From Deltaproteobacteria bacterium (GTDB taxonomy: Bacteria > Desulfobacterota > Syntrophorhabdia > Syntrophorhabdales > Syntrophorhabdaceae), in NCBI GenBank assembly GCA_022711595.1, contig JAKLET010000006.1, positions 1-64,000 on the forward strand: a stretch of DNA of 64,000 nt, read 5' to 3'. A program made the position numbers and the translations under genes. The stretch's first letter is position 1, and each line of letters opens with the position of its first letter. Shown here piece by piece: positions 1-64,000 of the stretch. Below the pieces are notes generated by a model. It was given only the letters and a program-made list of their open reading frames with translations. It did not search any database and was not told the DNA's origin.

Positions 1-11
1 AGGTGACCGCC

Positions 12-1583
12 ATGAAAAAAACGTTTATTACAGGCCTTCTTCTCGCATGCGGCCTGCTGTTCGTGATCTCCTCTCTTGCCGGAGCCGCACCCGTCGGCAA
101 GATAACGAAGCTGGAGGGCAGGGTGGACGTCCTCAAGGCGGGGCAGAGGTCAGTGACACCCGTCTCCCTGGGGAACAATGTCGATGTGGGCGACGTCTAC
201 CGGACCAAGACCGACGGGAGGGCGGAGATCACCTTCTTCAACAAGAACATCCTCAGGATAGCCCCCGCAACCAGGGTGCAGGTGAGCGCGTACAGCGATG
301 ACGGCACACGCAGCAACCAGGTCATGAAGCTCGAACGCGGCAGGGTCCAGGCCCAGTCGGGAGAGGAGTTCGTCAAGCGCGTCTCCTCCTTCGCCGAGGG
401 CAACAAGTTCGAGGTCCACACCCCCAACGCCGTTGCCGGCATCAGGGGCTCGGGCATGACCACGGGATTCGTCCAGATGGTGACGGGCCTCTTCTTCCAC
501 ACCGGCAGGGGCTACTTCTATAACCCCGCTGCCCCGGGCAGGATCGTCAACGTATTGGGCGGCTTCATGTCCTTCATCGTCGGCATGACGGGCATCCCCT
601 CCACACCGGTGCCCGGCAACGTGGCCTACGTGGGCGGCTCGGGCTTCGCCCCGGGAACGGGCGGCTCGGGCAACGGCTCCACCGACGGCAACCTCAACAA
701 CACGGCGAACTACCAGCTCACCTCCCTTGACCAGCCCTACGTTTTCAGCCAGCAGCCCCCCATCACCCCCAGCGTCTTCGTGGGGAGCGTGCCGTCGCTG
801 AGCGGCACCTATTCGGACATGTATGAAGTTATCAACTTATCTCTGAACAACGTGAAGTTCTACGGCCCCAGCATGACAGGTGTGCCCCAGTCCTGGCAGG
901 CCGACAACGTGACAGGTAACTACACATCATCCGTTACGGGTCCTTCATCTAATTTCAAGGGTATGTCACTGTCAGGCGGGGGCCTGACCGCGAACCTGGT
1001 CATTACCAGCGATATAGATACCAGCCAAACGTCGGGAAGCTGGACCGCAAATATCGTGAACGGCAACGCCCCCAGCGGCGTGGGCACCTGCACCCAGCCC
1101 TTCACCTTCAGCGGAAACGCCGCGGGGACATGGAATGGTACGATCGTCGGCTCCACTGAATACGGGGTAATAAACGGCATCGCCTCGGGGATGGCCACCC
1201 CGGTGCAGGTGCAGAGCATTTACGTGGGAAGCATACCCTACCTCGAGGGCAGCAACGGGTCCGTTTTTGTCTATTTCAATGATGTGAAGTTCTACGGACC
1301 CAGCACGACCTCGACCCCCCAGAGCTGGGCGTCAACGAGCATAAGCGGGTCCATCTTTTCACCGCCTCCGAGCGGTTCGGCCCCGCTCACCGGCCCCAAC
1401 GCGACAGGAAGCCTTACGATCACCGGTTCGACAGCAACCACTTTTACCGGCAATGTTTCGGGCAGCGCCACAAGCATCTCGGGAGGGGGCTATACGGGTC
1501 CGGTGAACTTCTCGGGAACCACCAACGTAACATACAGCGGTGCCAGTATCACCGGAGGGACCGCCTCGGGGACGGCCCACTGA
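12..1583 (+). CDS. Exported FecR-domain protein with internal repeats
   Basis: The ATG at 12 follows an AGGTGA ribosome site at 1-6; an upstream GTG at 3 lies inside that site and is less likely. Residues 1-26 form a signal peptide (MKK start, hydrophobic core, small residues near AGA). Residues about 30-150 match the FecR fold: a glycine- and valine-rich beta domain ending in HTPNAVAGIRGSGM. The rest is Gly/Ser/Thr-rich, with two copies of a module starting VFVGSVP (about residue 253) and IYVGSIP (about 402), each containing the motif VKFYGPS. FecR domains of this kind usually sit in the periplasm or at the surface and bind peptidoglycan or act as scaffolds. There is no FecI-type sigma factor nearby, so an iron-signalling role is not indicated. 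Confidence 0.8.
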   Translation: MKKTFITGLLLACGLLFVISSLAGAAPVGKITKLEGRVDVLKAGQRSVTPVSLGNNVDVGDVYRTKTDGRAEITFFNKNILRIAPATRVQVSAYSDDGTRSNQVMKLERGRVQAQSGEEFVKRVSSFAEGNKFEVHTPNAVAGIRGSGMTTGFVQMVTGLFFHTGRGYFYNPAAPGRIVNVLGGFMSFIVGMTGIPSTPVPGNVAYVGGSGFAPGTGGSGNGSTDGNLNNTANYQLTSLDQPYVFSQQPPITPSVFVGSVPSLSGTYSDMYEVINLSLNNVKFYGPSMTGVPQSWQADNVTGNYTSSVTGPSSNFKGMSLSGGGLTANLVITSDIDTSQTSGSWTANIVNGNAPSGVGTCTQPFTFSGNAAGTWNGTIVGSTEYGVINGIASGMATPVQVQSIYVGSIPYLEGSNGSVFVYFNDVKFYGPSTTSTPQSWASTSISGSIFSPPPSGSAPLTGPNATGSLTITGSTATTFTGNVSGSATSISGGGYTGPVNFSGTTNVTYSGASITGGTASGTAH

Positions 1584-1617
1584 CAGGTGTGGAGTAAAGA
1601 GTAAAAAAGAAACAAAC

Positions 1618-1663
1618 GGCCGCGGTGATCATTTTTCTTTGAACACCGTGGCCTCTTTTTCTT
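1618..1663. terminator. Bidirectional terminator between convergent genes
   Basis: A 10-bp stem (GGCCGCGGTG at 1618-1627 with CACCGTGGCC at 1644-1653, one mismatch) is followed by TCTTTTTCTT on the plus strand. The minus strand has a T-rich stretch on the other side. It overlaps the last codons of the cyclase gene and would end both transcripts. Confidence 0.7.
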
Positions 1664-3593
1664 CGCATTCGATGATCTCGCAGACAGAGCCCTCATCGAG
1701 AGAGGCAACCTCATAGATACGGACAGGCTCTGCTTTGCCCTTGACGGCGACGATATCGAGGCCCCGTATCAGCATGTGCCCGAAGGCGTTCTTTTCGATG
1801 AGATCACGCACTTTGGCGAGCGTCGCTTCCGTGAGGATGATCTCGGCATTGTATTTTCGGGTGAGCCCTTCAACGCGTGAACCGAGGTTGACGTTGTCTC
1901 CGATGACGGTGTAGTCCATCTTCTTACCCTCGGCGCCGATGTTGCCAACCAGGACCTCGCCAGTGTTGAGGCCGAACCCGGCCTCAAGGGGGACCCGGCC
2001 TTCTTTGACCCAGCCTTCCTTCAATTGTTTCAGGCGCTGTTTCATGTGGAGGGTGCACTTGATGGCAAGCTCGGCGTGGTTCTCCTGGTGCAGGGGGGCT
2101 CCCCAGAAGGCGACGATCATGTCGCCGACGAACTTGTCCAGCGTTCCGTCCCAGCGGAGGATGATGTTGGTCATCTCGGTGAGATATTCGTTGAGAATGG
2201 CCACAACCTCTTCCGGCGAATGGTGTTCGGAGAACGTGGTGAACCCTTTCACGTCGGAAAAGAGCACCGTCACCTCGCGGCGTTCGCCGCCGAGCTTTGC
2301 CATGTCAGGGTTTTTGATGAGTTCATTGACGATCTTTTCCGTGACGTAGCTGGAGAACATGCTCCTGATCTGTCTCGCGTAGCGTTCTTCCGTTGCGTAG
2401 CGGAATGCGGTGACCACAAAGTAGGTGACGAGGACCGCGTTCCCGGCGTAGCTGATGTCGATCCATAACCTTGAAGAGAAAAAGAGGACGTAGCCGGTGC
2501 CGAAGAGGACGCAGATGAAGGCCGCCGCTAAAAAAACGCCGGCGATCGCCTTCATCCTGACGATGAGCGCGGTAAATATGAGGCCGGTGAAAATGATGAT
2601 GAGGATGTTGACGGCGCGGCCGACGAAACGGATGTTCTTTTTTTCAAGGATCGCCCCGACCATGTTGGCATGTTTTTCCACACCGAACATTATCGCCGCA
2701 GAGGGGGTGACGATGACATCGTGGATACCCACGGCCGTGGGGCCGACAAGGACGATCTTTCCGCGCATTGACGAGGGGTCGATCTTCTTTTCAAAGACAT
2801 CGAGGGCGGACACAACAGGGAAGGTGTTATGGGGGCCGTAATAGGGTATGAGCATCCTGCCGAAAGGGTCTGTGGTGATGGGGTCTTTTCCCAGTATAAC
2901 TGAATTTGTGGCCTCGACGGCCATGTCTCCGGGCCCGAGGCCTTTATAGAGCCGGGCTGTCTGCAGGTCGATGGAGGGGTAGAGCTGGTCCATGTAGGAG
3001 ACGACGAGGGCCTCCCAGCGCAGCTTCCCGTCGGGGTCGGGAAGCATGTTGATATGGCCCAGTGCGGCCGCATTTGCCGAAAGTTTTTCTATGGGAAGGA
3101 GGACGCCCTTTGCGGTTATAGGGCTGTGGATCCTGAAGAGATTTTCCTTTTTGACAACCATGAAGGCGTTGTCGAGCAGCGCGTCATCGATCGCCTGCCG
3201 AGCGCTGCCCGCGAAATCGAAGACGACGGGCAGAGCAACATTGCCTGCCCGTTTTATCGCATCGGCCAGCCTGTCGTCATTGGAAGAGGGTTCGGCGAAG
3301 ATGATGTCCAGCATGATCACCCTGGCCCCCATGGCGTGGATGCGGTCGATGAGATCGGCCACCTTGTTTCGGTTCCAGGGCCATCTGCCTATCTTCTCCA
3401 GGCTCCTGTCGTCGATGCCGACTACGACGATCTCGCCCGGTGCCTGCGCCTTTCCGCGCAGCTGGTATCGCAGGTCGTAGAGCAGCATTTCAAGGCGTTC
3501 GAATGGGACGAACCGGATGAGCGCGAGAATGACGAAAATGATGGTAATGCCGACACCGATCAGATATGTGATATGTTTCTTCTTTGTCTTCAA
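1629..3593 (-). CDS. CHASE2-domain class III adenylate cyclase
   Basis: The protein makes cAMP from ATP. It has an N-terminal membrane anchor (residues about 9-28) and an extracytoplasmic CHASE2 sensor (about 30-320, with LLYDLRYQLRG, VVVGIDDRSL and LDIIFAEP). Three membrane helices follow (about 325-400), then a class III cyclase domain. Catalytic features are visible: metal-binding aspartates in LFSDVKGFT and FVGDMIVAFWG, the lysine of DKFVGD and the aspartate of TVIGDNVN. That Lys/Asp pair specifies adenine, and NLGSR carries the transition-state Asn/Arg. Length (654 aa) and order are typical of CHASE2 cyclases, which sense unknown periplasmic signals. It stands alone, convergent with the FecR-domain gene. 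Confidence 0.9.
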   Translation of the reverse strand: MKTKKKHITYLIGVGITIIFVILALIRFVPFERLEMLLYDLRYQLRGKAQAPGEIVVVGIDDRSLEKIGRWPWNRNKVADLIDRIHAMGARVIMLDIIFAEPSSNDDRLADAIKRAGNVALPVVFDFAGSARQAIDDALLDNAFMVVKKENLFRIHSPITAKGVLLPIEKLSANAAALGHINMLPDPDGKLRWEALVVSYMDQLYPSIDLQTARLYKGLGPGDMAVEATNSVILGKDPITTDPFGRMLIPYYGPHNTFPVVSALDVFEKKIDPSSMRGKIVLVGPTAVGIHDVIVTPSAAIMFGVEKHANMVGAILEKKNIRFVGRAVNILIIIFTGLIFTALIVRMKAIAGVFLAAAFICVLFGTGYVLFFSSRLWIDISYAGNAVLVTYFVVTAFRYATEERYARQIRSMFSSYVTEKIVNELIKNPDMAKLGGERREVTVLFSDVKGFTTFSEHHSPEEVVAILNEYLTEMTNIILRWDGTLDKFVGDMIVAFWGAPLHQENHAELAIKCTLHMKQRLKQLKEGWVKEGRVPLEAGFGLNTGEVLVGNIGAEGKKMDYTVIGDNVNLGSRVEGLTRKYNAEIILTEATLAKVRDLIEKNAFGHMLIRGLDIVAVKGKAEPVRIYEVASLDEGSVCEIIECEEKEATVFKEK

Positions 3594-3680
3594 GGTCTTT
3601 ATCCCGGTATATGTGAATTGAGCATATCACAGGCATGCGGGAAAAAAAAGGCCGCCCTTTCCCCCGCAGCGAAAAACTGC

Positions 3681-3708
3681 TTTCCATGGCGGTTTTCTGT
3701 GGTATAAT
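3681..3708 (+). promoter_or_regulatory. Sigma-70 promoter of tRNA-Arg
   Basis: A perfect TATAAT lies at 3703-3708, with a weaker TTTCCA at 3681-3686 and a 16-bp spacer. The mature tRNA begins 13 bases after the -10 box. Confidence 0.6.
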
Positions 3709-3720
3709 GTAAGCCTTCAC

Positions 3721-3797
<77 letters not shown>

Positions 3798-3866
3798 GTA
3801 AAAACCACGAAATATCAATAAGTTACAGCACAGATAGGGGAAAAGAGGAGGGGAGGCGAGCGGTGT

Positions 3867-4522
3867 TCTGCTAACGTCCTGCTAACGGGATGGTGTTCAC
3901 AAGCGTTACAACCGGATCCACCACTGGTTCGGACCACTGGAAGGACACAGCACGCGGCGGTAGAGACTGGCGCCATGGACCCACCGGGCGCCCGCCGCGT
4001 AAAAATGCGTCTCGCTGGGCCCTGAAAAACCGACGGGCAGCAAGCAGCCCGTCACACAGCGGCCGGCAGTGCCGTCCTCGTGTGTGGGGGTGTACATCTC
4101 TCCCTCCTGCAGTCTATGGGGTACAACAACAGAATAAGCTGTCCAGATAAGCTCCGCCAAGGGTGAAACCGTGGAAAGCACATGGTGCAGCACAACGGGT
4201 CCTGGCCTTCGGGCGGACCCCGGGGTAAGGTGAGGTTAGCGCCCCCAGGCATTTTCACGTTATCGGAACTTTTGAGCTTTTCCCTCTGTATACGACGTTA
4301 CGACCAGTTGGAGAAATGCACTACGCGAACGCTCAGTTCGCGCGCGGGGAGGAAACCGGCGCAATCTTTACGCGACGGGGGGGACCCGCGCATTACAGCC
4401 CGGCGAAGCGAGACGCACATTCTTAAATTCTTAACGCGGCGGGCGCCCTGAGCCCAGAGGCGCCAGTTTCTAGCCGCCGCGTGCTGTCTGTCTCCCGTTA
4501 CCGTTAGCAGGACGTTAGCAGA
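3867..4522. repeat. Long imperfect inverted repeat (about 656 bp) downstream of tRNA-Arg
   Basis: The outer 21 bp are perfect: 3867-3887 is the reverse complement of 4502-4522, and each arm contains TGCTAACG twice, 11 bp apart. Inner blocks also pair. ACAGCACGCGGCGG near 3946-3960 and CGGGCGCCCGCCGCGT near 3985-4000 have inverted counterparts around 4460-4490 and 4430-4450. The CGTCTCGCT near 4008-4016 pairs with sequence near 4408-4416. The roughly 370-bp centre has no convincing ORF. The stretch 3798-4627 therefore holds no gene. Possible readings are a non-autonomous element, an integrase arm-site region that lost its integrase, or a structured replication or transfer site. Confidence 0.7.
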
Positions 4523-4627
4523 CCCTAAAAGCAAAGCCTTGCTTTAATAACTTCTCTACTTATGGAACTAGCGATTTTCTGTCCTCCTGTGATTTCCGTA
4601 TGTTAGGATTCTTCCACTGTACTGAAC

Positions 4628-4720
4628 TATGACAAACGTAGGGTTTACTATGACATTTGTAGGGTATATTATGACATTTGTAGGGGATATTATGACAGAT
4701 AGTGACAAGTGTCATAATAT
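4628..4720. repeat. Iterons and Rep operator (plasmid-type origin)
   Basis: Three head-to-tail 21-bp repeats start at 4628, 4649 and 4670 (TATGACAWWYGTAGGG core). A fourth partial copy starts at 4691. The last copy forms a perfect 11-bp inverted repeat, ATATTATGACA (4687-4697) with TGTCATAATAT (4710-4720). Iterons plus an inverted half-iteron just before rep are the classic layout of Rep_3 plasmids, in which monomers start replication at the iterons and dimers repress rep at the inverted repeat. Confidence 0.9.
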
Positions 4721-4750
4721 GTGTTATGATCCCTGACAGGAGGTGAGAAC

Positions 4751-5848
4751 ATGGTCCCCAAAACGCTGAACCACAAAACCATCAAGAAACATAACGACCT
4801 CGTCCAGTCGAGCTATGCCCTGACAGATGTTGAGTACAACATTATTGATGCGGTCTTGGCTAACATTGATAAAGACGACACATCGTTAAAGCTGGTCCGA
4901 TTCCCGGTCCGGGAGTTTAACTCTATGTGTGGCCTGGACGGTGACGCATTTTACGGTTCCAGGGTGCGCAAGATACTCCAGAAGATCAACAACCATCCGA
5001 TTACTCTGAATGATAACAGCACGATTATCTGGTGGTTCGCGTCCGCTGAATACAAGCCCCAATCAGGCATCATAGAGCTCGAGCTGTCTGAGAAACTGAA
5101 ACCGTTTCTGCTGGATCTAAAGAAACACTACACACTGTTAAATCGTCAGGAGATGCGCCGCCTGTCTGGGCATTCAGGGTATGCCAAGCGTACTTATGAG
5201 CTCCTCAGGAGCGAATATTACAAAGGGGAATGGGTTGTGGACCTGGAGAAATTCAGGTGGCACCTTGGTCTGAAGGATAAGATCGAAGCGTTCGGGGATT
5301 TGAAGAGGCGGGTCCTGGATCCCGCGCTTAAACAGATCAACAGTGTGACATCTATGGATGTCGAACTGGAGCTGGGGAAGACCGGTCGTGCTGTCACCAG
5401 CCTCATATTTAAGATGTACCGGAAGGGTTCGAGAAAAAAGCGCCTCCATATTCCCGATGAATTCTATGACGTCCTGCCTCCACAGTTCCACATTCATCCT
5501 ATCTTCAATTGTATTGCTGACGAACTGGCACGGGATGGAGGTCTGAATATTACCCAGATGCTGAGCACCGTCCGCTATGCCCTGGCAACATGTAAGGATG
5601 ACAACAACATGGTCGGTTATCTCGGAACATGCATTCAGTCGGGCGTCGGCCTTGACTATAATCCGGGTCTCGATATGACGAACGTGAGACGGATTGATGT
5701 GGTCTTCCCAGGTGCCAGGGGTGATACGATTCTCACGACAGATGAAGACGGGACCCTTCGCGTTGAATCCGAATCCGGCGGTGAAATCGTGTTCCCTGCC
5801 GAGAAGGTCATGGAAATGCTGAAAAGAAAGCAGCTGATGAAGGTTTGA
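4751..5848 (+). CDS. Rep_3-family replication initiator protein
   Basis: The start ATG at 4751 has an AGGAGGTGA site at 4739-4747. The 365-aa protein has the two winged-helix layout of Rep_3 initiators (RepE/Pi type). The N-terminal part is VQSSYALTDVEYNIID, the central part has SGYAKRTYELLR, and a second winged helix has FGDLKRRVLDPALKQIN. The C-terminal part (about residues 225-365) is extra. The iterons immediately upstream support the assignment. It would bind them to start plasmid-type replication, so the element was, or still is, able to replicate. There is no obvious defect in the reading frame. Confidence 0.9.
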   Translation: MVPKTLNHKTIKKHNDLVQSSYALTDVEYNIIDAVLANIDKDDTSLKLVRFPVREFNSMCGLDGDAFYGSRVRKILQKINNHPITLNDNSTIIWWFASAEYKPQSGIIELELSEKLKPFLLDLKKHYTLLNRQEMRRLSGHSGYAKRTYELLRSEYYKGEWVVDLEKFRWHLGLKDKIEAFGDLKRRVLDPALKQINSVTSMDVELELGKTGRAVTSLIFKMYRKGSRKKRLHIPDEFYDVLPPQFHIHPIFNCIADELARDGGLNITQMLSTVRYALATCKDDNNMVGYLGTCIQSGVGLDYNPGLDMTNVRRIDVVFPGARGDTILTTDEDGTLRVESESGGEIVFPAEKVMEMLKRKQLMKV

Positions 5849-5940
5849 CCGAGGCGTTTCGCGGATGTCAGGGTGAAGTATTACTGGCTGGTGCTCCTGT
5901 AATAATTATGCGCGCCACCTTATCCCGCCCCCGAAAAAAA

Positions 5941-6000
5941 TGTATTCCCTTTTATTCCCATTATATCCCCTATATCTCCTTGTATTACCCTATATCCCAC
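5941..6000. repeat. Roughly 10-bp-phased pyrimidine-rich repeats
   Basis: Six short units of the type ATTCCC or ATATCCC recur at about 9-11 bp spacing between rep and the next promoter. The rest of the gap 5849-6031 shows no gene. The helical phasing could mark a protein-binding or bent-DNA site; its function is unknown. Confidence 0.4.
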
Positions 6001-6031
6001 TGTGCTCCTTTGAAATAATAGACAAAAACGC

Positions 6032-6060
6032 TTGACATCGAGTCAGACAATGTCTATACT
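6032..6060 (+). promoter_or_regulatory. Consensus sigma-70 promoter
   Basis: TTGACA at 6032-6037 and TATACT at 6055-6060 are separated by exactly 17 bp. The predicted start is near 6067. This is the best vegetative promoter in the element and it drives the structured leader and probably the operon starting at 6293. Confidence 0.85.
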
Positions 6061-6066
6061 TAGTCT

Positions 6067-6290
6067 TACAGGGTCGGGACACCGACCCGGGCGAGACGGC
6101 ATAAGACCTACCGCTGGCGGTTCGTCGTAGACCCCGAAAAACCCCGTCAATCAGCAAGGGGGACGTGTCGCAGTTAATGGCTGACCGTCGTCAATATCAG
6201 GGCTCGAGAGAGAGTGGCGACGACGGTGTAGGGCAAGAGGACCGACCCGAGGCCCTCCTGATCATCTTTCGAAGATCAGGAGGGCCTTAT
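6067..6290 (+). ncRNA. Structured leader or small RNA with alternative pairing
   Basis: The region between a strong promoter and an intrinsic terminator carries no ORF. Near the 5' end, GGGTCGG (6071-6077), loop GACA and CCGACCC (6082-6088) form a 7-bp hairpin. An identical CCGACCC recurs at 6242-6248, just before the terminator stem, so the 5' strand could pair with either copy. Further internal dyads are present (ACCG/CGGT around 6109-6120). The terminator's 3' arm contains the ribosome site of the next gene. The layout fits a conditional leader or attenuator, or a roughly 225-nt plasmid RNA. No known family was recognised. Confidence 0.55.
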
Positions 6291-6292
6291 TT
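6251..6292 (+). terminator. Terminator hairpin that also holds a ribosome site
   Basis: A perfect 13-bp stem (GGCCCTCCTGATC at 6251-6263 with GATCAGGAGGGCC at 6274-6286) is followed by TTATTT. AGGAGG in the 3' arm (6279-6284) is the only good ribosome site for the ATG at 6293, so the folded hairpin would both end transcription and hide the site. Confidence 0.75.
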
Positions 6293-6523
6293 ATGCCGCA
6301 CAACGCAAATCCCAAACAATCCAAACAATATCTAGACGAGGAGGCCGCCGGCAAGCTGTGTCTCTCCACAAAACGGACCATGCAACAGTGGCGCTGGCGC
6401 AAGGTAGGGCCTCCTTATATTAAGCTCGGGTCCCCGATCAAAGGCAAGGGCAGAATCCTTTACGATCTCGACGACATTATCGCCTGGCTGGAATCCCAGA
6501 AAGTCAAGACAAAGGAGGTCTGA
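6293..6523 (+). CDS. Small helix-turn-helix (excisionase-like) DNA-binding protein
   Basis: This 76-aa protein contains YLDEEAAGKLCLSTKRTMQQW, WRKVGPPYIKLG and RILYDLDDIIAWL. That is the HTH_17/excisionase-like winged-helix pattern in which a helix-turn-helix is followed by a beta wing and a W-L helix. Such proteins direct excision or control plasmid and phage operons. Its ribosome site lies inside the upstream terminator stem. It is the first gene of a tightly packed operon reaching at least 9414. Confidence 0.75.
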   Translation: MPHNANPKQSKQYLDEEAAGKLCLSTKRTMQQWRWRKVGPPYIKLGSPIKGKGRILYDLDDIIAWLESQKVKTKEV

Positions 6524-6524
6524 T

Positions 6525-7253
6525 GTGACGATGATCCGTAACAACACATCGTGGCGACGTCAGCGGAAGGCACGGGACGGGGGTGACAGGATGCCCGAGA
6601 TAAGGGAAATCCTGAGCCACTACTGGCACGAAACGGAACGGATCCATCGTTGCCGGCCGCATATGAACTGGGGTCGGGAGGGGGCCATCGCGAAACGCAT
6701 CCTGAAAGCCGGGGTAGGTGTGGACACTATCAAAAACCACATAACCCAATCCGTCCTGTCCGCCAAAAAAGGTGAGGCCCGCCTAGCGCTCATCAATATT
6801 TTGACCACTTTCCAGGCGGGGATGACGACCACCAGCGCGCCGTCACAGGCCAGTGCCCGCGTCGTCTCCGACGTTCCCTTCGACGAGATCATCTCGTATC
6901 TCAACGAGAAGTCCGGATGCAAATTCGAACATACAGACCCTGCTATCAGGGGTATCATCGAGGCCCGGTGGAGCGAAGGCCGGCGTCTTGAGGATTTCCT
7001 GAAGGTCATAGACAAAATGGCCGCGAAATGGGGCTGGGACCCCAAGATGAGTAACTTCCTGAGGCCCTCCACGATCTTCGGTGAAAAGATGGGCGAATAT
7101 CTCGGTGCCAAGATCACCCCCGTGGATTTGGGACTCGTCTCTGCTGTCGGTTATCAATCTCACCTGGCGGGCCAGGAGTGGCTCCGCGAAGAAGAAGAAC
7201 GAGACCGCGCGGAACAGATGCGAGGGACGGGTTTTACAGAGGAGGAGGAATAA
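6525..7253 (+). CDS. Protein with phage-type Phg_2220_C C-terminal domain
   Basis: The GTG start at 6525 has AAGGAGG at 6511-6517. Residues about 120-215 match the phage conserved C-terminal domain (Phg_2220_C/TIGR02220): IISYLNEKSGCKFEHTD, EGRRLEDFLKVIDK and WGWDPKMSNFLRPSTIFG. The family occurs in phage and plasmid replication or early-gene modules, often attached to winged-helix domains; a direct role is not established. The N-terminal part (residues about 30-95) may be a DNA-binding region. Its stop overlaps the next start (TAATG). Confidence 0.75.
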   Translation: MTMIRNNTSWRRQRKARDGGDRMPEIREILSHYWHETERIHRCRPHMNWGREGAIAKRILKAGVGVDTIKNHITQSVLSAKKGEARLALINILTTFQAGMTTTSAPSQASARVVSDVPFDEIISYLNEKSGCKFEHTDPAIRGIIEARWSEGRRLEDFLKVIDKMAAKWGWDPKMSNFLRPSTIFGEKMGEYLGAKITPVDLGLVSAVGYQSHLAGQEWLREEEERDRAEQMRGTGFTEEEE

Positions 7254-7450
7254 TGAAAACGGATTTCCGTTGCTCAACATGCGGTGCCCCCATCCCCGCG
7301 GGCACCGGCCTTTACTCAACCCCGGACGGAACCTTTTGCCTCTCCTGCGGCCTCCCGATTCCCCTCGGTCCCGGGAAGGTCAAGATCACCATCATCGATG
7401 GGGAGGGCAAGCTAGATCAGTACAGATACACAAACAAAAACAGGAGGTAA
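7253..7450 (+). CDS. Small zinc-ribbon protein
   Basis: This 65-aa protein starts at the ATG at 7253, overlapping the previous stop and preceded by GGAGGAGGAA. It has a four-cysteine pattern, CSTC near residue 7 and CLSC near residue 29, typical of a zinc ribbon. No family was recognised. It is translationally coupled within the operon. Confidence 0.6.
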   Translation: MKTDFRCSTCGAPIPAGTGLYSTPDGTFCLSCGLPIPLGPGKVKITIIDGEGKLDQYRYTNKNRR

Positions 7451-7453
7451 CAT

Positions 7454-8641
7454 ATGGGAACTAACGACAACATCGAGATCCGGCCGAAGTTTCGGGACCT
7501 CATCCCGAAGCTGGCCAAGCACGAGACTGAGAAGCTGGAGTCCAGCATTTTACAGGAGGGCATCCGGGAGCCCCTGGTCATCGCTGTGTTTGAGGAAACC
7601 AAGCACGGCATCACCACGACCGCCAAGGTCCTGCTGGACGGCCACCATCGCCACGCCATCGCGATCAACCACGGGTTGCCCTTCGACACCCGGGAGATTG
7701 AGTTCGAGGACGAGGATGCCGCGCTGGTGTGGGCAGTTGACACCCAGCTCGGCCGGAGGAATATCATACACCCGCTGGACCGGGTGAGCCTCCTCGAAAA
7801 AAAGCGGCCGGCATTGGAGAGACAGGCCGAGGCGCGTCAGTTGGCCGGGAAGGCGGAGGGTGACCTTACTCCGCTTTCGGAGCAAGGTCCCAAGAAACGC
7901 AGGGCTCCAACCGTGCTCGAGCAGCTTGCGCGCGAGGCCGGGATGGGCCGCACCACGTACGATGCCTGCCTCCTCATCCTGGGGAAGGGCATCCCCGCCC
8001 TGGTTGAATTTGTCAGGCAAGGGGACCTGTCGATCACGGGGGCGGGGAAGCTCCTGTCCCACACTCCCGGGCGGGGCATCATGAACGATGAGGAGCACCG
8101 CGCCTGGCAGCAAAGGCTTGTCGACAAAGTGCAGGGCCACCCGGACGCGATGCAGGCGGTCATCCGAAACATCAACTGGCGGGCCCGAGACTCAAAGCGC
8201 GAGTGTGACGCATGGGAGCGAGAGGCCGAGCGCCAGAGGAAAGAAGAAGAGGATTTTCAGGCCCGGGAGAAGCAGGATGAAGAGGACATCAAAAAGTGGC
8301 GGGAGGAGCTGGAGGCCGAGACCCCTGCGGAAGAGGAGCAGACCGGAACCGTGACGGAGGAAGAGACCAAGACCGCAGAGGAGGAAGCCGCACCGGAACA
8401 AGAAGAGGAAACCGAGACAGAGACAAAACAGACCGGAACCGTGACGGAGATCCCGAGGCCCCCGAGGCCCGGGGAAAACATCCGGGAGATCGTGGCCGCC
8501 ATCATCGACGCTGCCAGGGACATCCTGGCCGCCCGGGGCCTCGGAATCTCCGAAGATGGCGAGCTGGCCCTTGGTGATGCCGTCGAAGTCTGGGTCATCG
8601 AGTATGCACGCGACTACTATTATAAAGAACAGGTATCATAA
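7454..8641 (+). CDS. ParB/Srx-domain DNA-binding protein
   Basis: The 395-aa protein has an N-terminal ParB-like domain. KLESSILQEGIREPLVI and LLDGHHRHAIA correspond to the ParB box with its nucleotide-binding region, followed by TQLGRRN. A helix-turn-helix-like centre follows (LAREAGMGRTTYDACLLIL). Residues about 255-330 are very rich in Glu and Lys and contain QTGTVTE twice, suggesting a flexible linker that expanded by duplication. The C-terminal 60 residues are helical. Proteins of this class on plasmids act in regulation or segregation; no parA lies beside it here. The start has AGGAGG upstream, and the stop overlaps the ankyrin gene start. Confidence 0.8.
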   Translation: MGTNDNIEIRPKFRDLIPKLAKHETEKLESSILQEGIREPLVIAVFEETKHGITTTAKVLLDGHHRHAIAINHGLPFDTREIEFEDEDAALVWAVDTQLGRRNIIHPLDRVSLLEKKRPALERQAEARQLAGKAEGDLTPLSEQGPKKRRAPTVLEQLAREAGMGRTTYDACLLILGKGIPALVEFVRQGDLSITGAGKLLSHTPGRGIMNDEEHRAWQQRLVDKVQGHPDAMQAVIRNINWRARDSKRECDAWEREAERQRKEEEDFQAREKQDEEDIKKWREELEAETPAEEEQTGTVTEEETKTAEEEAAPEQEEETETETKQTGTVTEIPRPPRPGENIREIVAAIIDAARDILAARGLGISEDGELALGDAVEVWVIEYARDYYYKEQVS

Positions 8642-9414
8642 TGGACAAGAACAAAAAAAAGCTCATCACATTGGCGAGGGCGGTAAAGGGGGGGAAGGTC
8701 AACGCGACCCGAAAGCTCCTCGAGGCCGGCGCGGACCCGAACCGCCCCGCCAACACATACTATCGGCTGACATATCTTTACCTGGCTGCCCGCCGCGGTT
8801 ACCTCTCCATCGCCCGTCTTCTTATCGAGCACGGGGCGGATCCGAGCGCACAGGATAAAAATGGTTGGACGCCCCTCCACGAGGCGTGTTTCCGTGGCCA
8901 TGCCGCCATCGTCCGTCTTCTCCACGAGGCCGGGGCGGACGTGAAGACGAAGGATACACGCGGCACCACTCCCCTCCACTGGGCATGCGCCTACGGCCAC
9001 ACCGACATCGCCCGCCTGTTGCTGGAAAAGGGCGCGGACGTGAACGCGAAGGACGGGGATGGGGAGACCCCGCTGCATGGGGCGGCCAGGGTAATGGAGT
9101 ACAAACTCGTCCACCTCCTCCTCGACCACGGGGCGGACGTGAACGTGAAGGGCAACGGCGACCGCACCCCCCTCCACCGGGTAATGAACAACATCGAGGG
9201 TCAGCGGAGAGCGCGGAGAACGGAGACCGTCCGGCTCCTCCTCGAGCACGGCGCAGAGGGCGGAACCAGGGACAGGGACGGCGGGACACCGTTGGATCGT
9301 GTGCTTTCTCTCCCCCTCGACCACCCCCACCGCGAGGAGCTCATCGACCTGTTCCGGGAGTACGCCCCGGAGGCCGTGATGGAGGCGTGGTGCACGCAGC
9401 AAGAGGCTATCTAA
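8641..9414 (+). CDS. Ankyrin-repeat protein
   Basis: This 257-aa protein is built of about six ankyrin repeats. Examples are GWTPLHEACFRGHAAIVRLL, TPLHWACAYGHTDIARLLL and DGETPLHGAAR; each ends in GADV-type turns. The C-terminal tail has HREELIDLFREYAPEAVME. Close versions of that tail occur in the ankyrin gene at 14606 and in remnants near 11467, so it is a family trait of this element. There is no signal peptide, so it is a probable cytoplasmic protein-binding scaffold. It begins at the overlapping TAATG of the ParB-like gene, so it is in the same operon. Confidence 0.85.
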   Translation: MDKNKKKLITLARAVKGGKVNATRKLLEAGADPNRPANTYYRLTYLYLAARRGYLSIARLLIEHGADPSAQDKNGWTPLHEACFRGHAAIVRLLHEAGADVKTKDTRGTTPLHWACAYGHTDIARLLLEKGADVNAKDGDGETPLHGAARVMEYKLVHLLLDHGADVNVKGNGDRTPLHRVMNNIEGQRRARRTETVRLLLEHGAEGGTRDRDGGTPLDRVLSLPLDHPHREELIDLFREYAPEAVMEAWCTQQEAI

Positions 9415-9429
9415 TTAAAGGAGGTGTCA

Positions 9430-10064
9430 ATGAACACAAACAGACAGACACAGCAAGCAAACGAGGAACTGAACAGGCAGTGCCGGGACGCGGCAGAGAA
9501 ACTGGGGAAGATTATGGAGCGGCTGAACAACAGGGCGGCGGAATGGATCACCAGATGGGTCAAGGAAGACATGCCCTGTGTCCACGAGGAGGTCTCGCAC
9601 GACGACGGATGGATTTATTTCTTCCGGGATGGAACGGACCCGGGAAATGAATACTGGGAATGGATTCTCGAGCTTGCCGGCAGTCAGAACCATGATATTA
9701 AAGGCCTCACCGTCCTGCCCGGGAGGGGGGGTGGCAGCACCGATTTAGGAAAGTCCTCGAATCAGAGCTTTGCCAGCTTTTTCCCACCAATCCGGACTGG
9801 TGGGTGGACAGACTACAGGAAACCGCCCAGACCGTCCTTCGGGAGGATCAGGAGGAGTATGGAGACGACGGGGACGACGGCGACAGGGAGGAAAAAGAAA
9901 AAATAGGCATACGTGCCCTGAAAAGGGTCCTGGAGGGCATGGTGGAAGGCAATCGAACGTACCATTTTGATTGTGCGCTGTGCCGTGATTTCGACAGAGA
10001 TCGCTGTCGCTTTGATTTGTTCGAGGCGCTCGCCGACGCCGACAGCGAGGCGCAGAATCTTTAG
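9430..10064 (+). pseudogene. Frameshifted gene of unknown function (G-run at 9725-9731)
   Basis: Translation starts at the ATG at 9430 with AGGAGG at 9419-9424. It runs sensibly to about residue 99 (MNTNRQTQ...LTVLPGR). After seven G bases (9725-9731) the frame turns into low-quality sequence, while the -1 frame continues a natural-looking protein to 10064. That continuation includes LFPTNPDWWVDRLQ and a cysteine-rich FDCALCRDFDRDRC end. The heptamer in frame is G GGG GGT, which can support -1 slippage. It is therefore either a one-base insertion that broke the gene or a programmed frameshift. The full product would be about 211 aa; no family was recognised. Confidence 0.65.
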
Positions 10065-10072
10065 AGCAAACG

Positions 10073-10095
10073 GAGGAGGGGGTCCCCCCCTCCTC
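10073..10095. repeat. Perfect 10-bp hairpin
   Basis: GAGGAGGGGG (10073-10082) pairs with CCCCCTCCTC (10086-10095) across a 3-base loop, 9 bases after the stop at 10064. No T-run follows, so it is more likely an mRNA-stabilising or processing structure than a terminator. Confidence 0.55.
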
Positions 10096-10109
10096 AAAGG
10101 AAGATCGAA

Positions 10110-10747
10110 ATGTCAGTTTTGATTATAGAGAGCATCCCGACGGACCGCACTCCTCTCCACGAGGCATGTGAGAACGGCCACCCCGACGCCGACCGGCTGT
10201 TGCTGGATAAGGGGGCGGACGTGGAGGGATGGGACAGTCGTCGAACTCACGTCGCGGCTCGATATGTGACAGGCTGGGATCGCGTTAATCCACAAGACGA
10301 CAGGGTAAAGGGTTTCGCTCGGGCCGGGGAACGGAACTTGTGCAGGCTGAGTCCGAATAACGACCGCCTGTCATCAGAATCATCCCGGCTCATCATCACC
10401 GAGTCGGCTGTCGACGCTCTCAGCCACCTTCAGCTTAACTCACCGCCCCCGGGGTCGATGCTGACGGCCCCTGGGGGCAATATGACAAGTAAACAAGCTG
10501 ACATGATCGCGGCGGATGCGGGAGGTATCTGGTCCCCATCATCATTGCAACCGACAATGATACAAACGGGTTGCGATATGAGCAGATGATACGTGACCGG
10601 ATCCCCGCGCGGATGGTTATCCCTCACCGGCCGGAACCACCGGCGGGGTGTTAGGGAAAATGGGACTGGAATGATGAGCTACAGCGAATCGTTCAGTTGA
10701 CGAATGACGATGACAACGAGGCCCCGGCGATGGAGCCGGGCATGTAA
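10110..10747 (+). pseudogene. Decayed TOPRIM primase fragment fused to an ankyrin fragment
   Basis: The first 40 residues are a piece of ankyrin repeat (TPLHEACENGHPDADRLLL, then DKGADV). Residues about 90-135 belong to a TOPRIM/primase-like domain (RLIITESAVDALSHLQL, LTAPGGNMTSKQADMI). The open frame ends at 10589. In a second frame, from about 10530, the next TOPRIM motifs are clear (IIATDNDTNGLRYEQM), then a TAG, then KWDWNDELQRIVQL up to 10747. So there is at least one frameshift and one nonsense codon. The chimera probably arose by recombination between an ankyrin gene of this element and a plasmid primase gene. Confidence 0.65.
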
Positions 10748-10771
10748 TTCAAATCAAAGAAGGAGGAAACA

Positions 10772-11257
10772 ATGGACATTCTGACACACATCGAGAACGA
10801 CGGCGGTAACATCATGAGCACTAACTATTTTCAGTCACGAGCGGCACAGGCCGGATACATCCTTGCATCTGTTAACGCGGGAACGTTCCGTCTCCTCGTG
10901 CCTGACGGGATACTGCCGAGCCTCTTGAAGGAGATCGCAGACGCGGACGAGGTGATCGTTTCCCGGGGTCCGCTGTCCATCCCGGCCACGAACGCGGCGT
11001 ATACGGCTTGGCCAGGAACGGGCGAGGGTGATGGACTGGAATTCCTGTTCGAGGACGGAACCAAAAGGCCGTTCTGCATCCATCTCGGTCTAAACCAGGT
11101 TGATCTGGTTCCATCGGATAACCAAAGAGACCGAAAGGGCCAGCCTCATCGGTGGCGTTGCACGATCTGGAACGCGAGGATGGAGAGGGTGGCGGACTTC
11201 CCGTGTCGGTATCGGTTGGCAAAACGCCTCCCGTGCCTGAAGCGCTGGTATGACTAG
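10772..11257 (+). CDS. Hypothetical protein
   Basis: This 161-aa protein has AAGGAGGAAAC before the ATG at 10772. An internal ATG at 10814 would also be possible. No family was recognised. The middle part (LASVNAGTFRLLVPDGILPS and DADEVIVSRGP) looks like a compact alpha/beta domain; the C-terminus is rich in Arg and Trp. It lies downstream of the decayed primase in the same orientation. Confidence 0.55.
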   Translation: MDILTHIENDGGNIMSTNYFQSRAAQAGYILASVNAGTFRLLVPDGILPSLLKEIADADEVIVSRGPLSIPATNAAYTAWPGTGEGDGLEFLFEDGTKRPFCIHLGLNQVDLVPSDNQRDRKGQPHRWRCTIWNARMERVADFPCRYRLAKRLPCLKRWYD

Positions 11258-11459
11258 AAGGGAAACACGAGAGATGGCAACGATGGATGCAGACATGATG
11301 CGCCGCCACATCTGGCATGATGCGGTCGACACCTCAGGCCGCCTCGAACCGTTTCTGTGTGGGCACGGCATTTACGACATTGGGTTCCATACAAGCCAAG
11401 GAGGCCGAGAGTGGAAAATCGGAACAACGAACCACCCACGGTGGTTATGTGCGGGAAGA

Positions 11460-11750
11460 TGCACAAGTGCTCGACCACCCCGCAGGGGAAGAGCTCCTCG
11501 ATCTCTTGCGCCAGTACCCCCCGAATGCAGTGATGGAGGCGTACTGCTCACAGGGCCCGGGAGGGATGCAATGGCTTCCCGTGAAACAACGAGGCGGCAC
11601 CTTTTCGCGGCGATGGGAAACAAGGGAACCGAGATCGCCCGCCCGCTGTTGGACCATGGCGTGCACCCGCCCGGTTTCCTCCCCGGTGAAGGAGACCCCG
11701 GGCTTCTCCCCCTTCATAGAGGACCGGATCTACGAATCCGCCTGCCTTCC
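11460..11750 (+). pseudogene. Ankyrin gene remnants
   Basis: Between 11258 and 12034 no intact gene is visible. Two fragments in different frames derive from the ankyrin family of this element. LDHPAGEELLDLLRQYPPNA followed by VMEAYC (from about 11467) matches the C-terminal tail of the genes at 8641 and 14606. GNKGTEIARPLLDHGVHP (from about 11616) matches a repeat. The tail fragment lies before the repeat fragment, so at least two broken copies or a rearrangement are present. Confidence 0.55.
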
Positions 11751-11995
11751 CTCCTGTTCGATCCGCGCCGTGGGAATGTCGGGGTTTTTCCCGGGATTGG
11801 CGTACTTCGTAATGTCCCGCCCCATGAAGACAAGGGAGCGGCACATGGCGGACTCCATCGACGTGCAGGTCCGAGAGGCATTCCTCCGATGTCGATGTGT
11901 TTGAGGGGATACTCCTAGGGCCCCAAGATGCCCCGTATGGAGCCCGAGGAGTACCCCAGAGCATTCCGGTCTTGGTACGGCGGGAATTGGATGAC

Positions 11996-12090
11996 AGTTT
12001 ACATAATTAGTTTTATCAGATTTGCCATAACATGTTGACACACAATGCGTTACATAGTATAAGTAAGAAGTGTACAAGATTATGTAAACT
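11996..12090. promoter_or_regulatory. Promoter of mobilization operon flanked by an inverted repeat
   Basis: TTGACA at 12035-12040 and TATAAG at 12058-12063 are 17 bp apart. The promoter sits between perfect 12-bp inverted repeats, AGTTTACATAAT (11996-12007) and ATTATGTAAACT (12079-12090). A related GTTACATAGT overlaps the -10 region. This suggests autoregulation by one of the small DNA-binding proteins encoded downstream, with looping or cooperative binding across the promoter. The region could also be part of the transfer origin. Confidence 0.7.
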
Positions 12091-12112
12091 CATATGCACG
12101 GAGGAAGCCAGC

Positions 12113-12334
12113 ATGGAAGAAAGAACGATGCAGAGGAGAAGGCGCTTCATCAAGAGAGTGGTTCCCCGGGAAGAGAAGATCAGGGTGAGTACAGACTATC
12201 CGGTCTCCCGGTACCGGGTCCTCGCCGATGCCGTCTCCTCGGGCACATTGCCGCCCTTCGCAGCCATTCTCCGGAAGGCCCTCAACGACAGCTATGACCG
12301 CATCGTGAAGATGAACGGCAAAGGCAATGAGTAA
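12113..12334 (+). CDS. Small basic protein, probable relaxosome accessory protein
   Basis: This 73-aa protein starts at the ATG at 12113 with GGAGGA upstream. It begins with an Arg-rich stretch (MQRRRRFIKRVV), followed by a predicted beta-helix-helix segment (IRVSTDYPVSRYRVLADAV, then FAAILRKALNDSY). That resembles a ribbon-helix-helix protein, but no signature is decisive. It is first in the operon with the MobC-like protein and relaxase, so a role in operon control or oriT binding is inferred. Confidence 0.6.
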   Translation: MEERTMQRRRRFIKRVVPREEKIRVSTDYPVSRYRVLADAVSSGTLPPFAAILRKALNDSYDRIVKMNGKGNE

Positions 12335-12433
12335 CCCCATGAGAGACGGTCCTTTCAGCGTTGTATTCACCCCCGATGCAACCTTACAGCAAGTTGTGCC
12401 GGGTGCAGTCATTCCAATCTCAGGAGGCTAACC

Positions 12434-12853
12434 ATGGAAACAGAGCAACGAGGCACCTACACCCTCACCGTCCGGGCCACGCCGGAGCAATATGAGAAGC
12501 TCCGGAGACTCGCGGAACAGTACAACACCTCTATGAACCGGTATCTCCTCGACGCCGCCCTCAACGTGCAGCTCCAGGCGCCTCCCGTCATGGCGGTCGT
12601 GGGGGAATCCGGCGGACCCGACGCCTACCTGGACAGCCTGGGGAAGATTCAGGGGGAGCTAAAGAGGATCGGAGAACATCTCTTCGAACTCCAGATGAGC
12701 TTCGGGGAGGCCAGGAAGAAGGGCGAGATCGAGGAGAAGTACGCCTTCGAGTGCGTCCTCTTCCTCCAGAACATCGACTACCTCACGGGGAACATCGAGG
12801 AGTACGCCGCAGGCGAGGCCCACGCCCTCGCGGCCCGTGAGGCCTGGGCATGA
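12434..12853 (+). CDS. MobC-like ribbon-helix-helix relaxosome protein
   Basis: The ATG at 12434 has CAGGAGG upstream. The 139-aa protein opens with a ribbon-helix-helix pattern (YTLTVRATPEQYEKLRRLAE, then YNTSMNRYLLDAAL). A coiled-coil-like helical part follows (GKIQGELKRIGEHLFELQ). This is the layout of MobC/NikA-type accessory proteins that bind oriT and assist the relaxase. Its stop overlaps the relaxase start by ATGA. Confidence 0.75.
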   Translation: METEQRGTYTLTVRATPEQYEKLRRLAEQYNTSMNRYLLDAALNVQLQAPPVMAVVGESGGPDAYLDSLGKIQGELKRIGEHLFELQMSFGEARKKGEIEEKYAFECVLFLQNIDYLTGNIEEYAAGEAHALAAREAWA

Positions 12854-13752
12854 TCGCCAAGGTGGTGACAGGCGACGATTTCGCGGCCGTGCTGAGGTAT
12901 GCTTCGCGGAAGGGTCCGCTCCTTGCGACGAACATCGTGAGCCCCTACGGGTCCTGGGAGGCAGGTCCGCTGGCAAGCGAGATGCAGCTCTACGCTACCT
13001 GCAGGCGTGACGTGAGAAAGCCCGTCCTCCACATTGCGATTCGGCTACCCCTCCAGGACGCGATGCGCCTTGTCGATGCCGACTTCCTCTCCCTGGCGAA
13101 ACAACTAATGAACCGCTTGGAGATCGACAGGAACCGCCATCAGTGGGTGGTATACAAGCATGACCCGGACCATGTCCACCTCATCGTCAATCGCATCAAT
13201 GTGGACAGGAAAGTCTGGCGGGACAGCTTCTTGTATTCTAGAGCAATGTCCGCCTGCCGGGAGCTTGAGGATCTCTATGACCTGACCCCCGTCACCTCCG
13301 TCCTCGACATGACGAAGATCCTGCTGACGAGGGGGGAACTCGCGATGGAGGCACGCACCGGCAGGGCCTGCCCGAAGAGGGTCATCTACCGGGCCATCAA
13401 CAGGGCGATGCTCCGGTGCGAATCCCTCGAGGACCTGGAACACATGCTGGCCGCAGAAGAGATATCGATGCGTGTGCAACCCGGGAAGGGTGTCTCTTTC
13501 GCCTGCGACGGTATCGCGTTCCAGGGCAGGAGGATCTCACGCTGTTGCAGCCTCGAGAGCATCGAGCGGCGGATCGCCGAGCGGGAGGCACCGGACGAAG
13601 AGACCTTCCTTCCGGGGCCGGCGCAGAACGTAACAGCCATTCCCCGGAAGGCCGCGAACGATACGACCGACAGAAACATGAGGGTTTCCAGGATGTTACA
13701 AAGAAGAACCCCGTCACGGCGGCAATCGTCAAACATGGGAGTAATATCGTGA
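12850..13752 (+). CDS. Relaxase (MobA/VirD2-type, short form)
   Basis: The protein nicks oriT and starts conjugative mobilization. Residues about 1-150 form the relaxase domain. Motif III is clear near residues 100-115 (KHDPDHVHLIVNRINVD, with the His triad of HxDxxHxH type). The catalytic Tyr is presumably among the N-terminal tyrosines (RYASRKGP or QLYATCRRD). At 300 aa it lacks the long C-terminal primase or helicase part of many MobA proteins. The +1 frame across the last 40 codons (13640 onward) also reads like protein, so a late frameshift that shortened it is possible. With the two upstream genes it makes the element mobilizable in trans; no type IV secretion genes are in the window. 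Confidence 0.8.
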   Translation: MIAKVVTGDDFAAVLRYASRKGPLLATNIVSPYGSWEAGPLASEMQLYATCRRDVRKPVLHIAIRLPLQDAMRLVDADFLSLAKQLMNRLEIDRNRHQWVVYKHDPDHVHLIVNRINVDRKVWRDSFLYSRAMSACRELEDLYDLTPVTSVLDMTKILLTRGELAMEARTGRACPKRVIYRAINRAMLRCESLEDLEHMLAAEEISMRVQPGKGVSFACDGIAFQGRRISRCCSLESIERRIAEREAPDEETFLPGPAQNVTAIPRKAANDTTDRNMRVSRMLQRRTPSRRQSSNMGVIS

Positions 13753-13941
13753 GGGATTCCAAGGTGGTATACGTCACGGCCTCAATAACGGGACTGAATG
13801 CACAGTCACAAAGACATCCCCAAGGAAGACATCCTCTCCGGGGTGTGACGGCGCATATCGCCTGTGTGGTGACCCTGCCACACAACGGGTGAAACCATGA
13901 GGGATACCGGTGACTTATCAATGCCATCACGGAGGTGACCG

Positions 13942-14217
13942 ATGCTGACAGAAAAACAGATCCTGACGGCGTATACACTCAAGAGGCAGGGAAAAGCGTA
14001 TCGTGAGATCGCGCAGACCGTCGGCCTCGACCCCCGGACGCAGCACAGCCAGGTGGTCAGCGCCCTCAGGTATTTTGTTATGGGATATCAGGCGGCGATG
14101 CGGAAGACGCAGGCTGCAGCCGTCCGGGAGAGATCCCCGTGGTTCGGGAGACTGGTGGCCTTTTGCGCTGGCCAGGCTCTCATGATCATCCTCGCCGTCA
14201 TCACGTTCATGCGGTAG
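13942..14217 (+). CDS. Small HTH and membrane-anchored protein
   Basis: This 91-aa protein has CGGAGGTGA before the ATG at 13942. Residues 5-45 resemble a resolvase-type helix-turn-helix (ILTAYTLKRQGKAYREIAQT, then VGLDP). The C-terminus has one hydrophobic helix (LVAFCAGQALMIILAVITF). The combination suggests a membrane-tethered DNA- or RNA-binding protein. No family was recognised. Confidence 0.55.
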   Translation: MLTEKQILTAYTLKRQGKAYREIAQTVGLDPRTQHSQVVSALRYFVMGYQAAMRKTQAAAVRERSPWFGRLVAFCAGQALMIILAVITFMR

Positions 14218-14226
14218 GCGGGCATC

Positions 14227-14406
14227 ATGGCACGGGTCATAAAATTCGATCGGTACAGGCTCACGGGGAGGATCGAGGTCCTGGACCTCACCGACTATGA
14301 TTACGGTTCCGAGGACGAGCCCTGCGAATATAACAGCTTCTACTGCGGGGATGACGATGGTTTTCTGGGAACGGACCCTTGGCAAGACGAACACCGGGCG
14401 GGATAA
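14227..14406 (+). CDS. Small acidic hypothetical protein
   Basis: This 59-aa ORF starts with ATG 9 bases after the previous stop and ends 11 bases before the next start. It begins MARVIKFDRYRLTGRIEVLD and is Asp/Tyr-rich afterwards. The upstream ribosome site is weak. Position between two genes of the same orientation is the main support. Confidence 0.4.
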   Translation: MARVIKFDRYRLTGRIEVLDLTDYDYGSEDEPCEYNSFYCGDDDGFLGTDPWQDEHRAG

Positions 14407-14417
14407 GGAGGACAGAC

Positions 14418-14591
14418 ATGATGTACATGGACGTGCGCGAACTGAAGGCACTTTTCGGGGAAGAGAGGGTGGATTACCTCCTGACGCAGAGGAGGATCCC
14501 TCTCGCCAAAGTTAATGACGACCTCGTTGTGATGGATAACCTCTACAGGCTCGAGGAGGAACTCACGAAGGACAACGAGGACCTTATGTGA
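14418..14591 (+). CDS. Small hypothetical protein
   Basis: This 57-aa protein has AAGGAGGA at 14405-14412 before the ATG at 14418 (a second ATG follows directly). The sequence MDVRELKALFGEERVDYLLT followed by QRRIPLAKVNDDLVVMD has the look of a short winged-helix or excisionase-like DNA-binding protein, but the match is weak. Confidence 0.5.
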   Translation: MMYMDVRELKALFGEERVDYLLTQRRIPLAKVNDDLVVMDNLYRLEEELTKDNEDLM

Positions 14592-14605
14592 GAGGGAGGA
14601 AGATA

Positions 14606-15133
14606 ATGTCAGACGATCTTCACGAAGCAATTGATACGGGGTGGATCGAATGGGTCAGGCAGCTCATCGAGGGTGGTGCGGACGTAAACGCGACGGACAG
14701 GCGCGGGGTGACGCCGCTCCAGGCCGCCATTGAGCACGGCCAACTCGATATCGTCCGCCTCCTCAGCGAGAAGGGGGCCGACATGAACGTCAGGGACGTC
14801 CGCGGCTGGACTCTCCTCGCCCTGGCCTCTGCCCTCGGGCGGCCCGATATCATCGGGCTCCTCCTCTCCCACGGCGCGGACGTGAACGAAAGGAATGACA
14901 TCGATGACACGGCGCTCCACTGGGCATGCACCTATGCCCGCCCCGGGGCGGTCCGCCTCCTCCTTTCCCACGGGGCCGACGCGAACGCCATGAGCATGAG
15001 GGGCAGCACGCCTATCGACATGGTACTCCAGCTCTCCCCGGACAATGCCGCCCGGGAGGAGATTCTGGATCTCTTCAGGGAATACGCACCGGAGACGGTG
15101 ATGGAGAAGTTTTGCGGGGGACCCGACAGATGA
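14606..15133 (+). CDS. Ankyrin-repeat protein (paralog of the 8641 gene)
   Basis: The start ATG at 14606 has GAGGGAGGA upstream; an in-frame ATG at 14588 lacks a site. The 175-aa protein has four to five ankyrin repeats (GVTPLQAAIEHGQLDIVRLL, GWTLLALASALGRPDIIGLL, TALHWACTYARPGAVRLLL). It carries the same tail as the 8641 protein: REEILDLFREYAPETVME. A cytoplasmic protein-interaction role is inferred. Confidence 0.8.
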   Translation: MSDDLHEAIDTGWIEWVRQLIEGGADVNATDRRGVTPLQAAIEHGQLDIVRLLSEKGADMNVRDVRGWTLLALASALGRPDIIGLLLSHGADVNERNDIDDTALHWACTYARPGAVRLLLSHGADANAMSMRGSTPIDMVLQLSPDNAAREEILDLFREYAPETVMEKFCGGPDR

Positions 15134-15213
15134 GGCATGCGGGCTCTTGTATGACCTTGAGACACAGTACCTGACACCTCCCGGGGAGAGACTTTAAGGA
15201 AGGTTCGACACGC

Positions 15214-15768
15214 ATGAAAGGACAGCGCATCGGCTACGTTCGGGTCAGCTCCGTGGAGCAGAACACCGATAGACAACTGGAGGGTGTCGAGCTCGACCGC
15301 ACTTTTACCGACAAGGCCAGCGGTAAGGACACCAAGCGCCCTGCCCTGGAGGAACTGCTCCGCTTTGTCCGAGACGGGGACACCGTCATTGTGCACAGTA
15401 TCGACCGGTTGGCGAGGAACCTTCCCGACCTCCGCAGGATTGTCGAGGACCTGACCGGCCGCGGAATTCAGCTCCGGTTCCTGAAGGAGAACCTGACGTT
15501 CAGCGGGGATGACTCTCCCATGTCGACCCTCCTGCTGTCCGTCATGGGGGCGTTTGCCGAGTTCGAGCGGGCCCTGATCCGAGAGCGTCAGGCGGAGGGC
15601 ATCGCTGCCGCGAAACGCAGGGGTATCTACAAGGGTCGCAAACATGCCCTGAGCAGGGAGCAGGTTCAGGAACTCAGGGAAAGGGCCGGCAACGGCGAGA
15701 AGAAATCAGCCCTGGCGAGGGCCTTCGGGATCTCCAGGGAGACTCTGTACCGCTATCTGGCGACGTGA
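15214..15768 (+). CDS. Serine recombinase (resolvase/invertase family)
   Basis: This 184-aa enzyme has the resolvase catalytic domain: IGYVRVSSVEQNTDRQL with the nucleophilic Ser, DKASGKDTKRPAL, then HSIDRLARN with catalytic Asp/Arg residues. GAFAEFERALIRERQAEGI forms the long E helix and the C-terminal helix-turn-helix is KKSALARAFGISRETLYRYL. It probably resolves multimers or inverts DNA at a site in the element. It is clearly paralogous to the gene at 59649-60206, with shared MKGQRIGYVRVSSV and FSGDDSPMS blocks. Confidence 0.92.
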   Translation: MKGQRIGYVRVSSVEQNTDRQLEGVELDRTFTDKASGKDTKRPALEELLRFVRDGDTVIVHSIDRLARNLPDLRRIVEDLTGRGIQLRFLKENLTFSGDDSPMSTLLLSVMGAFAEFERALIRERQAEGIAAAKRRGIYKGRKHALSREQVQELRERAGNGEKKSALARAFGISRETLYRYLAT

Positions 15769-15862
15769 TGAACCTATATGCGACCTGACCGGCCCCTCTC
15801 ACCTTGAGACCAGCGCAGCGGTCCAAGCGTCACGGGCCGGCCGGGTTCCTGTGGAGGACCAT

Positions 15863-16342
15863 ATGAAAAGGAGCATCAAAGAAATGTTTGACGCCATGAC
15901 CCGCGGGGAGGTCCCGTCCGCAGAGGAACTCGACGCGATGCATGTCTCGTTGAATCCCGGCGAGAACGTGGCCCGCCGAAGGCAGCTTCAGGACAGATAT
16001 ACCTTTCTCGGGGCCACCTCCATCCGTGAGGGGCTCATGGCATTCGGGTTCGAGTGCGGGGACGGCTGGCTCCCCATCCTCGAGAAATTATTCGCGGGAT
16101 TCCAAAAACTTGCGGACAGGGACGGCACCGCCGACCGGTTCCGTGTCACCCAGGTCAAGGAGAAGTACGGCACGCTCCGGGTCTACCACAACGGCGGGGA
16201 GGAATACGAAGCGCTCGTGGACAAGGCCGAGGCGCTGTCGGAAGTCACCTGCGACGTATGCGGCCAGCAGGGAACGATGAGGGATGACGGCTGGGTGATG
16301 GTGCGGTGCGACAGCTGCTATCCAAGGAAGAAAGGCGGGTGA
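15863..16342 (+). CDS. Hypothetical protein with C-terminal zinc ribbon
   Basis: The ATG at 15863 is preferred because GGAGGA at 15853-15858 precedes it; an upstream GTG at 15851 is less likely. The 159-aa protein has FECGDGWLPILEKLFAGFQK and VTQVKEKYGTLRVYHNGG, a pattern seen in many uncharacterised bacterial and phage proteins. It also has two cysteine pairs (CDVCG and CDSCY) typical of a zinc ribbon. Function is unknown. Confidence 0.65.
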   Translation: MKRSIKEMFDAMTRGEVPSAEELDAMHVSLNPGENVARRRQLQDRYTFLGATSIREGLMAFGFECGDGWLPILEKLFAGFQKLADRDGTADRFRVTQVKEKYGTLRVYHNGGEEYEALVDKAEALSEVTCDVCGQQGTMRDDGWVMVRCDSCYPRKKGG

Positions 16343-16349
16343 TAACACC

Positions 16350-16592
16350 ATGAAGAAGAAATGCCGGGGCATCGATGATTTTCTCCGCATGAGCAGGGAA
16401 GATGCCGAAGAGATGTACGCCGGAGCTGCGAGGAAAGCAATCGCAGAGACACATGCGGCAGGACTGCCAACCTGCCATGCGAGCGACAAAGAGGGTTACA
16501 GGATGTGCTTCATCTTCCCTGACGGCCATAAGGAGTACTTCAACACCCCGGAAGAGGGAAACGCGATCCTGGAAAGGCACGGTCTCACGTAG
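16350..16592 (+). CDS. Small conserved-type protein (paralog of the 17173 gene)
   Basis: This 80-aa protein shares with the protein at 17173-17376 a core of ARKAI...THAAGLPTCHASDKEG...FPDGHKEYF (counterpart: TRAAI...LHDAGLPSVHGDDKG...YPDGRKEYV). Both follow a short helical N-terminus. The two lie on either side of the gene at 16604. No function is known to me for this family. Confidence 0.6.
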   Translation: MKKKCRGIDDFLRMSREDAEEMYAGAARKAIAETHAAGLPTCHASDKEGYRMCFIFPDGHKEYFNTPEEGNAILERHGLT

Positions 16593-16603
16593 AAGGAGGT
16601 TTC

Positions 16604-17176
16604 ATGGAGGACAGAGAAAGGGACAACTCACACAAGGAAAGACATCTGGTGGACGCCAGCAGCCTGAACGACATACATGATCGACTGCGCCAGGCCGTGG
16701 ATGCTCTTGACGTTGAAAAAACCCGCCGGCTCCTCGACCTTGCCGATGAAATGGGTGCTGCACAGATCCGAACCCTTTTCCAGGAGGACATGTACGGCAG
16801 ACTGCTCCGGGCTATAGAGGCATGCGACCCGGAAGCCGTCCGCCGCCACCTTCAGTTCCTAAAGGACATCGATGCTTCGGGTTCTGCGGATACGGACATT
16901 GAGGCCGTCAAGACCAAACTGACGGAACTGAAACCCTACCTGAAGGAGCAATACAACGTCACAAGGGTCGGCATCTTCAATTCGCGCCTTCGCGAGGGCT
17001 CCGGCGAGGAAGGGAACTGGGAGGTCCTGGTGGATATCGAAGGGCCTCTCGGCCCCGTCGGATTCATTGGACTCGAGAACTACCTCAGCGACGCTCTGGG
17101 TGCCAGGGTCAGTCTGATCGAGGGCCTGAAGAAGCCTGTAGGCCAGCATATCCTGGACGAGGTGGAGTATCTGTGA
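16604..17176 (+). CDS. Protein with degenerate MNT-type nucleotidyltransferase domain
   Basis: The ATG at 16604 has GAAGGAGG upstream. Residues about 1-95 are helical and residues about 105-190 resemble a minimal nucleotidyltransferase of the MNT antitoxin type. VTRVGIFNSRLREG occupies the place of the usual GSRARGE loop, and WEVLVDIEGPLGPVGFIGLE the place of the DxDLLV strand. The domain ends with LEDALG- and VSLIEG-like elements. The Gly of the GS motif is Asn and the first acidic residue is missing, so catalysis is doubtful. Its stop overlaps the next gene. Confidence 0.6.
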   Translation: MEDRERDNSHKERHLVDASSLNDIHDRLRQAVDALDVEKTRRLLDLADEMGAAQIRTLFQEDMYGRLLRAIEACDPEAVRRHLQFLKDIDASGSADTDIEAVKTKLTELKPYLKEQYNVTRVGIFNSRLREGSGEEGNWEVLVDIEGPLGPVGFIGLENYLSDALGARVSLIEGLKKPVGQHILDEVEYL

Positions 17177-17376
17177 GCCTGAATAAGAAGATGACCATAG
17201 CTGAATTCCAGACACTGCCTAAGGAAGAGCGGGAAAAGATCCTGGGCAAAAGTACTCGCGCCGCCATCAAACGGCTCCATGATGCCGGGTTGCCTTCCGT
17301 GCATGGTGACGATAAGGGCGTGTGCTATCTCTATCCGGACGGAAGGAAGGAATACGTCAGGCCGGACAAAAAGTAG
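17173..17376 (+). CDS. Small conserved-type protein (paralog of the 16350 gene)
   Basis: The GTG at 17173 overlaps the previous stop; an internal ATG at 17191 is an alternative start. The 67-aa protein contains STRAAIKRLHDAGLPSVHGD followed by DKG and YPDGRKEYV, shared with the protein at 16350. It is coupled to the MNT-like gene. The last gene of the plus-strand element ends here; 17377-17612 holds no gene. Confidence 0.6.
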   Translation: MSLNKKMTIAEFQTLPKEEREKILGKSTRAAIKRLHDAGLPSVHGDDKGVCYLYPDGRKEYVRPDKK

Positions 17377-17612
17377 CCCCGCCTGCCTCAAGAAGTCCTG
17401 CTGTCGATCATGTCCGACCGTTTTCCCCGGCAATCAGAATTGCATTGCAGGAGGATGTAAGTCGGCGTATAGCACCTACGACTGAATAGCTTTATTGAAA
17501 CTATGTTCCAAGAATTACCGGTTGAAACAGAGCATAACGCTTGTATAACTGGGAGTGGCCCGACAGGGGCACGGTCCGGTTCATGCGGTGCTTATAAATT
17601 CACTTGCCTGTC

Positions 17613-18203
17613 TTATTTCTTCTCATTTCTATGACTCCACAGACTCAAAAGGTCCGTCAGAAGAGCCTTCGTATCGAACTCGGCCGACAAATTGAATGCA
17701 TGTACGTTTCGGTTGTAGTCTTGGTTGATGGCGTTGATGATGGTTTTCGATAGCTCTATCAAGTCTTTGAAATCACGGTACTTGAGGTCTGCTTTTTTGA
17801 AGGAGTCTTCGATGTCTTCGCCATCGGATAGGTGCGCGAAGGCTTCCGAGCGGACAATGCCAATCTTTACCCATAATCGTTTTGCTTTTGGCATCAGTTC
17901 GGTGACACGATTCATTGCATTATCAGAAAGTGGATGGTCTCGATCAAGAATCTTCAGCAGCTGAGGAAGGCTTATTGTGTCGCGGCGAGTTTCATAGAGA
18001 CGATACAAAGCGATAATCATAGCGACAAAATGGGCATGTATGGACGTCTGAAAAAAAGCGAGGTAGTTGCTCATGACGTCTACGAATCTCGGACGAGTTT
18101 CTTTGCTCTTGTAGATCCACCATATATCGTGGTTGTGCTCTGCGACTATGATCGTATCTTGAATACTTTTGACATAGCGTTGAATTATCTCATCTGTTTT
18201 CAA
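17613..18203 (-). CDS. Putative HEPN protein (AbiU2-like)
   Basis: This 196-aa protein starts with TTG (MKTDEIIQRY...), and the start is uncertain. It is all-helical, with FFQTSIHAHFVAMIIALYRL, YETRRDTISLPQLLKIL and the motif VRSEAFAHLSDGE, an R-x5-H arrangement as in HEPN domains. That pattern matches the AbiU2 group, whose members are linked to abortive infection and toxin-antitoxin systems. Base composition is lower in GC than the plus-strand element to the left. It is the last of a run of five minus-strand accessory genes. Confidence 0.6.
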   Translation of the reverse strand: MKTDEIIQRYVKSIQDTIIVAEHNHDIWWIYKSKETRPRFVDVMSNYLAFFQTSIHAHFVAMIIALYRLYETRRDTISLPQLLKILDRDHPLSDNAMNRVTELMPKAKRLWVKIGIVRSEAFAHLSDGEDIEDSFKKADLKYRDFKDLIELSKTIINAINQDYNRNVHAFNLSAEFDTKALLTDLLSLWSHRNEKK

Positions 18204-18278
18204 AGTCCGCGTTCCCGATCGAGGGCCACTGTTATCGATATCAAACCCCTCGATAAGGTATACTGGATTCTACCACTC

Positions 18279-19097
18279 TCACGTTCTTGTAGCCTCGCTC
18301 CGATAGAAGAACTTGGCAAGCAGTATCGGTCCCACGATGACTTCAGTAATGGGCAACAGCTCTCTTAGTTTTATGCCTTCCTCCTTCCGTTTTCTTTCCT
18401 TCATCTCCTTTTCGGTCTCTTTCATCCTTCTCGTGTTTTCGTTGCTCTCATGCTCGATGAAGAATTTGACATACGGGACAGGAAAACCGTAGACAGAGTG
18501 ACGCCTAAAATGGATCGGAAGGTCGTCTTCGTACATTTCCGGACTATTATTATAAAGCCAGTTGTGATTCGACACAGTGATCAGCCTGACTTCTCTTTCG
18601 TTCCTGAAGTGTTCGTTCTTGTGCTTCATGGAAGCGACATCGAACAGGCTGTAAGCCCCAATTCTCTTTTCCTCGTCATCTTCCAGCTCTTTCCACTTAT
18701 GCATCTTTTCTTTCTTCAACAACCATCTCCGGATATCATTTTCGGTATAGAGGCAACTGTATAAGAATACCCGCTTTTTTACGGCGAGCTTTTTTGCGTC
18801 AAACCCTATACAGAAGTTGCCGTAGGCACGCCACTGTTCGAGCGAATCCGTCTTTCTGCTGAATGATGCCATATAGTAATCGGTTTGCCTATTCGCATTG
18901 AACTGCTGCCGTTCAAGCATCTCGTGCCACTCATGTCTAACGGCCTCATTCGCGAAATCATTGTCGTTGAATATCGTCTTAGCATTCTGAAGCATCTTGA
19001 GCTCGGTAGTATCATTCATAAAGGCGGTATTCGACATCCAGATTTCGTGCCTATCTATGATGCCAGACATCCCATCGGCCGAGGTGTAGTGATACAT
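18279..19097 (-). CDS. DUF2971-family protein
   Basis: The 272-aa protein begins YHYTSADGMSGIIDRHEIWM and has SNTAFMNDTTE, YMASFSRKTDSLEQWRAYG and FCIGFDAKKL. Those are the hallmarks of DUF2971, a family often found in accessory islands. Late in the protein, RNEREVRLI is another typical family motif. A highly charged coiled region (KETEKEMKERKRKEEG) lies near the C-terminus. Its function is unknown; some relatives are thought to have ADP-ribosyltransferase-like folds. Confidence 0.7.
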   Translation of the reverse strand: MYHYTSADGMSGIIDRHEIWMSNTAFMNDTTELKMLQNAKTIFNDNDFANEAVRHEWHEMLERQQFNANRQTDYYMASFSRKTDSLEQWRAYGNFCIGFDAKKLAVKKRVFLYSCLYTENDIRRWLLKKEKMHKWKELEDDEEKRIGAYSLFDVASMKHKNEHFRNEREVRLITVSNHNWLYNNSPEMYEDDLPIHFRRHSVYGFPVPYVKFFIEHESNENTRRMKETEKEMKERKRKEEGIKLRELLPITEVIVGPILLAKFFYRSEATRT

Positions 19098-19208
19098 GGT
19101 GCCCCTATATGGTTCGGAAAAGGCCTAGATGAGTCTCTTCAACTGCTCATTTTTCACTTGCTGCTCCTATTCCATCCCTAAGCGAGGTTGAGCACGCCGT
19201 TGGTTGTC

Positions 19209-19949
19209 CTAAAAAATACTCTTGATTATCGAGTTCACACCAGATATCAATTCATGGACTTGCTCTTCCGTTGGTTCAGTTGCCTTTTGATGGCTACATA
19301 GATTGCGAATATCTGCAAGCAACTGAATTTTCCTCCAGAGAGGCGTGTCGTAAATACCATTGTTTTTCAAAGGATCATTAAGATCGGATATCGTTGAGTT
19401 CTTTTTGCCGATCGGAATATTGTGGTTGACTGCCACTCTCTGCAGGTGTCGTTCGAGTACCACACCAGCTAATGCACCGGCAGCTCTCTTATTGATTTTT
19501 TTAAGTTGTGTGGCCGCTAACAGTTCATTGTCTTGGAGTTCCGCAAAAAGGTAGCCCGTTACGTCCTGTAATACGGTGTCAATTCGAGAAGATAAGGACG
19601 CAATGATCTGCATTTGATTCAATATCCGGATTGCTGCAATATTGTGTGTGTCCCACAATGGTTTTCCGGAGAAATCTGTTCGCGCGCCTATACCTTTGAT
19701 ATAATCCTGAAGTACATAATTGCCAGCAGTGGTAATTTTCCTCTTTGGGTCAATTAGGTAGTAAGAGGCAAACTCGTTGAGTCTCTCCGGCGCCAGAGTT
19801 TGAACCAACTTGTATGCCCGAGAGTACCAGTCTTGATATTTGGTGCCAAAGTCGATGATGTCCTTATCATGTGTTGCAAGAGACAGTAGCTCTCCTTGGG
19901 TGTTCAGCAGATCCTTAAGTCCTTTCTTTACGTTTTCTGAAGTGCTCAT
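19209..19949 (-). CDS. Putative HEPN-like protein
   Basis: The start ATG at 19949 has GAGGAAG just upstream; a longer frame to 19991 lacks support. The 246-aa protein is mostly helical. Its C-terminal half has AAGALAGVVLERHLQRVAV and LADIRNLCSHQKATEPTEEQ. RNLCSH is an R-x4-H motif in the position expected for a HEPN ribonuclease or DUF4145-like protein. Neighbours on both sides carry similar motifs, so it may belong to a defence island. Confidence 0.55.
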   Translation of the reverse strand: MSTSENVKKGLKDLLNTQGELLSLATHDKDIIDFGTKYQDWYSRAYKLVQTLAPERLNEFASYYLIDPKRKITTAGNYVLQDYIKGIGARTDFSGKPLWDTHNIAAIRILNQMQIIASLSSRIDTVLQDVTGYLFAELQDNELLAATQLKKINKRAAGALAGVVLERHLQRVAVNHNIPIGKKNSTISDLNDPLKNNGIYDTPLWRKIQLLADIRNLCSHQKATEPTEEQVHELISGVNSIIKSIF

Positions 19950-20072
19950 GGCTTCCTCATGGTTGGCGATCCAAATCAGCAGCACAGGCAAACACTGGGG
20001 CAGTATCGACGGACGATTCTGTATTCAAGCTGATCCAGCTACAGCGAATCCTCAACCCATCTTTCTTGTCGT

Positions 20073-21275
20073 TCAAGACAAATCGGGAGATTCATCTTTG
20101 TCGTTGTCGCCAGTTGATATACAGATATCAACCAGATAGTCTGGAAAAAGGATGCCCAGTTTGCCAGTCTTCGTATTGAAACCGAGATCGCGGATTTCAA
20201 GCATTGCTTCAATTTGGTCACGAACTGCCTCGTCTATGCAGGAAAGTATGTAAGCAATCAGGTTATTGACAATCTCAAGTTCTATTCCAAGCTTTTTTAG
20301 ACCAACAGCTTCGAGATCTACACCTAGAGACCGTTGCCACATCGAACGGTATTCCTTATAGACAGGTAAACGACCGTGAAAATATAACTCGCTGAACTTC
20401 AATTTCTCGATGGCTACATTTCCGTGCAGAAGATCATTTCGCTCGTTCACGAGAGTATGATATTGCCTACATACTTCGTTCGTATAATCCACCGCCTTGT
20501 TAAAGTTTACGCAGTTAATATGAAAACTCTTTATCCTGATATCAATGGGTTGCCTGAATAGGTTTTCTTTTAGACGCTTGTCTTCCTTCAACTCGGGTTT
20601 CATTAATATAAACAGCAGCATATTAACAAAAGCTTCGGCCATAATAGGAAGCATTGATCGAATACCAAAACATAATCCAAAACCCTTGCTGTATCGAGAG
20701 GCTGTCCCTTCCCACAAATCTTTCTGCTGTTGGATACTTTTGATGGCACTGTGATCCTTTATTTCTTCTTTATCAGGGTCAAGCGATAGTGAATTGAGTT
20801 CTTCAAATAATGTAATAATGGATCGCTTCAACCGTTGATATGGATTAGCAAACTCAATCCAAGATTCAAGAACCTGGTCCCTAACCTCCGACATCTTCGA
20901 GCCATAGTTTTCAAAGTCAGCTTTAACCTGCCGTAAAAAGTCAACTTTATCAGATTCATCGAATGGATAATCCCCGAACAGGTGAACTTCAGTGCGAAAA
21001 TTCATGCCAAGGAATGTCAAAAATCCAAATTCTGTTTTGAACATCCAATCCCAATGGATTAAGTTGTCTGAATCATCCTTGCGCAGGAAATTCTGAAGCC
21101 CATTGGGCGCACCGAATCGCGCCCAAAAATAGCAATATAGGTCAGATGGTCGAATCTCATTCTTCAACACCCAAAGTTTCTTTCCTTTGGGAATTGTCTT
21201 CGATAACATCATTTGAGCTGCCGATTCTGGATGCAGATATTCCCACATTGCCACAAAGTTCGCTGGAATTGTCAT
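20073..21275 (-). CDS. Large hypothetical protein with HEPN-like motif
   Basis: This 400-aa protein, ATG at 21275, has no recognised full-length family. Residues about 260-300 contain YHTLVNERNDLLHGNVAIEK, whose RNDLLH is another R-x4-H motif in a helical context. AEAFVNMLLFILMKPEL upstream is a hydrophobic helix typical of HEPN/Cthe_2314-like proteins. The N-terminal half is rich in Trp and Phe. Codon use and base composition match the neighbours at 17.6-22.2 kb. Confidence 0.5.
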   Translation of the reverse strand: MTIPANFVAMWEYLHPESAAQMMLSKTIPKGKKLWVLKNEIRPSDLYCYFWARFGAPNGLQNFLRKDDSDNLIHWDWMFKTEFGFLTFLGMNFRTEVHLFGDYPFDESDKVDFLRQVKADFENYGSKMSEVRDQVLESWIEFANPYQRLKRSIITLFEELNSLSLDPDKEEIKDHSAIKSIQQQKDLWEGTASRYSKGFGLCFGIRSMLPIMAEAFVNMLLFILMKPELKEDKRLKENLFRQPIDIRIKSFHINCVNFNKAVDYTNEVCRQYHTLVNERNDLLHGNVAIEKLKFSELYFHGRLPVYKEYRSMWQRSLGVDLEAVGLKKLGIELEIVNNLIAYILSCIDEAVRDQIEAMLEIRDLGFNTKTGKLGILFPDYLVDICISTGDNDKDESPDLS

Positions 21276-21612
21276 ATTCGCTCGTTATTAAATTGAATAC
21301 ACCTTTCGCATGACAACACTTACTAAATCATTATCAACAAGTCGTTAAATACTATTCCTCAGTAACGTTTAGTGTCAAGGTAATTTCAAAGTAACACAAG
21401 ATTGATGACCTGATCTCCATCGAGCCCACAAGAACTATATTGTTATATTCTTTGTATTTCCGCAATTGTCATATGAAACGGTGCATATTTCTCCGAGTGC
21501 CTCGTTTATTGCTTTCAGGAAGCACTGAACAAACTCAGGTTCCGGAGCGAATCGAAACTGTAAATCTGTGACTCTCACCTAGGAATAAACAACATTTCTC
21601 CCTGCACATTCT
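21276..21612. other. Gap without gene
   Basis: This 337-base AT-rich stretch separates two minus-strand accessory genes. No ORF, RNA or clear repeat was seen. Confidence 0.5.
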
Positions 21613-22158
21613 TCAAGAGGTCGTATCGAAGATACCATCGAGGAAGGCGTTCTTAAGAGGGTTGTCGAGCCAGTGTGGCTCCCACGAAGTAATGGCCTTC
21701 GTGTTCTTGTCGAAAACGTAATCAACGCAGGCGGAAACTCTCATGCCAGGGGCGGTCCCTGACAGTAGGATCGTCCCGGGCCTTCCGCCTTCCGTCAGTA
21801 ATAAAACGGCAGAAGCGTTTTCGGCTAAAGCCTTCTCTCTGATCCTTCTTTTGAGTAGCTCTTCGTGGAGTTTATCCTTGAAGAAAAGTCTACCTACGTT
21901 CATCATGCCATTGGCATATACAAAGAAAACCGCCAAACCTATCTTCCCCGAAGAAAGAAGTTCGTTTCTCGCCCTATCGACCGCTTTTTCAAAGACTTTT
22001 TTAATGGTATCAGTAAACGGGGAAGGAAAGGGTATCCTGTGGTCGGTACCGACAGAGACATTTGGAGAAGGAGCTTCGGGGGACATGACACTTACCGGGG
22101 AGGATTGTTGCAGAGAGATACTACTGCCATCATCTCTTCTTTTCCTTCTTCCGACCAT
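21613..22158 (-). CDS. Hypothetical protein
   Basis: This 181-aa protein starts MVGRRKRRDDGSS. The N-terminal 50 residues are low complexity (Ser/Pro-rich). The rest is an alpha/beta domain with IGLAVFFVYANGMMNVGRLF and ASAVLLLTEGGRPGTILLSG. No family was recognised. Confidence 0.5.
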   Translation of the reverse strand: MVGRRKRRDDGSSISLQQSSPVSVMSPEAPSPNVSVGTDHRIPFPSPFTDTIKKVFEKAVDRARNELLSSGKIGLAVFFVYANGMMNVGRLFFKDKLHEELLKRRIREKALAENASAVLLLTEGGRPGTILLSGTAPGMRVSACVDYVFDKNTKAITSWEPHWLDNPLKNAFLDGIFDTTS

Positions 22159-22524
22159 TGCTCTTTATTATACAGCACACACGCTCATGTTCATAGTCCA
22201 TTCCCGGTTCCACCGAGAGAACGGATGATACGATTCCAAAGAAGCCCGCTACGTGTCGAGTCGCTTCTCGCTGATTCAATGCCAAGTGAGGGCTTTAACC
22301 TTCACCTGCGGGTATAATGCAGATCACCAGTTGAAAGCAGCGCCGTATGCCGTAGAACGCAGGCAGATACTCGTGGCCACAATTTTTACCCTTCACGCAG
22401 ACGAAGCCTTTAGACCGCCGCAGTCCAGACACAGGTAAATCACTTGTTCGTGGCATAGTCGCCAGAACCCATATTGCCGTGAGAAATGTTCACCTGAAAA
22501 GGCAGACAGGTTGTTTCCAGCCTA
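22159..22524. other. Gap without gene
   Basis: No convincing coding or RNA feature was seen in these 366 bases between the hypothetical gene and the SWIB gene. Confidence 0.5.
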
Positions 22525-22851
22525 TTATTCAATATTGGCACTAACAACAGATGCCAGTTGCATCATATCGATAGTCTGGCCCTCTTTTAACTTTGTAAAA
22601 TCAGTTACTTTGCCGGTCTTGCTGGTAGTTTTTGTGTTGTTAAATATTTTAATCAATTTCGCGTCAGCCACAATATATTTGCCAGCATTTTCTGGTTTAC
22701 CGTTGACTGATTTCGTTTGTAGTTTGTTTGCCTTGATGTAATCCCACAACTTTTTGGTTATATCAGTACGAGAAAGTGAGCTGGCCCCCAGGAATGCCGC
22801 CAGGTCCGCTTTCAATTTTACCATTTTATTCAATCCTTTTTCTTCTGCCAT
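22525..22851 (-). CDS. SWIB/MDM2-domain protein
   Basis: The ATG at 22851 (MAEEKGLNKM...) is chosen because the extra seven codons upstream lack a family match. The 108-aa protein has LAAFLGASSLSRTDITKKLW, DYIKANKLQ and YIVADAKLIKIFN, the compact SWIB fold. Stand-alone SWIB proteins occur in Chlamydiae, Deltaproteobacteria and a few others, where they are thought to bind chromatin or topoisomerase; the bacterial function is unclear. Confidence 0.85.
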   Translation of the reverse strand: MAEEKGLNKMVKLKADLAAFLGASSLSRTDITKKLWDYIKANKLQTKSVNGKPENAGKYIVADAKLIKIFNNTKTTSKTGKVTDFTKLKEGQTIDMMQLASVVSANIE

Positions 22852-23321
22852 GTTTGTGTCTCCGTTCTTCAAATTGTGTTAGTAATATTCTGCTCAGATA
22901 TTACAGGGGGAAGTATAAGAGCTTTCGGCTTTGCATGTCAAGGCAATGTCGACCGCGAATTGTGTTTATTACGAGATGCAATCCAGCATCTTCGTCGCGT
23001 TTGGTGTCTTATTCATTTCAGGGTCGACGGAGGGTCCTTTTGATGACCGGCAGGTCATATCCCGATCCTTATACCCAATGCGTCCAGCTGACCTCATAGA
23101 CTCTGCCTTACACCTGTCAGACATTACCAGAAACAACCCTATCCTTACACCTTTCCCAGGTTCCAGCGACTGTCACGTTACCGTGTACCCTATCGGACCA
23201 TCCGGGCATTTTTGCCGCATGATTTGTCCAATTTGGTCACATCGCCCCCGTGCCGGTCTTCTGGATTGTGCTTGTTTTCCTGTTGCAATATGCTACCTCT
23301 TGTAACAGAGGTGAATATCAC
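22852..23321. other. Gap without gene
   Basis: These 470 bases carry only short shadow frames. No promoter of consensus quality or RNA was recognised. Confidence 0.4.
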
Positions 23322-23540
23322 ATGAGCGTAGCCATCCGCATAGACGATGAATTATACAATGAGGCCAGGAAGAGCGCGGAAGCCGAAAGCAGGACCGTTC
23401 CCCTGCAGGTGGCTTACTGGGCCCGGATCGGGAAAGCTGCCCTTGACAACCTGGATCTCCCGGGTGAGTTGATCCGGGACATCCTGGCGGCGAAGAAGCA
23501 GGGCCAGTTCGAACCCTTCGAATTCAGCGCTGAAAAATGA
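23322..23540 (+). CDS. ParD-like antitoxin
   Basis: The ATG at 23322 has AGAGGTGA upstream. The 72-aa protein (MSVAIRIDDELYNEARKSAE, then SRTVPLQVAYWARIGKAAL) matches the ParD-like antitoxin group: a short ribbon-helix-helix with a conserved RTVPLQVAYWARIG stretch. Its stop overlaps the start of the toxin remnant by ATGA, the usual antitoxin-toxin coupling. It would bind its own promoter. Confidence 0.8.
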   Translation: MSVAIRIDDELYNEARKSAEAESRTVPLQVAYWARIGKAALDNLDLPGELIRDILAAKKQGQFEPFEFSAEK

Positions 23541-23796
23541 ACGTTGTTCAGTCGCCATATTTCAGGCGCGCCTACAAAGCTTCACCGTAATCAGGTCAAG
23601 CCGGTCAACGACGCGATCAGGCATATCTTGTCAGATTCGACATGCGGCGAAGAAAAGAAAGGTGACCTGACTGCTGTACGGGTATACAAGTTCCGCGTCC
23701 TGGACCAGCAGTTCCTCCTAGCCTATGAACATGATGAACAGATGCTCTTCCTGCTTGGCCTGGGGCTTCTATCGGGATCTGAAAGGGCTCCGGTAG
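23537..23796 (+). pseudogene. Broken RelE/ParE-type toxin gene
   Basis: The expected start overlaps the antitoxin stop. The first frame gives MNVVQSPYFRRAYK and then hits a stop. After one extra A in the AAA run near 23578 the next frame gives KLHRNQVKPVNDAIRHIL and VRVYKFRVLDQQFLLAYEHD. Near 23765 a further frame change leads to FYRDLKGLR and a stop at 23794-23796. A SHEN-like segment, usual before FYRDLK in this family, is missing. With at least two indels the toxin is inactive, while the antitoxin is intact. Confidence 0.8.
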
Positions 23797-23878
23797 GGCC
23801 GAATACTGTCCTTCTAGCTGGTTCTCAAGGGACTCCAACAGGTCGAAAGGACCCCTTCTGAAGGAGGTTTCTAAAATA

Positions 23879-24216
23879 ATGAAGAATAATCTCATAAGAT
23901 ACAAGAACTATCACGGCTCGGTGAACTACAGCAACGACGACGTCCTCTACGGGAAACTCGAGGGGATCCTTGACCTCGTGAGCTATGAGGGCCGGGACGT
24001 CGAGTCACTGAAGAAAGCATTTAAAGACGCCGTCGACGACTACCTGGACACTTGTAAGGATGCCGGCCGGGAGCCGGAACGGCCGTTCAAAGGAACCCTC
24101 AACATACAGGTAAGCCCATGGTCGCGTTCAAAGCTATGGAAAAAGGCATCACCCTCAACAAATATGTCGCGGAAATCCTCGAGAAAGCAAGCGGATACAG
24201 GCGGCCGCCGGCATGA
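23879..24216 (+). pseudogene. Frameshifted HicB-type antitoxin
   Basis: From the ATG at 23879 (AAGGAGG upstream) the frame gives the HicB partial-RNase fold: YHGSVNYSNDDVLYGKLEGI, then EGRDVESLKKAFKDAVDDYL. After about residue 79 (LNIQV) the C-terminal ribbon-helix-helix continues in another frame as FKAMEKGITLNKYVAEILEK, ending at 24214-24216. One lost base near 24118 explains this. No hicA is seen next to it. Confidence 0.75.
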
Positions 24217-24219
24217 CAT

Positions 24220-24610
24220 TCACGGCTCTTCGATCAACGAATATCTCAGCCCGACAGCGACGCCCAATTTCTTTATTTTAACAGGGGAAAGTCTTTCAGC
24301 TTTTTTCATGATGTTCAGGAAATTCTTATCCGCAGACAAGCGCCTGACGCCATCAGTCGCATACCCCGCGAGCGACCAGGGCCCTGCAGGATTCCGGGTC
24401 ATCGGTGCATGCGGCGGCGATACATCTGAACAGCCGCGGCGAGGCTGCACTGCGCGATACGTTGTACAGTTTTTCTATCCGCGTCGCGTGCATCAGGGTG
24501 CAATCGATCATCTCGGCAAATTTGACGAGACTCAAGCCTCTTTGCTCCCTGAGATATCTGATGAAATCCCAGATGGCTTCAGGCTCGTTGTTGTCGGCAT
24601 TGTTGTTCAT
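24220..24610 (-). pseudogene. Probable frameshifted XRE-type regulator
   Basis: The first frame (24610 to 24353) gives IWDFIRYLREQRGLSLVKFA and EMIDCTLMHATRIEKL, a helix-turn-helix of XRE type. A second frame below it gives LNIMKKAERLSPVKIKKLGV, a typical C-terminal end of such antitoxin regulators. The joint is in the 24353-24450 overlap. Evidence is moderate. Confidence 0.4.
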
Positions 24611-24716
24611 TTCGTTTGTCCCGCTACGATATTATATAGATCGTTGGAATATACCACAATACGTTGACTTTCTAAAATCGTCTGATGGTGTTGTCAACCC
24701 GCAGTTTCCGGAGTAT

Positions 24717-24872
24717 CTACTCGTCTTTCTTTTCCTCTTTTTTCTTTCCTGCCTCCGGCGGTTCATCGCTGCCTTCATACAGGATCATTCCGCAGCATAT
24801 TGCCATATATCCATACCCGAATGAAATGATCTTCACTTCCTTGCCGCAGCTCGGGCATTTGACAGTCGCCAT
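24717..24872 (-). CDS. Small zinc-ribbon protein
   Basis: This 51-aa ORF begins MATVKCPSCGKEVKIISFGY and continues with MAICCGMILYEG, giving a CxxC plus CC arrangement of a zinc ribbon. It ends in a Lys/Glu-rich tail. It is short but has protein-like composition, and nothing else claims the region. Confidence 0.5.
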   Translation of the reverse strand: MATVKCPSCGKEVKIISFGYGYMAICCGMILYEGSDEPPEAGKKKEEKKDE

Positions 24873-25046
24873 GCTGAAATTATAATCCAGCGGGATTATT
24901 TTACAATGAGAGATGTCACAGACGAGAGCGGGGAGAGTTGACCCCCGGGCCGGGAGATTTACGTATCTTACATGCTGGACAATGGTACTGTAGGGATTTC
25001 ACTGGATACGTATTGGCAGATCACACCGTCGGAATCCATTCCGATT

Positions 25047-25652
25047 CTACTTCAGGATCTCGAACTGGTCGATAATGTCGGCTTTAAGGCTATGCCGGCC
25101 ACCCGATCTGATGCGTTGAAGGATTTTGTCCGCCGAGGGTATGACATGGGCCCGTTCCAGACCAACCAAAAACCCGTAGGTAGATACAACATGAACCGGA
25201 TAGACGCCAAAAAAGGAAGGGTCCGCCGTCTGCTCGTCTTCGAAAAGAAACAAATACGGCCCGGGCTCCAGTTGCTTCGATTTGATCGCCTGTAATACTG
25301 ACTCTTCTCCCTGATCGGCAAACTTCTTGTGATCATACTTCCCGACGGACTCCAGCGCTCTTCTTGCTTCGCCTATCTTTGTCGCGACGACCTTGATCTG
25401 TGTCCTGTGTTTCCGGTACCACTTGTTAATAACAGCTGCGTCTTGAAGCTCATCCTTCCTGTAGGTGGCTTCAAAAAGCATTTGGTCCGTCATGACGACA
25501 GGGAGTTTTGCTTTAAAGATCAGTTCCAGGCAATCTTCTCCCCCGTGAGCAAGGCTAATAAGCGGAGACGCGTCCGGGAGGAGCAGTTTGACTTTCTCCC
25601 TCTTAATACTTATCGATTTCCCCCGAATTGAAGGCGATCGCCCGCGCAACAT
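25047..25652 (-). CDS. PIN-like toxin of a toxin-antitoxin pair
   Basis: The start is uncertain; the ATG at 25652 overlaps the antitoxin gene by 50 bases. The protein has the first PIN aspartate in LLLPDASPLISLAHGG, an acidic residue in MLFEATYRK, and the cluster FADQGEESVLQAIKS for the remaining metal ligands. That is the pattern of PIN-domain ribonucleases, which cleave RNA when the antitoxin is lost. It is downstream of, and overlapping, the antitoxin gene, as usual. Confidence 0.65.
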   Translation of the reverse strand: MLRGRSPSIRGKSISIKREKVKLLLPDASPLISLAHGGEDCLELIFKAKLPVVMTDQMLFEATYRKDELQDAAVINKWYRKHRTQIKVVATKIGEARRALESVGKYDHKKFADQGEESVLQAIKSKQLEPGPYLFLFEDEQTADPSFFGVYPVHVVSTYGFLVGLERAHVIPSADKILQRIRSGGRHSLKADIIDQFEILK

Positions 25653-25986
25653 ATTCGCCTTCTTTCTCTGCTCGCTCACGACCGACCTCCGGCCACGAAA
25701 TTCCATATTCATTCATCAGGGATGTAAAGGTTTCGAGTTCCACCGGGTCAAGTCCGATTGCCCGCATTGCCTCGGACCTCTTGAGCTGTCCCGAGGAGTA
25801 GCTCTCAAGAGTTTCAATAATCTTTTTTTCATCAGGTACGTTATCGACCATTCGGTTGCTTAAGCCCAGGTGTTCAGACAGAAGACGCCTTACCATCTCA
25901 CTGACAGACGTCCTATCCTGCAAAGCCTTCGATTTCGCGGCCATCATCAGGGAGTCATCCAGATTCAATGTGTAAGGTCTGAGCAT
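25603..25986 (-). CDS. RHH antitoxin paired with the PIN-like toxin
   Basis: The ATG at 25986 has GGAGGGG upstream. The 127-aa protein has an N-terminal ribbon-helix-helix (LRPYTLNLDDSLMMAAKSKA, then TSVSEMVRRLLSEHL). The acidic C-terminal part (GLDPVELETFTSLMNEYGIS, then WPEVGRERAEKEGEYVAR) is likely to be the toxin-binding region. The overlap with the toxin gene supports coupled translation. Confidence 0.65.
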   Translation of the reverse strand: MLRPYTLNLDDSLMMAAKSKALQDRTSVSEMVRRLLSEHLGLSNRMVDNVPDEKKIIETLESYSSGQLKRSEAMRAIGLDPVELETFTSLMNEYGISWPEVGRERAEKEGEYVARAIAFNSGEIDKY

Positions 25987-26065
25987 AAACCCCTCCATCA
26001 ATAAGAGCTACCTCTTAAGCATATACATAATTACGTATAGGTCAAGGGGCCAGTGTTAGGGTTAA

Positions 26066-26437
26066 CTACATAGCGAGTTGCCTCTCGATAGTTTTGATTT
26101 CGACTTCGAGACAGCGCACAGCCTTCTGAAGGTTCCTAAAGAGTGACTCCTTCCCTATGAGGGAAAAGAGATATGCCCCATAGCTCTCTCCCGACGATTC
26201 CCAGGGGTGCAGGAAGAAAACCACCGAATAGCGGTGCTGTTGTTCGACCTGGTGCCTGGCTTTTGGTTGAATGCCCTGATGCAGTGTCTTTAACAGATTC
26301 TTTTTGTAGAGAATCATGTCGAGATATGCCTGAATTGCGATCATGAAGACCAATGCTTGTTCCCGGTTTTCACCGTTCTCCGCAAAAGAGTCTATCTTGA
26401 TACTTACATGATTGATATTTTGGAATAGCCTGAGCAT
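26066..26437 (-). CDS. Helical hypothetical protein
   Basis: The start ATG at 26437 follows GAAAGGAGGGG. The 123-aa product (MLRLFQNINHVSIKIDSF...) is mainly helical, with QALVFMIAIQAYLDMILYKK in the middle and a coiled C-terminus. No family was recognised. Confidence 0.5.
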   Translation of the reverse strand: MLRLFQNINHVSIKIDSFAENGENREQALVFMIAIQAYLDMILYKKNLLKTLHQGIQPKARHQVEQQHRYSVVFFLHPWESSGESYGAYLFSLIGKESLFRNLQKAVRCLEVEIKTIERQLAM

Positions 26438-26686
26438 AGTCGTTCTCCCCTCCTTTCTCAACAGGGTATTTCCTTCACAGCCCGGCCTGCGCTCTTGGTC
26501 TCATCTTCTGCAATTCCCGTGCTATTGCACCGTGCTCTTTGACATCTCGAGACGCAGCGCGGTGTATGCATGCAATACTCGCAATCACACCTGACCTTTT
26601 ATATCAGAGGTGTGGAACGGTCCTCGGTCTGGGTACGGGAACGATATTCGCGGGCATGACCTGGAGACCGCCCATTTTGGAACAGA

Positions 26687-26721
26687 GTTGCCGAATGCAA
26701 CGAGATGTCGAAAAATGCAAC
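26687..26721 (+). promoter_or_regulatory. Tandem upstream activator sites (copy 1)
   Basis: Two 15-bp sites, GTTGCCGAATGCAAC (26687-26701) and GTCGAAAAATGCAAC (26707-26721), are 5 bp apart. The same 15-5-15 design occurs at 42810, 46653 and 49852. They lie 91 bp before a sigma-54 promoter. The remainder of 26438-26947 carries no gene. Confidence 0.75.
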
Positions 26722-26812
26722 ACCTCCAGCCGCCTTCCCGGCTGATCTACGGGATCAATTCCAACAACCGCGAGCCATGTTTTGGATGCCATTGTTCGAT
26801 ACTTTGTGTTGC

Positions 26813-26828
26813 TGGCATATTCTTTGCA
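26813..26828 (+). promoter_or_regulatory. Sigma-54 promoter
   Basis: TGGCATATTCTTTGCA fits the -24/-12 consensus (TGGCAC-N5-TTGCW) except for one base. It would drive the broken YwqK-like gene at 26948. Confidence 0.75.
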
Positions 26829-26947
26829 ACCGATTAGCTTGCGGGATTATGGGACCGGAAGATTGCCGGTCTTAACTCCAGGAATTCGGCAACGGGCGTG
26901 TTTGGGCTGACAGGAGACAATTTCCAGGTCAAGGAGGTCTCGTTGAT

Positions 26948-27354
26948 ATGAATACTGAAAGAACGAACCGCGCGATATCAGAAATAACAAAGGTCGTCGC
27001 CCCCACAGAAGTAGGATTTCTGGTCGTCTACTACCTCGGAGACAGGCAGATTGCGAGCGAATCATACGATCTTAACGGCGTTCTTGTCTACTGCTCCGGT
27101 TCGGTCCCCGACGGCGTCGTCAGGCAGTATTACGGAGACGGCACGGTCAAGGAACAAACGGAGTTCAGGGACGGCAGCGCTCACGGCAAGAGTACGAAAT
27201 ATTACCCGGAAGGAGAGGTGTTCGAGAAAGCACGTACTAACGGGGCATGAGGCATGGTCCCGCGAAGACATACCTGCGGGAAGGCCGACTCTGGCTGAAA
27301 GCGGACTACACGGCGGCGGTGATCCAAACAAAAAAATACAATGCAGCTTATTGA
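26948..27354 (+). pseudogene. Broken MORN/YwqK-like gene
   Basis: The first frame (ATG 26948, AAGGAGG upstream) gives an N-terminal region like those at 46870 and 51257: ISEITKVVAPTEVGF, then SGSVPDGVVRQYYGDGTVKE and HGKSTKYYPEGEVFEKA. It stops at 27250. In another frame the family continues as RHGPAKTYLREGRLWLKADY and then decays into the end of the convergent gene. A frameshift near 27240 and a lost C-terminal half make this a pseudogene that still has an intact regulatory region. Confidence 0.75.
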
Positions 27355-27878
27355 ACCGTCTCGGGATAGGTAATAGTAACCCCGTTCACTTTTGCCCAGA
27401 GAGTTATCTTATGCGGTTTGGCGATCTTCTCGCTCATAATGTCTTCTACCTCTATGTTGCGAACCATTAATGCATCCCCAATAAGCGACCTGTGACATCG
27501 CCAGGGAACCGCTTCCGCACACATAATTACCGTTTGTTTCAATTTGGAGGTTTCGATGAGTAATTCAATGCCTTTTTGAAATTCCGGCGTCTGCATATAA
27601 TCGGCAAACCCGCGAAATGATAAATTTGTCCACCCGGTATTAACGGATGTCCTGGTCGTATGACGCAACCCTCCAAGCTCTTCCAGGTGGAGATATTCAA
27701 TGTCATGCTGCTCTAAATCGAGTTTCAATTGATTCTCGTTAAACTGTGGATTATGGCGGGATCTGGGGATTGTACGTACATCAGCCACTAATTCGATCTT
27801 ATACGCTTGAAGGATTTTGATAAACTGGTCTATCGAATGCGTTGAGTGACCAATCGTATAAATCGTATTGTTCTTCAT
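27348..27878 (-). CDS. DUF488-family protein
   Basis: The ATG at 27878 overlaps the stop of the glycosylase-like gene (ATGA), so it is preferred to a GTG at 27887. The 176-aa protein has IYTIGHSTHSIDQFIKIL, ADVRTIPRSRHNPQF, TVIMCAEAVPWRCHRSLIGD and LGGLRHTTR, all signatures of DUF488. The conserved CAE...CHR stretch is likely to be an active or metal site. The family is linked to DNA or nucleic-acid metabolism, but the reaction is unknown. Coupling to a DNA glycosylase-like gene fits that idea. Confidence 0.85.
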   Translation of the reverse strand: MKNNTIYTIGHSTHSIDQFIKILQAYKIELVADVRTIPRSRHNPQFNENQLKLDLEQHDIEYLHLEELGGLRHTTRTSVNTGWTNLSFRGFADYMQTPEFQKGIELLIETSKLKQTVIMCAEAVPWRCHRSLIGDALMVRNIEVEDIMSEKIAKPHKITLWAKVNGVTITYPETVQ

Positions 27879-28273
27879 AAAATCCACTTTGCGTGAAATT
27901 TCTCCGAGAGTAAATGGAAATACACGAGGCCTTCAAATGGATGCCAGCGGGAGGTCATTTCCCTGATGTCCTCGTAGCCTGGCTTTTTATCCGTATGAAA
28001 TAATCGCTGGAGATTATTCTTCGCTCCGACATCATCGCCAGGAAAAATGTCCACTCTTCCCAAGCCTCGTAAGAGAAAGTATTCTGCCGACCACAACCCT
28101 ATACCGCCCAGGGATGAAAGGAATTCAATCGCTTCCTCATTGGTTAATTCCTCCAGATTGGTCAGGTCTATTTTATCATTCGCGACATCGATCGATAGTT
28201 CCCGAAGAGCCCAGACGGTTAAATCCAATCGAAACGGAGGTACAACGGGAAGAGTAAACGTATCATAAGCCAT
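27875..28273 (-). CDS. Shortened HhH-GPD (AlkA-like) DNA glycosylase
   Basis: At 132 aa it is much shorter than a full AlkA-type glycosylase. The N-terminus (PPFRLDLTVWALRELS) matches the usual beginning of the family. The helix-hairpin-helix follows almost at once (LSSLGGIGLWSAEYFLLRGL), with the catalytic Asp region FPGDDVGAKNNLQ and the C-terminal WHPFEGLVYFHLL. The section between, normally about 100 residues including the first helical domain, is missing, so this is probably an internal deletion. Activity is doubtful. Confidence 0.7.
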   Translation of the reverse strand: MAYDTFTLPVVPPFRLDLTVWALRELSIDVANDKIDLTNLEELTNEEAIEFLSSLGGIGLWSAEYFLLRGLGRVDIFPGDDVGAKNNLQRLFHTDKKPGYEDIREMTSRWHPFEGLVYFHLLSEKFHAKWIL

Positions 28274-28543
28274 ATTTTAGTATTTATGCCCCAACATTTA
28301 CTAAGTAGCGCAAGGGATTATTGCTTCCCATGCTTGTCTTCAAGAGCTTTATAACAGGTCTTGACTTAAATCAAGTGCGACCCTGGTGGGCTCCCCGTCA
28401 AAAATGCCGACCACCCCCTTTGTGGTGAATGGGCCGATTACCACGATTGACACATCAGGCCGGTGTCCATACCCAGCTATTTCCGCGGGCACTCTCTCCT
28501 TGCAATAGCTTATCTTATTGTCTAAAATGAAACACTGGACGAG

Positions 28544-29701
28544 ATGAAAACCGTGGACGACATCAACCGCGAAGCGCAGACAGATTTACGCGAGCGTGTC
28601 AAAGAGCTTTCGTGCCTTTACAACATCGCTCATCTTGCCAGTCAGAAAGACGTTACAATGAGCGACATGCTGAAGGGAGTGGTGGAGGGTCTTCCGTCGG
28701 CCTGGTTGTATCCCGAAGCAGCCTGCGCAAGAGTAGTCCTCGACGGTCGTTCTCACTCCACCAGCAATTATCGGCGATTGTGTCATCGCCAGAGTGTACC
28801 CATCGTGATCAATGGAAAGCTCCGGGGCTACATCGAGGTAGGCTATTCCGACAAAAGACCGAGAAGGGACCATGGACCCTTTCTCAACGAAGAGCGAAAC
28901 CTTCTGGAAGCTGTGGCAAAGGAGGTCGCAATCGTCATAATGCGAAAAGAGGCAGAGCAGGACAGATCGAAACTCGAAGAACAACTCAGGCACGCCGACA
29001 GGCTGGCTACGGTCGGGCAGCTCGCTGCCGGAGTTGCTCACGAGCTCAATGAACCGCTCGGGCATATACTGGGGTTTGCGCAGCTTGCACAAAAATGTCC
29101 TGATCTACCGACGCAGGCCCAGGCGGATATCAGCAAGATACTGTCCACGTCCCTCTATGCCCGGGAAATAGTCAAGAAACTTCTCATCTTTGCCCGCCAG
29201 ATCCCACCCCAAAAAGGGAAGGTGAATGTCAATCACCTCGTCACCGAAGTCTTGAATTTCCTGGAATCTCGCTGTGTCAGTAACGGGATCAACGTGGTCT
29301 GCGGTTTTTCATCGAATATCCCGGAGATCGACGCGGACGGCTCACAACTCAAACAGGTGTTTGTCAATCTCATCGTCAATGCCTTGCAGGCCATGCCGGA
29401 CGGGGGCTGTCTGAGGATCAATACACGCGGGGAATCCCGAAAGGTTTCCGTTGTAGTGGAAGATACCGGCGTTGGGATGGAGCAGGAGATTCTCGACAAG
29501 ATATTCACTCCCTTTTTTACCACGAAAGAGATCGGATTGGGTACAGGGCTTGGACTGCCGGTATCCCATGGAATTATTGCATCACATCATGGCACGATAA
29601 GAGTGGAAAGTAAGGCCGGCAAAGGAACGGTGTGCACGATAGAATTGCCCGTCAAGAGGGTAAGACGGTACAGGAATGAGGCGCGTGATGCGCTCTTCTG
29701 A
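28544..29701 (+). CDS. Sensor histidine kinase (soluble)
   Basis: This 385-aa protein has no membrane segment. Residues about 5-135 form a GAF-like sensor, with [17 protein letters not shown] at the start. A HisKA domain has the phospho-accepting His in [18 protein letters not shown] (about residue 167). HATPase_c has the N box ([13 protein letters not shown]), the G1 box (VEDTGVGM), the F box (FTPFFTTKE) and the G2 box ([11 protein letters not shown]). It overlaps and is coupled to the sigma-54 response regulator that follows. It precedes the redox cluster. Confidence 0.9.
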
Positions 29702-31043
29702 CCGTAAAGACTCCATCCTGGCGGTAGATGACTCTCCGGCGACACTGGAACTGCTCCAGAGAAATCTCGCTGCCGAGGGATACGTGGTGTTCACAGCTGC
29801 CAATGTGGCCGAGGCCATCAAGATCCTCGACGTTACCCCCATCGATCTTGTAGTCACAGATCTCAAGATGCCGGGTTTGAGCGGCGTGCACCTTGTGAGG
29901 CATATTCGCGAGAACTTCCGCGACATGGAAGTGATGATAATCACGGGCTACCCGAGCGTGAAGGGTGCCGTGGAGGCGATGAAGACGGGAGCTGAAGAGT
30001 ATCTGGTAAAGCCCTTTACCGATGAGGAGCTTCTATCCGCTGTGGCCCGAACCCTCAATAAGCTCCACATGCGGAAGACGATTCATAGACTCCCGAAGCA
30101 GAAACCCGTTGCCACGGACGGTCTTGTTGGTGAATCCCCGGCAATGGCCACAGTCAGAGATTTCATTGCCAGGGCTGCACATACTGCTGCGACGGTGCTG
30201 ATCTTCGGTGAGAGCGGTACCGGAAAAGAGCTTGTCGCACGGGCCATACACTATGGCAGCAAGAGGATCTCCGCGCCGTTTGTCCCTGTCAATTGTGGGG
30301 CCATCCCCGGAGAACTCCTCGAGAGCGAACTCTTCGGACATATCAAGGGTGCCTTCACGGGAGCCACTGAGACCCGTGCGGGTTTTTTTCAAACTGCGGA
30401 TGGGGGAACCATTTTCCTTGACGAGATAAGCGAAACGAGCCTGGCCATGCAGGTCAAGCTCCTGCGCGTTCTTCAGGATAAAGAGGTCTGCATGGTCGGT
30501 TCGGGGCGCACGAGAAAAGTTGACGTGAGAATCCTTGCATCTACGAATAAAGACCTCGCAACCCTTGTAGAAAAAGGGTTATTCCGGGAAGACCTCTTTT
30601 ATCGCATCAATGTGATCAATATCGATCTGCCCCCGTTGAGAGAGCGGGATAACGATGTAATTCTCCTGGCACAGCACTTCATGAAGAAATATTCCGAGGA
30701 ACTGGGAAAACCAGTGCACCGCTTTTCGGATCGTGCGCTGCAGATACTCCGCAAATATCATTGGCCCGGCAACGTGAGAGAGTTGGAGAATGTTATCCAA
30801 CGCCTGGTGGTCATGACGGATGAGGATCCCATAGATGCCCCGGATCTCCCCGAACTCATGCGTTTCTCTGCTCTCGGCCATGGGAACCTCAACCGAACTC
30901 TCGTCGAGGTCGAGGCCGAATACATTCAGAACGTCTTCGCCAGCGTCAAGGGCAACAAGACGAGGGCGGCCGAAATCCTCGGGATTGACAGGAAAACTCT
31001 TCGCGAAAAGCTTTCCAGAACAGGGAAATCACGTTCCCGATAA
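29676..31043 (+). CDS. Sigma-54-dependent response regulator (NtrC type)
   Basis: The 455-aa protein has a receiver domain (phospho-Asp in [10 protein letters not shown], about residue 57). The AAA+ domain has GESGTGKE (Walker A), the sigma-54 contact loop GAFTGA and GTIFLDEI (Walker B). The Fis-type helix-turn-helix is [20 protein letters not shown]. The start overlaps the kinase gene, with ATGs at 29676 and 29688. It is the partner of the upstream kinase. A likely target is the redox cluster starting at 31302, but no consensus -24/-12 was found in 31044-31301. Confidence 0.9.
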
Positions 31044-31301
31044 CGATCCGCCGGGATCGGGGTATATGTCCCCGGTGGTACAGAATTACCCGGCAGCCTT
31101 CATCCCGGCGCGACCTGCCCGGCATCACTTCTACTTCCTTATCGTGTAACGGATACCACTCATAAGTGTTCAATATGCTATGACATCCAGCATGACTGCC
31201 GGAAAGAGAAGACCGGCATTCGCTCGCAGGAAAACATCGCGGCAAGGAAAATGCATCGTTCGCTCCGCAGAGTAATTAACCGAAGTGAAAGGGAGACGTC
31301 C

Positions 31302-31649
31302 ATGAAGAGTATAGCCAAGTCCAGGAGTGGGAAGGCCAGGCCTGTGCCCTCTCAAGCGAGCAGCTACGGGGGGTTGTGCCCCAATTGTGTGAACCTCGAT
31401 ATATGCTCTCTTGCCGCTGAGCCGAAGAGGCAAGTGCTTTTTTGCGAAGAGTTCGCCGGTGACGACGGCACCCCGGCACTGATCTCGCAGCCCGTCCAGG
31501 GACCAGCTGAAAGAGAGGTCGTCCGCGAGGGTACGGTACGGGATTATGCGGAAGACCACGCAGGGTTGTGCACCACATGCAGAAACTGGGATGGTTGTGT
31601 CCTCTCAAAGCATGAAGGCGGTGTGTGGCATTGCGAGGAGTATCAGTAA
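31302..31649 (+). CDS. Cysteine-rich protein with duplicated metal-binding motif
   Basis: The ATG at 31302 has AAGGGAGA upstream; a longer frame from 31251 is not supported. The 115-aa protein contains two copies of a motif, GLCPNCVNLDIC...FCEEF and GLCTTCRNWDGC...WHCEEY. Each has C-x2-C-x5-C plus a later Cys followed by two Glu. It may bind iron-sulfur or zinc. It opens the redox cluster and may be a maturation or redox partner. Confidence 0.65.
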   Translation: MKSIAKSRSGKARPVPSQASSYGGLCPNCVNLDICSLAAEPKRQVLFCEEFAGDDGTPALISQPVQGPAEREVVREGTVRDYAEDHAGLCTTCRNWDGCVLSKHEGGVWHCEEYQ

Positions 31650-31697
31650 GGAATTACTGTGGGAAACACGAGGAATTCGCTCGCAGGAGAAAGTCAT

Positions 31698-32546
31698 ATG
31701 GAAACGGCAAATATTCTCGACATCATACACAAAAGCGAAGGCAAGGCGGCTATCATCTCCATCCTTGAGGACATACAGGAGAAATATACCTATTTGCCTG
31801 AAGAAGCATTGAGGCTTGTTGCCACCGAGACAGGATGTTCATTGACGGATGTCTATGGTGTCGCGACTTTTTACAAAGCCTTCAGCCTGAAGCCGCGAGG
31901 AAAGCACTGCGTATCCGCATGTCTGGGGACGGCCTGCCACGTCCGCGGCGCCGAAACCGTTGTTGCGGAATTCAAGGGGCAGCTGAATCTGCAACCGGGC
32001 GAGACGACCCCGGATAATGAGATCACCTTTGAAACAGTCAATTGCCTTGGGGCATGCGCGCTGGGCCCGATCGTGGTTTCGGACGGGCACTACCATGCGA
32101 ATGTGACCAAGAGAGAGGTCAAGGACATAATCAAAGCAACCAGGGAGGGAACTCACGGATCGGATGGTGCCTCAAAGGATTACGAGTTCTCCCTCGAGGC
32201 TTCCTGTCCTCAATGTGGTCAGAGCTTGATTGACGCCGCATACTACATCGACGGACACCCTTCCATACGGATCGATGTCATGACTGATGTGGGAACCGGA
32301 TGGATGAGGGTACCATCTCTCTACGGCAACTTCGTTAAGATCTTAGAACATATCGTCCCCGAGGATGCACTGCTGACACCTCTTTGTCCCCATTGCGGCT
32401 CAAACCTTCAAGGTGAACTCGGCTGCCTGGAGTGTAACGCCCCCATGGGAACGATGAATGTAGATGGGGGAGTGGGGATTATCAGTATCTGCTCCCGCAA
32501 GGGATGCAGCGGACACATCCTTACTCTGAATGGAGCAACAATTTAA
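31698..32546 (+). CDS. NuoE-like [2Fe-2S] subunit with C-terminal zinc ribbons
   Basis: The start ATG at 31698 follows AGGAG. Residues about 15-155 form the 24-kDa NuoE/HydA-type thioredoxin-like domain, with YGVATFYKAFSLKPRG and the [2Fe-2S] ligands in CLGTACHVRG and NCLGACALGP. Residues about 165-280 are extra and have cysteine pairs CPQC, CPHC and CLEC typical of zinc ribbons; this extension is unusual for NuoE. The stop overlaps the start of the next gene. It passes electrons between NADH and the NuoF-like subunit. Confidence 0.85.
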   Translation: METANILDIIHKSEGKAAIISILEDIQEKYTYLPEEALRLVATETGCSLTDVYGVATFYKAFSLKPRGKHCVSACLGTACHVRGAETVVAEFKGQLNLQPGETTPDNEITFETVNCLGACALGPIVVSDGHYHANVTKREVKDIIKATREGTHGSDGASKDYEFSLEASCPQCGQSLIDAAYYIDGHPSIRIDVMTDVGTGWMRVPSLYGNFVKILEHIVPEDALLTPLCPHCGSNLQGELGCLECNAPMGTMNVDGGVGIISICSRKGCSGHILTLNGATI

Positions 32547-35500
32547 TGAACGCACACAAAAACAAACTTACATCGACCGATGCATTCATGACGCTGCAGA
32601 CGCGACTTGCCGCCCATAACGACGGGGAGATTCCAACCATCGTCATCCCTGCGGGCACATGCTGTCAGGCAAGCGGCGCCAATCTTCTGATACGCGTCGC
32701 CAAAAGGGAGCTTCTCCAGAAAAAGCTCACTGACAAGGTTCGTCTCCGCATCACGGGTTGCCACGGGTTCTGCGCGACGGAACCATCGGTACTGGTGGAG
32801 CCGGCGCGGACATTCTATCCGAAGATCAACCCGGATGACATGGCGAGGATTATCGAAGCCGCATCGAAGGGAGAGATTATCACGGAGCTGCTTTTTGTCG
32901 ATCCGGAGACAGGCCGGCCTGTCGAGAAACAGGACGACATACCCTTTTTCAGGAAACAGGTGCGGACGGTGATAGGACGAAATGAGAAAGTCGATCCCAT
33001 CCGTATCCTTGATTACATTAGAAACAACGGCTATCTGTCCCTCGTGAATGTCATTTCCCGGGGGGACCCGCTGTTTGTTCTTGACGAGGTGAAAGCGTCG
33101 GGATTGAGGGGCCGCGGTGGTGCAGGGTTTCCTACCGGCCAAAAATGGGAGCTCTTTGCTTCTCAAAAGAATGGTGCCGCGAAGTACCTTATATGCAATG
33201 CCGATGAGGGCGATCCGGGAGCCTACATGGATAGAAGCGTCCTGGAAGGTAATCCTCACAGCATAATCGAAGGCATGCTCATCGGTGCGTACGGTACAGG
33301 TGCGACAGAGGGCATCATTTACGTAAGAACAGAATATCCCATGGCGATAAAACACTTGAACATGGCCCTTAAACAGGCGCGAGACCTGGGCCTACTTGGG
33401 AAAGACATCCTGGGAACAGGGTTCTCTTTTGATATAGAGATCGTGAAAGGTGCAGGCGCATTCGTGTGTGGAGAAGAAACAGCCCTGATAAGATCCATTG
33501 AAGGCCACATGGGGGAACCACGGCAGCGGCCCCCCTTTCCGATAGTAAAGGGTCTCTATGGGAAACCCACGATGATAAACAACGTCGAGACATGGGCCAA
33601 CATTCCTGTGACAATAGCCATGGGAGGCCGATCATTTGCCGCGCTCGGGACGTCGGGGAGTTCGGGGACGAAGATCTTCAGCCTCGTCGGCAAGATCAAA
33701 AACACCGGGCTCGTCGAAGTGCCCATGGGGATGACCCTGAAGGAAGTTGTCCGGGATATCGGGGGCGGACCGGCGGGCAAAGCGGAGATCAAGGCGATCC
33801 AGACCGGCGGACCATCCGGCGGGTGCATTCCGGCGTCGAAGTTCGATTTGACGATTGACTACGAAACCCTGAAAAGCGTGGGTTCCATAATGGGATCGGG
33901 CGGCATGATTGTGATGGACAGCAATACCTGCATGGTGGACGTAGCAAAGTATTTTATGGGTTTCCTGAAGGATGAGTCCTGCGGCAAGTGTTTCACCTGC
34001 AGGAAGGGCACGCAGAGGATGTATGAACTCCTTGAGGACATAACTGTCGGCATGGGAACACCCGAGCACCTAATTGTTCTCGAAGAACTGGCCCTGGCAG
34101 TCAAGGATACAACGATGTGTGGACTTGGCCAGTCGGCTTCCAACCCCGTTTTGAGTACACTCAAGTACTTCCGCCACGAATACGAACGGCACATCCATGA
34201 CAAGCGGTGCGATGCCTTTGTCTGCAAGCAGCTGGTGGGGGCGCCGTGCCAGGCGGCCTGCCCCGTGGACACAGAACCGTGGCGGTATGTCGCCCTTGTG
34301 GAAAGAGGGGATTACGAGGAGGCATACCGGGTCATACGCGGCGCAAACCCTCTTCCCGGTGTGAGCTCCCGCGTATGCGACCGAAAATGCGAAAGCCGGT
34401 GCAATCTTGGAGCGGGCGGTGGAGAAGCCATCGCCATCCGTGCGCTGAAGCGGTTTGTCACCGACCGGGTTGACGCGTCAGTCTACCGCCCGGAACCCGG
34501 GGAAACCAGGGAGGAGCAAGTGGCGATCATCGGGGGCGGCCCGGCGGGATTGGCCGCCGCTCATTATCTTTCCCTTCTCGGCTACAGGATCACAATCTTT
34601 GAGGCGGCAGACCGCCTTGGAGGCATGCTGACATGTACACTACCTGCCTACAGGCTGCCGCCACGTATTGTCAGGGAGGAGATAGAAAGCCTTCTTAATG
34701 AAAATATACAAATAGAGTACAACCGCGCGCTTGGAAAGGACATGACGATAGAGGACGTTCTGGGCAAGGGGTTCAAGGCCGTGTTCATCGCCACGGGGGC
34801 TCATGAAAGCTGGCGTCTCAACCTGGAGAACGAGGATGTTGATGGGGTTTACCCGTCAATAGACTTTCTCAAGAAGTCCAAAATGGAGGGAATTGAGCTC
34901 GCCAGGGGTCATGTTGGGGTGATCGGCGGAGGAAACTCGGCCGTGGACGCGGCACGTGTCGCACTTCGCCAGAAGGATGTCACTGGCGTGTCCCTCCTCT
35001 ATCGTCGTACGCGTGACGAGATGCCTGCTTATGAAGAGGAGATTGAAGCGGCGCTTGAAGAGGGTGTGCGAATCGAGACGCTGATCTCTCCCGTGAAGAT
35101 AAAGGTGCGTCAGGAAGAGATCGAGACGGCGATAAAGGAGGGTGTTGAACTACATACCCTTGTTTCTCCGGTAAAGATCTTTTCCGAAGAAGGTCGCGTG
35201 GTCGGCATCGAATGTATAAGAAACAGGTTGGGAGAGGTCGATGCCACCGGGAGACGAAGGCCCGTGGAGGTACCTGGAAGCGGGTTTTCGCTGGCGTTGG
35301 ACACACTCATCATCGCGATCGGGGAAAGACCGGAGAGCGGAACCTTTGCCTCCATGGGTCTGGAAGTGGACAGGAGCGGCACGATAAAGGTCGATCCCAG
35401 AACGCTCAGGACGGGTCTTGAAGGGGTTTTTGCGGGCGGCGACCTGGTGACCGGTCCCAATACTGTCATTGATGCCATTGCGGCCGGAAAGAAAGCCTCC

Positions 35501-35770
35501 CAAGTCATTGATCGGTATCTCCAAGACAGGCAAATCCTGGAGCCGTCACGGGCCACGCTTCCGTCCGTGTTCATTCCGCCAGCGACGGTTGATGATTCCG
35601 AAGCGGGGGTTGCGGGCCGGGCCATCCCACCTGCAGTAGCACCCGACAAGAGAACAAAAAACTTCATCGAAGTGGAAATGGCTTTACCCGAATATCACGC
35701 GCAGAGCGAAGCAAGGCGTTGTCTGCGATGCGATCTTGCTTTCACGAGGGAGGCATCAGCAGATCAATGA
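32546..35770 (+). CDS. NuoF-GltD fusion: NADH-binding flavoprotein with glutamate-synthase-type small subunit
   Basis: The 1074-aa product starts at the overlapping ATG at 32546. Order: a [2Fe-2S] thioredoxin-like domain (about 25-110, CCQASG...CHGFCATEP), then NuoF with FMN and NADH sites (GLRGRGGAGFPTGQKW, CNADEGDPGAYMDR). The [4Fe-4S] ligands are SCGKCFTCRKGTQ...MCGLGQ (about 480-530). Then comes a GltD/NfnB-type part: an N-terminal Fe-S region with CQAACPVDTEPW and CDRKCESRCNLG, a FAD site (IIGGGPAGLAAAHYL, about 665) and an NAD(P)H site (GVIGGGNSAVDAARVAL, about 792). It should move electrons between NADH, iron-sulfur centres and a second pyridine nucleotide or acceptor. A 26-aa tandem duplication is present at about residues 831-882. 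Confidence 0.9.
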   Translation: MNAHKNKLTSTDAFMTLQTRLAAHNDGEIPTIVIPAGTCCQASGANLLIRVAKRELLQKKLTDKVRLRITGCHGFCATEPSVLVEPARTFYPKINPDDMARIIEAASKGEIITELLFVDPETGRPVEKQDDIPFFRKQVRTVIGRNEKVDPIRILDYIRNNGYLSLVNVISRGDPLFVLDEVKASGLRGRGGAGFPTGQKWELFASQKNGAAKYLICNADEGDPGAYMDRSVLEGNPHSIIEGMLIGAYGTGATEGIIYVRTEYPMAIKHLNMALKQARDLGLLGKDILGTGFSFDIEIVKGAGAFVCGEETALIRSIEGHMGEPRQRPPFPIVKGLYGKPTMINNVETWANIPVTIAMGGRSFAALGTSGSSGTKIFSLVGKIKNTGLVEVPMGMTLKEVVRDIGGGPAGKAEIKAIQTGGPSGGCIPASKFDLTIDYETLKSVGSIMGSGGMIVMDSNTCMVDVAKYFMGFLKDESCGKCFTCRKGTQRMYELLEDITVGMGTPEHLIVLEELALAVKDTTMCGLGQSASNPVLSTLKYFRHEYERHIHDKRCDAFVCKQLVGAPCQAACPVDTEPWRYVALVERGDYEEAYRVIRGANPLPGVSSRVCDRKCESRCNLGAGGGEAIAIRALKRFVTDRVDASVYRPEPGETREEQVAIIGGGPAGLAAAHYLSLLGYRITIFEAADRLGGMLTCTLPAYRLPPRIVREEIESLLNENIQIEYNRALGKDMTIEDVLGKGFKAVFIATGAHESWRLNLENEDVDGVYPSIDFLKKSKMEGIELARGHVGVIGGGNSAVDAARVALRQKDVTGVSLLYRRTRDEMPAYEEEIEAALEEGVRIETLISPVKIKVRQEEIETAIKEGVELHTLVSPVKIFSEEGRVVGIECIRNRLGEVDATGRRRPVEVPGSGFSLALDTLIIAIGERPESGTFASMGLEVDRSGTIKVDPRTLRTGLEGVFAGGDLVTGPNTVIDAIAAGKKASQVIDRYLQDRQILEPSRATLPSVFIPPATVDDSEAGVAGRAIPPAVAPDKRTKNFIEVEMALPEYHAQSEARRCLRCDLAFTREASADQ
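35036..35191 (+). repeat. In-frame 78-bp duplication inside the GltD part
   Basis: Codons 35036-35113 (EEIEAALEEGVRIETLISPV then KIKVRQ) and 35114-35191 (EEIETAIKEGVELHTLVSPV then KI) repeat the same segment. GltD relatives have one copy. The copies have diverged, so the duplication is not recent. Confidence 0.75.
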
Positions 35771-35798
35771 ACGGTCGGATAAACTGGAGGTATCCTAC

Positions 35799-36476
35799 AT
35801 GATCACACTGACAATAAACGGACTTCGCGCGTCCGTGGAGAAAGGAACGACGATTCTTGAAGCTGCACGCTTTCTCGGTTTCCCCATTCCCACGCTCTGT
35901 CACCACGAAGGGCTAAGCCCTTACGGGGCATGCAGGCTTTGTGTTGTCGAGATAGGCGACGGCCCGGGGGCGAGACTCGTCTCATCCTGTACCTACCCGG
36001 CAGAGGAAGGATTAAAGGTCCGGACCGCTTCGGAGCGTGTTATAAAGGCCCGAAGGATGGTCATAGAACTTCTCCTGGCGTCGTGCCCGCAGTCCAAAGT
36101 GATTCAAGACATTGCATCGAGGCATAATGTGCGACAGCAGCGTTTTCGGCAGGAGTACGAGGACTGTATTCTTTGCGGGCTATGCGTGCGCATGTGTGAA
36201 GAACAGATGATGGCCAAGGCAATAGGGTTCCGCGGCCGCGGTAGTGGCAGAAGCATAGGTACTCCCTTCGATATACGTTCCGACGTATGCAGGTTATGCG
36301 GAGGGTGCATGCAGGTGTGTCCGGCCTGCCAGCTGAGATGTACGTATACTGAACCCGACAAGGCGGTTTGCGGAGGCTGCGCTAATCTGAGCCCGCCCTG
36401 TGTTGAGAAAGAACAATTCCATGACATGATGTGTTACATGTCGCCCTGCGTGGCATGTGAAATAAGGAAAGACTAG
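35799..36476 (+). CDS. NuoG/HoxU-like iron-sulfur subunit
   Basis: The ATG at 35799 has CTGGAGG upstream. The 225-aa protein has an N-terminal [2Fe-2S] ferredoxin fold (CHHEGLSPYGACRLC and SSCTYPAEEG). Then follows the His-Cys region (LLLASCPQSK), then two [4Fe-4S] sets (CILCGLCVRMCEEQ, CRLCGGCMQVCPACQLRC). A Cys-rich tail has CGGCANLSPPC and CVACEIRKD. It corresponds to the N-terminal part of NuoG without the molybdopterin domain, as in HoxU and in small subunits of bifurcating complexes. It links NuoF to the next subunit. Confidence 0.85.
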   Translation: MITLTINGLRASVEKGTTILEAARFLGFPIPTLCHHEGLSPYGACRLCVVEIGDGPGARLVSSCTYPAEEGLKVRTASERVIKARRMVIELLLASCPQSKVIQDIASRHNVRQQRFRQEYEDCILCGLCVRMCEEQMMAKAIGFRGRGSGRSIGTPFDIRSDVCRLCGGCMQVCPACQLRCTYTEPDKAVCGGCANLSPPCVEKEQFHDMMCYMSPCVACEIRKD

Positions 36477-36494
36477 GCGAAAGGAGAACCACAT

Positions 36495-38075
36495 ATGTCT
36501 TTTTCACGAGTGAACAGCTCAAGTGCAACCCTCACCAAGAACAGGACCGAGGATTCGATAACATCCGCTTCGGGTATGTGCGTGACATGTGTCGACGGTT
36601 GCATCGGTATGTGCGAGATAGGGAAGTCAGCGTACCGCGGCCATGAGGTAATATATCCACAACCCTTTGGCGTTATCACCACCGCGGCGGAAAAGAAATA
36701 TCCCGTTGACTATTCGCACTTCAACATAATGGGCACGGCAGCGGGCGCCCACGGCATCGAAATGGATAGCGACAAGGCCATTTTCCCGGCGGTTAATCTT
36801 GAAGTCCGTATAGGAAACGACGCAGGGCTGAAGTTTCGCTATCCCTGGATTATCTCGGGCATAGGTTCCACCAATATCGCCAAGAACAACTGGGAAGGAC
36901 TTGCAATAGGTTCCGCGCTGTCGGGGACGGGTCTCACCATCGGCGAGAATGTTGTGGGAATGGACCCCGGAGCCGTCTTCAAGGGCGGCAGGATCGTTGA
37001 CACGGTGGACTTGAAACGCCGGGTGAAACTGTACAAGGACTACCAGCATGGCGGTTATGGCGCAATAATCGTGCAGGCGAACGTCGAAGACGGCCGTTTG
37101 AAGGTGCAGGAATATGCCATCGAAAAGCTCGGCGTTGAATGTGTTGAGCTCAAGTGGGGCCAGGGCGCAAAGGATATCGGAGGCGAGGTCAAAATAAAAG
37201 ATCTGAAAAAAGCACAGATGCTCCATGAGCGTGGTTATATCGTACTGCCGGATCCGACCGATCACAACGTGATAAAAGCTTTCCAGATGGGGGCATTCAA
37301 GGAATTCGAGAGACATTCACGGGTGGGAATGGTAACGGAAGAATTATTCGCTGCGACAATAGATGGTCTCCGTAAGGCGGGTGCAAAATATATCTTCCTC
37401 AAGACAGGGGCCTACCGCCCTGCTGATCTTGCGCGGGCAATTTCATTCTCGTCGAAATACAAGCTGGACCTTCTGACCGTGGACGCCGCAGGTGGCGGTA
37501 CGGGAATGAGTCCGTGGCGGATGATGAATGAATGGGGCGTACCTCCTGTCGAACTTCATTCTCTCGTGTATCAGTACGCGAAGCGGCTCTCCGACAACAA
37601 CAGGCACCTGCCGGCAATTGCGATCAATGGCGGGTTTTCGTTCGAGGACCAGATATTCAAGGGTCTTGCTATGGGCGCACCGTTCGTAAAAATGGTGGGA
37701 ATGGCCCGAGCGCCGATAGCGGCGGCCATGGTGGGGAAGACGATAGGACTGTCTATCGCGGCGCAGCAGGTTCCTGTCTATATTGAGCGATTCGGCAACA
37801 CTAAGGACGAAATCTTTGTGACCGCCAGTTCTCTGCGCCAGGAGTTGGGCAGTGAAGTCTTCGACAAGCTGCCGACCGGTGCGCTCGGGCTATACACTTA
37901 CTATGAGCGATTGGCACAGGGACTCCGCCAACTCATGGCAGGGAGCAGGAAATTTGCTCTGGAATACCTCTCACGAAACGATCTTGCTGCATTGACGCGG
38001 GAGGCGGCGGAGATCAGCAATATCCAGTACATTATGGACATCGACAAATCCGAGGTTGACAACATCCTGTGCTGA
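36495..38075 (+). CDS. GltB-like FMN-binding glutamate synthase-family protein
   Basis: The ATG at 36495 has GAAAGGAGA upstream. The 526-aa protein matches stand-alone FMN-binding glutamate-synthase-like proteins. An N-terminal Cys-rich stretch (CVTCVDGCIGMCEIGKS) precedes the TIM-barrel FMN domain, with SALSGTGLTIGENVV, ELKWGQGAKDIGGEVK, VDAAGGGTGMSPW and AIAINGGFSFEDQIFKGLAM. No glutaminase domain or ammonia channel is seen, so it is probably not a true glutamate synthase. With the three upstream subunits it may form an NADH-linked FMN/Fe-S complex. It ends the cluster. Confidence 0.85.
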   Translation: MSFSRVNSSSATLTKNRTEDSITSASGMCVTCVDGCIGMCEIGKSAYRGHEVIYPQPFGVITTAAEKKYPVDYSHFNIMGTAAGAHGIEMDSDKAIFPAVNLEVRIGNDAGLKFRYPWIISGIGSTNIAKNNWEGLAIGSALSGTGLTIGENVVGMDPGAVFKGGRIVDTVDLKRRVKLYKDYQHGGYGAIIVQANVEDGRLKVQEYAIEKLGVECVELKWGQGAKDIGGEVKIKDLKKAQMLHERGYIVLPDPTDHNVIKAFQMGAFKEFERHSRVGMVTEELFAATIDGLRKAGAKYIFLKTGAYRPADLARAISFSSKYKLDLLTVDAAGGGTGMSPWRMMNEWGVPPVELHSLVYQYAKRLSDNNRHLPAIAINGGFSFEDQIFKGLAMGAPFVKMVGMARAPIAAAMVGKTIGLSIAAQQVPVYIERFGNTKDEIFVTASSLRQELGSEVFDKLPTGALGLYTYYERLAQGLRQLMAGSRKFALEYLSRNDLAALTREAAEISNIQYIMDIDKSEVDNILC

Positions 38076-38112
38076 AAGAGGAGCGTCCGGCTGTTCAAGC
38101 CAAGGAAAGAGC

Positions 38113-38153
38113 GTTGACACTTTCATTCCTTGAAAAGGAACGGGAGTGTCAAC
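38113..38153 (+). terminator. Hairpin after the redox cluster
   Basis: GTTGACACT pairs with AGTGTCAAC (38113-38121 with 38145-38153), and inner TTCCTT pairs with AAGGAA around a short loop. It lies 37 bases after the last stop. There is no T-run, so it may define or protect the mRNA 3' end. Elsewhere in 38076-38456 there is a second 8-bp hairpin (TTTTGCCC at 38268 with GGGCAAAA at 38281) and no intact gene. Confidence 0.5.
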
Positions 38154-38456
38154 CTTGCGTCAACGGCGCCGTGGTTTCCAGGATGACCTGGCACAACGCG
38201 ATGCAGCTCGATGATCCCGATCCCAAAATGAAACCCTAAGAGGTCAAGAAGTTCTGGAGCGATGTTCTTTTGCCCGTTAGGGGCAAAAACGGGGCTTTTC
38301 GGGTGCCTAATGAAGATACTTGCTTAAGGGTGTTACTTTGGGGGGTCACTCTTGCCATGTTGGGAGCAGCATTGAACAAGATGCTCGAACCCGCTGCGGC
38401 GTGTATGAACCTCTGACAAAGGGGTTAACCTTGTATAATAGCGAAAATCCCCGCTT

Positions 38457-38822
38457 CTAATTATTTTTGCTTTGCCGGGCGACACCAGGAAAGCATTCGA
38501 GGAGAATGCTGGTTACTTCGTCCCGGTCGTAGGCACATTCAAGTCGTACGGCATGGTCAAAAGGCGTCTCCCCACTGTTATCTCTTGCATTCGGGTCCGC
38601 GCCCCTTTCAAGTAATAACCGGACAACATTGACATGCCCGTGCGCACAGGCGGTATGAAGAGGAGTCCTGCCGTCTTCATTTTTCCCATTGATGTCTGCA
38701 CCTTCTTCAAGTCCTTCGTCAATGGCCCTGGTTGCCGCTTCTACATCGCCGTCTCTACCGGCATCGAACAGCCGATACGCGAGATTTTTTTGTGCTCGTT
38801 TTAATAGTTCTGTCTTGGTCAT
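38457..38822 (-). CDS. Small ankyrin-repeat protein
   Basis: This 121-aa protein has about two and a half repeats (EDGRTPLHTACAHGHVNVVR, LLLERGADPNARDNSGETPF). The N-terminus is helical. It lacks the LFREYAPE tail of the ankyrin proteins at 8641 and 14606, so it belongs to a different lineage. A cytoplasmic binding role is inferred. Confidence 0.8.
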   Translation of the reverse strand: MTKTELLKRAQKNLAYRLFDAGRDGDVEAATRAIDEGLEEGADINGKNEDGRTPLHTACAHGHVNVVRLLLERGADPNARDNSGETPFDHAVRLECAYDRDEVTSILLECFPGVARQSKNN

Positions 38823-38881
38823 TGTGATGTAATCTCTCCTTTATTACTGTGATCCAGCCGCGCAATTCTTCTCGCCTTCCG

Positions 38882-39124
38882 TCATCCCCGCCTCCCTGTG
38901 CCTCTAATTCCCAGCAGATCTTTAATTCCCTGCTGGATCCGGTTGCGTTCGGCCAGGGTTGCCTCACGAACTATCCGGTTAAACTCATTTTCAAGGATTT
39001 CGCCCAGGCGATTTCTGCCATTCTCCGCCACATCTTTCAAAGAAAGTTGCACGAGATATTCTTCCTCCAATACGATCTTTAGCGTTGGGCCTCTGTTTTC
39101 GTCGATGATTATCTCAAACGGCAT
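38882..39124 (-). CDS. Small hypothetical protein
   Basis: This 80-aa protein starts MPFEIIIDENRGPTLKIVLE, then has a helical middle (KDVAENGRNRLGEILENEFN) and a basic end. GAAGGAGG precedes the start. No family was recognised. It is next to, and in the same direction as, the FemAB-like gene. Confidence 0.55.
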   Translation of the reverse strand: MPFEIIIDENRGPTLKIVLEEEYLVQLSLKDVAENGRNRLGEILENEFNRIVREATLAERNRIQQGIKDLLGIRGTGRRG

Positions 39125-39149
39125 AATTGACCTCCTTCGTCATGTTCTC

Positions 39150-40241
39150 TTAAACCTTCCCCAGCATCTCCGCATTGCGGAATACCAGATACTCTTCCTT
39201 AATAAGGGGATAATCCCATGTTCCACCCCTATGAACAATCCTTCCGCCAAACCCCGTCTTAAACCGATACATGCCGAAGAACGGGTGTTCGAGGTTTGAT
39301 AATGGCGCAACCGCCCCCATGTCATAGGTCAGGCAGCCTTTCGCCCGGGCAAGACGGATACCCGCCCATTGTACCGCATAGGGTGCCATCATATTCCGGT
39401 TCTTATTTGACGACGCGCCGAACAGGTACGTCGCCGTCCTCCCCGAGATCGTGATGATCGCACCTGCAAGGGCCTCCTTGTTGTGTTTTGCCAGCAGAAA
39501 ATGGACCTCCGATGAATCCGGGGTCGAAGCAACAGCCGAGTACAGCGCAGAGAAGTAGTAATAGCTGCAGGCGTTGAACTTATTGCGTTCCGAGGTTTGG
39601 CGGTACAGGTCATAGAAAGCAGGCAGTTCATTAATGCCGGAATGCACCACCTCCACACCCTTTCTTCTGGCGAGGCGTATATTGTAGCGGGTCTTTGGCT
39701 TCATACCCGCAAGGAGCTTTTCCTCGGACTGTGCAAGGTCAATTATCAAAGCGTCAGCAACGGTCATGTCAACAGCAGCCTTGCGAAGATTCCACGACCG
39801 TGTGCCAAAATTCATGCGGACCTCCTGAAGCCTTGGCTCAGGCCGAATCGAACCGTCCGGATAGATTTGCTGTTCCGTTCCTTTACTGGCATATTGCGAC
39901 GGCCAGGGGAGATCGTACCGAATGAACGCCAGATCCTTCCCTATATGCTTCATGAGCGCTTCAGACAGGTCCTCCAGGAAAGGGCCGTATTCTTCAGGAT
40001 GGGGACCGTTTTCTGGCCCCTGCTGAACGTATGCCGCGTTTATCCCTTTGCCCAGATGGCGCATGAGGATGAGAATGTCGCCTTCTGCCCCCGGGGATTT
40101 AAAATCAAATGCGTGCGTCTTCCAGCCAAGTTGTAATTTTACTTCGCTCCAGAAAGAAGTCTGGAATAAGATATCGGTCGGGTAGAGTGACCATGCGTCC
40201 TTTGGCTCGAGATTTGTGCTGTTTGTACAATTGACTTCCAT
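39150..40241 (-). CDS. FemAB-family aminoacyl/peptidoglycan transferase-like protein
   Basis: The start is taken at the ATG at 40241 (MEVNCTNST...), with AGGAGG about 11 bases upstream; the longer frame lacks support. The 363-aa protein matches the FemX/FemAB fold of twin GNAT-like domains. LFQTSFWSEVKLQLGWK is the usual N-terminal motif and LLAGMKPKTRYNIRLARRKG is the second-domain signature. HPFFGMYRFKTGFGG and GTWDYPLIKEEY lie at the C-terminus. Relatives add amino acids to peptidoglycan stems or modify surface polymers using aminoacyl-tRNA. Its substrate here is not predictable. Confidence 0.85.
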   Translation of the reverse strand: MEVNCTNSTNLEPKDAWSLYPTDILFQTSFWSEVKLQLGWKTHAFDFKSPGAEGDILILMRHLGKGINAAYVQQGPENGPHPEEYGPFLEDLSEALMKHIGKDLAFIRYDLPWPSQYASKGTEQQIYPDGSIRPEPRLQEVRMNFGTRSWNLRKAAVDMTVADALIIDLAQSEEKLLAGMKPKTRYNIRLARRKGVEVVHSGINELPAFYDLYRQTSERNKFNACSYYYFSALYSAVASTPDSSEVHFLLAKHNKEALAGAIITISGRTATYLFGASSNKNRNMMAPYAVQWAGIRLARAKGCLTYDMGAVAPLSNLEHPFFGMYRFKTGFGGRIVHRGGTWDYPLIKEEYLVFRNAEMLGKV

Positions 40242-40468
40242 TTTCCAGGCAACCTCCTGTTCTATACATGGAACCGGGAAGAAAGCTGAGTCCTTCCTTC
40301 CCGGCAAATGGGCCGCATTGCTGTCTTTCCGAACGGATAAAACGACCACGGCCCACCTTACCATATGCAAACCCGGGGCCAATCAATAGTGGCATCCTTC
40401 TTGCTTGGCAAGAATGGCGGGCAGGTATTTATGTTATAATAGATCCGACTATCACCTGAGGTCATACC

Positions 40469-41449
40469 ATGGTCCGCAATGGGTTCAAACTAAAACTTAC
40501 TCCGATAGCCTTGATAGCGGGCGTGGCGCCAATTATCCTGTTTCCGCTCGCGATATACGTCATTGATTCTGCCCCTATGCGGTTATTCGTCGCAATCATC
40601 TTCCTGCTTTTGGCGGCTTCTGGCAGTTACATCATAGCGCGCAGGATAATCGCGCTCCTCCGTAGGTCCTATGACCGGGAGAAGGAACTCGAAATGCAGA
40701 TAATCCAGAAAGATAAGCTGGCGGCCATCGGGCTCCTGACGGCCGGCATCGCACATGAACTGAATACGCCTCTTGCCAGCGCGCTTCTCAATACGCAGAT
40801 GCTGAAGGAAGACACAAAAACGGAATGGCCTGATCAAACACCGGTCCTCAATTCCATCGAGGAAGAGATAAAGAGGGCGGGATCGGTCGTCCGAAACCTT
40901 CTCGATTTCTCACGCCAGACGCAGGCACAGTCCGCTGTGACGGATGTCAACTCCGTGTTGACCAAGCTTCTGGACATATCCGCCAAGCTTTGTTCGGAGA
41001 AAGGTATTTTAGTCCGGCGCGATCTTCATCCCGGCATTCCGCTTGCGAGAGGTAATGCAAGCATATTGCACCAGGTATTTATGAATATTGTCTCGAACGC
41101 CATCGAAGCTATGGATAACGGGGGTACCCTGAGCGTATTCTCCAGGTTCTTGCCGGAGGACCATAAGGTCGTGGTCGACATTCAGGACACAGGCTCGGGT
41201 ATATCACGGGAACACATAGATGGTGTTTTTGATCCCTTCTTTACAACCAAGGCCTCGGAAGATGGCACGGGGCTGGGACTCGCCATAAGTTATTCAATGG
41301 TAAGGAAGATGGGCGGCGACATAAAAGTGGTAAGCTCCTGTGACGAAAGGGAGAATTTCCCCGACACAAAGGGTACGATCTTCAGCATTGAACTTCCGGC
41401 CCTCGAAGAAAACAATCCACATAGTCAAAAGGCAGGTGACCAAGATTGA
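40469..41449 (+). CDS. Membrane histidine kinase
   Basis: This 326-aa protein has two hydrophobic helices near the N-terminus (IALIAGVAPIILFPLAIYVI and LFVAIIFLLLAASGSYIIA) with almost no periplasmic loop. A linker and HisKA (His in LLTAGIAHELNTPLASALL, about residue 95) follow. HATPase_c has IVSNAIEAMDNGG, DTGSGI, FDPFFTTKA and GTGLGLAISYS. With no external sensor it probably senses membrane or cytoplasmic signals. It overlaps the next gene by ATTGA and the two form a two-component pair. Confidence 0.9.
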   Translation: MVRNGFKLKLTPIALIAGVAPIILFPLAIYVIDSAPMRLFVAIIFLLLAASGSYIIARRIIALLRRSYDREKELEMQIIQKDKLAAIGLLTAGIAHELNTPLASALLNTQMLKEDTKTEWPDQTPVLNSIEEEIKRAGSVVRNLLDFSRQTQAQSAVTDVNSVLTKLLDISAKLCSEKGILVRRDLHPGIPLARGNASILHQVFMNIVSNAIEAMDNGGTLSVFSRFLPEDHKVVVDIQDTGSGISREHIDGVFDPFFTTKASEDGTGLGLAISYSMVRKMGGDIKVVSSCDERENFPDTKGTIFSIELPALEENNPHSQKAGDQD

Positions 41450-42801
41450 ACCCGGCAAGCGTTCTTATCGTTGAAGACGACACGAAGCTCAGGAATGCCT
41501 TAAAGGAGATCATGACCCGCGAAGGGTACGCGGTCGACGCAACCGAATCGGGTGATATAGCCGTGTCGATGATAAAGGACACGGTGTACGACCTCGTTAT
41601 AACCGATCTCAAGCTTCCAGGAATAGACGGCATGGATGTTCTGCGCTCGGTCCAGAAGCTGGCGCGGGATACGAGCGTCATCATCATTACCGCTTATGCG
41701 ACCGTCGATACGGCCGTAGAGGCAATGAAAGAGGGCGCCGAGGACTACATAGCAAAGCCCTTCAACCTTGACGAGATACGGCTCATCGTGCGGAAGGTCC
41801 TCGACAAGAAGGCCCTTGTCGATGACAACCGTTTTTTAAGGAACCAGCTGAAGAAAAAATACAGCTTCGGCAATCTGGTGGGAAACAGCGAAGCCATGGT
41901 CGAGGTCTATAAAACCATAGAAAAGATCAAAGACTCCAGGGCAACCGTGCTTATCCTGGGCGAGACGGGAACGGGAAAAGAACTCGTTGCGCGGGCAATT
42001 CACTTCAACAGCATCAGGTCCGAGAAGCCTTTCCTGCCCGTCAATTGTGCGGCGCTGGCGGAGACACTCCTGGAAAGCGAACTTTTTGGCTATGTGAAGG
42101 GCGCTTTCACGGGAGCGACGAGGGACAAGCAGGGCGTCTTTGAAGTGGCCCACGGCGGCACGGTATTCCTTGATGAGATAGGCGATATCAGCCCCCGTCT
42201 ACAGCAGATCCTCCTAAGGGTGCTCGAGAACGGAGAGATTCAGCCTGTTGGTTCCACACAACGTAAGAAGGTCGACGTCCGCGTCGTCGCGGCCACAAAC
42301 AGGAACCTGGGAGAGATGATGAAGGCAGGCGCCTTCAGGGCAGACTTGTACTATCGCCTTAACGTCATTACCCTGGATCTGCCCTCTTTAAGGGAGAAAA
42401 AAGAGGACATAGCCACGCTGGCCGGCCATTTTCTTAAGAAATATGCCGAAGAGAACCAGAGACCAATCCATGGCATATCTCGAGAAGCCCTCAATTTGTT
42501 CGATTGTTATGAATGGCCCGGTAATGTCAGAGAGCTTGAGAATGTTATAGAACGGGCAACACTCCTCGAGACATCAAAAGAAATAACCGCAGAAAGCCTG
42601 CCCGAGAGTATACGTACCGCCCGAGAGCGGCCGTTCAACAATCCGGATGAAGACCTGCAAACGCTTGAAGAAGTGGGCAGGACATATATACAGACTGTTC
42701 TCGAAAAAACAGGCGGCAATAAGGCACGGGCATCCGAGATACTCGGGATCAACCGCACCTCCCTCTGGCGCATGATACACAGGCTCAAGATCGCGCAATA
42801 G
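41446..42801 (+). CDS. Sigma-54-dependent response regulator (NtrC type), probable regulon master
   Basis: The 451-aa protein starts with a TTG at 41446 overlapping the kinase stop. It has a receiver domain (phospho-Asp in LVITDLKLPG), an AAA+ domain (GETGTGKE, GAFTGA, GTVFLDEIGD) and a Fis-type helix-turn-helix (GNKARASEILGINRTSLWRM). The tandem activator sites at 42810 begin 9 bases after its stop, and three more sets occur elsewhere in the window. It is the best candidate for the protein that binds them; this is inferred from position. Confidence 0.9.
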   Translation: MNPASVLIVEDDTKLRNALKEIMTREGYAVDATESGDIAVSMIKDTVYDLVITDLKLPGIDGMDVLRSVQKLARDTSVIIITAYATVDTAVEAMKEGAEDYIAKPFNLDEIRLIVRKVLDKKALVDDNRFLRNQLKKKYSFGNLVGNSEAMVEVYKTIEKIKDSRATVLILGETGTGKELVARAIHFNSIRSEKPFLPVNCAALAETLLESELFGYVKGAFTGATRDKQGVFEVAHGGTVFLDEIGDISPRLQQILLRVLENGEIQPVGSTQRKKVDVRVVAATNRNLGEMMKAGAFRADLYYRLNVITLDLPSLREKKEDIATLAGHFLKKYAEENQRPIHGISREALNLFDCYEWPGNVRELENVIERATLLETSKEITAESLPESIRTARERPFNNPDEDLQTLEEVGRTYIQTVLEKTGGNKARASEILGINRTSLWRMIHRLKIAQ

Positions 42802-42809
42802 AACTCAGG

Positions 42810-42844
42810 GTTGCAAAATGCAACCGTGTGTCGAATAATGCAAC
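42810..42844 (+). promoter_or_regulatory. Tandem upstream activator sites (copy 2)
   Basis: GTTGCAAAATGCAAC (42810-42824) is a perfect palindrome. GTCGAATAATGCAAC (42830-42844) follows after 5 bp. They lie 52 bp before the promoter at 42897. Confidence 0.8.
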
Positions 42845-42896
42845 AGTAATTGTCTCAACCCAACCTCATCTACCGGAAAATCGATCCAACTCATAG

Positions 42897-42912
42897 TGGC
42901 ATGCGCTTTGCT
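42897..42912 (+). promoter_or_regulatory. Sigma-54 promoter
   Basis: TGGCATGCGCTTTGCT matches the -24/-12 consensus with one change. It would drive the gene at 43020 and perhaps the genes after it. Confidence 0.8.
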
Positions 42913-43019
42913 GTTGTATATCTGAACTTCCGGAAGTGCCCGAGCCTCAGATGTCTTTAGTTCATGCCTTACCCACCGGGCAACCCCGGGGGTTCAAAGA
43001 AAAGCAAGAAGGAGGATAT

Positions 43020-43472
43020 ATGAGAACACGCCTTCCGAACACTGTTCATGATTGGGAGAAGATGCTGAAGCGGGTCTACGAGACACAGGGCGCTTCCGGT
43101 TTTGCAAAATATCAGTACAGCATATCGAGTATCCTCCATCTGAAGAAAGACAGCGCATCCATAGGGACGATACTCGAATACTGCAAGGAAATCCCGAACC
43201 CCAGGGATGTCCTTATCGACGCGATCTCCGGGATCATGCTGAACGCGGGCATGGAAACCGCGAGCAGAGTTACCGCGGCAACCACGTTGCAGGCCCTTAT
43301 ACCGAGAATGCGGAACTATCCCCGATTGAAAGCGGCAACGATCATCCTGGCCATGCGGCAAGTCCTGGAATCTACCGGGGAGAAAGCTCTTCAGGAGGCA
43401 TTCAATGACACCATCGAGGCTGCGAACCGCAGGATACAGGGGTGTCCCGCAGCATACACCATAAGGATCTGA
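43020..43472 (+). CDS. Helical hypothetical protein, sigma-54 controlled
   Basis: The ATG at 43020 has AAGGAGG upstream; a longer frame from 42936 starts within the leader. The 150-aa protein is all-helical ([20 protein letters not shown], then [20 protein letters not shown]). No family was recognised. It directly follows the tandem activator sites and sigma-54 promoter, so it is a first-line target of the regulator encoded next door. Confidence 0.65.
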
Positions 43473-43581
43473 AGGTTTACTGGATCAAACAATGAACAAT
43501 ACGGCGTTCCGAATACCAGGACAGGGATTTGCTGTATTCAGATTCGATTTCCCTCAACATCTAATTACGCTGGAGCTGACC

Positions 43582-45503
43582 ATGACGAACACCACACCTG
43601 TCGCTATTACCGGAGAAGATCAACACACATACCGATCTATCTTTGAAAACGCCGTTGAAGGCATGTTCCGTACGACCCCGGAAGGGAGGCTGATAAACGT
43701 CAACCCGGCATATGCAAGGATGTTCGGATATTGCTCCCCGGAAGAGATAATAAAAATTTGAACGTCCGGACACATACCTATGCGAACCCTGATGACCGCG
43801 ATACATTCCGGAAGATCATTGAACATTCAGGCTTTGTTCATGCCTTCGAGTTCCCTGCCTTGAAAAAGAACGGGGCCCGTGTGTGGGTATCCCTTAACGC
43901 CAGTGCCATAAAGGACGCAGAGAGCAGGATCCTCTATTACGAAGGGACCATAGAAGACATCACATCCTTGAAAGAAACAGAGGAGGCGTTGCGCAGAAGC
44001 GAAGAAGACTACCGCAACGTCCACGACAATGCCATGATGGGAATCTTCCGGAGCACGCCGGAGGGCAGGTACTTGCGGATCAATCCTGCACTGGCCGAGA
44101 TACACGGTTTTTCGTCGCCGGAAGAGATGATAACGACCATAACCAATATCGGCGGCCAGCTGTACGTTGACCCGGTAGACCGCAGGCGATACATAGAACT
44201 TCTCAATAAGGATGACATGATCCGCGGCTTTGAGGCGCAACTTTACCGGAAGGACAAGAGCAAGGTATGGATCCGGATGAATGTTCGCGCTATCCGGGAA
44301 GCCGACGGTTCCATCGCCTGTTATGAAGGCATGGTAGAAGATGTGACCGAAAAAAAACGCATCGAATCACAGCTGCGTCAGGCTCAGAAGATGGAGTCTA
44401 TCGGAACTCTGGCGGGAGGCATAGCGCATGATTTCAACAACCTGTTGACGAGCCTCATGGGCTTTGCCTCCCTCATCGAGCTCAAGATGAAAAAGACCGA
44501 TCCTCTCTACCCACATGTGCAACATATCCTCCTTGCGGCCCGGAAGGGCGCGGACCTGACGAAGACTATCCTCGCCTTCAGCCGCCAGCAGTCCATTGCC
44601 CGTGTGCCAATGGATATGAACCAGACAATAAGATCAGCCCTCAAGCTCTTCAAGATGCTGATTACTGAGGATATCGAGCTCTCCATCTCATTGACCGATG
44701 AGAACACCAGGGTCATGGCTGATAAATCACAGGTTGACCAGATACTCTTCAACCTCGTCGCGAACGCAAGGGACGCCATGCCCAGGGGCGGGACGCTCAC
44801 AATAGAGACGGACACCCTGGATATGGATGACTCGTTCATCAGGGCACATGGGTTTGGGGCGAGAGGAAGACACATTGTCATAAAGATCTCCGATACCGGC
44901 ACAGGCTTCGACGACGAAATCAAAAACAACGTCTTTGACCCCTTCTTTACTACAAAGGATGCCGGCAAGGGCACGGGGCTCGGCCTGGCGATCGCGTACA
45001 GCATCGTAAAACAGCATGCAGGACACATATCGGTGGATAGCGAGCCAGGTCACGGCACCGTTTTCAGCATCTATCTTCCCGGTATATTGGAGGAAGGCAG
45101 AGATATGCACGACGAACCGGTTGCCGACGTTACAGGGAGCGAGACAATCCTTGTGGCGGAGGACGATGAAGGCGTGCGCGGCTTCGTGGATAACGTTCTG
45201 AAGATGCACGGATATAAGGTAATAACTGCGTATGATGGCCAGGATGCGGTAGAGAAATTCAGGCAATTCCATCCTGTAGATCTCATCATTCTTGATACGG
45301 TCATGCCCCGGAAGAACGGCTGGCAAGCGTACGAAGAGATAAATAATATTCGCCCAAATGTAAGGGTCCTGTTTACGAGCGGGTACACGAAGGACATCTT
45401 GCTAAGCAAGGGTCTTGAAGGGAAAGAATTCGAATTCATTCCCAAGCCATTGGCCCTGCAGGACATGCTTGAGAAGATACGTAAGGTGCTCGATGCCTCG
45501 TAA
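43582..45503 (+). pseudogene. Hybrid PAS histidine kinase with frameshift in the first PAS domain
   Basis: The first frame starts at ATG 43582 (or 43492) and gives the beginning of a PAS domain ([20 protein letters not shown], then [10 protein letters not shown]). It stops at 43761. After the run of A bases at 43751-43756 the next frame completes that PAS domain (THTYANPDDRDTFRKI). The protein continues with a second PAS domain, HisKA (LAGGIAHDFNNLLTSLMGFA), HATPase_c (GTGLGLAIAYS) and a C-terminal receiver (VDLIILDTVMPRKNGW) to 45503. One base change separates the parts. The downstream ORF from 43731 could still be made if it has its own start, lacking part of the first PAS domain. Confidence 0.75.
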
Positions 45504-45598
45504 TTTTATCAATATCCCCATTTTATCGCGGGGTTCGTGGCATAAAAATGGCATGAACCTGATATTCCCATAATCCTGCAGCATAAGGAGATAACCCG

Positions 45599-46630
45599 TT
45601 GCTATCAATCTTCGGCACAGCATCAAGAGACATCGGAATCGACTTCGGAACGGCAAATACACTCTTTTATCTGAAAAATAAAGGTATAGTCCTCGATGAG
45701 CCTTCTGTCCTCGCTATGCGCGATAGCGCCCGGGGCGCAAAGAAGGTTGTCGTTGTCGGCAGGAAGGCAAAGAACATGCTGGGCAAGACACCGGATAACA
45801 TAACTGTCAGCCAGCCATTGAAGGATGGCGTCATCTCCGATTTCGAAGCGGCCGCAACCATGCTCAAACACTTCCTGGCGGACATCGGATACAAGAGATT
45901 TGCCGCAAAGCCAAGGATCGTCATCTCCGTCCCGTATGACATCACACCCATAGAACGACGGGCCGTACGAGAGGCCGCCGCATCAGCCGGTAAAGGCGAG
46001 GTATACCTGATCGAAGAGCCAATGGCGGCGGCAATCGGGGCCGGTCTTCCCATTACCGAGCCGGCCGGGAGCATGATCGTTGATATCGGTTCAGGCATCA
46101 CCGAGGTTGCCGTTATAAGCCTCTCCGGCATCGTTTACTGTTATTCCGTTCGCATAGCCGGGGAGGAGATAGATGAGGCCATCGTGAATTATGTCAAGCG
46201 CAAGTATAATCTTCTCATCGGCGGGCAAACCGCGGAGAAGATAAAGATAGCCATCGGCTCGGCATATCCGGGTCCCGATGAAGATGCAAGGACGATGGAA
46301 ATTAATGGCAGGAACCTGGTACACGGGATACCGCAATCACTCAAAATATCATCGCCCGAGGTCCGGGAGGCAATAGCCGAGCCTATCCATTCCATAACTG
46401 ATGCAGTACGCATCGCTCTCGAAAGGATGCCGCCGGAGCTTGCGTCGGACATTATCGATACGGGCATCACCCTGAGCGGTGGCGGAAGCCTCCTGAAAGA
46501 CCTTGACCTCTTGATCGAAAAAGTCACGCAGGTTCCCGTCCATGTTGCCGACAACCCGATGAACGTAGTGGCCGAAGGGGCAGGCAGGGTACTTGATGAG
46601 CTGGCCCTTCTGAAAGAGATTTCCAGGTAA
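45599..46630 (+). CDS. mreB: MreB rod-shape protein
   Basis: The start is a TTG at 45599 with AAGGAG at 45585-45590. The 343-aa protein has the actin-fold signatures: DIGIDFGTANTLFYLKNKG (phosphate 1), DIGSGITEVAVISLSG (phosphate 2) and GITLSGGGSLLKDLD (adenosine). Length and motifs are normal for MreB. It stands alone, without mreC or mreD, inside a two-component and sigma-54 cluster, so it may be a second, regulated copy. Confidence 0.95.
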   Translation: MLSIFGTASRDIGIDFGTANTLFYLKNKGIVLDEPSVLAMRDSARGAKKVVVVGRKAKNMLGKTPDNITVSQPLKDGVISDFEAAATMLKHFLADIGYKRFAAKPRIVISVPYDITPIERRAVREAAASAGKGEVYLIEEPMAAAIGAGLPITEPAGSMIVDIGSGITEVAVISLSGIVYCYSVRIAGEEIDEAIVNYVKRKYNLLIGGQTAEKIKIAIGSAYPGPDEDARTMEINGRNLVHGIPQSLKISSPEVREAIAEPIHSITDAVRIALERMPPELASDIIDTGITLSGGGSLLKDLDLLIEKVTQVPVHVADNPMNVVAEGAGRVLDELALLKEISR

Positions 46631-46652
46631 CTTCCACAACATTTTTTGGTTG

Positions 46653-46687
46653 GTTGCTTAATGTGACGCTGCGTTGCAGGAAGCAAC
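46653..46687 (+). promoter_or_regulatory. Tandem upstream activator sites (copy 3)
   Basis: GTTGCTTAATGTGAC (46653-46667) and GTTGCAGGAAGCAAC (46673-46687) are 5 bp apart, as in the three other copies. They are 116 bp before the promoter at 46804. Confidence 0.75.
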
Positions 46688-46803
46688 GCCACTTTCTGTG
46701 AAGAGACGGACCATTTCCGGGAACCTCTCCCTTATTCCTCGCATCGCCCGTCAAAACACCGCTTATCGACGGTGATTGGACCAATAATGCCGGTTTATCC
46801 AGC

Positions 46804-46819
46804 TGGCACGGGCTTTGCT
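46804..46819 (+). promoter_or_regulatory. Sigma-54 promoter (perfect consensus)
   Basis: TGGCACGGGCTTTGCT matches TGGCAC-N5-TTGCT exactly. It would start transcription near 46830, just before the YwqK-like gene at 46870. Confidence 0.85.
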
Positions 46820-46869
46820 TTACAAGAGTCATAGACATTCCAGAACGACGCCAGGAAGGTTTTTACGCA

Positions 46870-47538
46870 ATGAGCAATGGTGAATCGAACAGCGTGGAGC
46901 AAATCACGAAGGTCGTTTCCCATGTCAAGGACGGGTTGCTCGCGATCTATTACTGCGACAACGAGGAAAGGGCCAGCGAAGTACGCCGGCAGAACGGTAC
47001 GGTCATTCATCGCACAGGCAGTATCCCTGACGGTATCATTAAGGAGTATTACAGCAATGGCACCGTACGGAAATCTGTTGAATTCAAGGACGGCTTCGAA
47101 CACGGCCTTTGCACTGAATACTACCCTGGCGGAGAGATGTTCGAGGAATGCCATTACAGACGTGGAGTGTTGCATGGCCCTTCGAAGACGTACCGGCAGG
47201 ACGGCCTGCTCTGGATGGAGACGAATTATAAAAATGGCAGGCTTCACGGACCATTTACGGGCTACTTCGACAATGGCAGTGTTGAGATCAGGACGGAATA
47301 CATTAATGGCAGTCTCCACGGATCATATATCGCATATGACAAGCAGGGATTTGTTATGGAGGAAGGAACTTTTGTGAAGGGGAGGAAACAGGGCACCTAC
47401 CGGGTGTACCATTATACCGGTCATCCGTCCAGGATAGAGAAGTACAAGCAGGGAATACTGGTCAGTTGCGAAGAGTTCGATGAGGATGGAAAGACCATCC
47501 CCACGGTCGGGGTAAAGAATAATTATACCAAAAGGTAG
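46870..47538 (+). CDS. MORN-repeat (YwqK-like) protein
   Basis: This 222-aa protein (ATG 46870) consists of about six MORN-like units, each ending in a variant of YxxNGxxxxxxxYxNGxLHG. Examples are IIKEYYSNGTVRKSVEFKDG and YFDNGSVEIRTEYINGSLHG. It resembles the YwqK group often called toxin-antitoxin component; the biochemical role is unknown. The leading VEQITKVVSHVKDGLLAIYY is shared with the paralogs at 26948 and 51257. It is driven by a perfect sigma-54 promoter and followed 8 bases later by rnk. Confidence 0.8.
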   Translation: MSNGESNSVEQITKVVSHVKDGLLAIYYCDNEERASEVRRQNGTVIHRTGSIPDGIIKEYYSNGTVRKSVEFKDGFEHGLCTEYYPGGEMFEECHYRRGVLHGPSKTYRQDGLLWMETNYKNGRLHGPFTGYFDNGSVEIRTEYINGSLHGSYIAYDKQGFVMEEGTFVKGRKQGTYRVYHYTGHPSRIEKYKQGILVSCEEFDEDGKTIPTVGVKNNYTKR

Positions 47539-47546
47539 GGGGCGGG

Positions 47547-47939
47547 ATGAAAAAGAAACAGATCTACATAACCCAACACGACATGGAGCGTTTGCGTGCG
47601 CTTATGGAAGTCTACGCTGAAAATACCGAACTGTTGGAAGAGATGCTCGACAAGGCGCGGATAGTGCTTCCAAAAGATATTCCGCACAATGTCGTAACGA
47701 TGAACTCCACAGTCCGTGTCAAGGATATTGATACGGGCGAGGAAAGAACATTTACACTCGTTTTCCCGGGAAACAAAGCAGGCAACGACGCTGTTTCTAT
47801 CCTTGCCCCGGCGGGGACAGCACTTATCGGCAGCCGGGAAAAGGACATCGTCGAACGGCAGGTGCCGGCCGGAAAAAAGAGGATGGAGATACTCGAAATA
47901 ATATATCAGCCCGAAAGAGAAGGAAAATATGACATCTGA
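47547..47939 (+). CDS. rnk: Rnk-like nucleoside diphosphate kinase regulator (GreA/GreB C-terminal fold)
   Basis: The 130-aa protein starts MKKKQIYITQHDMERLRALM, with a coiled-coil N-terminus of Rnk type. The GreA/GreB-type FKBP-like C-terminal domain has HNVVTMNSTVRVKDIDTGEE, VSILAPAGTALIGSREKDIV and MEILEIIYQPER. Rnk binds RNA polymerase and alters nucleotide pools. It is co-transcribed with the YwqK-like gene and precedes a sigma factor gene. A broken paralog lies at 51942. Confidence 0.85.
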   Translation: MKKKQIYITQHDMERLRALMEVYAENTELLEEMLDKARIVLPKDIPHNVVTMNSTVRVKDIDTGEERTFTLVFPGNKAGNDAVSILAPAGTALIGSREKDIVERQVPAGKKRMEILEIIYQPEREGKYDI

Positions 47940-47973
47940 CCCGCACAGGGTAACAGGACACGGTTAATGCGCA

Positions 47974-49224
47974 ATGACCGAAGAATTTGTAATCGATCTA
48001 TCCGAAGACCTAATGCGCGTCTATTTGAAGGACGTCCGGAGGTTGCGACCGATGACGGTATCTGAGGAAAAAAAGATCTGCGCAGAGATCGAACAGGCGG
48101 AAATGCGAGAAAAATATCTCCTCTTTACGATACCTCAGGCCATTAAAGAACTCGTCCTGATGGGAAAGCGGCTGGCGCAGGGCTCGACGAGTATTACGGA
48201 TTTTATGAATGACATTGACGGAATTCATTCCAGGAAGGAAGAGAAAAGCCATACAGAAACCGCAATCTCGTCCGTACATATCATAGAAAAGCTCAGCAAG
48301 AAGTTAAGGAACTGTTTGGACACACAAGGCCCGGAAGAAGACTATGTGAAAATCAGGGAAGAATTCGAAGACGCGGTGTCCAGGCTGAATATCAATAAAG
48401 ACATTATTAAACAAATAATAGAGACCATGATTACGGATCCCGGACGCATTGAGACGGCCGAGAAGAAGAAACTGCGAGAGCTGCGCGATATAGATGATCG
48501 TCTCAGGACAATCAGGGAAAGACTTATCCAGGGAAACCTGCGGCTCGTGATCACTATTGCCAAGAAATACCAGAACAGGGGGCTCGACCTGATGGATCTG
48601 CTCCAGGAAGGCAATATAGGGCTCATGCGGGCCGCAGATAAGTATGATCATCGAAAAGGCTACAAGTTTTCGACATATGCCACCTGGTGGATTAGGCAAA
48701 GCATGGTCCGCGCGATCTCGAACTCTTCTAATATCATCAAGATCCCGCTCCACGTCATCGAGAAGAGGACGAAAATCAACAATACGGCGGCGAGGCTTCT
48801 GCAGGAGCTTGAGCGCGAGCCCGACGTCAGGGAAATATCCAAGAGATCAGGATATTCTCAGCAGAAAATCATAGATATAATGGCCGTCCCGGATCCTGCT
48901 ATATCCCTTGAAGCGATTGTCGGGGAAAAGGACACAACCATCGGGGAATGCGTGGCAGACTATAATGGACGGTGCGCCTTTCAGGAGCTTGTCGACGAAT
49001 CACTGAAGGAAGAGATAGGGAAGGTGCTTTCTACCTTGACCACGAGGGAAGAGAAGGTCGTCAGGATGAGGTTCGGCCTTAACAGGCAAAAGGGCTGCAC
49101 CCTGTCGGAAATCGGTGACACCCTCAACATCACACGCGAATACGTCCGCCAGATAGAACTAAAGGCAATGAAAAGGCTGCGTAATCCACTCCGGAAAAGA
49201 GCGCTGGAAAGCTTCCAGGGATAA
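47974..49224 (+). CDS. Sigma-70 family (group 1/2) sigma factor
   Basis: This 416-aa protein has region 1.2 (DLMRVYLKDVRRLRPMTVSE). Region 2 has NLRLVITIAKKYQNRGLDLM, DLLQEGNIGLMRAADKYD and FSTYATWWIRQSMVRAI. Region 3 has IPLHVIEKRTKINNTAARLL and region 4 has LTTREEKVVRMRFGL and TREYVRQIELKAMKRLR. Region 1.1 is missing and the non-conserved part is short, so it is more likely an RpoS/RpoD-like alternative than the housekeeping factor. Its position behind YwqK and Rnk, under a sigma-54 promoter, suggests a regulatory cascade. Confidence 0.9.
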   Translation: MTEEFVIDLSEDLMRVYLKDVRRLRPMTVSEEKKICAEIEQAEMREKYLLFTIPQAIKELVLMGKRLAQGSTSITDFMNDIDGIHSRKEEKSHTETAISSVHIIEKLSKKLRNCLDTQGPEEDYVKIREEFEDAVSRLNINKDIIKQIIETMITDPGRIETAEKKKLRELRDIDDRLRTIRERLIQGNLRLVITIAKKYQNRGLDLMDLLQEGNIGLMRAADKYDHRKGYKFSTYATWWIRQSMVRAISNSSNIIKIPLHVIEKRTKINNTAARLLQELEREPDVREISKRSGYSQQKIIDIMAVPDPAISLEAIVGEKDTTIGECVADYNGRCAFQELVDESLKEEIGKVLSTLTTREEKVVRMRFGLNRQKGCTLSEIGDTLNITREYVRQIELKAMKRLRNPLRKRALESFQG

Positions 49225-49308
49225 AGAAGGGATGAATTATCTCGGATGCTGAAGGGGCCGAGTATTGAAAAATACCCTTTCAGAAAAACACAATAGGAGG
49301 CGTCCATA

Positions 49309-49461
49309 ATGGGAGACAAAGGCGGAAAGAAGATCAAGCATAAGCAGTCAAAGCAGAAGGCCAGCAAACAGGCCAAACAGGTGCAGCAGAAAAAGGACAG
49401 GCAACCCAGCACAGAAGAAAAGGTTGGGTTAGGTAAAACAGCCGGAAGTGCCCGGTCTTAA
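49309..49461 (+). CDS. Small lysine-rich basic protein
   Basis: This 50-aa ORF with ATAGGAGG upstream begins MGDKGGKKIKHKQSKQKASK and is mainly Lys and Gln. It could be a nucleic-acid-binding or chromatin-like peptide. Its position behind the sigma factor gene and the good ribosome site support it. Confidence 0.6.
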   Translation: MGDKGGKKIKHKQSKQKASKQAKQVQQKKDRQPSTEEKVGLGKTAGSARS

Positions 49462-49851
49462 AGAAGGCTGGCAGAGATAATTATGGGTCACCGGTCAGAC
49501 GCTAACGTGGGAAATGATACAATTAGTTAGGGAAAGCCAAATAGCGTCTCATGCCCTCTTATAGCGCAGGCCACCCCCATTCATGTCGAGAAGGGAACGG
49601 CAATAAGAACTCTCCGCGTACCAACGCTCAATTGTCTGATCACTCCACCCACGGGGGAGCACTTTTTATAGCCATTCCCATCCACGCCCCCCACGGTAAT
49701 TTATCCTCCCGATAGATACCCCTGAGAAGCAAACTGTGGGGGGCAACTTATGTTCCGGGTTGTAAACATCCCCTTCTTGATAGGTTCCATCTGCCCGGAA
49801 GATATCCGGTTGCTAACGTGTGTTTGCTGCCCGAATTCGGGGAAAACCAGG

Positions 49852-49886
49852 GTTGCAAAATGTAACTGCGGGTTGAGTTATGCAAC
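49852..49886 (+). promoter_or_regulatory. Tandem upstream activator sites (copy 4)
   Basis: GTTGCAAAATGTAAC (49852-49866) and GTTGAGTTATGCAAC (49872-49886) are 5 bp apart. They lie 51 bp before the promoter at 49938. No gene is found in 49462-49851. Confidence 0.75.
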
Positions 49887-49937
49887 TCTCCACTTCCGCA
49901 CACCTTCCCATGGCCGGCAATCCCGCTCAAAGCTTGG

Positions 49938-49953
49938 TGGCACGCCCCTTGCT
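49938..49953 (+). promoter_or_regulatory. Sigma-54 promoter (perfect consensus) without a clear gene
   Basis: TGGCACGCCCCTTGCT matches the consensus exactly. The predicted start is near 49964. The next intact plus-strand gene is the YwqK-like one at 51257, on the far side of a minus-strand gene. Confidence 0.8.
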
Positions 49954-49971
49954 TCTATATAAACGAACCCC

Positions 49972-50001
49972 GGCTGGTGCCCCAGCCTTGGGGCCTTTTT
50001 T
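49972..50001 (+). terminator. Terminator with overlapping alternative stem
   Basis: GCCCC (49979-49983) and GGGGC (49990-49994), followed by a C and six T bases, form an intrinsic terminator. The bases CCAGCC (49982-49987) can instead pair with GGCTGG (49972-49977), which would break it. It begins only about 15 bases after the predicted transcript start. The region 50002-50569 has one weak frame (50196-50573) and nothing convincing. Confidence 0.65.
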
Positions 50002-50569
50002 CGGATACGCTACTACCCCCAGCGACCGCCGGGTTCACAAAAGCAGAAAAGGGGCTGGTAAAAAGATTGTCCGAGCACGAGCGGTTTGCCGAGGGGGGAC
50101 CCCGCATCACCTCCACGATACAGGTCCCCCTTGATGGCAGCAATACTGGCCAGGAAGCAATAATAGACGAACATCTTTGAGAATGGATACCACCGATGTC
50201 AACACCCGCTCCCCCGTATCCCAACTTAAATTGTCCGAGAAACTCCACTATGGGGGAACAACTTTTGCTTAAATTTTCCCAGGACCTCATCCACCGCCTC
50301 ACGGAAGGGGACTTCCCGGCAGGAAAATTAAAAAGAAGTGCAAGGAAGCCACTGAAAAGCAACCAATACACGGCAACTTTCGCTCACCGGGCAGGATACA
50401 ATATCATGTTAATCTTGGTAGTGTTCCTCCTTATTGAAATAGATAAGCTGTGCGCAACAGACTGCCAGGGTTACCTTCCCGAAACGGATGATTTTTACTA
50501 CCTTGCCGCAAAAATAACATTTCATCCTGGCGCCTTTAATACCCTTCGGTTTTCGATATACCCACAGCA

Positions 50570-50980
50570 TTAAATCCTCATGTATTTGAGCCCCACAGTT
50601 AATAGTGAGATTTCTCTCTCTATCTCTTTGGCACAGTCGAAATATGCATCCTGGTCGTCATGCCATGGATCCCTTATATCCCAGACGAGTAATTTGCACG
50701 ACATGGGGGGTAAGCCTCTTGCGATCCTCGACGACATAGCCACGACGTAATCAATAGCGCTGAGATCAATTGTTACTATGCTGCGCGGCGTATGACCGGA
50801 TGCATCAATATCGAAGTGTGTGCGTAGTATCTCGATCGCTATAGCCGGATCACCGGGCCCATGCGGGCTTACTCCGGCAGACGATACCTCAGCCAAACCC
50901 TTCAATTTATTCCGTCCGATCGCTTCAGCCATTAAACTGCGGCAAGCGTTCCTATAAGAGACGAAAAGCATACGGACCAT
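50570..50980 (-). CDS. LMW phosphatase/ArsC-type protein with Cys-to-Ser change in the P-loop
   Basis: The 136-aa protein has the fold of low-molecular-weight phosphotyrosine phosphatases and arsenate reductases. The P-loop reads FVSYRNACRSLMAEA where the family has a CxGNSCRS-type loop; the nucleophilic Cys is Ser, while Arg and Ser further on are kept. The general-acid region is present (VWDIRDPWHDD). It is therefore probably inactive or altered in function, perhaps a binding protein. It stands alone between two plus-strand blocks. Confidence 0.8.
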   Translation of the reverse strand: MVRMLFVSYRNACRSLMAEAIGRNKLKGLAEVSSAGVSPHGPGDPAIAIEILRTHFDIDASGHTPRSIVTIDLSAIDYVVAMSSRIARGLPPMSCKLLVWDIRDPWHDDQDAYFDCAKEIEREISLLTVGLKYMRI

Positions 50981-51082
50981 ACTACCCCCTCCCTCATCTA
51001 ATTGACACCGACAGTTACCACTTGCCTTTATCTATGCATTTACCAGGCCATGTTCATTCGATAGAAACCGATTTGAAGTTGG

Positions 51083-51098
51083 CGGCACGGAAGATGCA
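51083..51098 (+). promoter_or_regulatory. Weak sigma-54-like promoter
   Basis: CGGCACGGAAGATGCA keeps the GG and GC of the -24/-12 elements but has two changes from consensus. It is about 160 bp before the YwqK-like gene at 51257. No paired activator sites were found in 50981-51256. Confidence 0.4.
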
Positions 51099-51256
51099 GC
51101 AGAAGAATGGATGAATAAAGATGGCTGGACAAGAACCGGACGGATCTGCCCCTGAGGGTTGCCTTTTTAAAAACCTTTCCAAAATCCAAATGCATTGGGC
51201 TCGAAACAAGCTAGTTCCAGTGAGTATGTCAGTCGGTTATTTAAGCGAGGCGAAAT

Positions 51257-51970
51257 ATGGCGGCAATCAAGGACAACGCGATGATGGTTGAGATCACCAG
51301 GATAACAAAAAGGGCCGAACTCGCCGACGAGCACGTACAGATCTCATACTACTGCGGCGACCTTAAGGTAGCTCACGAATTGTATGACTCTAAGGGAAAT
51401 GTTGTTCAGGCATCAGGCAGCATACCCGACGGCACGGTAAAAGAATATTACGACGATGGCATATTAAAAGAAGCCGCGTTATTCCAGGACGGGAAGGCTA
51501 ATGGCAGGAGCATATTATATTACCCCGACGGGAAGATCTTCGAAATGAAGAATTACACAAACGGTCTATTGCACGGCTGGTCCAGAACCTACCGAAGGAA
51601 TGGAACGCTCTGGATGCAGTCGAGCTTCTTCGAAGGGAAACTCCATGGGAGGTTTACCAGCTATCATAACAACGGTATCGCCGAGATCAAGGCAGAGTAT
51701 TGGAATGGGAGGCTCAATGGCCATTCTTTGATATACGACAGGGCAGGGAATTTGAGGAAAGAAGGAGTATTCATCATGGGGAAGCGAAACGGCGAACATT
51801 TATCATACTACGCATCAGGTGAACTCGCGCGGCGCGAGACATACAGGAGCGGATGGCTCCTTTCTTGTGAGGAGTACACGGAGGACGGCATGTCTATTGC
51901 AACATGGGATAATGGTCACAACAGGAGGCCACGCCATTGCAATGGGGAAGATTCATATAACTCGGCATGA
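51257..51970 (+). CDS. MORN-repeat (YwqK-like) protein (paralog)
   Basis: This 237-aa protein (AAGCGAGG before the ATG at 51257) has the same design as the protein at 46870: VEITRITKRAELADEHVQIS, SGSIPDGTVKEYYDDGILKE and several repeats (YYPDGKIFEMKNYTNGLLHG). It overlaps the start of a broken rnk-like gene, repeating the 46870-47939 layout. It is probably the product of a segmental duplication. Confidence 0.8.
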   Translation: MAAIKDNAMMVEITRITKRAELADEHVQISYYCGDLKVAHELYDSKGNVVQASGSIPDGTVKEYYDDGILKEAALFQDGKANGRSILYYPDGKIFEMKNYTNGLLHGWSRTYRRNGTLWMQSSFFEGKLHGRFTSYHNNGIAEIKAEYWNGRLNGHSLIYDRAGNLRKEGVFIMGKRNGEHLSYYASGELARRETYRSGWLLSCEEYTEDGMSIATWDNGHNRRPRHCNGEDSYNSA

Positions 51971-52342
51971 CCTCGAAAGGTTCCAACCAGTTGTCGATAT
52001 ACAAAACGGACCGGAAGCTCCTTTCATCGAAAAACCCAAAAAGGAACTCTATCGGGCCACGATATTGGAACCAACGAATGTCCCCGGTGACGTCGTTACC
52101 ATGAATTCTATCGTCCGGGTACGGAACATAAATACCGCGGGCGAACGGGCATTTCTTCTGGCATTCCCTGGAAAAACAGGTTCGAAAGGTAGAGCCGTTT
52201 CGATCCTGTCGCCCATAGGTATCGCTCTTCCCGCTACAGGGAGTGAGATGTCCTGGAATGGCACCTGTCCTCGGGCCGCGTAGAAATACGGGTGGCGGAG
52301 ATCATCTATCGGCCGGAAAGACCCGGCAATAACAAGTTGTGA
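51942..52342 (+). pseudogene. rnk: Frameshifted Rnk-like gene
   Basis: From the ATG at 51942 the frame gives MGKIHITRHDLERFQPVVDI, VPGDVVTMNSIVRVRNINTA and AVSILSPIGIALPATG. The last part then goes out of frame: after about 52250 the next frame gives WHLSSGRVEIRVAEIIYRPE, matching the C-terminus of the Rnk-like protein at 47547. A single base lost near 52245 is enough. It overlaps the end of the YwqK-like gene by 29 bases. Confidence 0.75.
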
Positions 52343-52355
52343 TTGGAGATGCAAA

Positions 52356-52883
52356 ATGACCAGAAGCGCATTCATCGTTCGCGTACCGGAAGCCGAACGT
52401 ATTGTTCACCGTCTCCGGACACATTACGATCCCCGGGCAGCCGCCGGTATACCTGCCCATATTGTTATCCTTTCGCCGTTCATGGCTCCCGAACTGATAG
52501 GCGATGATGTCATTCAAAGGGCGCGGAACGTTTTCTCGTCTTTCGGCCCGTTCACATTTGTCCTCAAGGATATTGGAAGATGGCCGGAGACCACGATTCT
52601 TTTCGCATCTCCGTCTCACTGCTTCACCGATATCACGAACGCGATAAGCGAAGAATTTCCTGATTACCCGCCCTATGCCGAGATGTATGACGAGATCGTT
52701 CCGCATCTGACGATCGCGGACGGGAATGCGGATAATGCATACATCGCGGAACACAAGCTCAAAACGATTCTGGATCGTCATGGCCCTATCGAATCGAAAT
52801 GCGCTATAGTCGATCTTATCGAGAACTCGTCCGGGACATGGAAGACGATGCATACGTTCAGTCTGGCAGACGAGGAAAGTTGA
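52356..52883 (+). CDS. 2H phosphoesterase (2'-5' RNA ligase family)
   Basis: The 175-aa protein has both HxT/V motifs of the 2H phosphoesterase fold: AHIVIL (about residue 35) and PHLTIAD (about 119). TTILFASPSHCFTDITNAIS and YPPYAEMYDEIVPHL lie between and around them. Members open cyclic phosphates or 2'-5' linkages in RNA. It follows the broken rnk gene by 13 bases in the same orientation. Confidence 0.85.
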   Translation: MTRSAFIVRVPEAERIVHRLRTHYDPRAAAGIPAHIVILSPFMAPELIGDDVIQRARNVFSSFGPFTFVLKDIGRWPETTILFASPSHCFTDITNAISEEFPDYPPYAEMYDEIVPHLTIADGNADNAYIAEHKLKTILDRHGPIESKCAIVDLIENSSGTWKTMHTFSLADEES

Positions 52884-52955
52884 GATTAAATCTTCTGAGA
52901 AAATCGAAAAGCCAAGCTACAGATACGTAAGACCGCCGCGATATTCAATCAAAGG

Positions 52956-53492
52956 ATGGCCAGAATGAAAAGAAACAAGATAAAGAAGCGATTCAGCAAC
53001 CTGCTCAAGCCGCGTTTGAATGGCTTGTTCTTCCCGCATGGGATCTACGGCCAGATCGTATATTACCTGGAAAGAGACGGCTATTACGGCCCGCACACAA
53101 TCCCCGAATACGTAGTGCCCGTTTATTATAGTTCCGGGGCTCTGTCAAAGCTCAAAGAAAACTCTGAAGACCACAAAATAGCTATCGAGGCAGCCCATGA
53201 CGGCGATCTCGATAAGCTTATGAACGGGGTAGACCTTGCCTACGGCAATCAATGGAAACTTCCTCCCTCGGTATTTAGCGACATGGTGAGTTCAGGCTGC
53301 AAGCCTGATGTTCACTACTTAGATAAAGACTTCAATAACGGGCAGTATCTGGAACTCTTCGACTTCCTAAATGATAAAACCCGAAGCAATCATGATCTGA
53401 TCTCCTGGGAAGGCCTTGAAACGGCTGATATGAAGTTCTGGTGTTACATGTTCACCAAGGCCGGTGCTATTTCTCTGAGGCCCGCGAAATAG
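52956..53492 (+). CDS. Hypothetical protein
   Basis: This 178-aa protein, ATG at 52956 or 52965, has a basic N-terminus (KRNKIKKRFSNLLKPRL), Tyr-rich segments (YYLERDGYYGPHTIPEYVVP) and a helical middle. No family was recognised. Confidence 0.5.
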   Translation: MARMKRNKIKKRFSNLLKPRLNGLFFPHGIYGQIVYYLERDGYYGPHTIPEYVVPVYYSSGALSKLKENSEDHKIAIEAAHDGDLDKLMNGVDLAYGNQWKLPPSVFSDMVSSGCKPDVHYLDKDFNNGQYLELFDFLNDKTRSNHDLISWEGLETADMKFWCYMFTKAGAISLRPAK

Positions 53493-53578
53493 ATCAGCAA
53501 AATCATACCTGAGGCAGAAAGCATCTGACAGAACCGAAAATATCGGCCATAGCTATCGGGGGGAATTACAATTCAAAG

Positions 53579-54025
53579 GTGGATAATATCGTGGAAATCA
53601 TGACTAACCAGGCTCCAGATACGGAAACTACGGTTAAAACGTACGAAGGTTTTTCCCGGAACACTTTCCTGAAATATTTCTTGTTTGTCGTAGCGCTCAA
53701 GGCCATGTTCGGCATTATGATGGTCAGCACGGAAGGGAAACGCACGAATGAGATCTGCATCTTGGCCCTTGCCCTTATTGTCCCCATCTTATTCTACGCC
53801 GTGGCACAACGTCTTCAGAATATCGGGGCGGAGAAAAAATGGTTCTTACTTGTCTTAATTCCCTTGTTAAACCTGCTCCTCTTAATAGGATGCCTGGTCT
53901 GCCCTCAGGGGTACTGGGACACGAAGAAACTGGATTCGACCGCAAAGATTTCGATGGGAGCAATAGCCTGCTCAGTGGGTATCTTGTTGATCATCTGTTT
54001 TGTAATGAGAATAGTCAAAGGCTGA
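53579..54025 (+). CDS. Membrane protein, DUF805-like
   Basis: This 148-aa protein starts with GTG at 53579 or ATG at 53600. It has four hydrophobic helices and the pattern GFSRNTFLKYFLFVV, AQRLQNIGAEKKWFLLVLIP and GCLVCPQGYWD. That resembles DUF805-family inner-membrane proteins, in which the region before the third helix is typically RLHDIGKSGW-like. Function is unknown. Confidence 0.6.
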   Translation: MDNIVEIMTNQAPDTETTVKTYEGFSRNTFLKYFLFVVALKAMFGIMMVSTEGKRTNEICILALALIVPILFYAVAQRLQNIGAEKKWFLLVLIPLLNLLLLIGCLVCPQGYWDTKKLDSTAKISMGAIACSVGILLIICFVMRIVKG

Positions 54026-54031
54026 GATATC

Positions 54032-54499
54032 GTGTTTCACGAAGGATTTAATGATGGACAACAGGAAACCACACCGACGATGCACCAGGCTATCGATAAG
54101 TATTTCTTTCTCAAGAATGCCGACCACAGGATGACCGTTGTGATCGAGCCCGTTATGAAGGAAATATCGAAGGAATTACAGTCCCGCGGGCACGAATCTG
54201 CCATTATCAAAGAATGTCAGACCCTAAGCAAAAGCGGAACACTGCATCATCGCCATATCAGCCTGATCATATTCACCGGGGACAAGAAGCCTGCCTGCAA
54301 TCCCGTGAAGTACCCGGTCATTGCTTTCGTGGCAAACAGCGACAAGAAAATAGTATGGGTCCGCGAAAAGAGAATCGTCTCGAAAGATAATGGGGAACGT
54401 AATGCCGGAGAATATCAGATAGGTGAGATCACGCGGCAACTCGTCGAAAAGCATATCCACAATTTCCTGCGAGAAGCACTGAGAAAAACCGGTTTGTGA
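54032..54499 (+). CDS. Hypothetical protein
   Basis: The 155-aa frame begins with GTG at 54032; an ATG at 54080 (MHQAIDKYFFLKN...) is an alternative. The protein is mixed alpha/beta (HRMTVVIEPVMKEISKELQS, YPVIAFVANSDKKIVWVREK). No family was recognised. Confidence 0.5.
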   Translation: MFHEGFNDGQQETTPTMHQAIDKYFFLKNADHRMTVVIEPVMKEISKELQSRGHESAIIKECQTLSKSGTLHHRHISLIIFTGDKKPACNPVKYPVIAFVANSDKKIVWVREKRIVSKDNGERNAGEYQIGEITRQLVEKHIHNFLREALRKTGL

Positions 54500-54744
54500 G
54501 ACTTTAACCCCGCTCAGCTCGATTCCGTGTGTCCTTGCCGCAGGCAATGGGACTCGCATCTTGAAGGTGAACTACCCCGCCCTTATGGACGAGGCTTCCT
54601 GGTTCAATGTGACGCCTGGCAGCACCACCTCTCCCCGGGCGTGACTTCCTAATACAGGGAAAGAGCTATCGGCTCAAAGAGATAATGCGGCAAAGCAGGG
54701 CATAACATGAATGAAAAGCTACCATATCAGGCTCAGATTATAAC

Positions 54745-54815
54745 GTTGGGGGTGGACTAAAATTGGTGAAAAAAGTGGTCTAGTTTTGGTGACACTTGAC
54801 AGAAATCATCGATTA
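54745..54815 (+). mobile_element. Insertion-sequence end remnant (IS21-like)
   Basis: Two related direct repeats, GTGGACTAAAATTGGTGA and GTGGTCTAGTTTTGGTGA, lie about 24 bp apart. Multiple terminal repeats of this kind mark IS21-family ends. No transposase remains. The surrounding 54500-55258 has only the small features listed here. Confidence 0.45.
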
Positions 54816-54835
54816 TCACCCAGGAGGTATGGGCG

Positions 54836-54967
54836 ATGCATACCACGATCGATTGTCGAACTGGTGGCGATACCATCAGGTTTTCACTCGTTCCAAATGT
54901 GATGAAGAGTCTGGCGATCAGACTACAGAGCGAGAACAGCGCCTTTGATACCGCCCTTCCCTCATGA
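54836..54967 (+). CDS. Small ORF (43 aa)
   Basis: A good AGGAGGT site at 54822-54828 precedes the ATG at 54836. The peptide is MHTTIDCRTGGDTIRFSLVP and continues to a stop at 54967. It directly follows the insertion-sequence remnant; support is limited to the ribosome site. Confidence 0.3.
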   Translation: MHTTIDCRTGGDTIRFSLVPNVMKSLAIRLQSENSAFDTALPS

Positions 54968-55033
54968 TAGCAATTATCCTCAGTTACTAACTTAAGTATG
55001 TTATGGCAGCATTCGATAAAAAAGAACTCACAC

Positions 55034-55131
55034 TTGACAATGAACCGGCAATACCTAGATTAATGATAAACGCCTAGGCAGCTGGCGAGCACTGCTTGGC
55101 TCCCTCCGGATGACGGTCCGGAGGGTTTTTT
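55034..55131 (+). ncRNA. Small RNA candidate with promoter and terminator
   Basis: TTGACA (55034-55039) and TAGATT (55056-55061) form a plausible promoter with a 16-bp spacer. A strong terminator follows: CCCTCCGG (55102-55109), loop, CCGGAGGG (55118-55125), then six T. Between them is an imperfect stem around 55071-55100. No ORF is present. The product would be about 65 nt. Confidence 0.4.
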
Positions 55132-55258
55132 GATTCTGCAACATGCCTCGGAAGAATGAACCAGACTTAGATCTCTCATTGTTACCTGCATACCTTCCTT
55201 GAACCCTACAAGCGCTATTACTGGGCACGCCTAGCTTTGCCTAAACTCGTCGTTGTTC

Positions 55259-56110
55259 CTACTTCCCCACCGACCTGCGCGCCGTTTCCGCCATTTCGAG
55301 TACGTCTTCCCCGTTATAATCCTTCAGGAGGCCCTGCGCCTTGAGCATCTCGAGGTACTTCTCGAAATGACGCTCCAGGCTCCCGGGGGCCTCGGGTGAT
55401 CCCTCCGTATTCGACCCTGCAAGTTCTACCGCCCTGGACACGTTGAAGATTTTTTCCCTCAGCGACGCGTAGACGAGAACGATTGAGGACGCGGCGTATA
55501 CCATATCCGACGTCTTTCCGGCATCGTGGAGAAAGTCTCCGATCCACCTCGGCAGTTCCCATCCCTGCATGCTCCTGTCCTGTACTGACCGCCTGACTAT
55601 CCTCTCAGCGATGGCATCTATCGTCTCGGGTACGGGATCAAGGAATAGGATCTCCGCGATATCGATGGCGACGTCAACGTCATCCAGCCAGGTGAAAATC
55701 GTGAAATAGGGATGAGAGCTGTCCCGGGACGTGAAGAGCCTCTGCATATATGTTGAGCTCAGGTACTCGACTCCGTCACCCTTCCTCACCGCTCTCAACT
55801 TCGCAAGGATGAGGTCCTCACCCAGGGGGTGGTCGATATGTGCGTACGGTCCGGCAAGAGCCTTTGCCAGGGCACTGATGTACTCCCGTCCCGGCCGTGC
55901 GTAGAGACCGTAGCGCATCCTTCTGGCGATGGCGAGGCAAGTGTGCGGAGATACCGCCCTGCCCGTGATCCCGAAAGCCTTGACCAGGCGCTTTCCCATG
56001 TCGTAGTAGGTGATGGGCCAGTCGCCCTTTTCGGACTGGAACAGGCCGTAGACCCGCTGCATCCTCAGGACGTCGTACCGGTTCCTCGCCGGCCTTCCCC
56101 GCTTCGTCAT
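55259..56110 (-). CDS. Hypothetical protein divergent from an AAA+ ATPase
   Basis: The start is taken at the ATG at 56110 (MTKRGRPARNRYDVL); an ATG at 56125 is possible. The 283-aa protein begins with an AT-hook-like KRGRPARNR and a helix-turn-helix-like region (ISPHTCLAIARRMRYGLYAR is the approximate position). Then follow a mixed domain with YLSSTYMQRLFTSRDSSHPY and RSVQDRSMQGWELPRWIGD, and a helical C-terminus. No family was recognised. A truncated copy lies at 58494-58765. Confidence 0.55.
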   Translation of the reverse strand: MTKRGRPARNRYDVLRMQRVYGLFQSEKGDWPITYYDMGKRLVKAFGITGRAVSPHTCLAIARRMRYGLYARPGREYISALAKALAGPYAHIDHPLGEDLILAKLRAVRKGDGVEYLSSTYMQRLFTSRDSSHPYFTIFTWLDDVDVAIDIAEILFLDPVPETIDAIAERIVRRSVQDRSMQGWELPRWIGDFLHDAGKTSDMVYAASSIVLVYASLREKIFNVSRAVELAGSNTEGSPEAPGSLERHFEKYLEMLKAQGLLKDYNGEDVLEMAETARRSVGK

Positions 56111-56152
56111 ACCGCCCTCCTTCATTGTCTATTACCGTTAATGTAATATATT

Positions 56153-56205
56153 GGTCATTATAAGCATAGTTGACTATGCACAAGTGAATACTATAGTATA
56201 TGACC
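56153..56205. promoter_or_regulatory. Nested palindromes between divergent genes
   Basis: Three dyads lie inside one another or side by side. GGTCAT (56153) pairs with ATGACC (56200). GCATAGT-TG-ACTATGC occupies 56164-56179. ATACTATAGTAT (56188-56199) is a perfect palindrome. They sit in the AT-rich 150-bp gap between the divergent genes and are probably operators. Confidence 0.65.
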
Positions 56206-56257
56206 GTAATTATAGATAATCAAGCATATTGTTGAGGATGCAAGGGAGGAGGCGGTC

Positions 56258-58051
56258 ATGGGGAGAGATACGTCCATGTTTTCGAAGGGTGACCTGATGA
56301 CGTTGTGGATGGTGGCGAACACCGCCGACACAGCGAACATGACCCCCGGGGAGAAAGAGGAAGCACAGGAGCGGGGAAAGGCCGACAGGACCTTCATGAA
56401 GGACACCCTCATGCCCGACGAGAGCGTGAACGTCGCCGGCCTCCTCGAGTACATCCGGGGGGAGTTCAGTTCCCTCAAGAGCACCTTCGACCGGGTGAGG
56501 TTCGTGGACACGGCCATCGCTGCGGACGTGGCCAGCGTCTCCTACCAGGAGGGGGACTTCCCCGTCGCATTCCTGAAGCTCCTGTCCTGCTTTGGCCGCA
56601 CCCCTCGTCAGATGGCGCAGAGCCTGGAGATGTACTTTGCCGCCATCGGGATCCTCAGGGCCGACCTTGCGGACAGGAAGCGCCAGCGCAGGGTCGCCGA
56701 GAAGGAGGAGGATATCACGGGCCCCTTTGGTCCCGCCGAACTCCAGTACCTCCGGAACATCCTCGATACTCTCGGCACGAAGGGGCGCCGCCTCGATAAG
56801 GAGCGCAGGGACAGGCAGGAGGGAAGCCCCGCTTGGGACGTGCGCGACCCCGTGGACAATGACGTGGACCTCTCCGAGGTTCTGCCCCTCCTTAAATGGG
56901 AGTTCAGGTCCTTCGGGACCATGGAGGAGAGGCGGCGCTTCGTTGCGGCCGCGATGCGCTTCTCCGACATCATGCCCGGGAAGAAGGGCTACTGGGAAGA
57001 AGCGAGGAAGCTCCTTATCATGTACGCGAAGCTCCTTGTCTATTTCGGCCAAGCGGGGCAGGACGTGGCGCAGGGGATCAGGACCCTCGCCTCCTCCGTA
57101 GGCAGCGACGGGCAGAAAGAGGCGACCCTCTTCGAGACCGTCACTGCCCTTCCGTACGGTGTCGCCCGGGAACAGAACCTCGATGTTCGATCCGTCATGG
57201 AGATCCTCGACAGGAGGCTCTACGGCATGGAGGGGGTCAAGGAACAGATCCGGCTCGAGGTGGTCCTTGCCGGATATGCACAAGGTTCCGCCACACCCGC
57301 TCCCTTCCTCCTCGCCGGTCCCCCGGGGACGGGGAAGACCTCCATCGCCGGGGCGCTCGCCGAGGCCCTGGGCCTTCCCTTCTTCAAAGTAAGCTTCTCG
57401 GGGAACGCGGACATCATTACACTCAAGGGAAGTAACCTCGGGTGGCTGGGCGCGGTGCCCGGGGCTTTTACCAGGATCCTTATGCAGGCGGGGTGTTTGA
57501 ACCCCGTCATCCTCCTCGATGAGGTGGACAAGACGGGCAGATATAGCTCAAGCGGGGACGTCGTTACCGTCCTCACCGAGATCCTCGACACCGGCCAGTC
57601 CATGCGGTTCTCCGACCAGTTCCTGGCGGGCATCCCCGTCGATCTGTCGAAGGCCTTCTTCGTCGCGACGGCGAACGACATCACCCTTGTTCCCCAGTTC
57701 CTCCTCGACCGGTGCAGGGTCATCGAGGTTCCCCTCTACGGGGAGGAGGACAGGCGCGTCATCATCAGGGACTACATGGCACAACAGGTGAGGACCCAGA
57801 GGAAGCTCCCCTTCGCCATCGAGGTGAGCGACGGGGTGGCGGCACGGATCGCCGCGGAAACGGACTCGTTGCGGGTGGCCAAGGAGATGCTCACCGTCCT
57901 TCTGGCACGGGAGCTGGAAGGGATGGCAGGGACACCGGACAGGGTGGTCCTCAACAGGTGGGACCCGAAGGTGGCGGACAGGTTCCTGCGAAAGGGCAAC
58001 AGGGCAAGGACGATCGGGTTCGGGGTGCCTTCGACGCCGGTGGCTGTGTAG
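56258..58051 (+). CDS. Lon-like AAA+ ATPase without protease domain
   Basis: The ATG at 56258 has GGAGGCGG upstream. The 597-aa protein has a large helical N-terminal region (about 1-300) and then an AAA+ module like that of Lon. YGMEGVKEQIRLEVVLAGYA, the Walker A GPPGTGKTS (about residue 353), the Walker B VILLDEVDK, sensor 1 FVATANDI and the arginine finger region LLDRCRVIEV are all visible. No Ser-Lys protease domain follows. It may unfold or remodel a partner, perhaps the product of the divergent gene, or support a mobile element. Confidence 0.85.
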   Translation: MGRDTSMFSKGDLMTLWMVANTADTANMTPGEKEEAQERGKADRTFMKDTLMPDESVNVAGLLEYIRGEFSSLKSTFDRVRFVDTAIAADVASVSYQEGDFPVAFLKLLSCFGRTPRQMAQSLEMYFAAIGILRADLADRKRQRRVAEKEEDITGPFGPAELQYLRNILDTLGTKGRRLDKERRDRQEGSPAWDVRDPVDNDVDLSEVLPLLKWEFRSFGTMEERRRFVAAAMRFSDIMPGKKGYWEEARKLLIMYAKLLVYFGQAGQDVAQGIRTLASSVGSDGQKEATLFETVTALPYGVAREQNLDVRSVMEILDRRLYGMEGVKEQIRLEVVLAGYAQGSATPAPFLLAGPPGTGKTSIAGALAEALGLPFFKVSFSGNADIITLKGSNLGWLGAVPGAFTRILMQAGCLNPVILLDEVDKTGRYSSSGDVVTVLTEILDTGQSMRFSDQFLAGIPVDLSKAFFVATANDITLVPQFLLDRCRVIEVPLYGEEDRRVIIRDYMAQQVRTQRKLPFAIEVSDGVAARIAAETDSLRVAKEMLTVLLARELEGMAGTPDRVVLNRWDPKVADRFLRKGNRARTIGFGVPSTPVAV

Positions 58052-58082
58052 AACGCTGGCGGAAGATTGATCAAGCAAACGA

Positions 58083-58493
58083 TGTTACCCTGCACACTAT
58101 CCTCACCAATACCCCTTTCTTTTTCTCACGATCGTTAGTATAAAGAGATCACTGTAGCAAATTAGGGTGGACAGAATAAGAGGGCAAGCGGGGGGATCAC
58201 CACGGACATGGACCGATACTCTCACGGTTGCCCGGTACAAGGGATGCAACTGCCTCTCTGGTACTAGATACCGTGATGAACGTAAAGGGATTATTCACGC
58301 TCGGCAGGCTCTACCCGTGGCCGAGGCTAGGGAGAAATACACGGTGGTCTCGGCGGAACACGTCAGGATGGCATCGACGGAGATATTCTAAAGACCATGA
58401 CCGGAAGGAACGGCGACACCCCTCTGGTCAGCTGATTATGCAATGGTCGCAATAGCGCGAGAATGAATGTTTGGAATAATGTGCGAGGCAACA
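58083..58493 (-). mobile_element. Internally deleted copy of the 60925-63846 transposon
   Basis: One end (TGTTACCCTGCACACTATCC at 58083) and the other (reverse complement TGTTGCCTCGCACATTATTC ending at 58493) match the terminal repeats of the complete transposon. Inside, the start of the zinc-finger gene is joined to the last codons of the ATPase gene (TVVSAEHVRMASTEIF, near 58345-58391). Everything between is deleted. The flanks (AACGA and GTCCC) show no target duplication. Confidence 0.8.
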
Positions 58494-58765
58494 GTCCCCG
58501 ATCCATCGGGCAGCTCCCATCCATGCATGCTCCTGTCCCGGACCGACCGGCGGACTATCCTCTCAGCGACGGCATCAATGACCTCCGGGGAAGGGTCGAT
58601 GCCCAGCATCTCCGCGACGTCGACGTCGACGTCATCCAGCCAGCTGAAGATAGTGAAATAGGGATGAGCAGTGTCCCCGGACGTGAAGAGCCGCTCCATG
58701 TACCTCCAGCTCAGGTATTCAGCGCCCTCACCCTTCCTCACCGCCTCCTTGGTGAGGAAGGGTGT
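58494..58765 (-). pseudogene. Truncated copy of the 55259-type gene
   Basis: The reverse strand reads KGEGAEYLSWRYMERLFTSG, HPYFTIFSWLDDVDVDVAEM and RRSVRDRSMHGWELPDGS, close to residues about 110-185 of the protein at 55259. It is cut at one side by the transposon remnant and at the other side fades near 58765. The 58766-58871 stretch shows nothing. Confidence 0.7.
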
Positions 58766-58871
58766 ACCCGGACGTGACAACGGCCCGGGGCCGGAAAGAT
58801 GTGTCACACGGGTTGGTATGCTGTATTGTATGACAGGTGTCCCACAGGGTCTATGAGGTGAATGGGACAGG

Positions 58872-59510
58872 TTACCACGATCCCGGCTTATGCAGTGACC
58901 TGCCATCGGGGGTTATGAACGGATTCGGAAACTGGCAGGCTTGATATCGGTCAACGCCTATTGTAAAAGAATCTGTCGCAATTTTTGCAAGCTCAGTATT
59001 TTTCCGCCTGAAGGGAAACGCGCAGTACACCCGTTTTTCGGGAAATAAGTTGAATGCCGTTCTAATGGCCGGTATGATGTCTGTGTCTCCCGTCACCAAA
59101 ACGATGCTGTCGCATTGATCTAGAACGAACAATTCGAGCAGTTTCACCGAGATCGCGACGTCTGTTTCCTTTTCTTCATAATGTTTCACGAGGCTTTTAC
59201 AACCATTGCAGTATACATCCTTTGCCTTGAATCTTCCCATTTCCACTTTTACGCCTGTAGCTTTCAGGCATTCGATGAAAAGCTCATGCCGCGCGATTAT
59301 CTCCGGGTCCTTATTCTGGCGATGAAAGGCAAATGCGGAGAAATAGTAAATCTCTTCAAGCGTGGCTCGGGGGGTTAAAGAAGGAATATACATCCGGCAA
59401 AGCTTATGGATGTTGAGCCATTTGACGTTACGTTGTTTGTGACGCCAGCAGGCATCATTCAGCGAATGATACAGGTTAAACCCATCTATGAGGAATGTGG
59501 TCCTGTTCAT
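58872..59510 (-). CDS. NYN-domain (LabA-like) ribonuclease
   Basis: The start is set at MNRTTFLIDG (59510); a start at 59522, directly after the upstream terminator, is also possible. The 212-aa protein has the PIN-like NYN motifs FLIDGFNLYHSL, KETDVAISVKLLEL and SIVLVTGDTDIIPAI with four acidic metal ligands. A CNGCKSL pair may be structural. NYN proteins cut RNA and are found in defence and regulatory settings. It lies downstream of a leader with a terminator, so it may be controlled by attenuation. Confidence 0.85.
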   Translation of the reverse strand: MNRTTFLIDGFNLYHSLNDACWRHKQRNVKWLNIHKLCRMYIPSLTPRATLEEIYYFSAFAFHRQNKDPEIIARHELFIECLKATGVKVEMGRFKAKDVYCNGCKSLVKHYEEKETDVAISVKLLELFVLDQCDSIVLVTGDTDIIPAIRTAFNLFPEKRVYCAFPFRRKNTELAKIATDSFTIGVDRYQACQFPNPFITPDGRSLHKPGSW

Positions 59511-59527
59511 TATCGGGGGCATTAAAC

Positions 59528-59624
59528 AAAAAAGCCCTTTGAGCCGTAACCCAAAGGGGGCCAGGTAACTTTCGCCGCCTGGGGATGAATTAACTTATTA
59601 TAAACCGCTCGATAATAATGTCAA
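59528..59624 (-). promoter_or_regulatory. Promoter and attenuator-like leader before the NYN gene
   Basis: On the minus strand, TTGACA (59624-59619) and TATAAT (59602-59597) have a 16-bp spacer. The RNA, from about 59590, folds into a hairpin closed by CCAGG/CCTGG with a GAAA loop. Then a terminator follows: CCCTTTG (59558-59552), loop, CAAAGGG (59541-59535) and six U (59533-59528). The coding start is directly after the U-run. No known riboswitch class was recognised. Confidence 0.65.
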
Positions 59625-59648
59625 GCATTTTCAATTGCACTCCTGACA

Positions 59649-60206
59649 TCATGCCGCCAGGTAACGGTAGACCGACTCCCGGGAGATGCCAAATTTCTTC
59701 GCCAAGGCGGTCCGGGATACGCCAGGGATGGCCAGGGCCCGCAGTTCCTCGGCCTGGAGGGGAGTCAACACGCGCTTGCGACCTTTGTAGACGCCCTTTT
59801 TCTTCGCCTTCTCGATGCCTTCGCGCTGACGTTCTCTGATAATTGCTCTTTCAAATTCGGCAAACGCTCCCATCATGCTCAGGAGGAGACGGGACATCGG
59901 GGAATCATCGCCGGAAAACGTCAGCGTCTCCTTGACAAACTGAATCCTCACACCCCTAGACGTGAGGTCGTTCACCAGGCGCCGGAGATCGTCGAGGTTG
60001 CGAGCCAGGCGGTCGATGGAGTGGACAATGATCGTGTCCCCCTCCCTGGCATACCCGAGGAGTTCCTGCAGCTGGGGACGGTCCCCAGCGTTTTTGCCGC
60101 TGGCCTTGTCGGCGAAGACACGGTCCAGTTCAATACCGTCGAGCTGACGGTCGGTGTTTTGATCGACTGAGGATACTCTGACGTAGCCTATGCGTTGTCC
60201 CTTCAC
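59649..60206 (-). CDS. Serine recombinase (resolvase/invertase family, paralog of the 15214 gene)
   Basis: The 185-aa protein has the catalytic Ser region (GYVRVSSVDQNTDRQL), HSIDRLARNLDDLRRLV, GAFAEFERAIIRERQ and a C-terminal helix-turn-helix (RTALAKKFGISRESVYRYLA). It shares most of its length with the recombinase at 15214, including FSGDDSPMS. It is next to parA/RHH genes and may resolve multimers of this second plasmid-like region. Confidence 0.92.
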   Translation of the reverse strand: MKGQRIGYVRVSSVDQNTDRQLDGIELDRVFADKASGKNAGDRPQLQELLGYAREGDTIIVHSIDRLARNLDDLRRLVNDLTSRGVRIQFVKETLTFSGDDSPMSRLLLSMMGAFAEFERAIIRERQREGIEKAKKKGVYKGRKRVLTPLQAEELRALAIPGVSRTALAKKFGISRESVYRYLAA

Positions 60207-60243
60207 TGTCGCTCTCCTGGTGTGGTGTATATGTTTAATACTG

Positions 60244-60477
60244 CTATTCTTCCGCTATCTTCATCTTGCACAATGCCGAGACCGACACTCCCAGCTTCCT
60301 TGCCCTGGCATCGAGGCGCGCTTTCTCAGTGGGTGTCATGTAGATGGTCACCTTTACGAGTCTTTCCTCTACAGGCTTCTTCGGACGCCCGCCCGGGTTC
60401 TTCATGTGCACACCCTGGCTCTCAACTGCATGCTCATCCACACCGTTCCCGATGGTCGGGGCTTTAAACCTGCCCAT
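60244..60477 (-). CDS. Ribbon-helix-helix partition partner (ParG/CopG-like)
   Basis: AAGGAGG precedes the ATG at 60477. The 77-aa protein has a flexible N-terminus, a GRPKKPVEERLVKVTIYM strand and a ribbon-helix-helix (TEKARLDARARKLGVSVSAL). Its start overlaps the end of parA, as for parA-parG or parA-omega type partition operons. It would bind the centromere and repress the operon. Confidence 0.75.
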   Translation of the reverse strand: MGRFKAPTIGNGVDEHAVESQGVHMKNPGGRPKKPVEERLVKVTIYMTPTEKARLDARARKLGVSVSALCKMKIAEE

Positions 60478-60924
60478 GCCTTACCTCCTTGAGGAGTTTA
60501 TGGATCTCTTTCGCGAGTGCCATGATCTCCTCTGCTGCCCTGGAATTCCTGTTGTACTCGATTACAGACATGCCGGCGCCGTACGCATCCTGGAAGTCTG
60601 CCCGCAATCTCACGACGGTATGTAACAGTTTAAAACCGTCCATCACGCTGACGTACTCGGCGAGGTCCGTGAGCTTGGAGATACTCGCCGGGAAGGAGCC
60701 GTTGTTAAGCACATACCCTGTTTTCCCAACCGCCTTCAGGACGGACATTGCCCTTGTCAGTGCGTAGACCTCCACCTGGGAGGGACGGGTGGGGATGATG
60801 ACTAGGTCCGATACGGACATTGCCGACCTATTGAAGTCGCTGTCGATGCCTCCACAGTCCACGAGGAGGAGGGACTTGGGGTTATCCCGATATGGGGCGG
60901 TCACGTTCGGGATCTGCTTGACGG
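60464..60924 (-). pseudogene. parA: 3' part of interrupted parA
   Basis: The reverse strand reads KQIPNVTAPYRDNPKSLLLV then DCGG, followed by SVSDLVIIPTRPSQVEVYAL and the C-terminal helices of a ParA-type ATPase. The Walker A half is missing because a transposon sits at 60925-63846. Removing the transposon and one GACGG copy joins this part in frame to the coding sequence at 63847-64000. Confidence 0.85.
60920..60924. repeat. Target site duplication (left copy)
   Basis: GACGG at 60920-60924 is repeated at 63847-63851, immediately outside the terminal repeats of the transposon. Confidence 0.85.
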
Positions 60925-60987
60925 TGTTGCCTCGCACATTATTCCAACCAGTCATTCTCACACTATTTTGACCATCGCACAATTAAC

Positions 60988-61017
60988 TGACCGGAGGGGT
61001 TTGCCCCTCTCCGGTCA
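60988..61017 (-). terminator. Hairpin after the transposon ATPase gene
   Basis: TGACCGGAGGGG (60988-60999) pairs with CCCC plus CCGGTCA (61004-61017) with a two-base bulge. It follows the ATPase stop on the minus strand and may end the transposon transcript. Confidence 0.55.
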
Positions 61018-61032
61018 CGCATTTCTTTTTAG

Positions 61033-61827
61033 TTAAAATATCTCCGTCGACGCCATCCTGACGTGTTCCGCCGAGACAACCGTACATTTCTCCCGGGCGG
61101 CGGCTACAAGCGAACCCTTCGCAAGGAGGTTGGCCCTCCTTAAGAGCCCTCCCGACCCCTGGTGTATGGCGAGGACTGCCTCGTCGGAGAAGAGCTGTTC
61201 CTTTATTCCCGCGATCCCCAGGTGATGCTTGAGATACCCGGCCATGTCCTTTCGCCTCAGGCCCTCAAGGTGGCTCCTGCCGATGATCCTCGATGCCAGC
61301 GGCCTCGATGTGATGTACATGAGCTTGTCGAGGAGGTTGTTCTGCCCTGCCAGGATAATAGGAAGGACCGGCTTCGAGTCCATCTCGAACTGGCCCAGGG
61401 TATGGAGCTGGGCAAACACCTCGATGCGCAGGAGGCTCGCCTCGTCGATGATGAGGACAGGCACCTGCCTTCTTTTTGCTATCTCCGCCACCGTCTCCCG
61501 TATCGTGTGCATGAGCCTCGTCAGGGACGTACTGTTCCAGTTGATGTCGAGGGCAATACATATCTGTTTGAAGACCTCGATGACGCTGCCCGTTGACGCT
61601 ATGACGGGGATGACGTGGTACTGGGAGGGATGGAGCCCTCCTGACGCGTAGCGCAGGGCCGTAGATTTACCCGATCCCACATCCCCGGTGATGACCGATA
61701 TGGCGCCCAGGCTCACGGCATAGAGGAACCGTTCCTTCACCCCCTCGAGAGCGGCGCTGTGGTAGAGTTCGTCGAGCTTGATGTCCGGCGAGAAAGGCTC
61801 TTTCGTAAACCCGAAGAAGTGTCTCAT
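61033..61827 (-). CDS. Transposon AAA+ ATPase (ExeA/TniB-like)
   Basis: The 264-aa protein starts MRHFFGFTKEPFSPDIKLDE, the common beginning of ExeA-type ATPases linked to transposases. It has Walker A GDVGSGKST, Walker B VLIIDEASLL and the sensor region LAGQNNLLDKL, with a winged-helix-like C-terminus (GGLLRRANLLAKGSLVAA). It probably selects target DNA and activates the transposase, as TniB or MuB do. Its start overlaps the stop of the transposase gene by ATGA. Confidence 0.85.
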   Translation of the reverse strand: MRHFFGFTKEPFSPDIKLDELYHSAALEGVKERFLYAVSLGAISVITGDVGSGKSTALRYASGGLHPSQYHVIPVIASTGSVIEVFKQICIALDINWNSTSLTRLMHTIRETVAEIAKRRQVPVLIIDEASLLRIEVFAQLHTLGQFEMDSKPVLPIILAGQNNLLDKLMYITSRPLASRIIGRSHLEGLRRKDMAGYLKHHLGIAGIKEQLFSDEAVLAIHQGSGGLLRRANLLAKGSLVAAAREKCTVVSAEHVRMASTEIF

Positions 61828-63125
61828 TCCTTTCCCTCCCTTCCGAAGACCTGCCCGTTCTTAAGCAGCCTGCCTTCCGGCTCAACGGTGTTGTCGGGGA
61901 CGATGTCCACGGTCTGGTGCGACCTCTTTACCCTCACGTTGACATGGACGTCAAGGGGTATCAGCATGCCGTGGGAGACGCCGTTAAAGATGACCTCGAC
62001 CCGGGAGGGGTCGCTGTCGTGATACAAAAGGGTGACAGTTGCCCCGATGAGCGGTACCGGGGCCTCGTAGAGCTTACCGTCGAGGGAGACTATCCTGTCC
62101 CTGTCGACCTTGCGGGTTACCCTCTTTCTGAAGTGGTCCATGAGATGCTTCGGCGCCTCCCGGATCAGGTGGAGGTGGTTCCCGTACCGGTCAAGCGGGG
62201 CCTCTTTGGTGGCCGAGTGTCTGCTGATATGATAAAGGCCGACCCAGTCGCCGAGCCTTCGATTGAGCTCTTCAAGGGTAAGCCCGTCCTGTACCGTGGA
62301 CAGAAGCTGCATCCTTACCGTCCGGAAGAACCTCTCTATCTTTCCCCGCCCCTCCGGCTTGTACGGCCTCGAGTGGATAAGGGCGATGCCGAGTGACGCG
62401 GTGGCGTGACGCAGTATCTGGGTCGAGAAGGCAGGGCCGTTGTCGACGTAGAGCTTTCTCGGCAGCCCCCTCTTTGAGAGGGCCTTGATGAAGGCGTCAA
62501 CGTAGGAGTCGATCCGTTCGTTGAGGTAGAACCCGGCATGGGGCACGAGACGCGTCATGTCGTCGATGAAGGCGAAGAGGTAGGACTTTCTCATCTTCCC
62601 CTCGTGAAGGACCCTGGGTCCGTGCAGGCAGTCCGACTGCCAGATGTCGTTGGGAAGCTCCGCCTCGAACCTGCGCCGGTCGGGATACGCAGTATCGCTC
62701 CCCGATACCCCGTGCAGCTTGAAGATCCGGTATATGGTCGCATAGCTCACGGTGAGCCTGCCGGGCAGGATGCCCCGGGCCCTCGCCTCCTTGAGGAGGA
62801 CGGGAAGGGACATGCCCCGGCGTTCTTTCTTGAGGCGCACGAGGGAAGCGATTGTCTCCTCGTCCATGACCCTCGGGCGTCCCCTGTCCTTTCTGTCCTC
62901 CGGGTAGAGGCTCTCAAGATTGCGTGCCTTCGTGTAGGCGCGCGCCCAGGAGAGGATGGTGCTGCGGCTTATACGGGTCCGGGTGGAGAACGGGATCTCC
63001 CACCGGCAGGACGCCTTCTCCCGGATGATCCTCTCTTTCTCGCCCCGTGCGAGCTTTCTGCCGACGATATCGGCGATGACGCCGAACCGGAAGACGGCGA
63101 TCTCCTTCTTTGTTGCCTCGTCCAT
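61824..63125 (-). CDS. DDE transposase (Mu/TniA-like integrase core)
   Basis: The ATG at 63125 has AAGGAGG upstream, so the longer frame to 63209 is rejected. The 433-aa protein has an N-terminal helix-turn-helix (STRTRISRSTILSWARAYTK). The integrase core has acidic residues in WQSDCLHGP, YVDNGPAF and KPEGRGKIERFFRT. A C-terminal beta domain follows (VDRDRIVSLDGKLYEAPVPL). It cuts and joins the transposon ends. Confidence 0.9.
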   Translation of the reverse strand: MDEATKKEIAVFRFGVIADIVGRKLARGEKERIIREKASCRWEIPFSTRTRISRSTILSWARAYTKARNLESLYPEDRKDRGRPRVMDEETIASLVRLKKERRGMSLPVLLKEARARGILPGRLTVSYATIYRIFKLHGVSGSDTAYPDRRRFEAELPNDIWQSDCLHGPRVLHEGKMRKSYLFAFIDDMTRLVPHAGFYLNERIDSYVDAFIKALSKRGLPRKLYVDNGPAFSTQILRHATASLGIALIHSRPYKPEGRGKIERFFRTVRMQLLSTVQDGLTLEELNRRLGDWVGLYHISRHSATKEAPLDRYGNHLHLIREAPKHLMDHFRKRVTRKVDRDRIVSLDGKLYEAPVPLIGATVTLLYHDSDPSRVEVIFNGVSHGMLIPLDVHVNVRVKRSHQTVDIVPDNTVEPEGRLLKNGQVFGREGKE

Positions 63126-63205
63126 GCAATACCTCCTTGTCTTTTTAACAACACGTACCGCAACAGGACGGCGCACGTCGCCGCAAAAACACGGTAGGGA
63201 GTGCC

Positions 63206-63700
63206 TCACAGGCGCAGGATCGCACGCTGGATTGAACGGGTGAAGGGGATCACGTCCCGGGAAAGGAGGGCATAAAGCGTGTTCACGTCAGGTCGAAGAA
63301 CATTCGCCGTCCGCGAGGCTTGGAACCGAAGCGCCCTCAGCCAGTATTGCCGTGCCTGGCGGGAGGGGCGGGGAAGGACAAAACCTTTGCCGGTTATCTT
63401 CTCTGCCAGGGACAGTACGATGGTTGCCAGGGAATACCGGAAGCCCCTGACAAATGCATCTGGCCTTAAGGTATAGACTGTGCCGCAGTCGGGACAGCGA
63501 AGGCGCCGTATCCACAGGGGATAGACGAAACCCTCAAAATAGCGGGGAACGTAACCATGCCCCCAGATGCGCCGGGACCCGCATAAGCGGCACCTGTTTG
63601 GCCTCGGCCAGGGGTAGAGCCTGCCGAGTGCGAATAATCCCTTTACATTGACCGTGACATGTAGTACCAAAAAGGCAGTTGTATCCTTTGTACCGGGCAA
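63206..63700 (-). CDS. Transposon zinc-finger protein (DUF6431-like)
   Basis: The 164-aa protein has two cysteine pairs, CRLCGS and CPDCGTVYTLRPDAFVRGF. That is the zinc-finger pattern of small proteins that accompany ExeA/DDE transposons. It probably binds the ends or the target. It is the first gene after the left end, and its 5' part survives in the remnant at 58083. Confidence 0.7.
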   Translation of the reverse strand: MPGTKDTTAFLVLHVTVNVKGLFALGRLYPWPRPNRCRLCGSRRIWGHGYVPRYFEGFVYPLWIRRLRCPDCGTVYTLRPDAFVRGFRYSLATIVLSLAEKITGKGFVLPRPSRQARQYWLRALRFQASRTANVLRPDVNTLYALLSRDVIPFTRSIQRAILRL

Positions 63701-63846
63701 TCGTGAGGGTATCGTTCCATGACCGTGGTGATCCCCCCGGTTGCCCTTTTTATTCTGTCCGCTTTAATCTGATACAGTGATGTTCTTATACAAAGGATTG
63801 TGAGAAAAAGGAAGGGGTATTAGAGAGGATAATGTGCGGGGTAACA

Positions 63847-64000
63847 GACGGAACTTACGACAGCCACGGGGATCTCTGGAGTGATGCCTCTCTCAACCCG
63901 GTAGCCGGCCCACAGGGAGGAGGACCTCTGGAGGTCGAGCTCGAGGATGCGGGTGTCGGAGTATTTCGAAATGAGGGTGGTTGCCAGGTTGACCGCTAGG
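63847..64000 (-). pseudogene. parA: 5' part of interrupted parA (runs off the window)
   Basis: The reverse strand reads LAVNLATTLISKYSDTRILE then LDLQRSSSLWAGYRVERGIT and PEIPVAVVSSV. This is the segment after the Walker A of a ParA-type ATPase, leading in frame into VKQIPN at 60924. The start codon and P-loop lie beyond base 64000. Confidence 0.85.

Follow-up and report, generated by a model that had tools for sequence, protein, structure and literature searches.

A structured leader in a plasmid-like element

The HTH gene of a plasmid-like element, carried by a genome of the Syntrophorhabdus type (G000; 3.5 Mb), is preceded by a structured RNA leader, which raises the question of where such an RNA came from and what it might do for the element that carries it. 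The element lies downstream of a tRNA-Arg gene (positions 3721-3797) in the window, by which we mean the whole 64,000-nt stretch of DNA that was analysed (C55:1-64000), and the same tRNA-Arg also precedes related elements in genomes G010 and G005. The only repeat of this tRNA-Arg(CCG) gene found in the window is a 12-nt copy of its 3´ part, at 4435, so that a clear attachment-site repeat is missing. Upstream of the leader is a gene for a Rep_3-type replication initiator (4751-5848, + strand; Pfam PF01051, 1.4e-31, and PF21205, 2.8e-15), separated from the leader promoter by imperfect 10-bp iteron-like repeats (TATTCCCTTA; 5941-6000, + strand), which are possible iterons with a putative role in an origin. 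Downstream, also on the + strand, are the HTH_17 or excisionase-like (AlpA-like) gene of 76 aa (6293-6523) and, second in the operon, a replication-protein-like gene (Phg_2220_C, 6525-7253). Further along, the element carries a ParB-like gene, ankyrin-repeat genes and genes for a NikA-like protein, a relaxase and a resolvase, where the ParB-like and ankyrin labels of genes with no Pfam match were read from sequence. Several ankyrin-repeat proteins are encoded (8641-9414 and 14588-15133), and one ankyrin-repeat protein of the element matches the PADLOC candidate PDC-M72A (1.2e-36).

Homologous leaders were found in only two other elements, G010:C41 and G005:C181, whose genomes belong to the same genus; blastn of the leader against plasmids and phages gave no match, and neither did exact core patterns in viral contigs. 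Among the three elements, the scaffold portion of the leader is 93-98% identical, while the adjoining HTH and Phg_2220_C genes are ~73-83% identical at the DNA level. At fourfold-degenerate sites, identity is 41-75% for the HTH gene (three pairs) and 63% for the ParB-like gene, the latter for the window and G005 only, with the G010 comparisons left out because different genes were aligned. In the otherwise closely related G005 element, Rep_3 has been swapped for a clearly different Rep protein and the leader and operon are kept, indicating that the leader has been conserved while the background around it recombined. A one-time recombination could mimic part of this conservation, with three leaders from one genus and one tRNA-Arg site. 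The original prediction of a structured RNA before the HTH gene of a plasmid-type operon was borne out; the RNA is conserved, and the operon lies beside a Rep_3 initiator.

Homology to TnpB right ends

Guide RNAs of TnpB normally derive from the tnpB transcript and act in the service of the transposon. A covariance model built from the three leaders (R1) was run on 395 genomes of the phylum and 12 genomes of the genus, and its matches led to such transposons. One match (L026; 26.5 bits, E 8.5e-4 per genome) starts at the end of a decayed tnpB frame (tblastn 4e-7), another (L032) coincides with the 3´ end of a tnpB gene adjoining a Y1 tnpA gene, and a third (L028, positions 1501-1639, - strand; from G407:C4) ends in a typical IS200/IS605 right-end hairpin followed by UGUCAAA, with no tnpB detectable upstream of it. 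Loci annotated as 'RNA-guided endonuclease TnpB' were then collected on the basis of their protein similarity to the TnpB of L032; in one of these, from Rhodothermus marinus (L087), R1 scored 25.9 bits at the right end, the expected place. A further R1 match (L025, 26.8 bits) covers P1 and its flanks with the scaffold middle missing and was set aside.

In the alignment of nine TnpB right ends, 97.3% of cells are paired, as against 37-50% in slid controls. Double-sided changes occur in nine pairs and 29 cells, a strong covariation that none of 500 shuffles reached. A second model built from these nine right ends (R2) matched the three leaders at full length with 28.2, 26.5 and 19.7 bits, ending at UGUC-GC-AG. 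In the window, the next match after the leader scored 10 bits, and over the whole 3.5 Mb of G000 the leader was the only match at E <= 0.1 (E 7.1e-4), as it likewise was over the whole of G005. Since the R2 training set includes L032 and L028, which were found by R1, the non-circular direction is the match of R1 to L087. A profile built on the sequences of seven TnpB right ends alone did not detect the window leader; the relation between leader and TnpB right ends is therefore distant and rests on structure and on intermediates. A 19-nt pattern derived from the leader had only one match in 2.9 million viral contigs (L120; IMGVR_UViG_3300013383_000027), a solo decayed TnpB right end with no tnpB. 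This copy (5097-5240) consists of the last tnpB codons and the scaffold, ends with GUGUCAAG and is located intergenically in a large phage genome.

The helices and the pseudoknot of the leader are those of the TnpB scaffold and are kept in all three leaders. At the end of the scaffold, the UCAA of UGUCAA is invariant in the nine TnpB right ends, and all three leaders read UGUCGC. No Rfam 15 family matches the leader at either gathering or permissive thresholds, and a C4/P4-type immunity RNA found no support from Rfam. On the strength of these comparisons, the leader very probably originates from a TnpB right end. By homology it is omegaRNA-derived, and we file it outside the canonical omegaRNAs because it has no overlap with the 3´ end of a tnpB gene and a transposon right end, and no UGUCAA end.

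Scaffold, putative guide and promoter

The omegaRNA-type scaffold, delimited by the reciprocal R1 and R2 matches, spans 6071-6171 on the + strand. It begins with P1 (GGGUCGG/CCGACCC, 6071-6088), whose homologue in TnpB right ends is the 5´ hairpin, followed by P2 (GGG/CCC, 6089-6091 with 6133-6135), the TnpB counterpart of which covaries, and, within P2, by the pseudoknot 5´ strand (GGCAU, 6098-6102), which also has a TnpB counterpart, and by the P4 hairpin (ACCG/CGGU, 6110-6121), which has one mismatch in G005. The P5 hairpin (CCCC/GGGG, 6142-6161) is the counterpart of the transposon right-end hairpin. The pseudoknot 3´ strand (GUGUC, 6165-6169) is directly 5´ of the putative guide, the same place in which the pseudoknot adjoins the guide in the structure of the ISDra2 TnpB omegaRNA (PMC10097598). 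All five pseudoknot pairs form in all three leaders, with the variable sites 6099 and 6101 still pairing, and pairing is kept at four of the seven variable sites of the scaffold. The whole leader folds more stably than shuffled sequences (z -4.3), an excess due mostly to the two hairpins downstream of the scaffold (z -2.4 for 6184-6227 and -7.7 for 6250-6287); the first 116 nt fold like shuffles (z -0.34).

Based on the placement of the pseudoknot, and with the ISDra2 structure as template (PMC10097598), the guide is predicted to start at 6172. The following 12 nt (AGUUAAUGGCUG; 6172-6183, + strand) are invariant in the alignment of the three leaders, which is the length expected for a guide given that ISDra2 TnpB relies on ~12 guide bases (PMC10097598; PMC10278001). 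The first variable base past this stretch is 6184, at guide position 13, where the P6 hairpin begins (6184-6227; 6184-6192 with 6219-6227). Two P6 pairs are changed on both sides, which is weak covariation for three sequences, with 59 of 500 shuffles reaching the same. No perfect match to the 12-nt guide was found elsewhere in G000, G005 or G010, and 12 nt are too short for a search for foreign targets. A 14-nt match to the guide region at G000:C1:57017 was put down to chance, as it lies inside a substrate-binding-protein gene and is not common to the relatives. We also considered and rejected a conserved leader peptide (GTG at 6165 or ATG at 6177), whose frame is open in the window and has early stops in G010 and G005.

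The consensus promoter of the original prediction was confirmed as a sigma-70 promoter on the + strand (TTGACA at 6032-6037, a 17-bp spacer and TATACT at 6055-6060), with 11 of 12 consensus positions matched and identical spacing in G005 and G010. Transcription is expected to start at ~6067-6068, 3 nt 5´ of the scaffold. For comparison, TnpB normally generates the 5´ end of its omegaRNA through processing of its own mRNA (PMC10278001). A GACAT-N11-ATGTC inverted repeat within the promoter (6034-6054), which is not kept in G005 and G010, is a possible operator.

A hairpin that hides the ribosome site of the HTH gene

The last hairpin of the leader (6250-6287, + strand) has 17-bp arms with one mismatch and a 4-nt loop (-29.9 kcal/mol) and is conserved among the leaders. 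As had been proposed, it hides the ribosome site of the HTH gene: AGGAGGG (6278-6284) is in the 3´ arm, 9 nt before the ATG at 6293. The same hairpin had been described as a 13-bp terminator. The strong hairpin was confirmed; a role as terminator was not, as the T tract is poor in the window (TTATTTATG) and the hairpin was not listed in a terminator scan of the + strand of the window. In G005 the T tract is good (TTTTTC), and the hairpin may end the leader RNA. A paralogous pair of HTH and Phg_2220_C genes in G010 (C53:1-1596) is leaderless and has a close promoter and an open ribosome site. This contig represents a second element in G010; as in G010:C41, the Phg_2220_C domain is doubled in one frame.

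TnpB proteins in the host genomes and the genus

Searches for PF07282 or PF01385 proteins in G000 and G005 gave none, and so no effector was identified there. No tnpB overlaps the leader, none was found in the window or elsewhere in its own genome, and no tldR-type gene for a nuclease-dead TnpB-like protein was found near the leader, its genome having no PF07282 or PF01385 protein. Within the genus, tnpB is present in genomes G009 and G003 and decayed in G010, where the TnpB fragment on C53 had no R1 match in its locus. A TnpB protein search of 385 genomes of the phylum at 1e-25 gave no match, with a cut-off too strict to be informative.

Possible roles of the leader RNA

We put at about even the chance that the leader derives from a TnpB omegaRNA, has been domesticated as a stand-alone RNA and loads TnpB supplied in trans, acting as a guide or a decoy. 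The 5´ part of the RNA would fold as an omegaRNA with a 12-nt guide and load a TnpB-family protein, which would be provided by IS200/IS605 elements gained and lost in this genus. The loaded protein would then either be steered to foreign DNA that is absent from this genome, for example a competing element, or be occupied by the RNA as a decoy. We propose that the last hairpin ends most transcripts and masks the ribosome site, such that the HTH/replication operon would be expressed weakly, by read-through. The leader may have a part in copy-number or transfer control, as originally suggested. In a more specific version, which we offer only tentatively, the mobile element would carry a TnpB-less guide RNA gene with a conserved guide. 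Its product would be a parasitic RNA that redirects or disarms ('anti-TnpB') the TnpB of resident transposons, with a link to the control of the element's replication operon.

Such an RNA would differ in several respects from the systems it resembles. With the TnpB omegaRNA (or reRNA) of IS200/IS605 elements of the ISDra2 type (PMC10097598; PMC10278001) it shares a homologous scaffold, a 5´ hairpin, a guide-adjacent pseudoknot and a guide directly 3´; unlike these RNAs, the leader has no overlapping tnpB, has its own sigma-70 promoter and UGUCGC in place of UGUCAA, carries a putative guide that is the same in different elements and precedes a hairpin, and leads a replication operon. TldR systems, which pair a nuclease-dead TnpB with a gRNA, likewise represent domesticated TnpB guide RNAs on mobile elements, and their short guides suffice, with a 6-nt seed reported (PMC13418256), whereas no tldR gene was found in the leader's genome and no target promoter was found. 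If the decoy reading is true, the leader would also resemble RNA anti-CRISPRs (Racrs; PMC10651486; PMC11656645), which are solitary guide-RNA mimics on effector-less mobile elements, except that it concerns TnpB rather than Cas and that decoy inhibition is putative. If this is true, the loss of the nuclease gene, the gain of a promoter and a new place at the head of a plasmid-type replication operon would make this guide RNA a case of RNA-only domestication, equivalent for TnpB to what solitary CRISPR repeats and RNA anti-CRISPRs are for CRISPR systems. The findings suggest the takeover of a CRISPR-like guide RNA by a mobile element for a new use. This points to a general search for omegaRNA scaffolds that have no tnpB, which is feasible with covariance models such as R2.

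The strongest alternative, if a less likely one, is that the omegaRNA-derived leader acts only in cis, as a 5´ UTR of stable structure that, with its ribosome-hiding hairpin, determines how strongly the HTH/replication operon is expressed, and involves no TnpB. The loss of both UGUCAA and the effector makes such a role possible, and it fits with the lack of tnpB in G000 and G005, the lack of a guide target in the three genomes, the conservation of the ribosome-site hairpin and the leaderless paralogue in G010:C53, which expresses this gene pair with an open ribosome site and a promoter close by. A role in cis alone leaves unexplained why the pseudoknot and the next 12 bases were kept, and why a promoter places the RNA start at the edge of the scaffold, and we weigh action in trans, as guide or decoy, slightly above it.

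It is less probable still that the leader is a relic, the functionless right end left by an IS200/IS605 copy, now decayed, that was inserted upstream of the operon in the ancestor. Decayed right ends with no intact tnpB do occur elsewhere (L026, L028 and L120), but the scaffold identity of 93-98% against 41-75% at the fourfold sites of the HTH gene, the conserved promoter and the pairing kept at four of seven variable scaffold sites all argue against a functionless sequence. That the leader is an ordinary antisense RNA acting in trans, in which the 12-nt segment would be the seed against an mRNA and the scaffold would provide stability only, is very unlikely: the segment is single-stranded between structured domains in the predicted fold, but no complement to it within one mismatch was found in the window, and the homology of the scaffold would be left unexplained.

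We give hardly any credence to the switch of the original prediction, in which GGGTCGG (6071-6077) would alternate between CCGACCC at 6082-6088 and an identical copy at 6242-6248 and so control the terminator and the ribosome site. All three sequence elements are present in the window, but both relatives read CTACACC at the second copy, breaking three of the seven alternative pairs with none compensated. Conserved pairing in homologues had been named as the test for this competition, and with the distal partner missing there the competing-stem switch fails. A likeness to the attenuators and riboswitches of Rfam 15 is confined to a 5´ leader with a terminator or ribosome-site hairpin, as no family matched, the alternative stem is not conserved and we saw no evidence for a ligand switch. 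The proximal hairpin is common to TnpB right ends, and by this homology the 5´ stem is part of a scaffold shared with TnpB omegaRNAs, a connection that the original prediction had not suspected.
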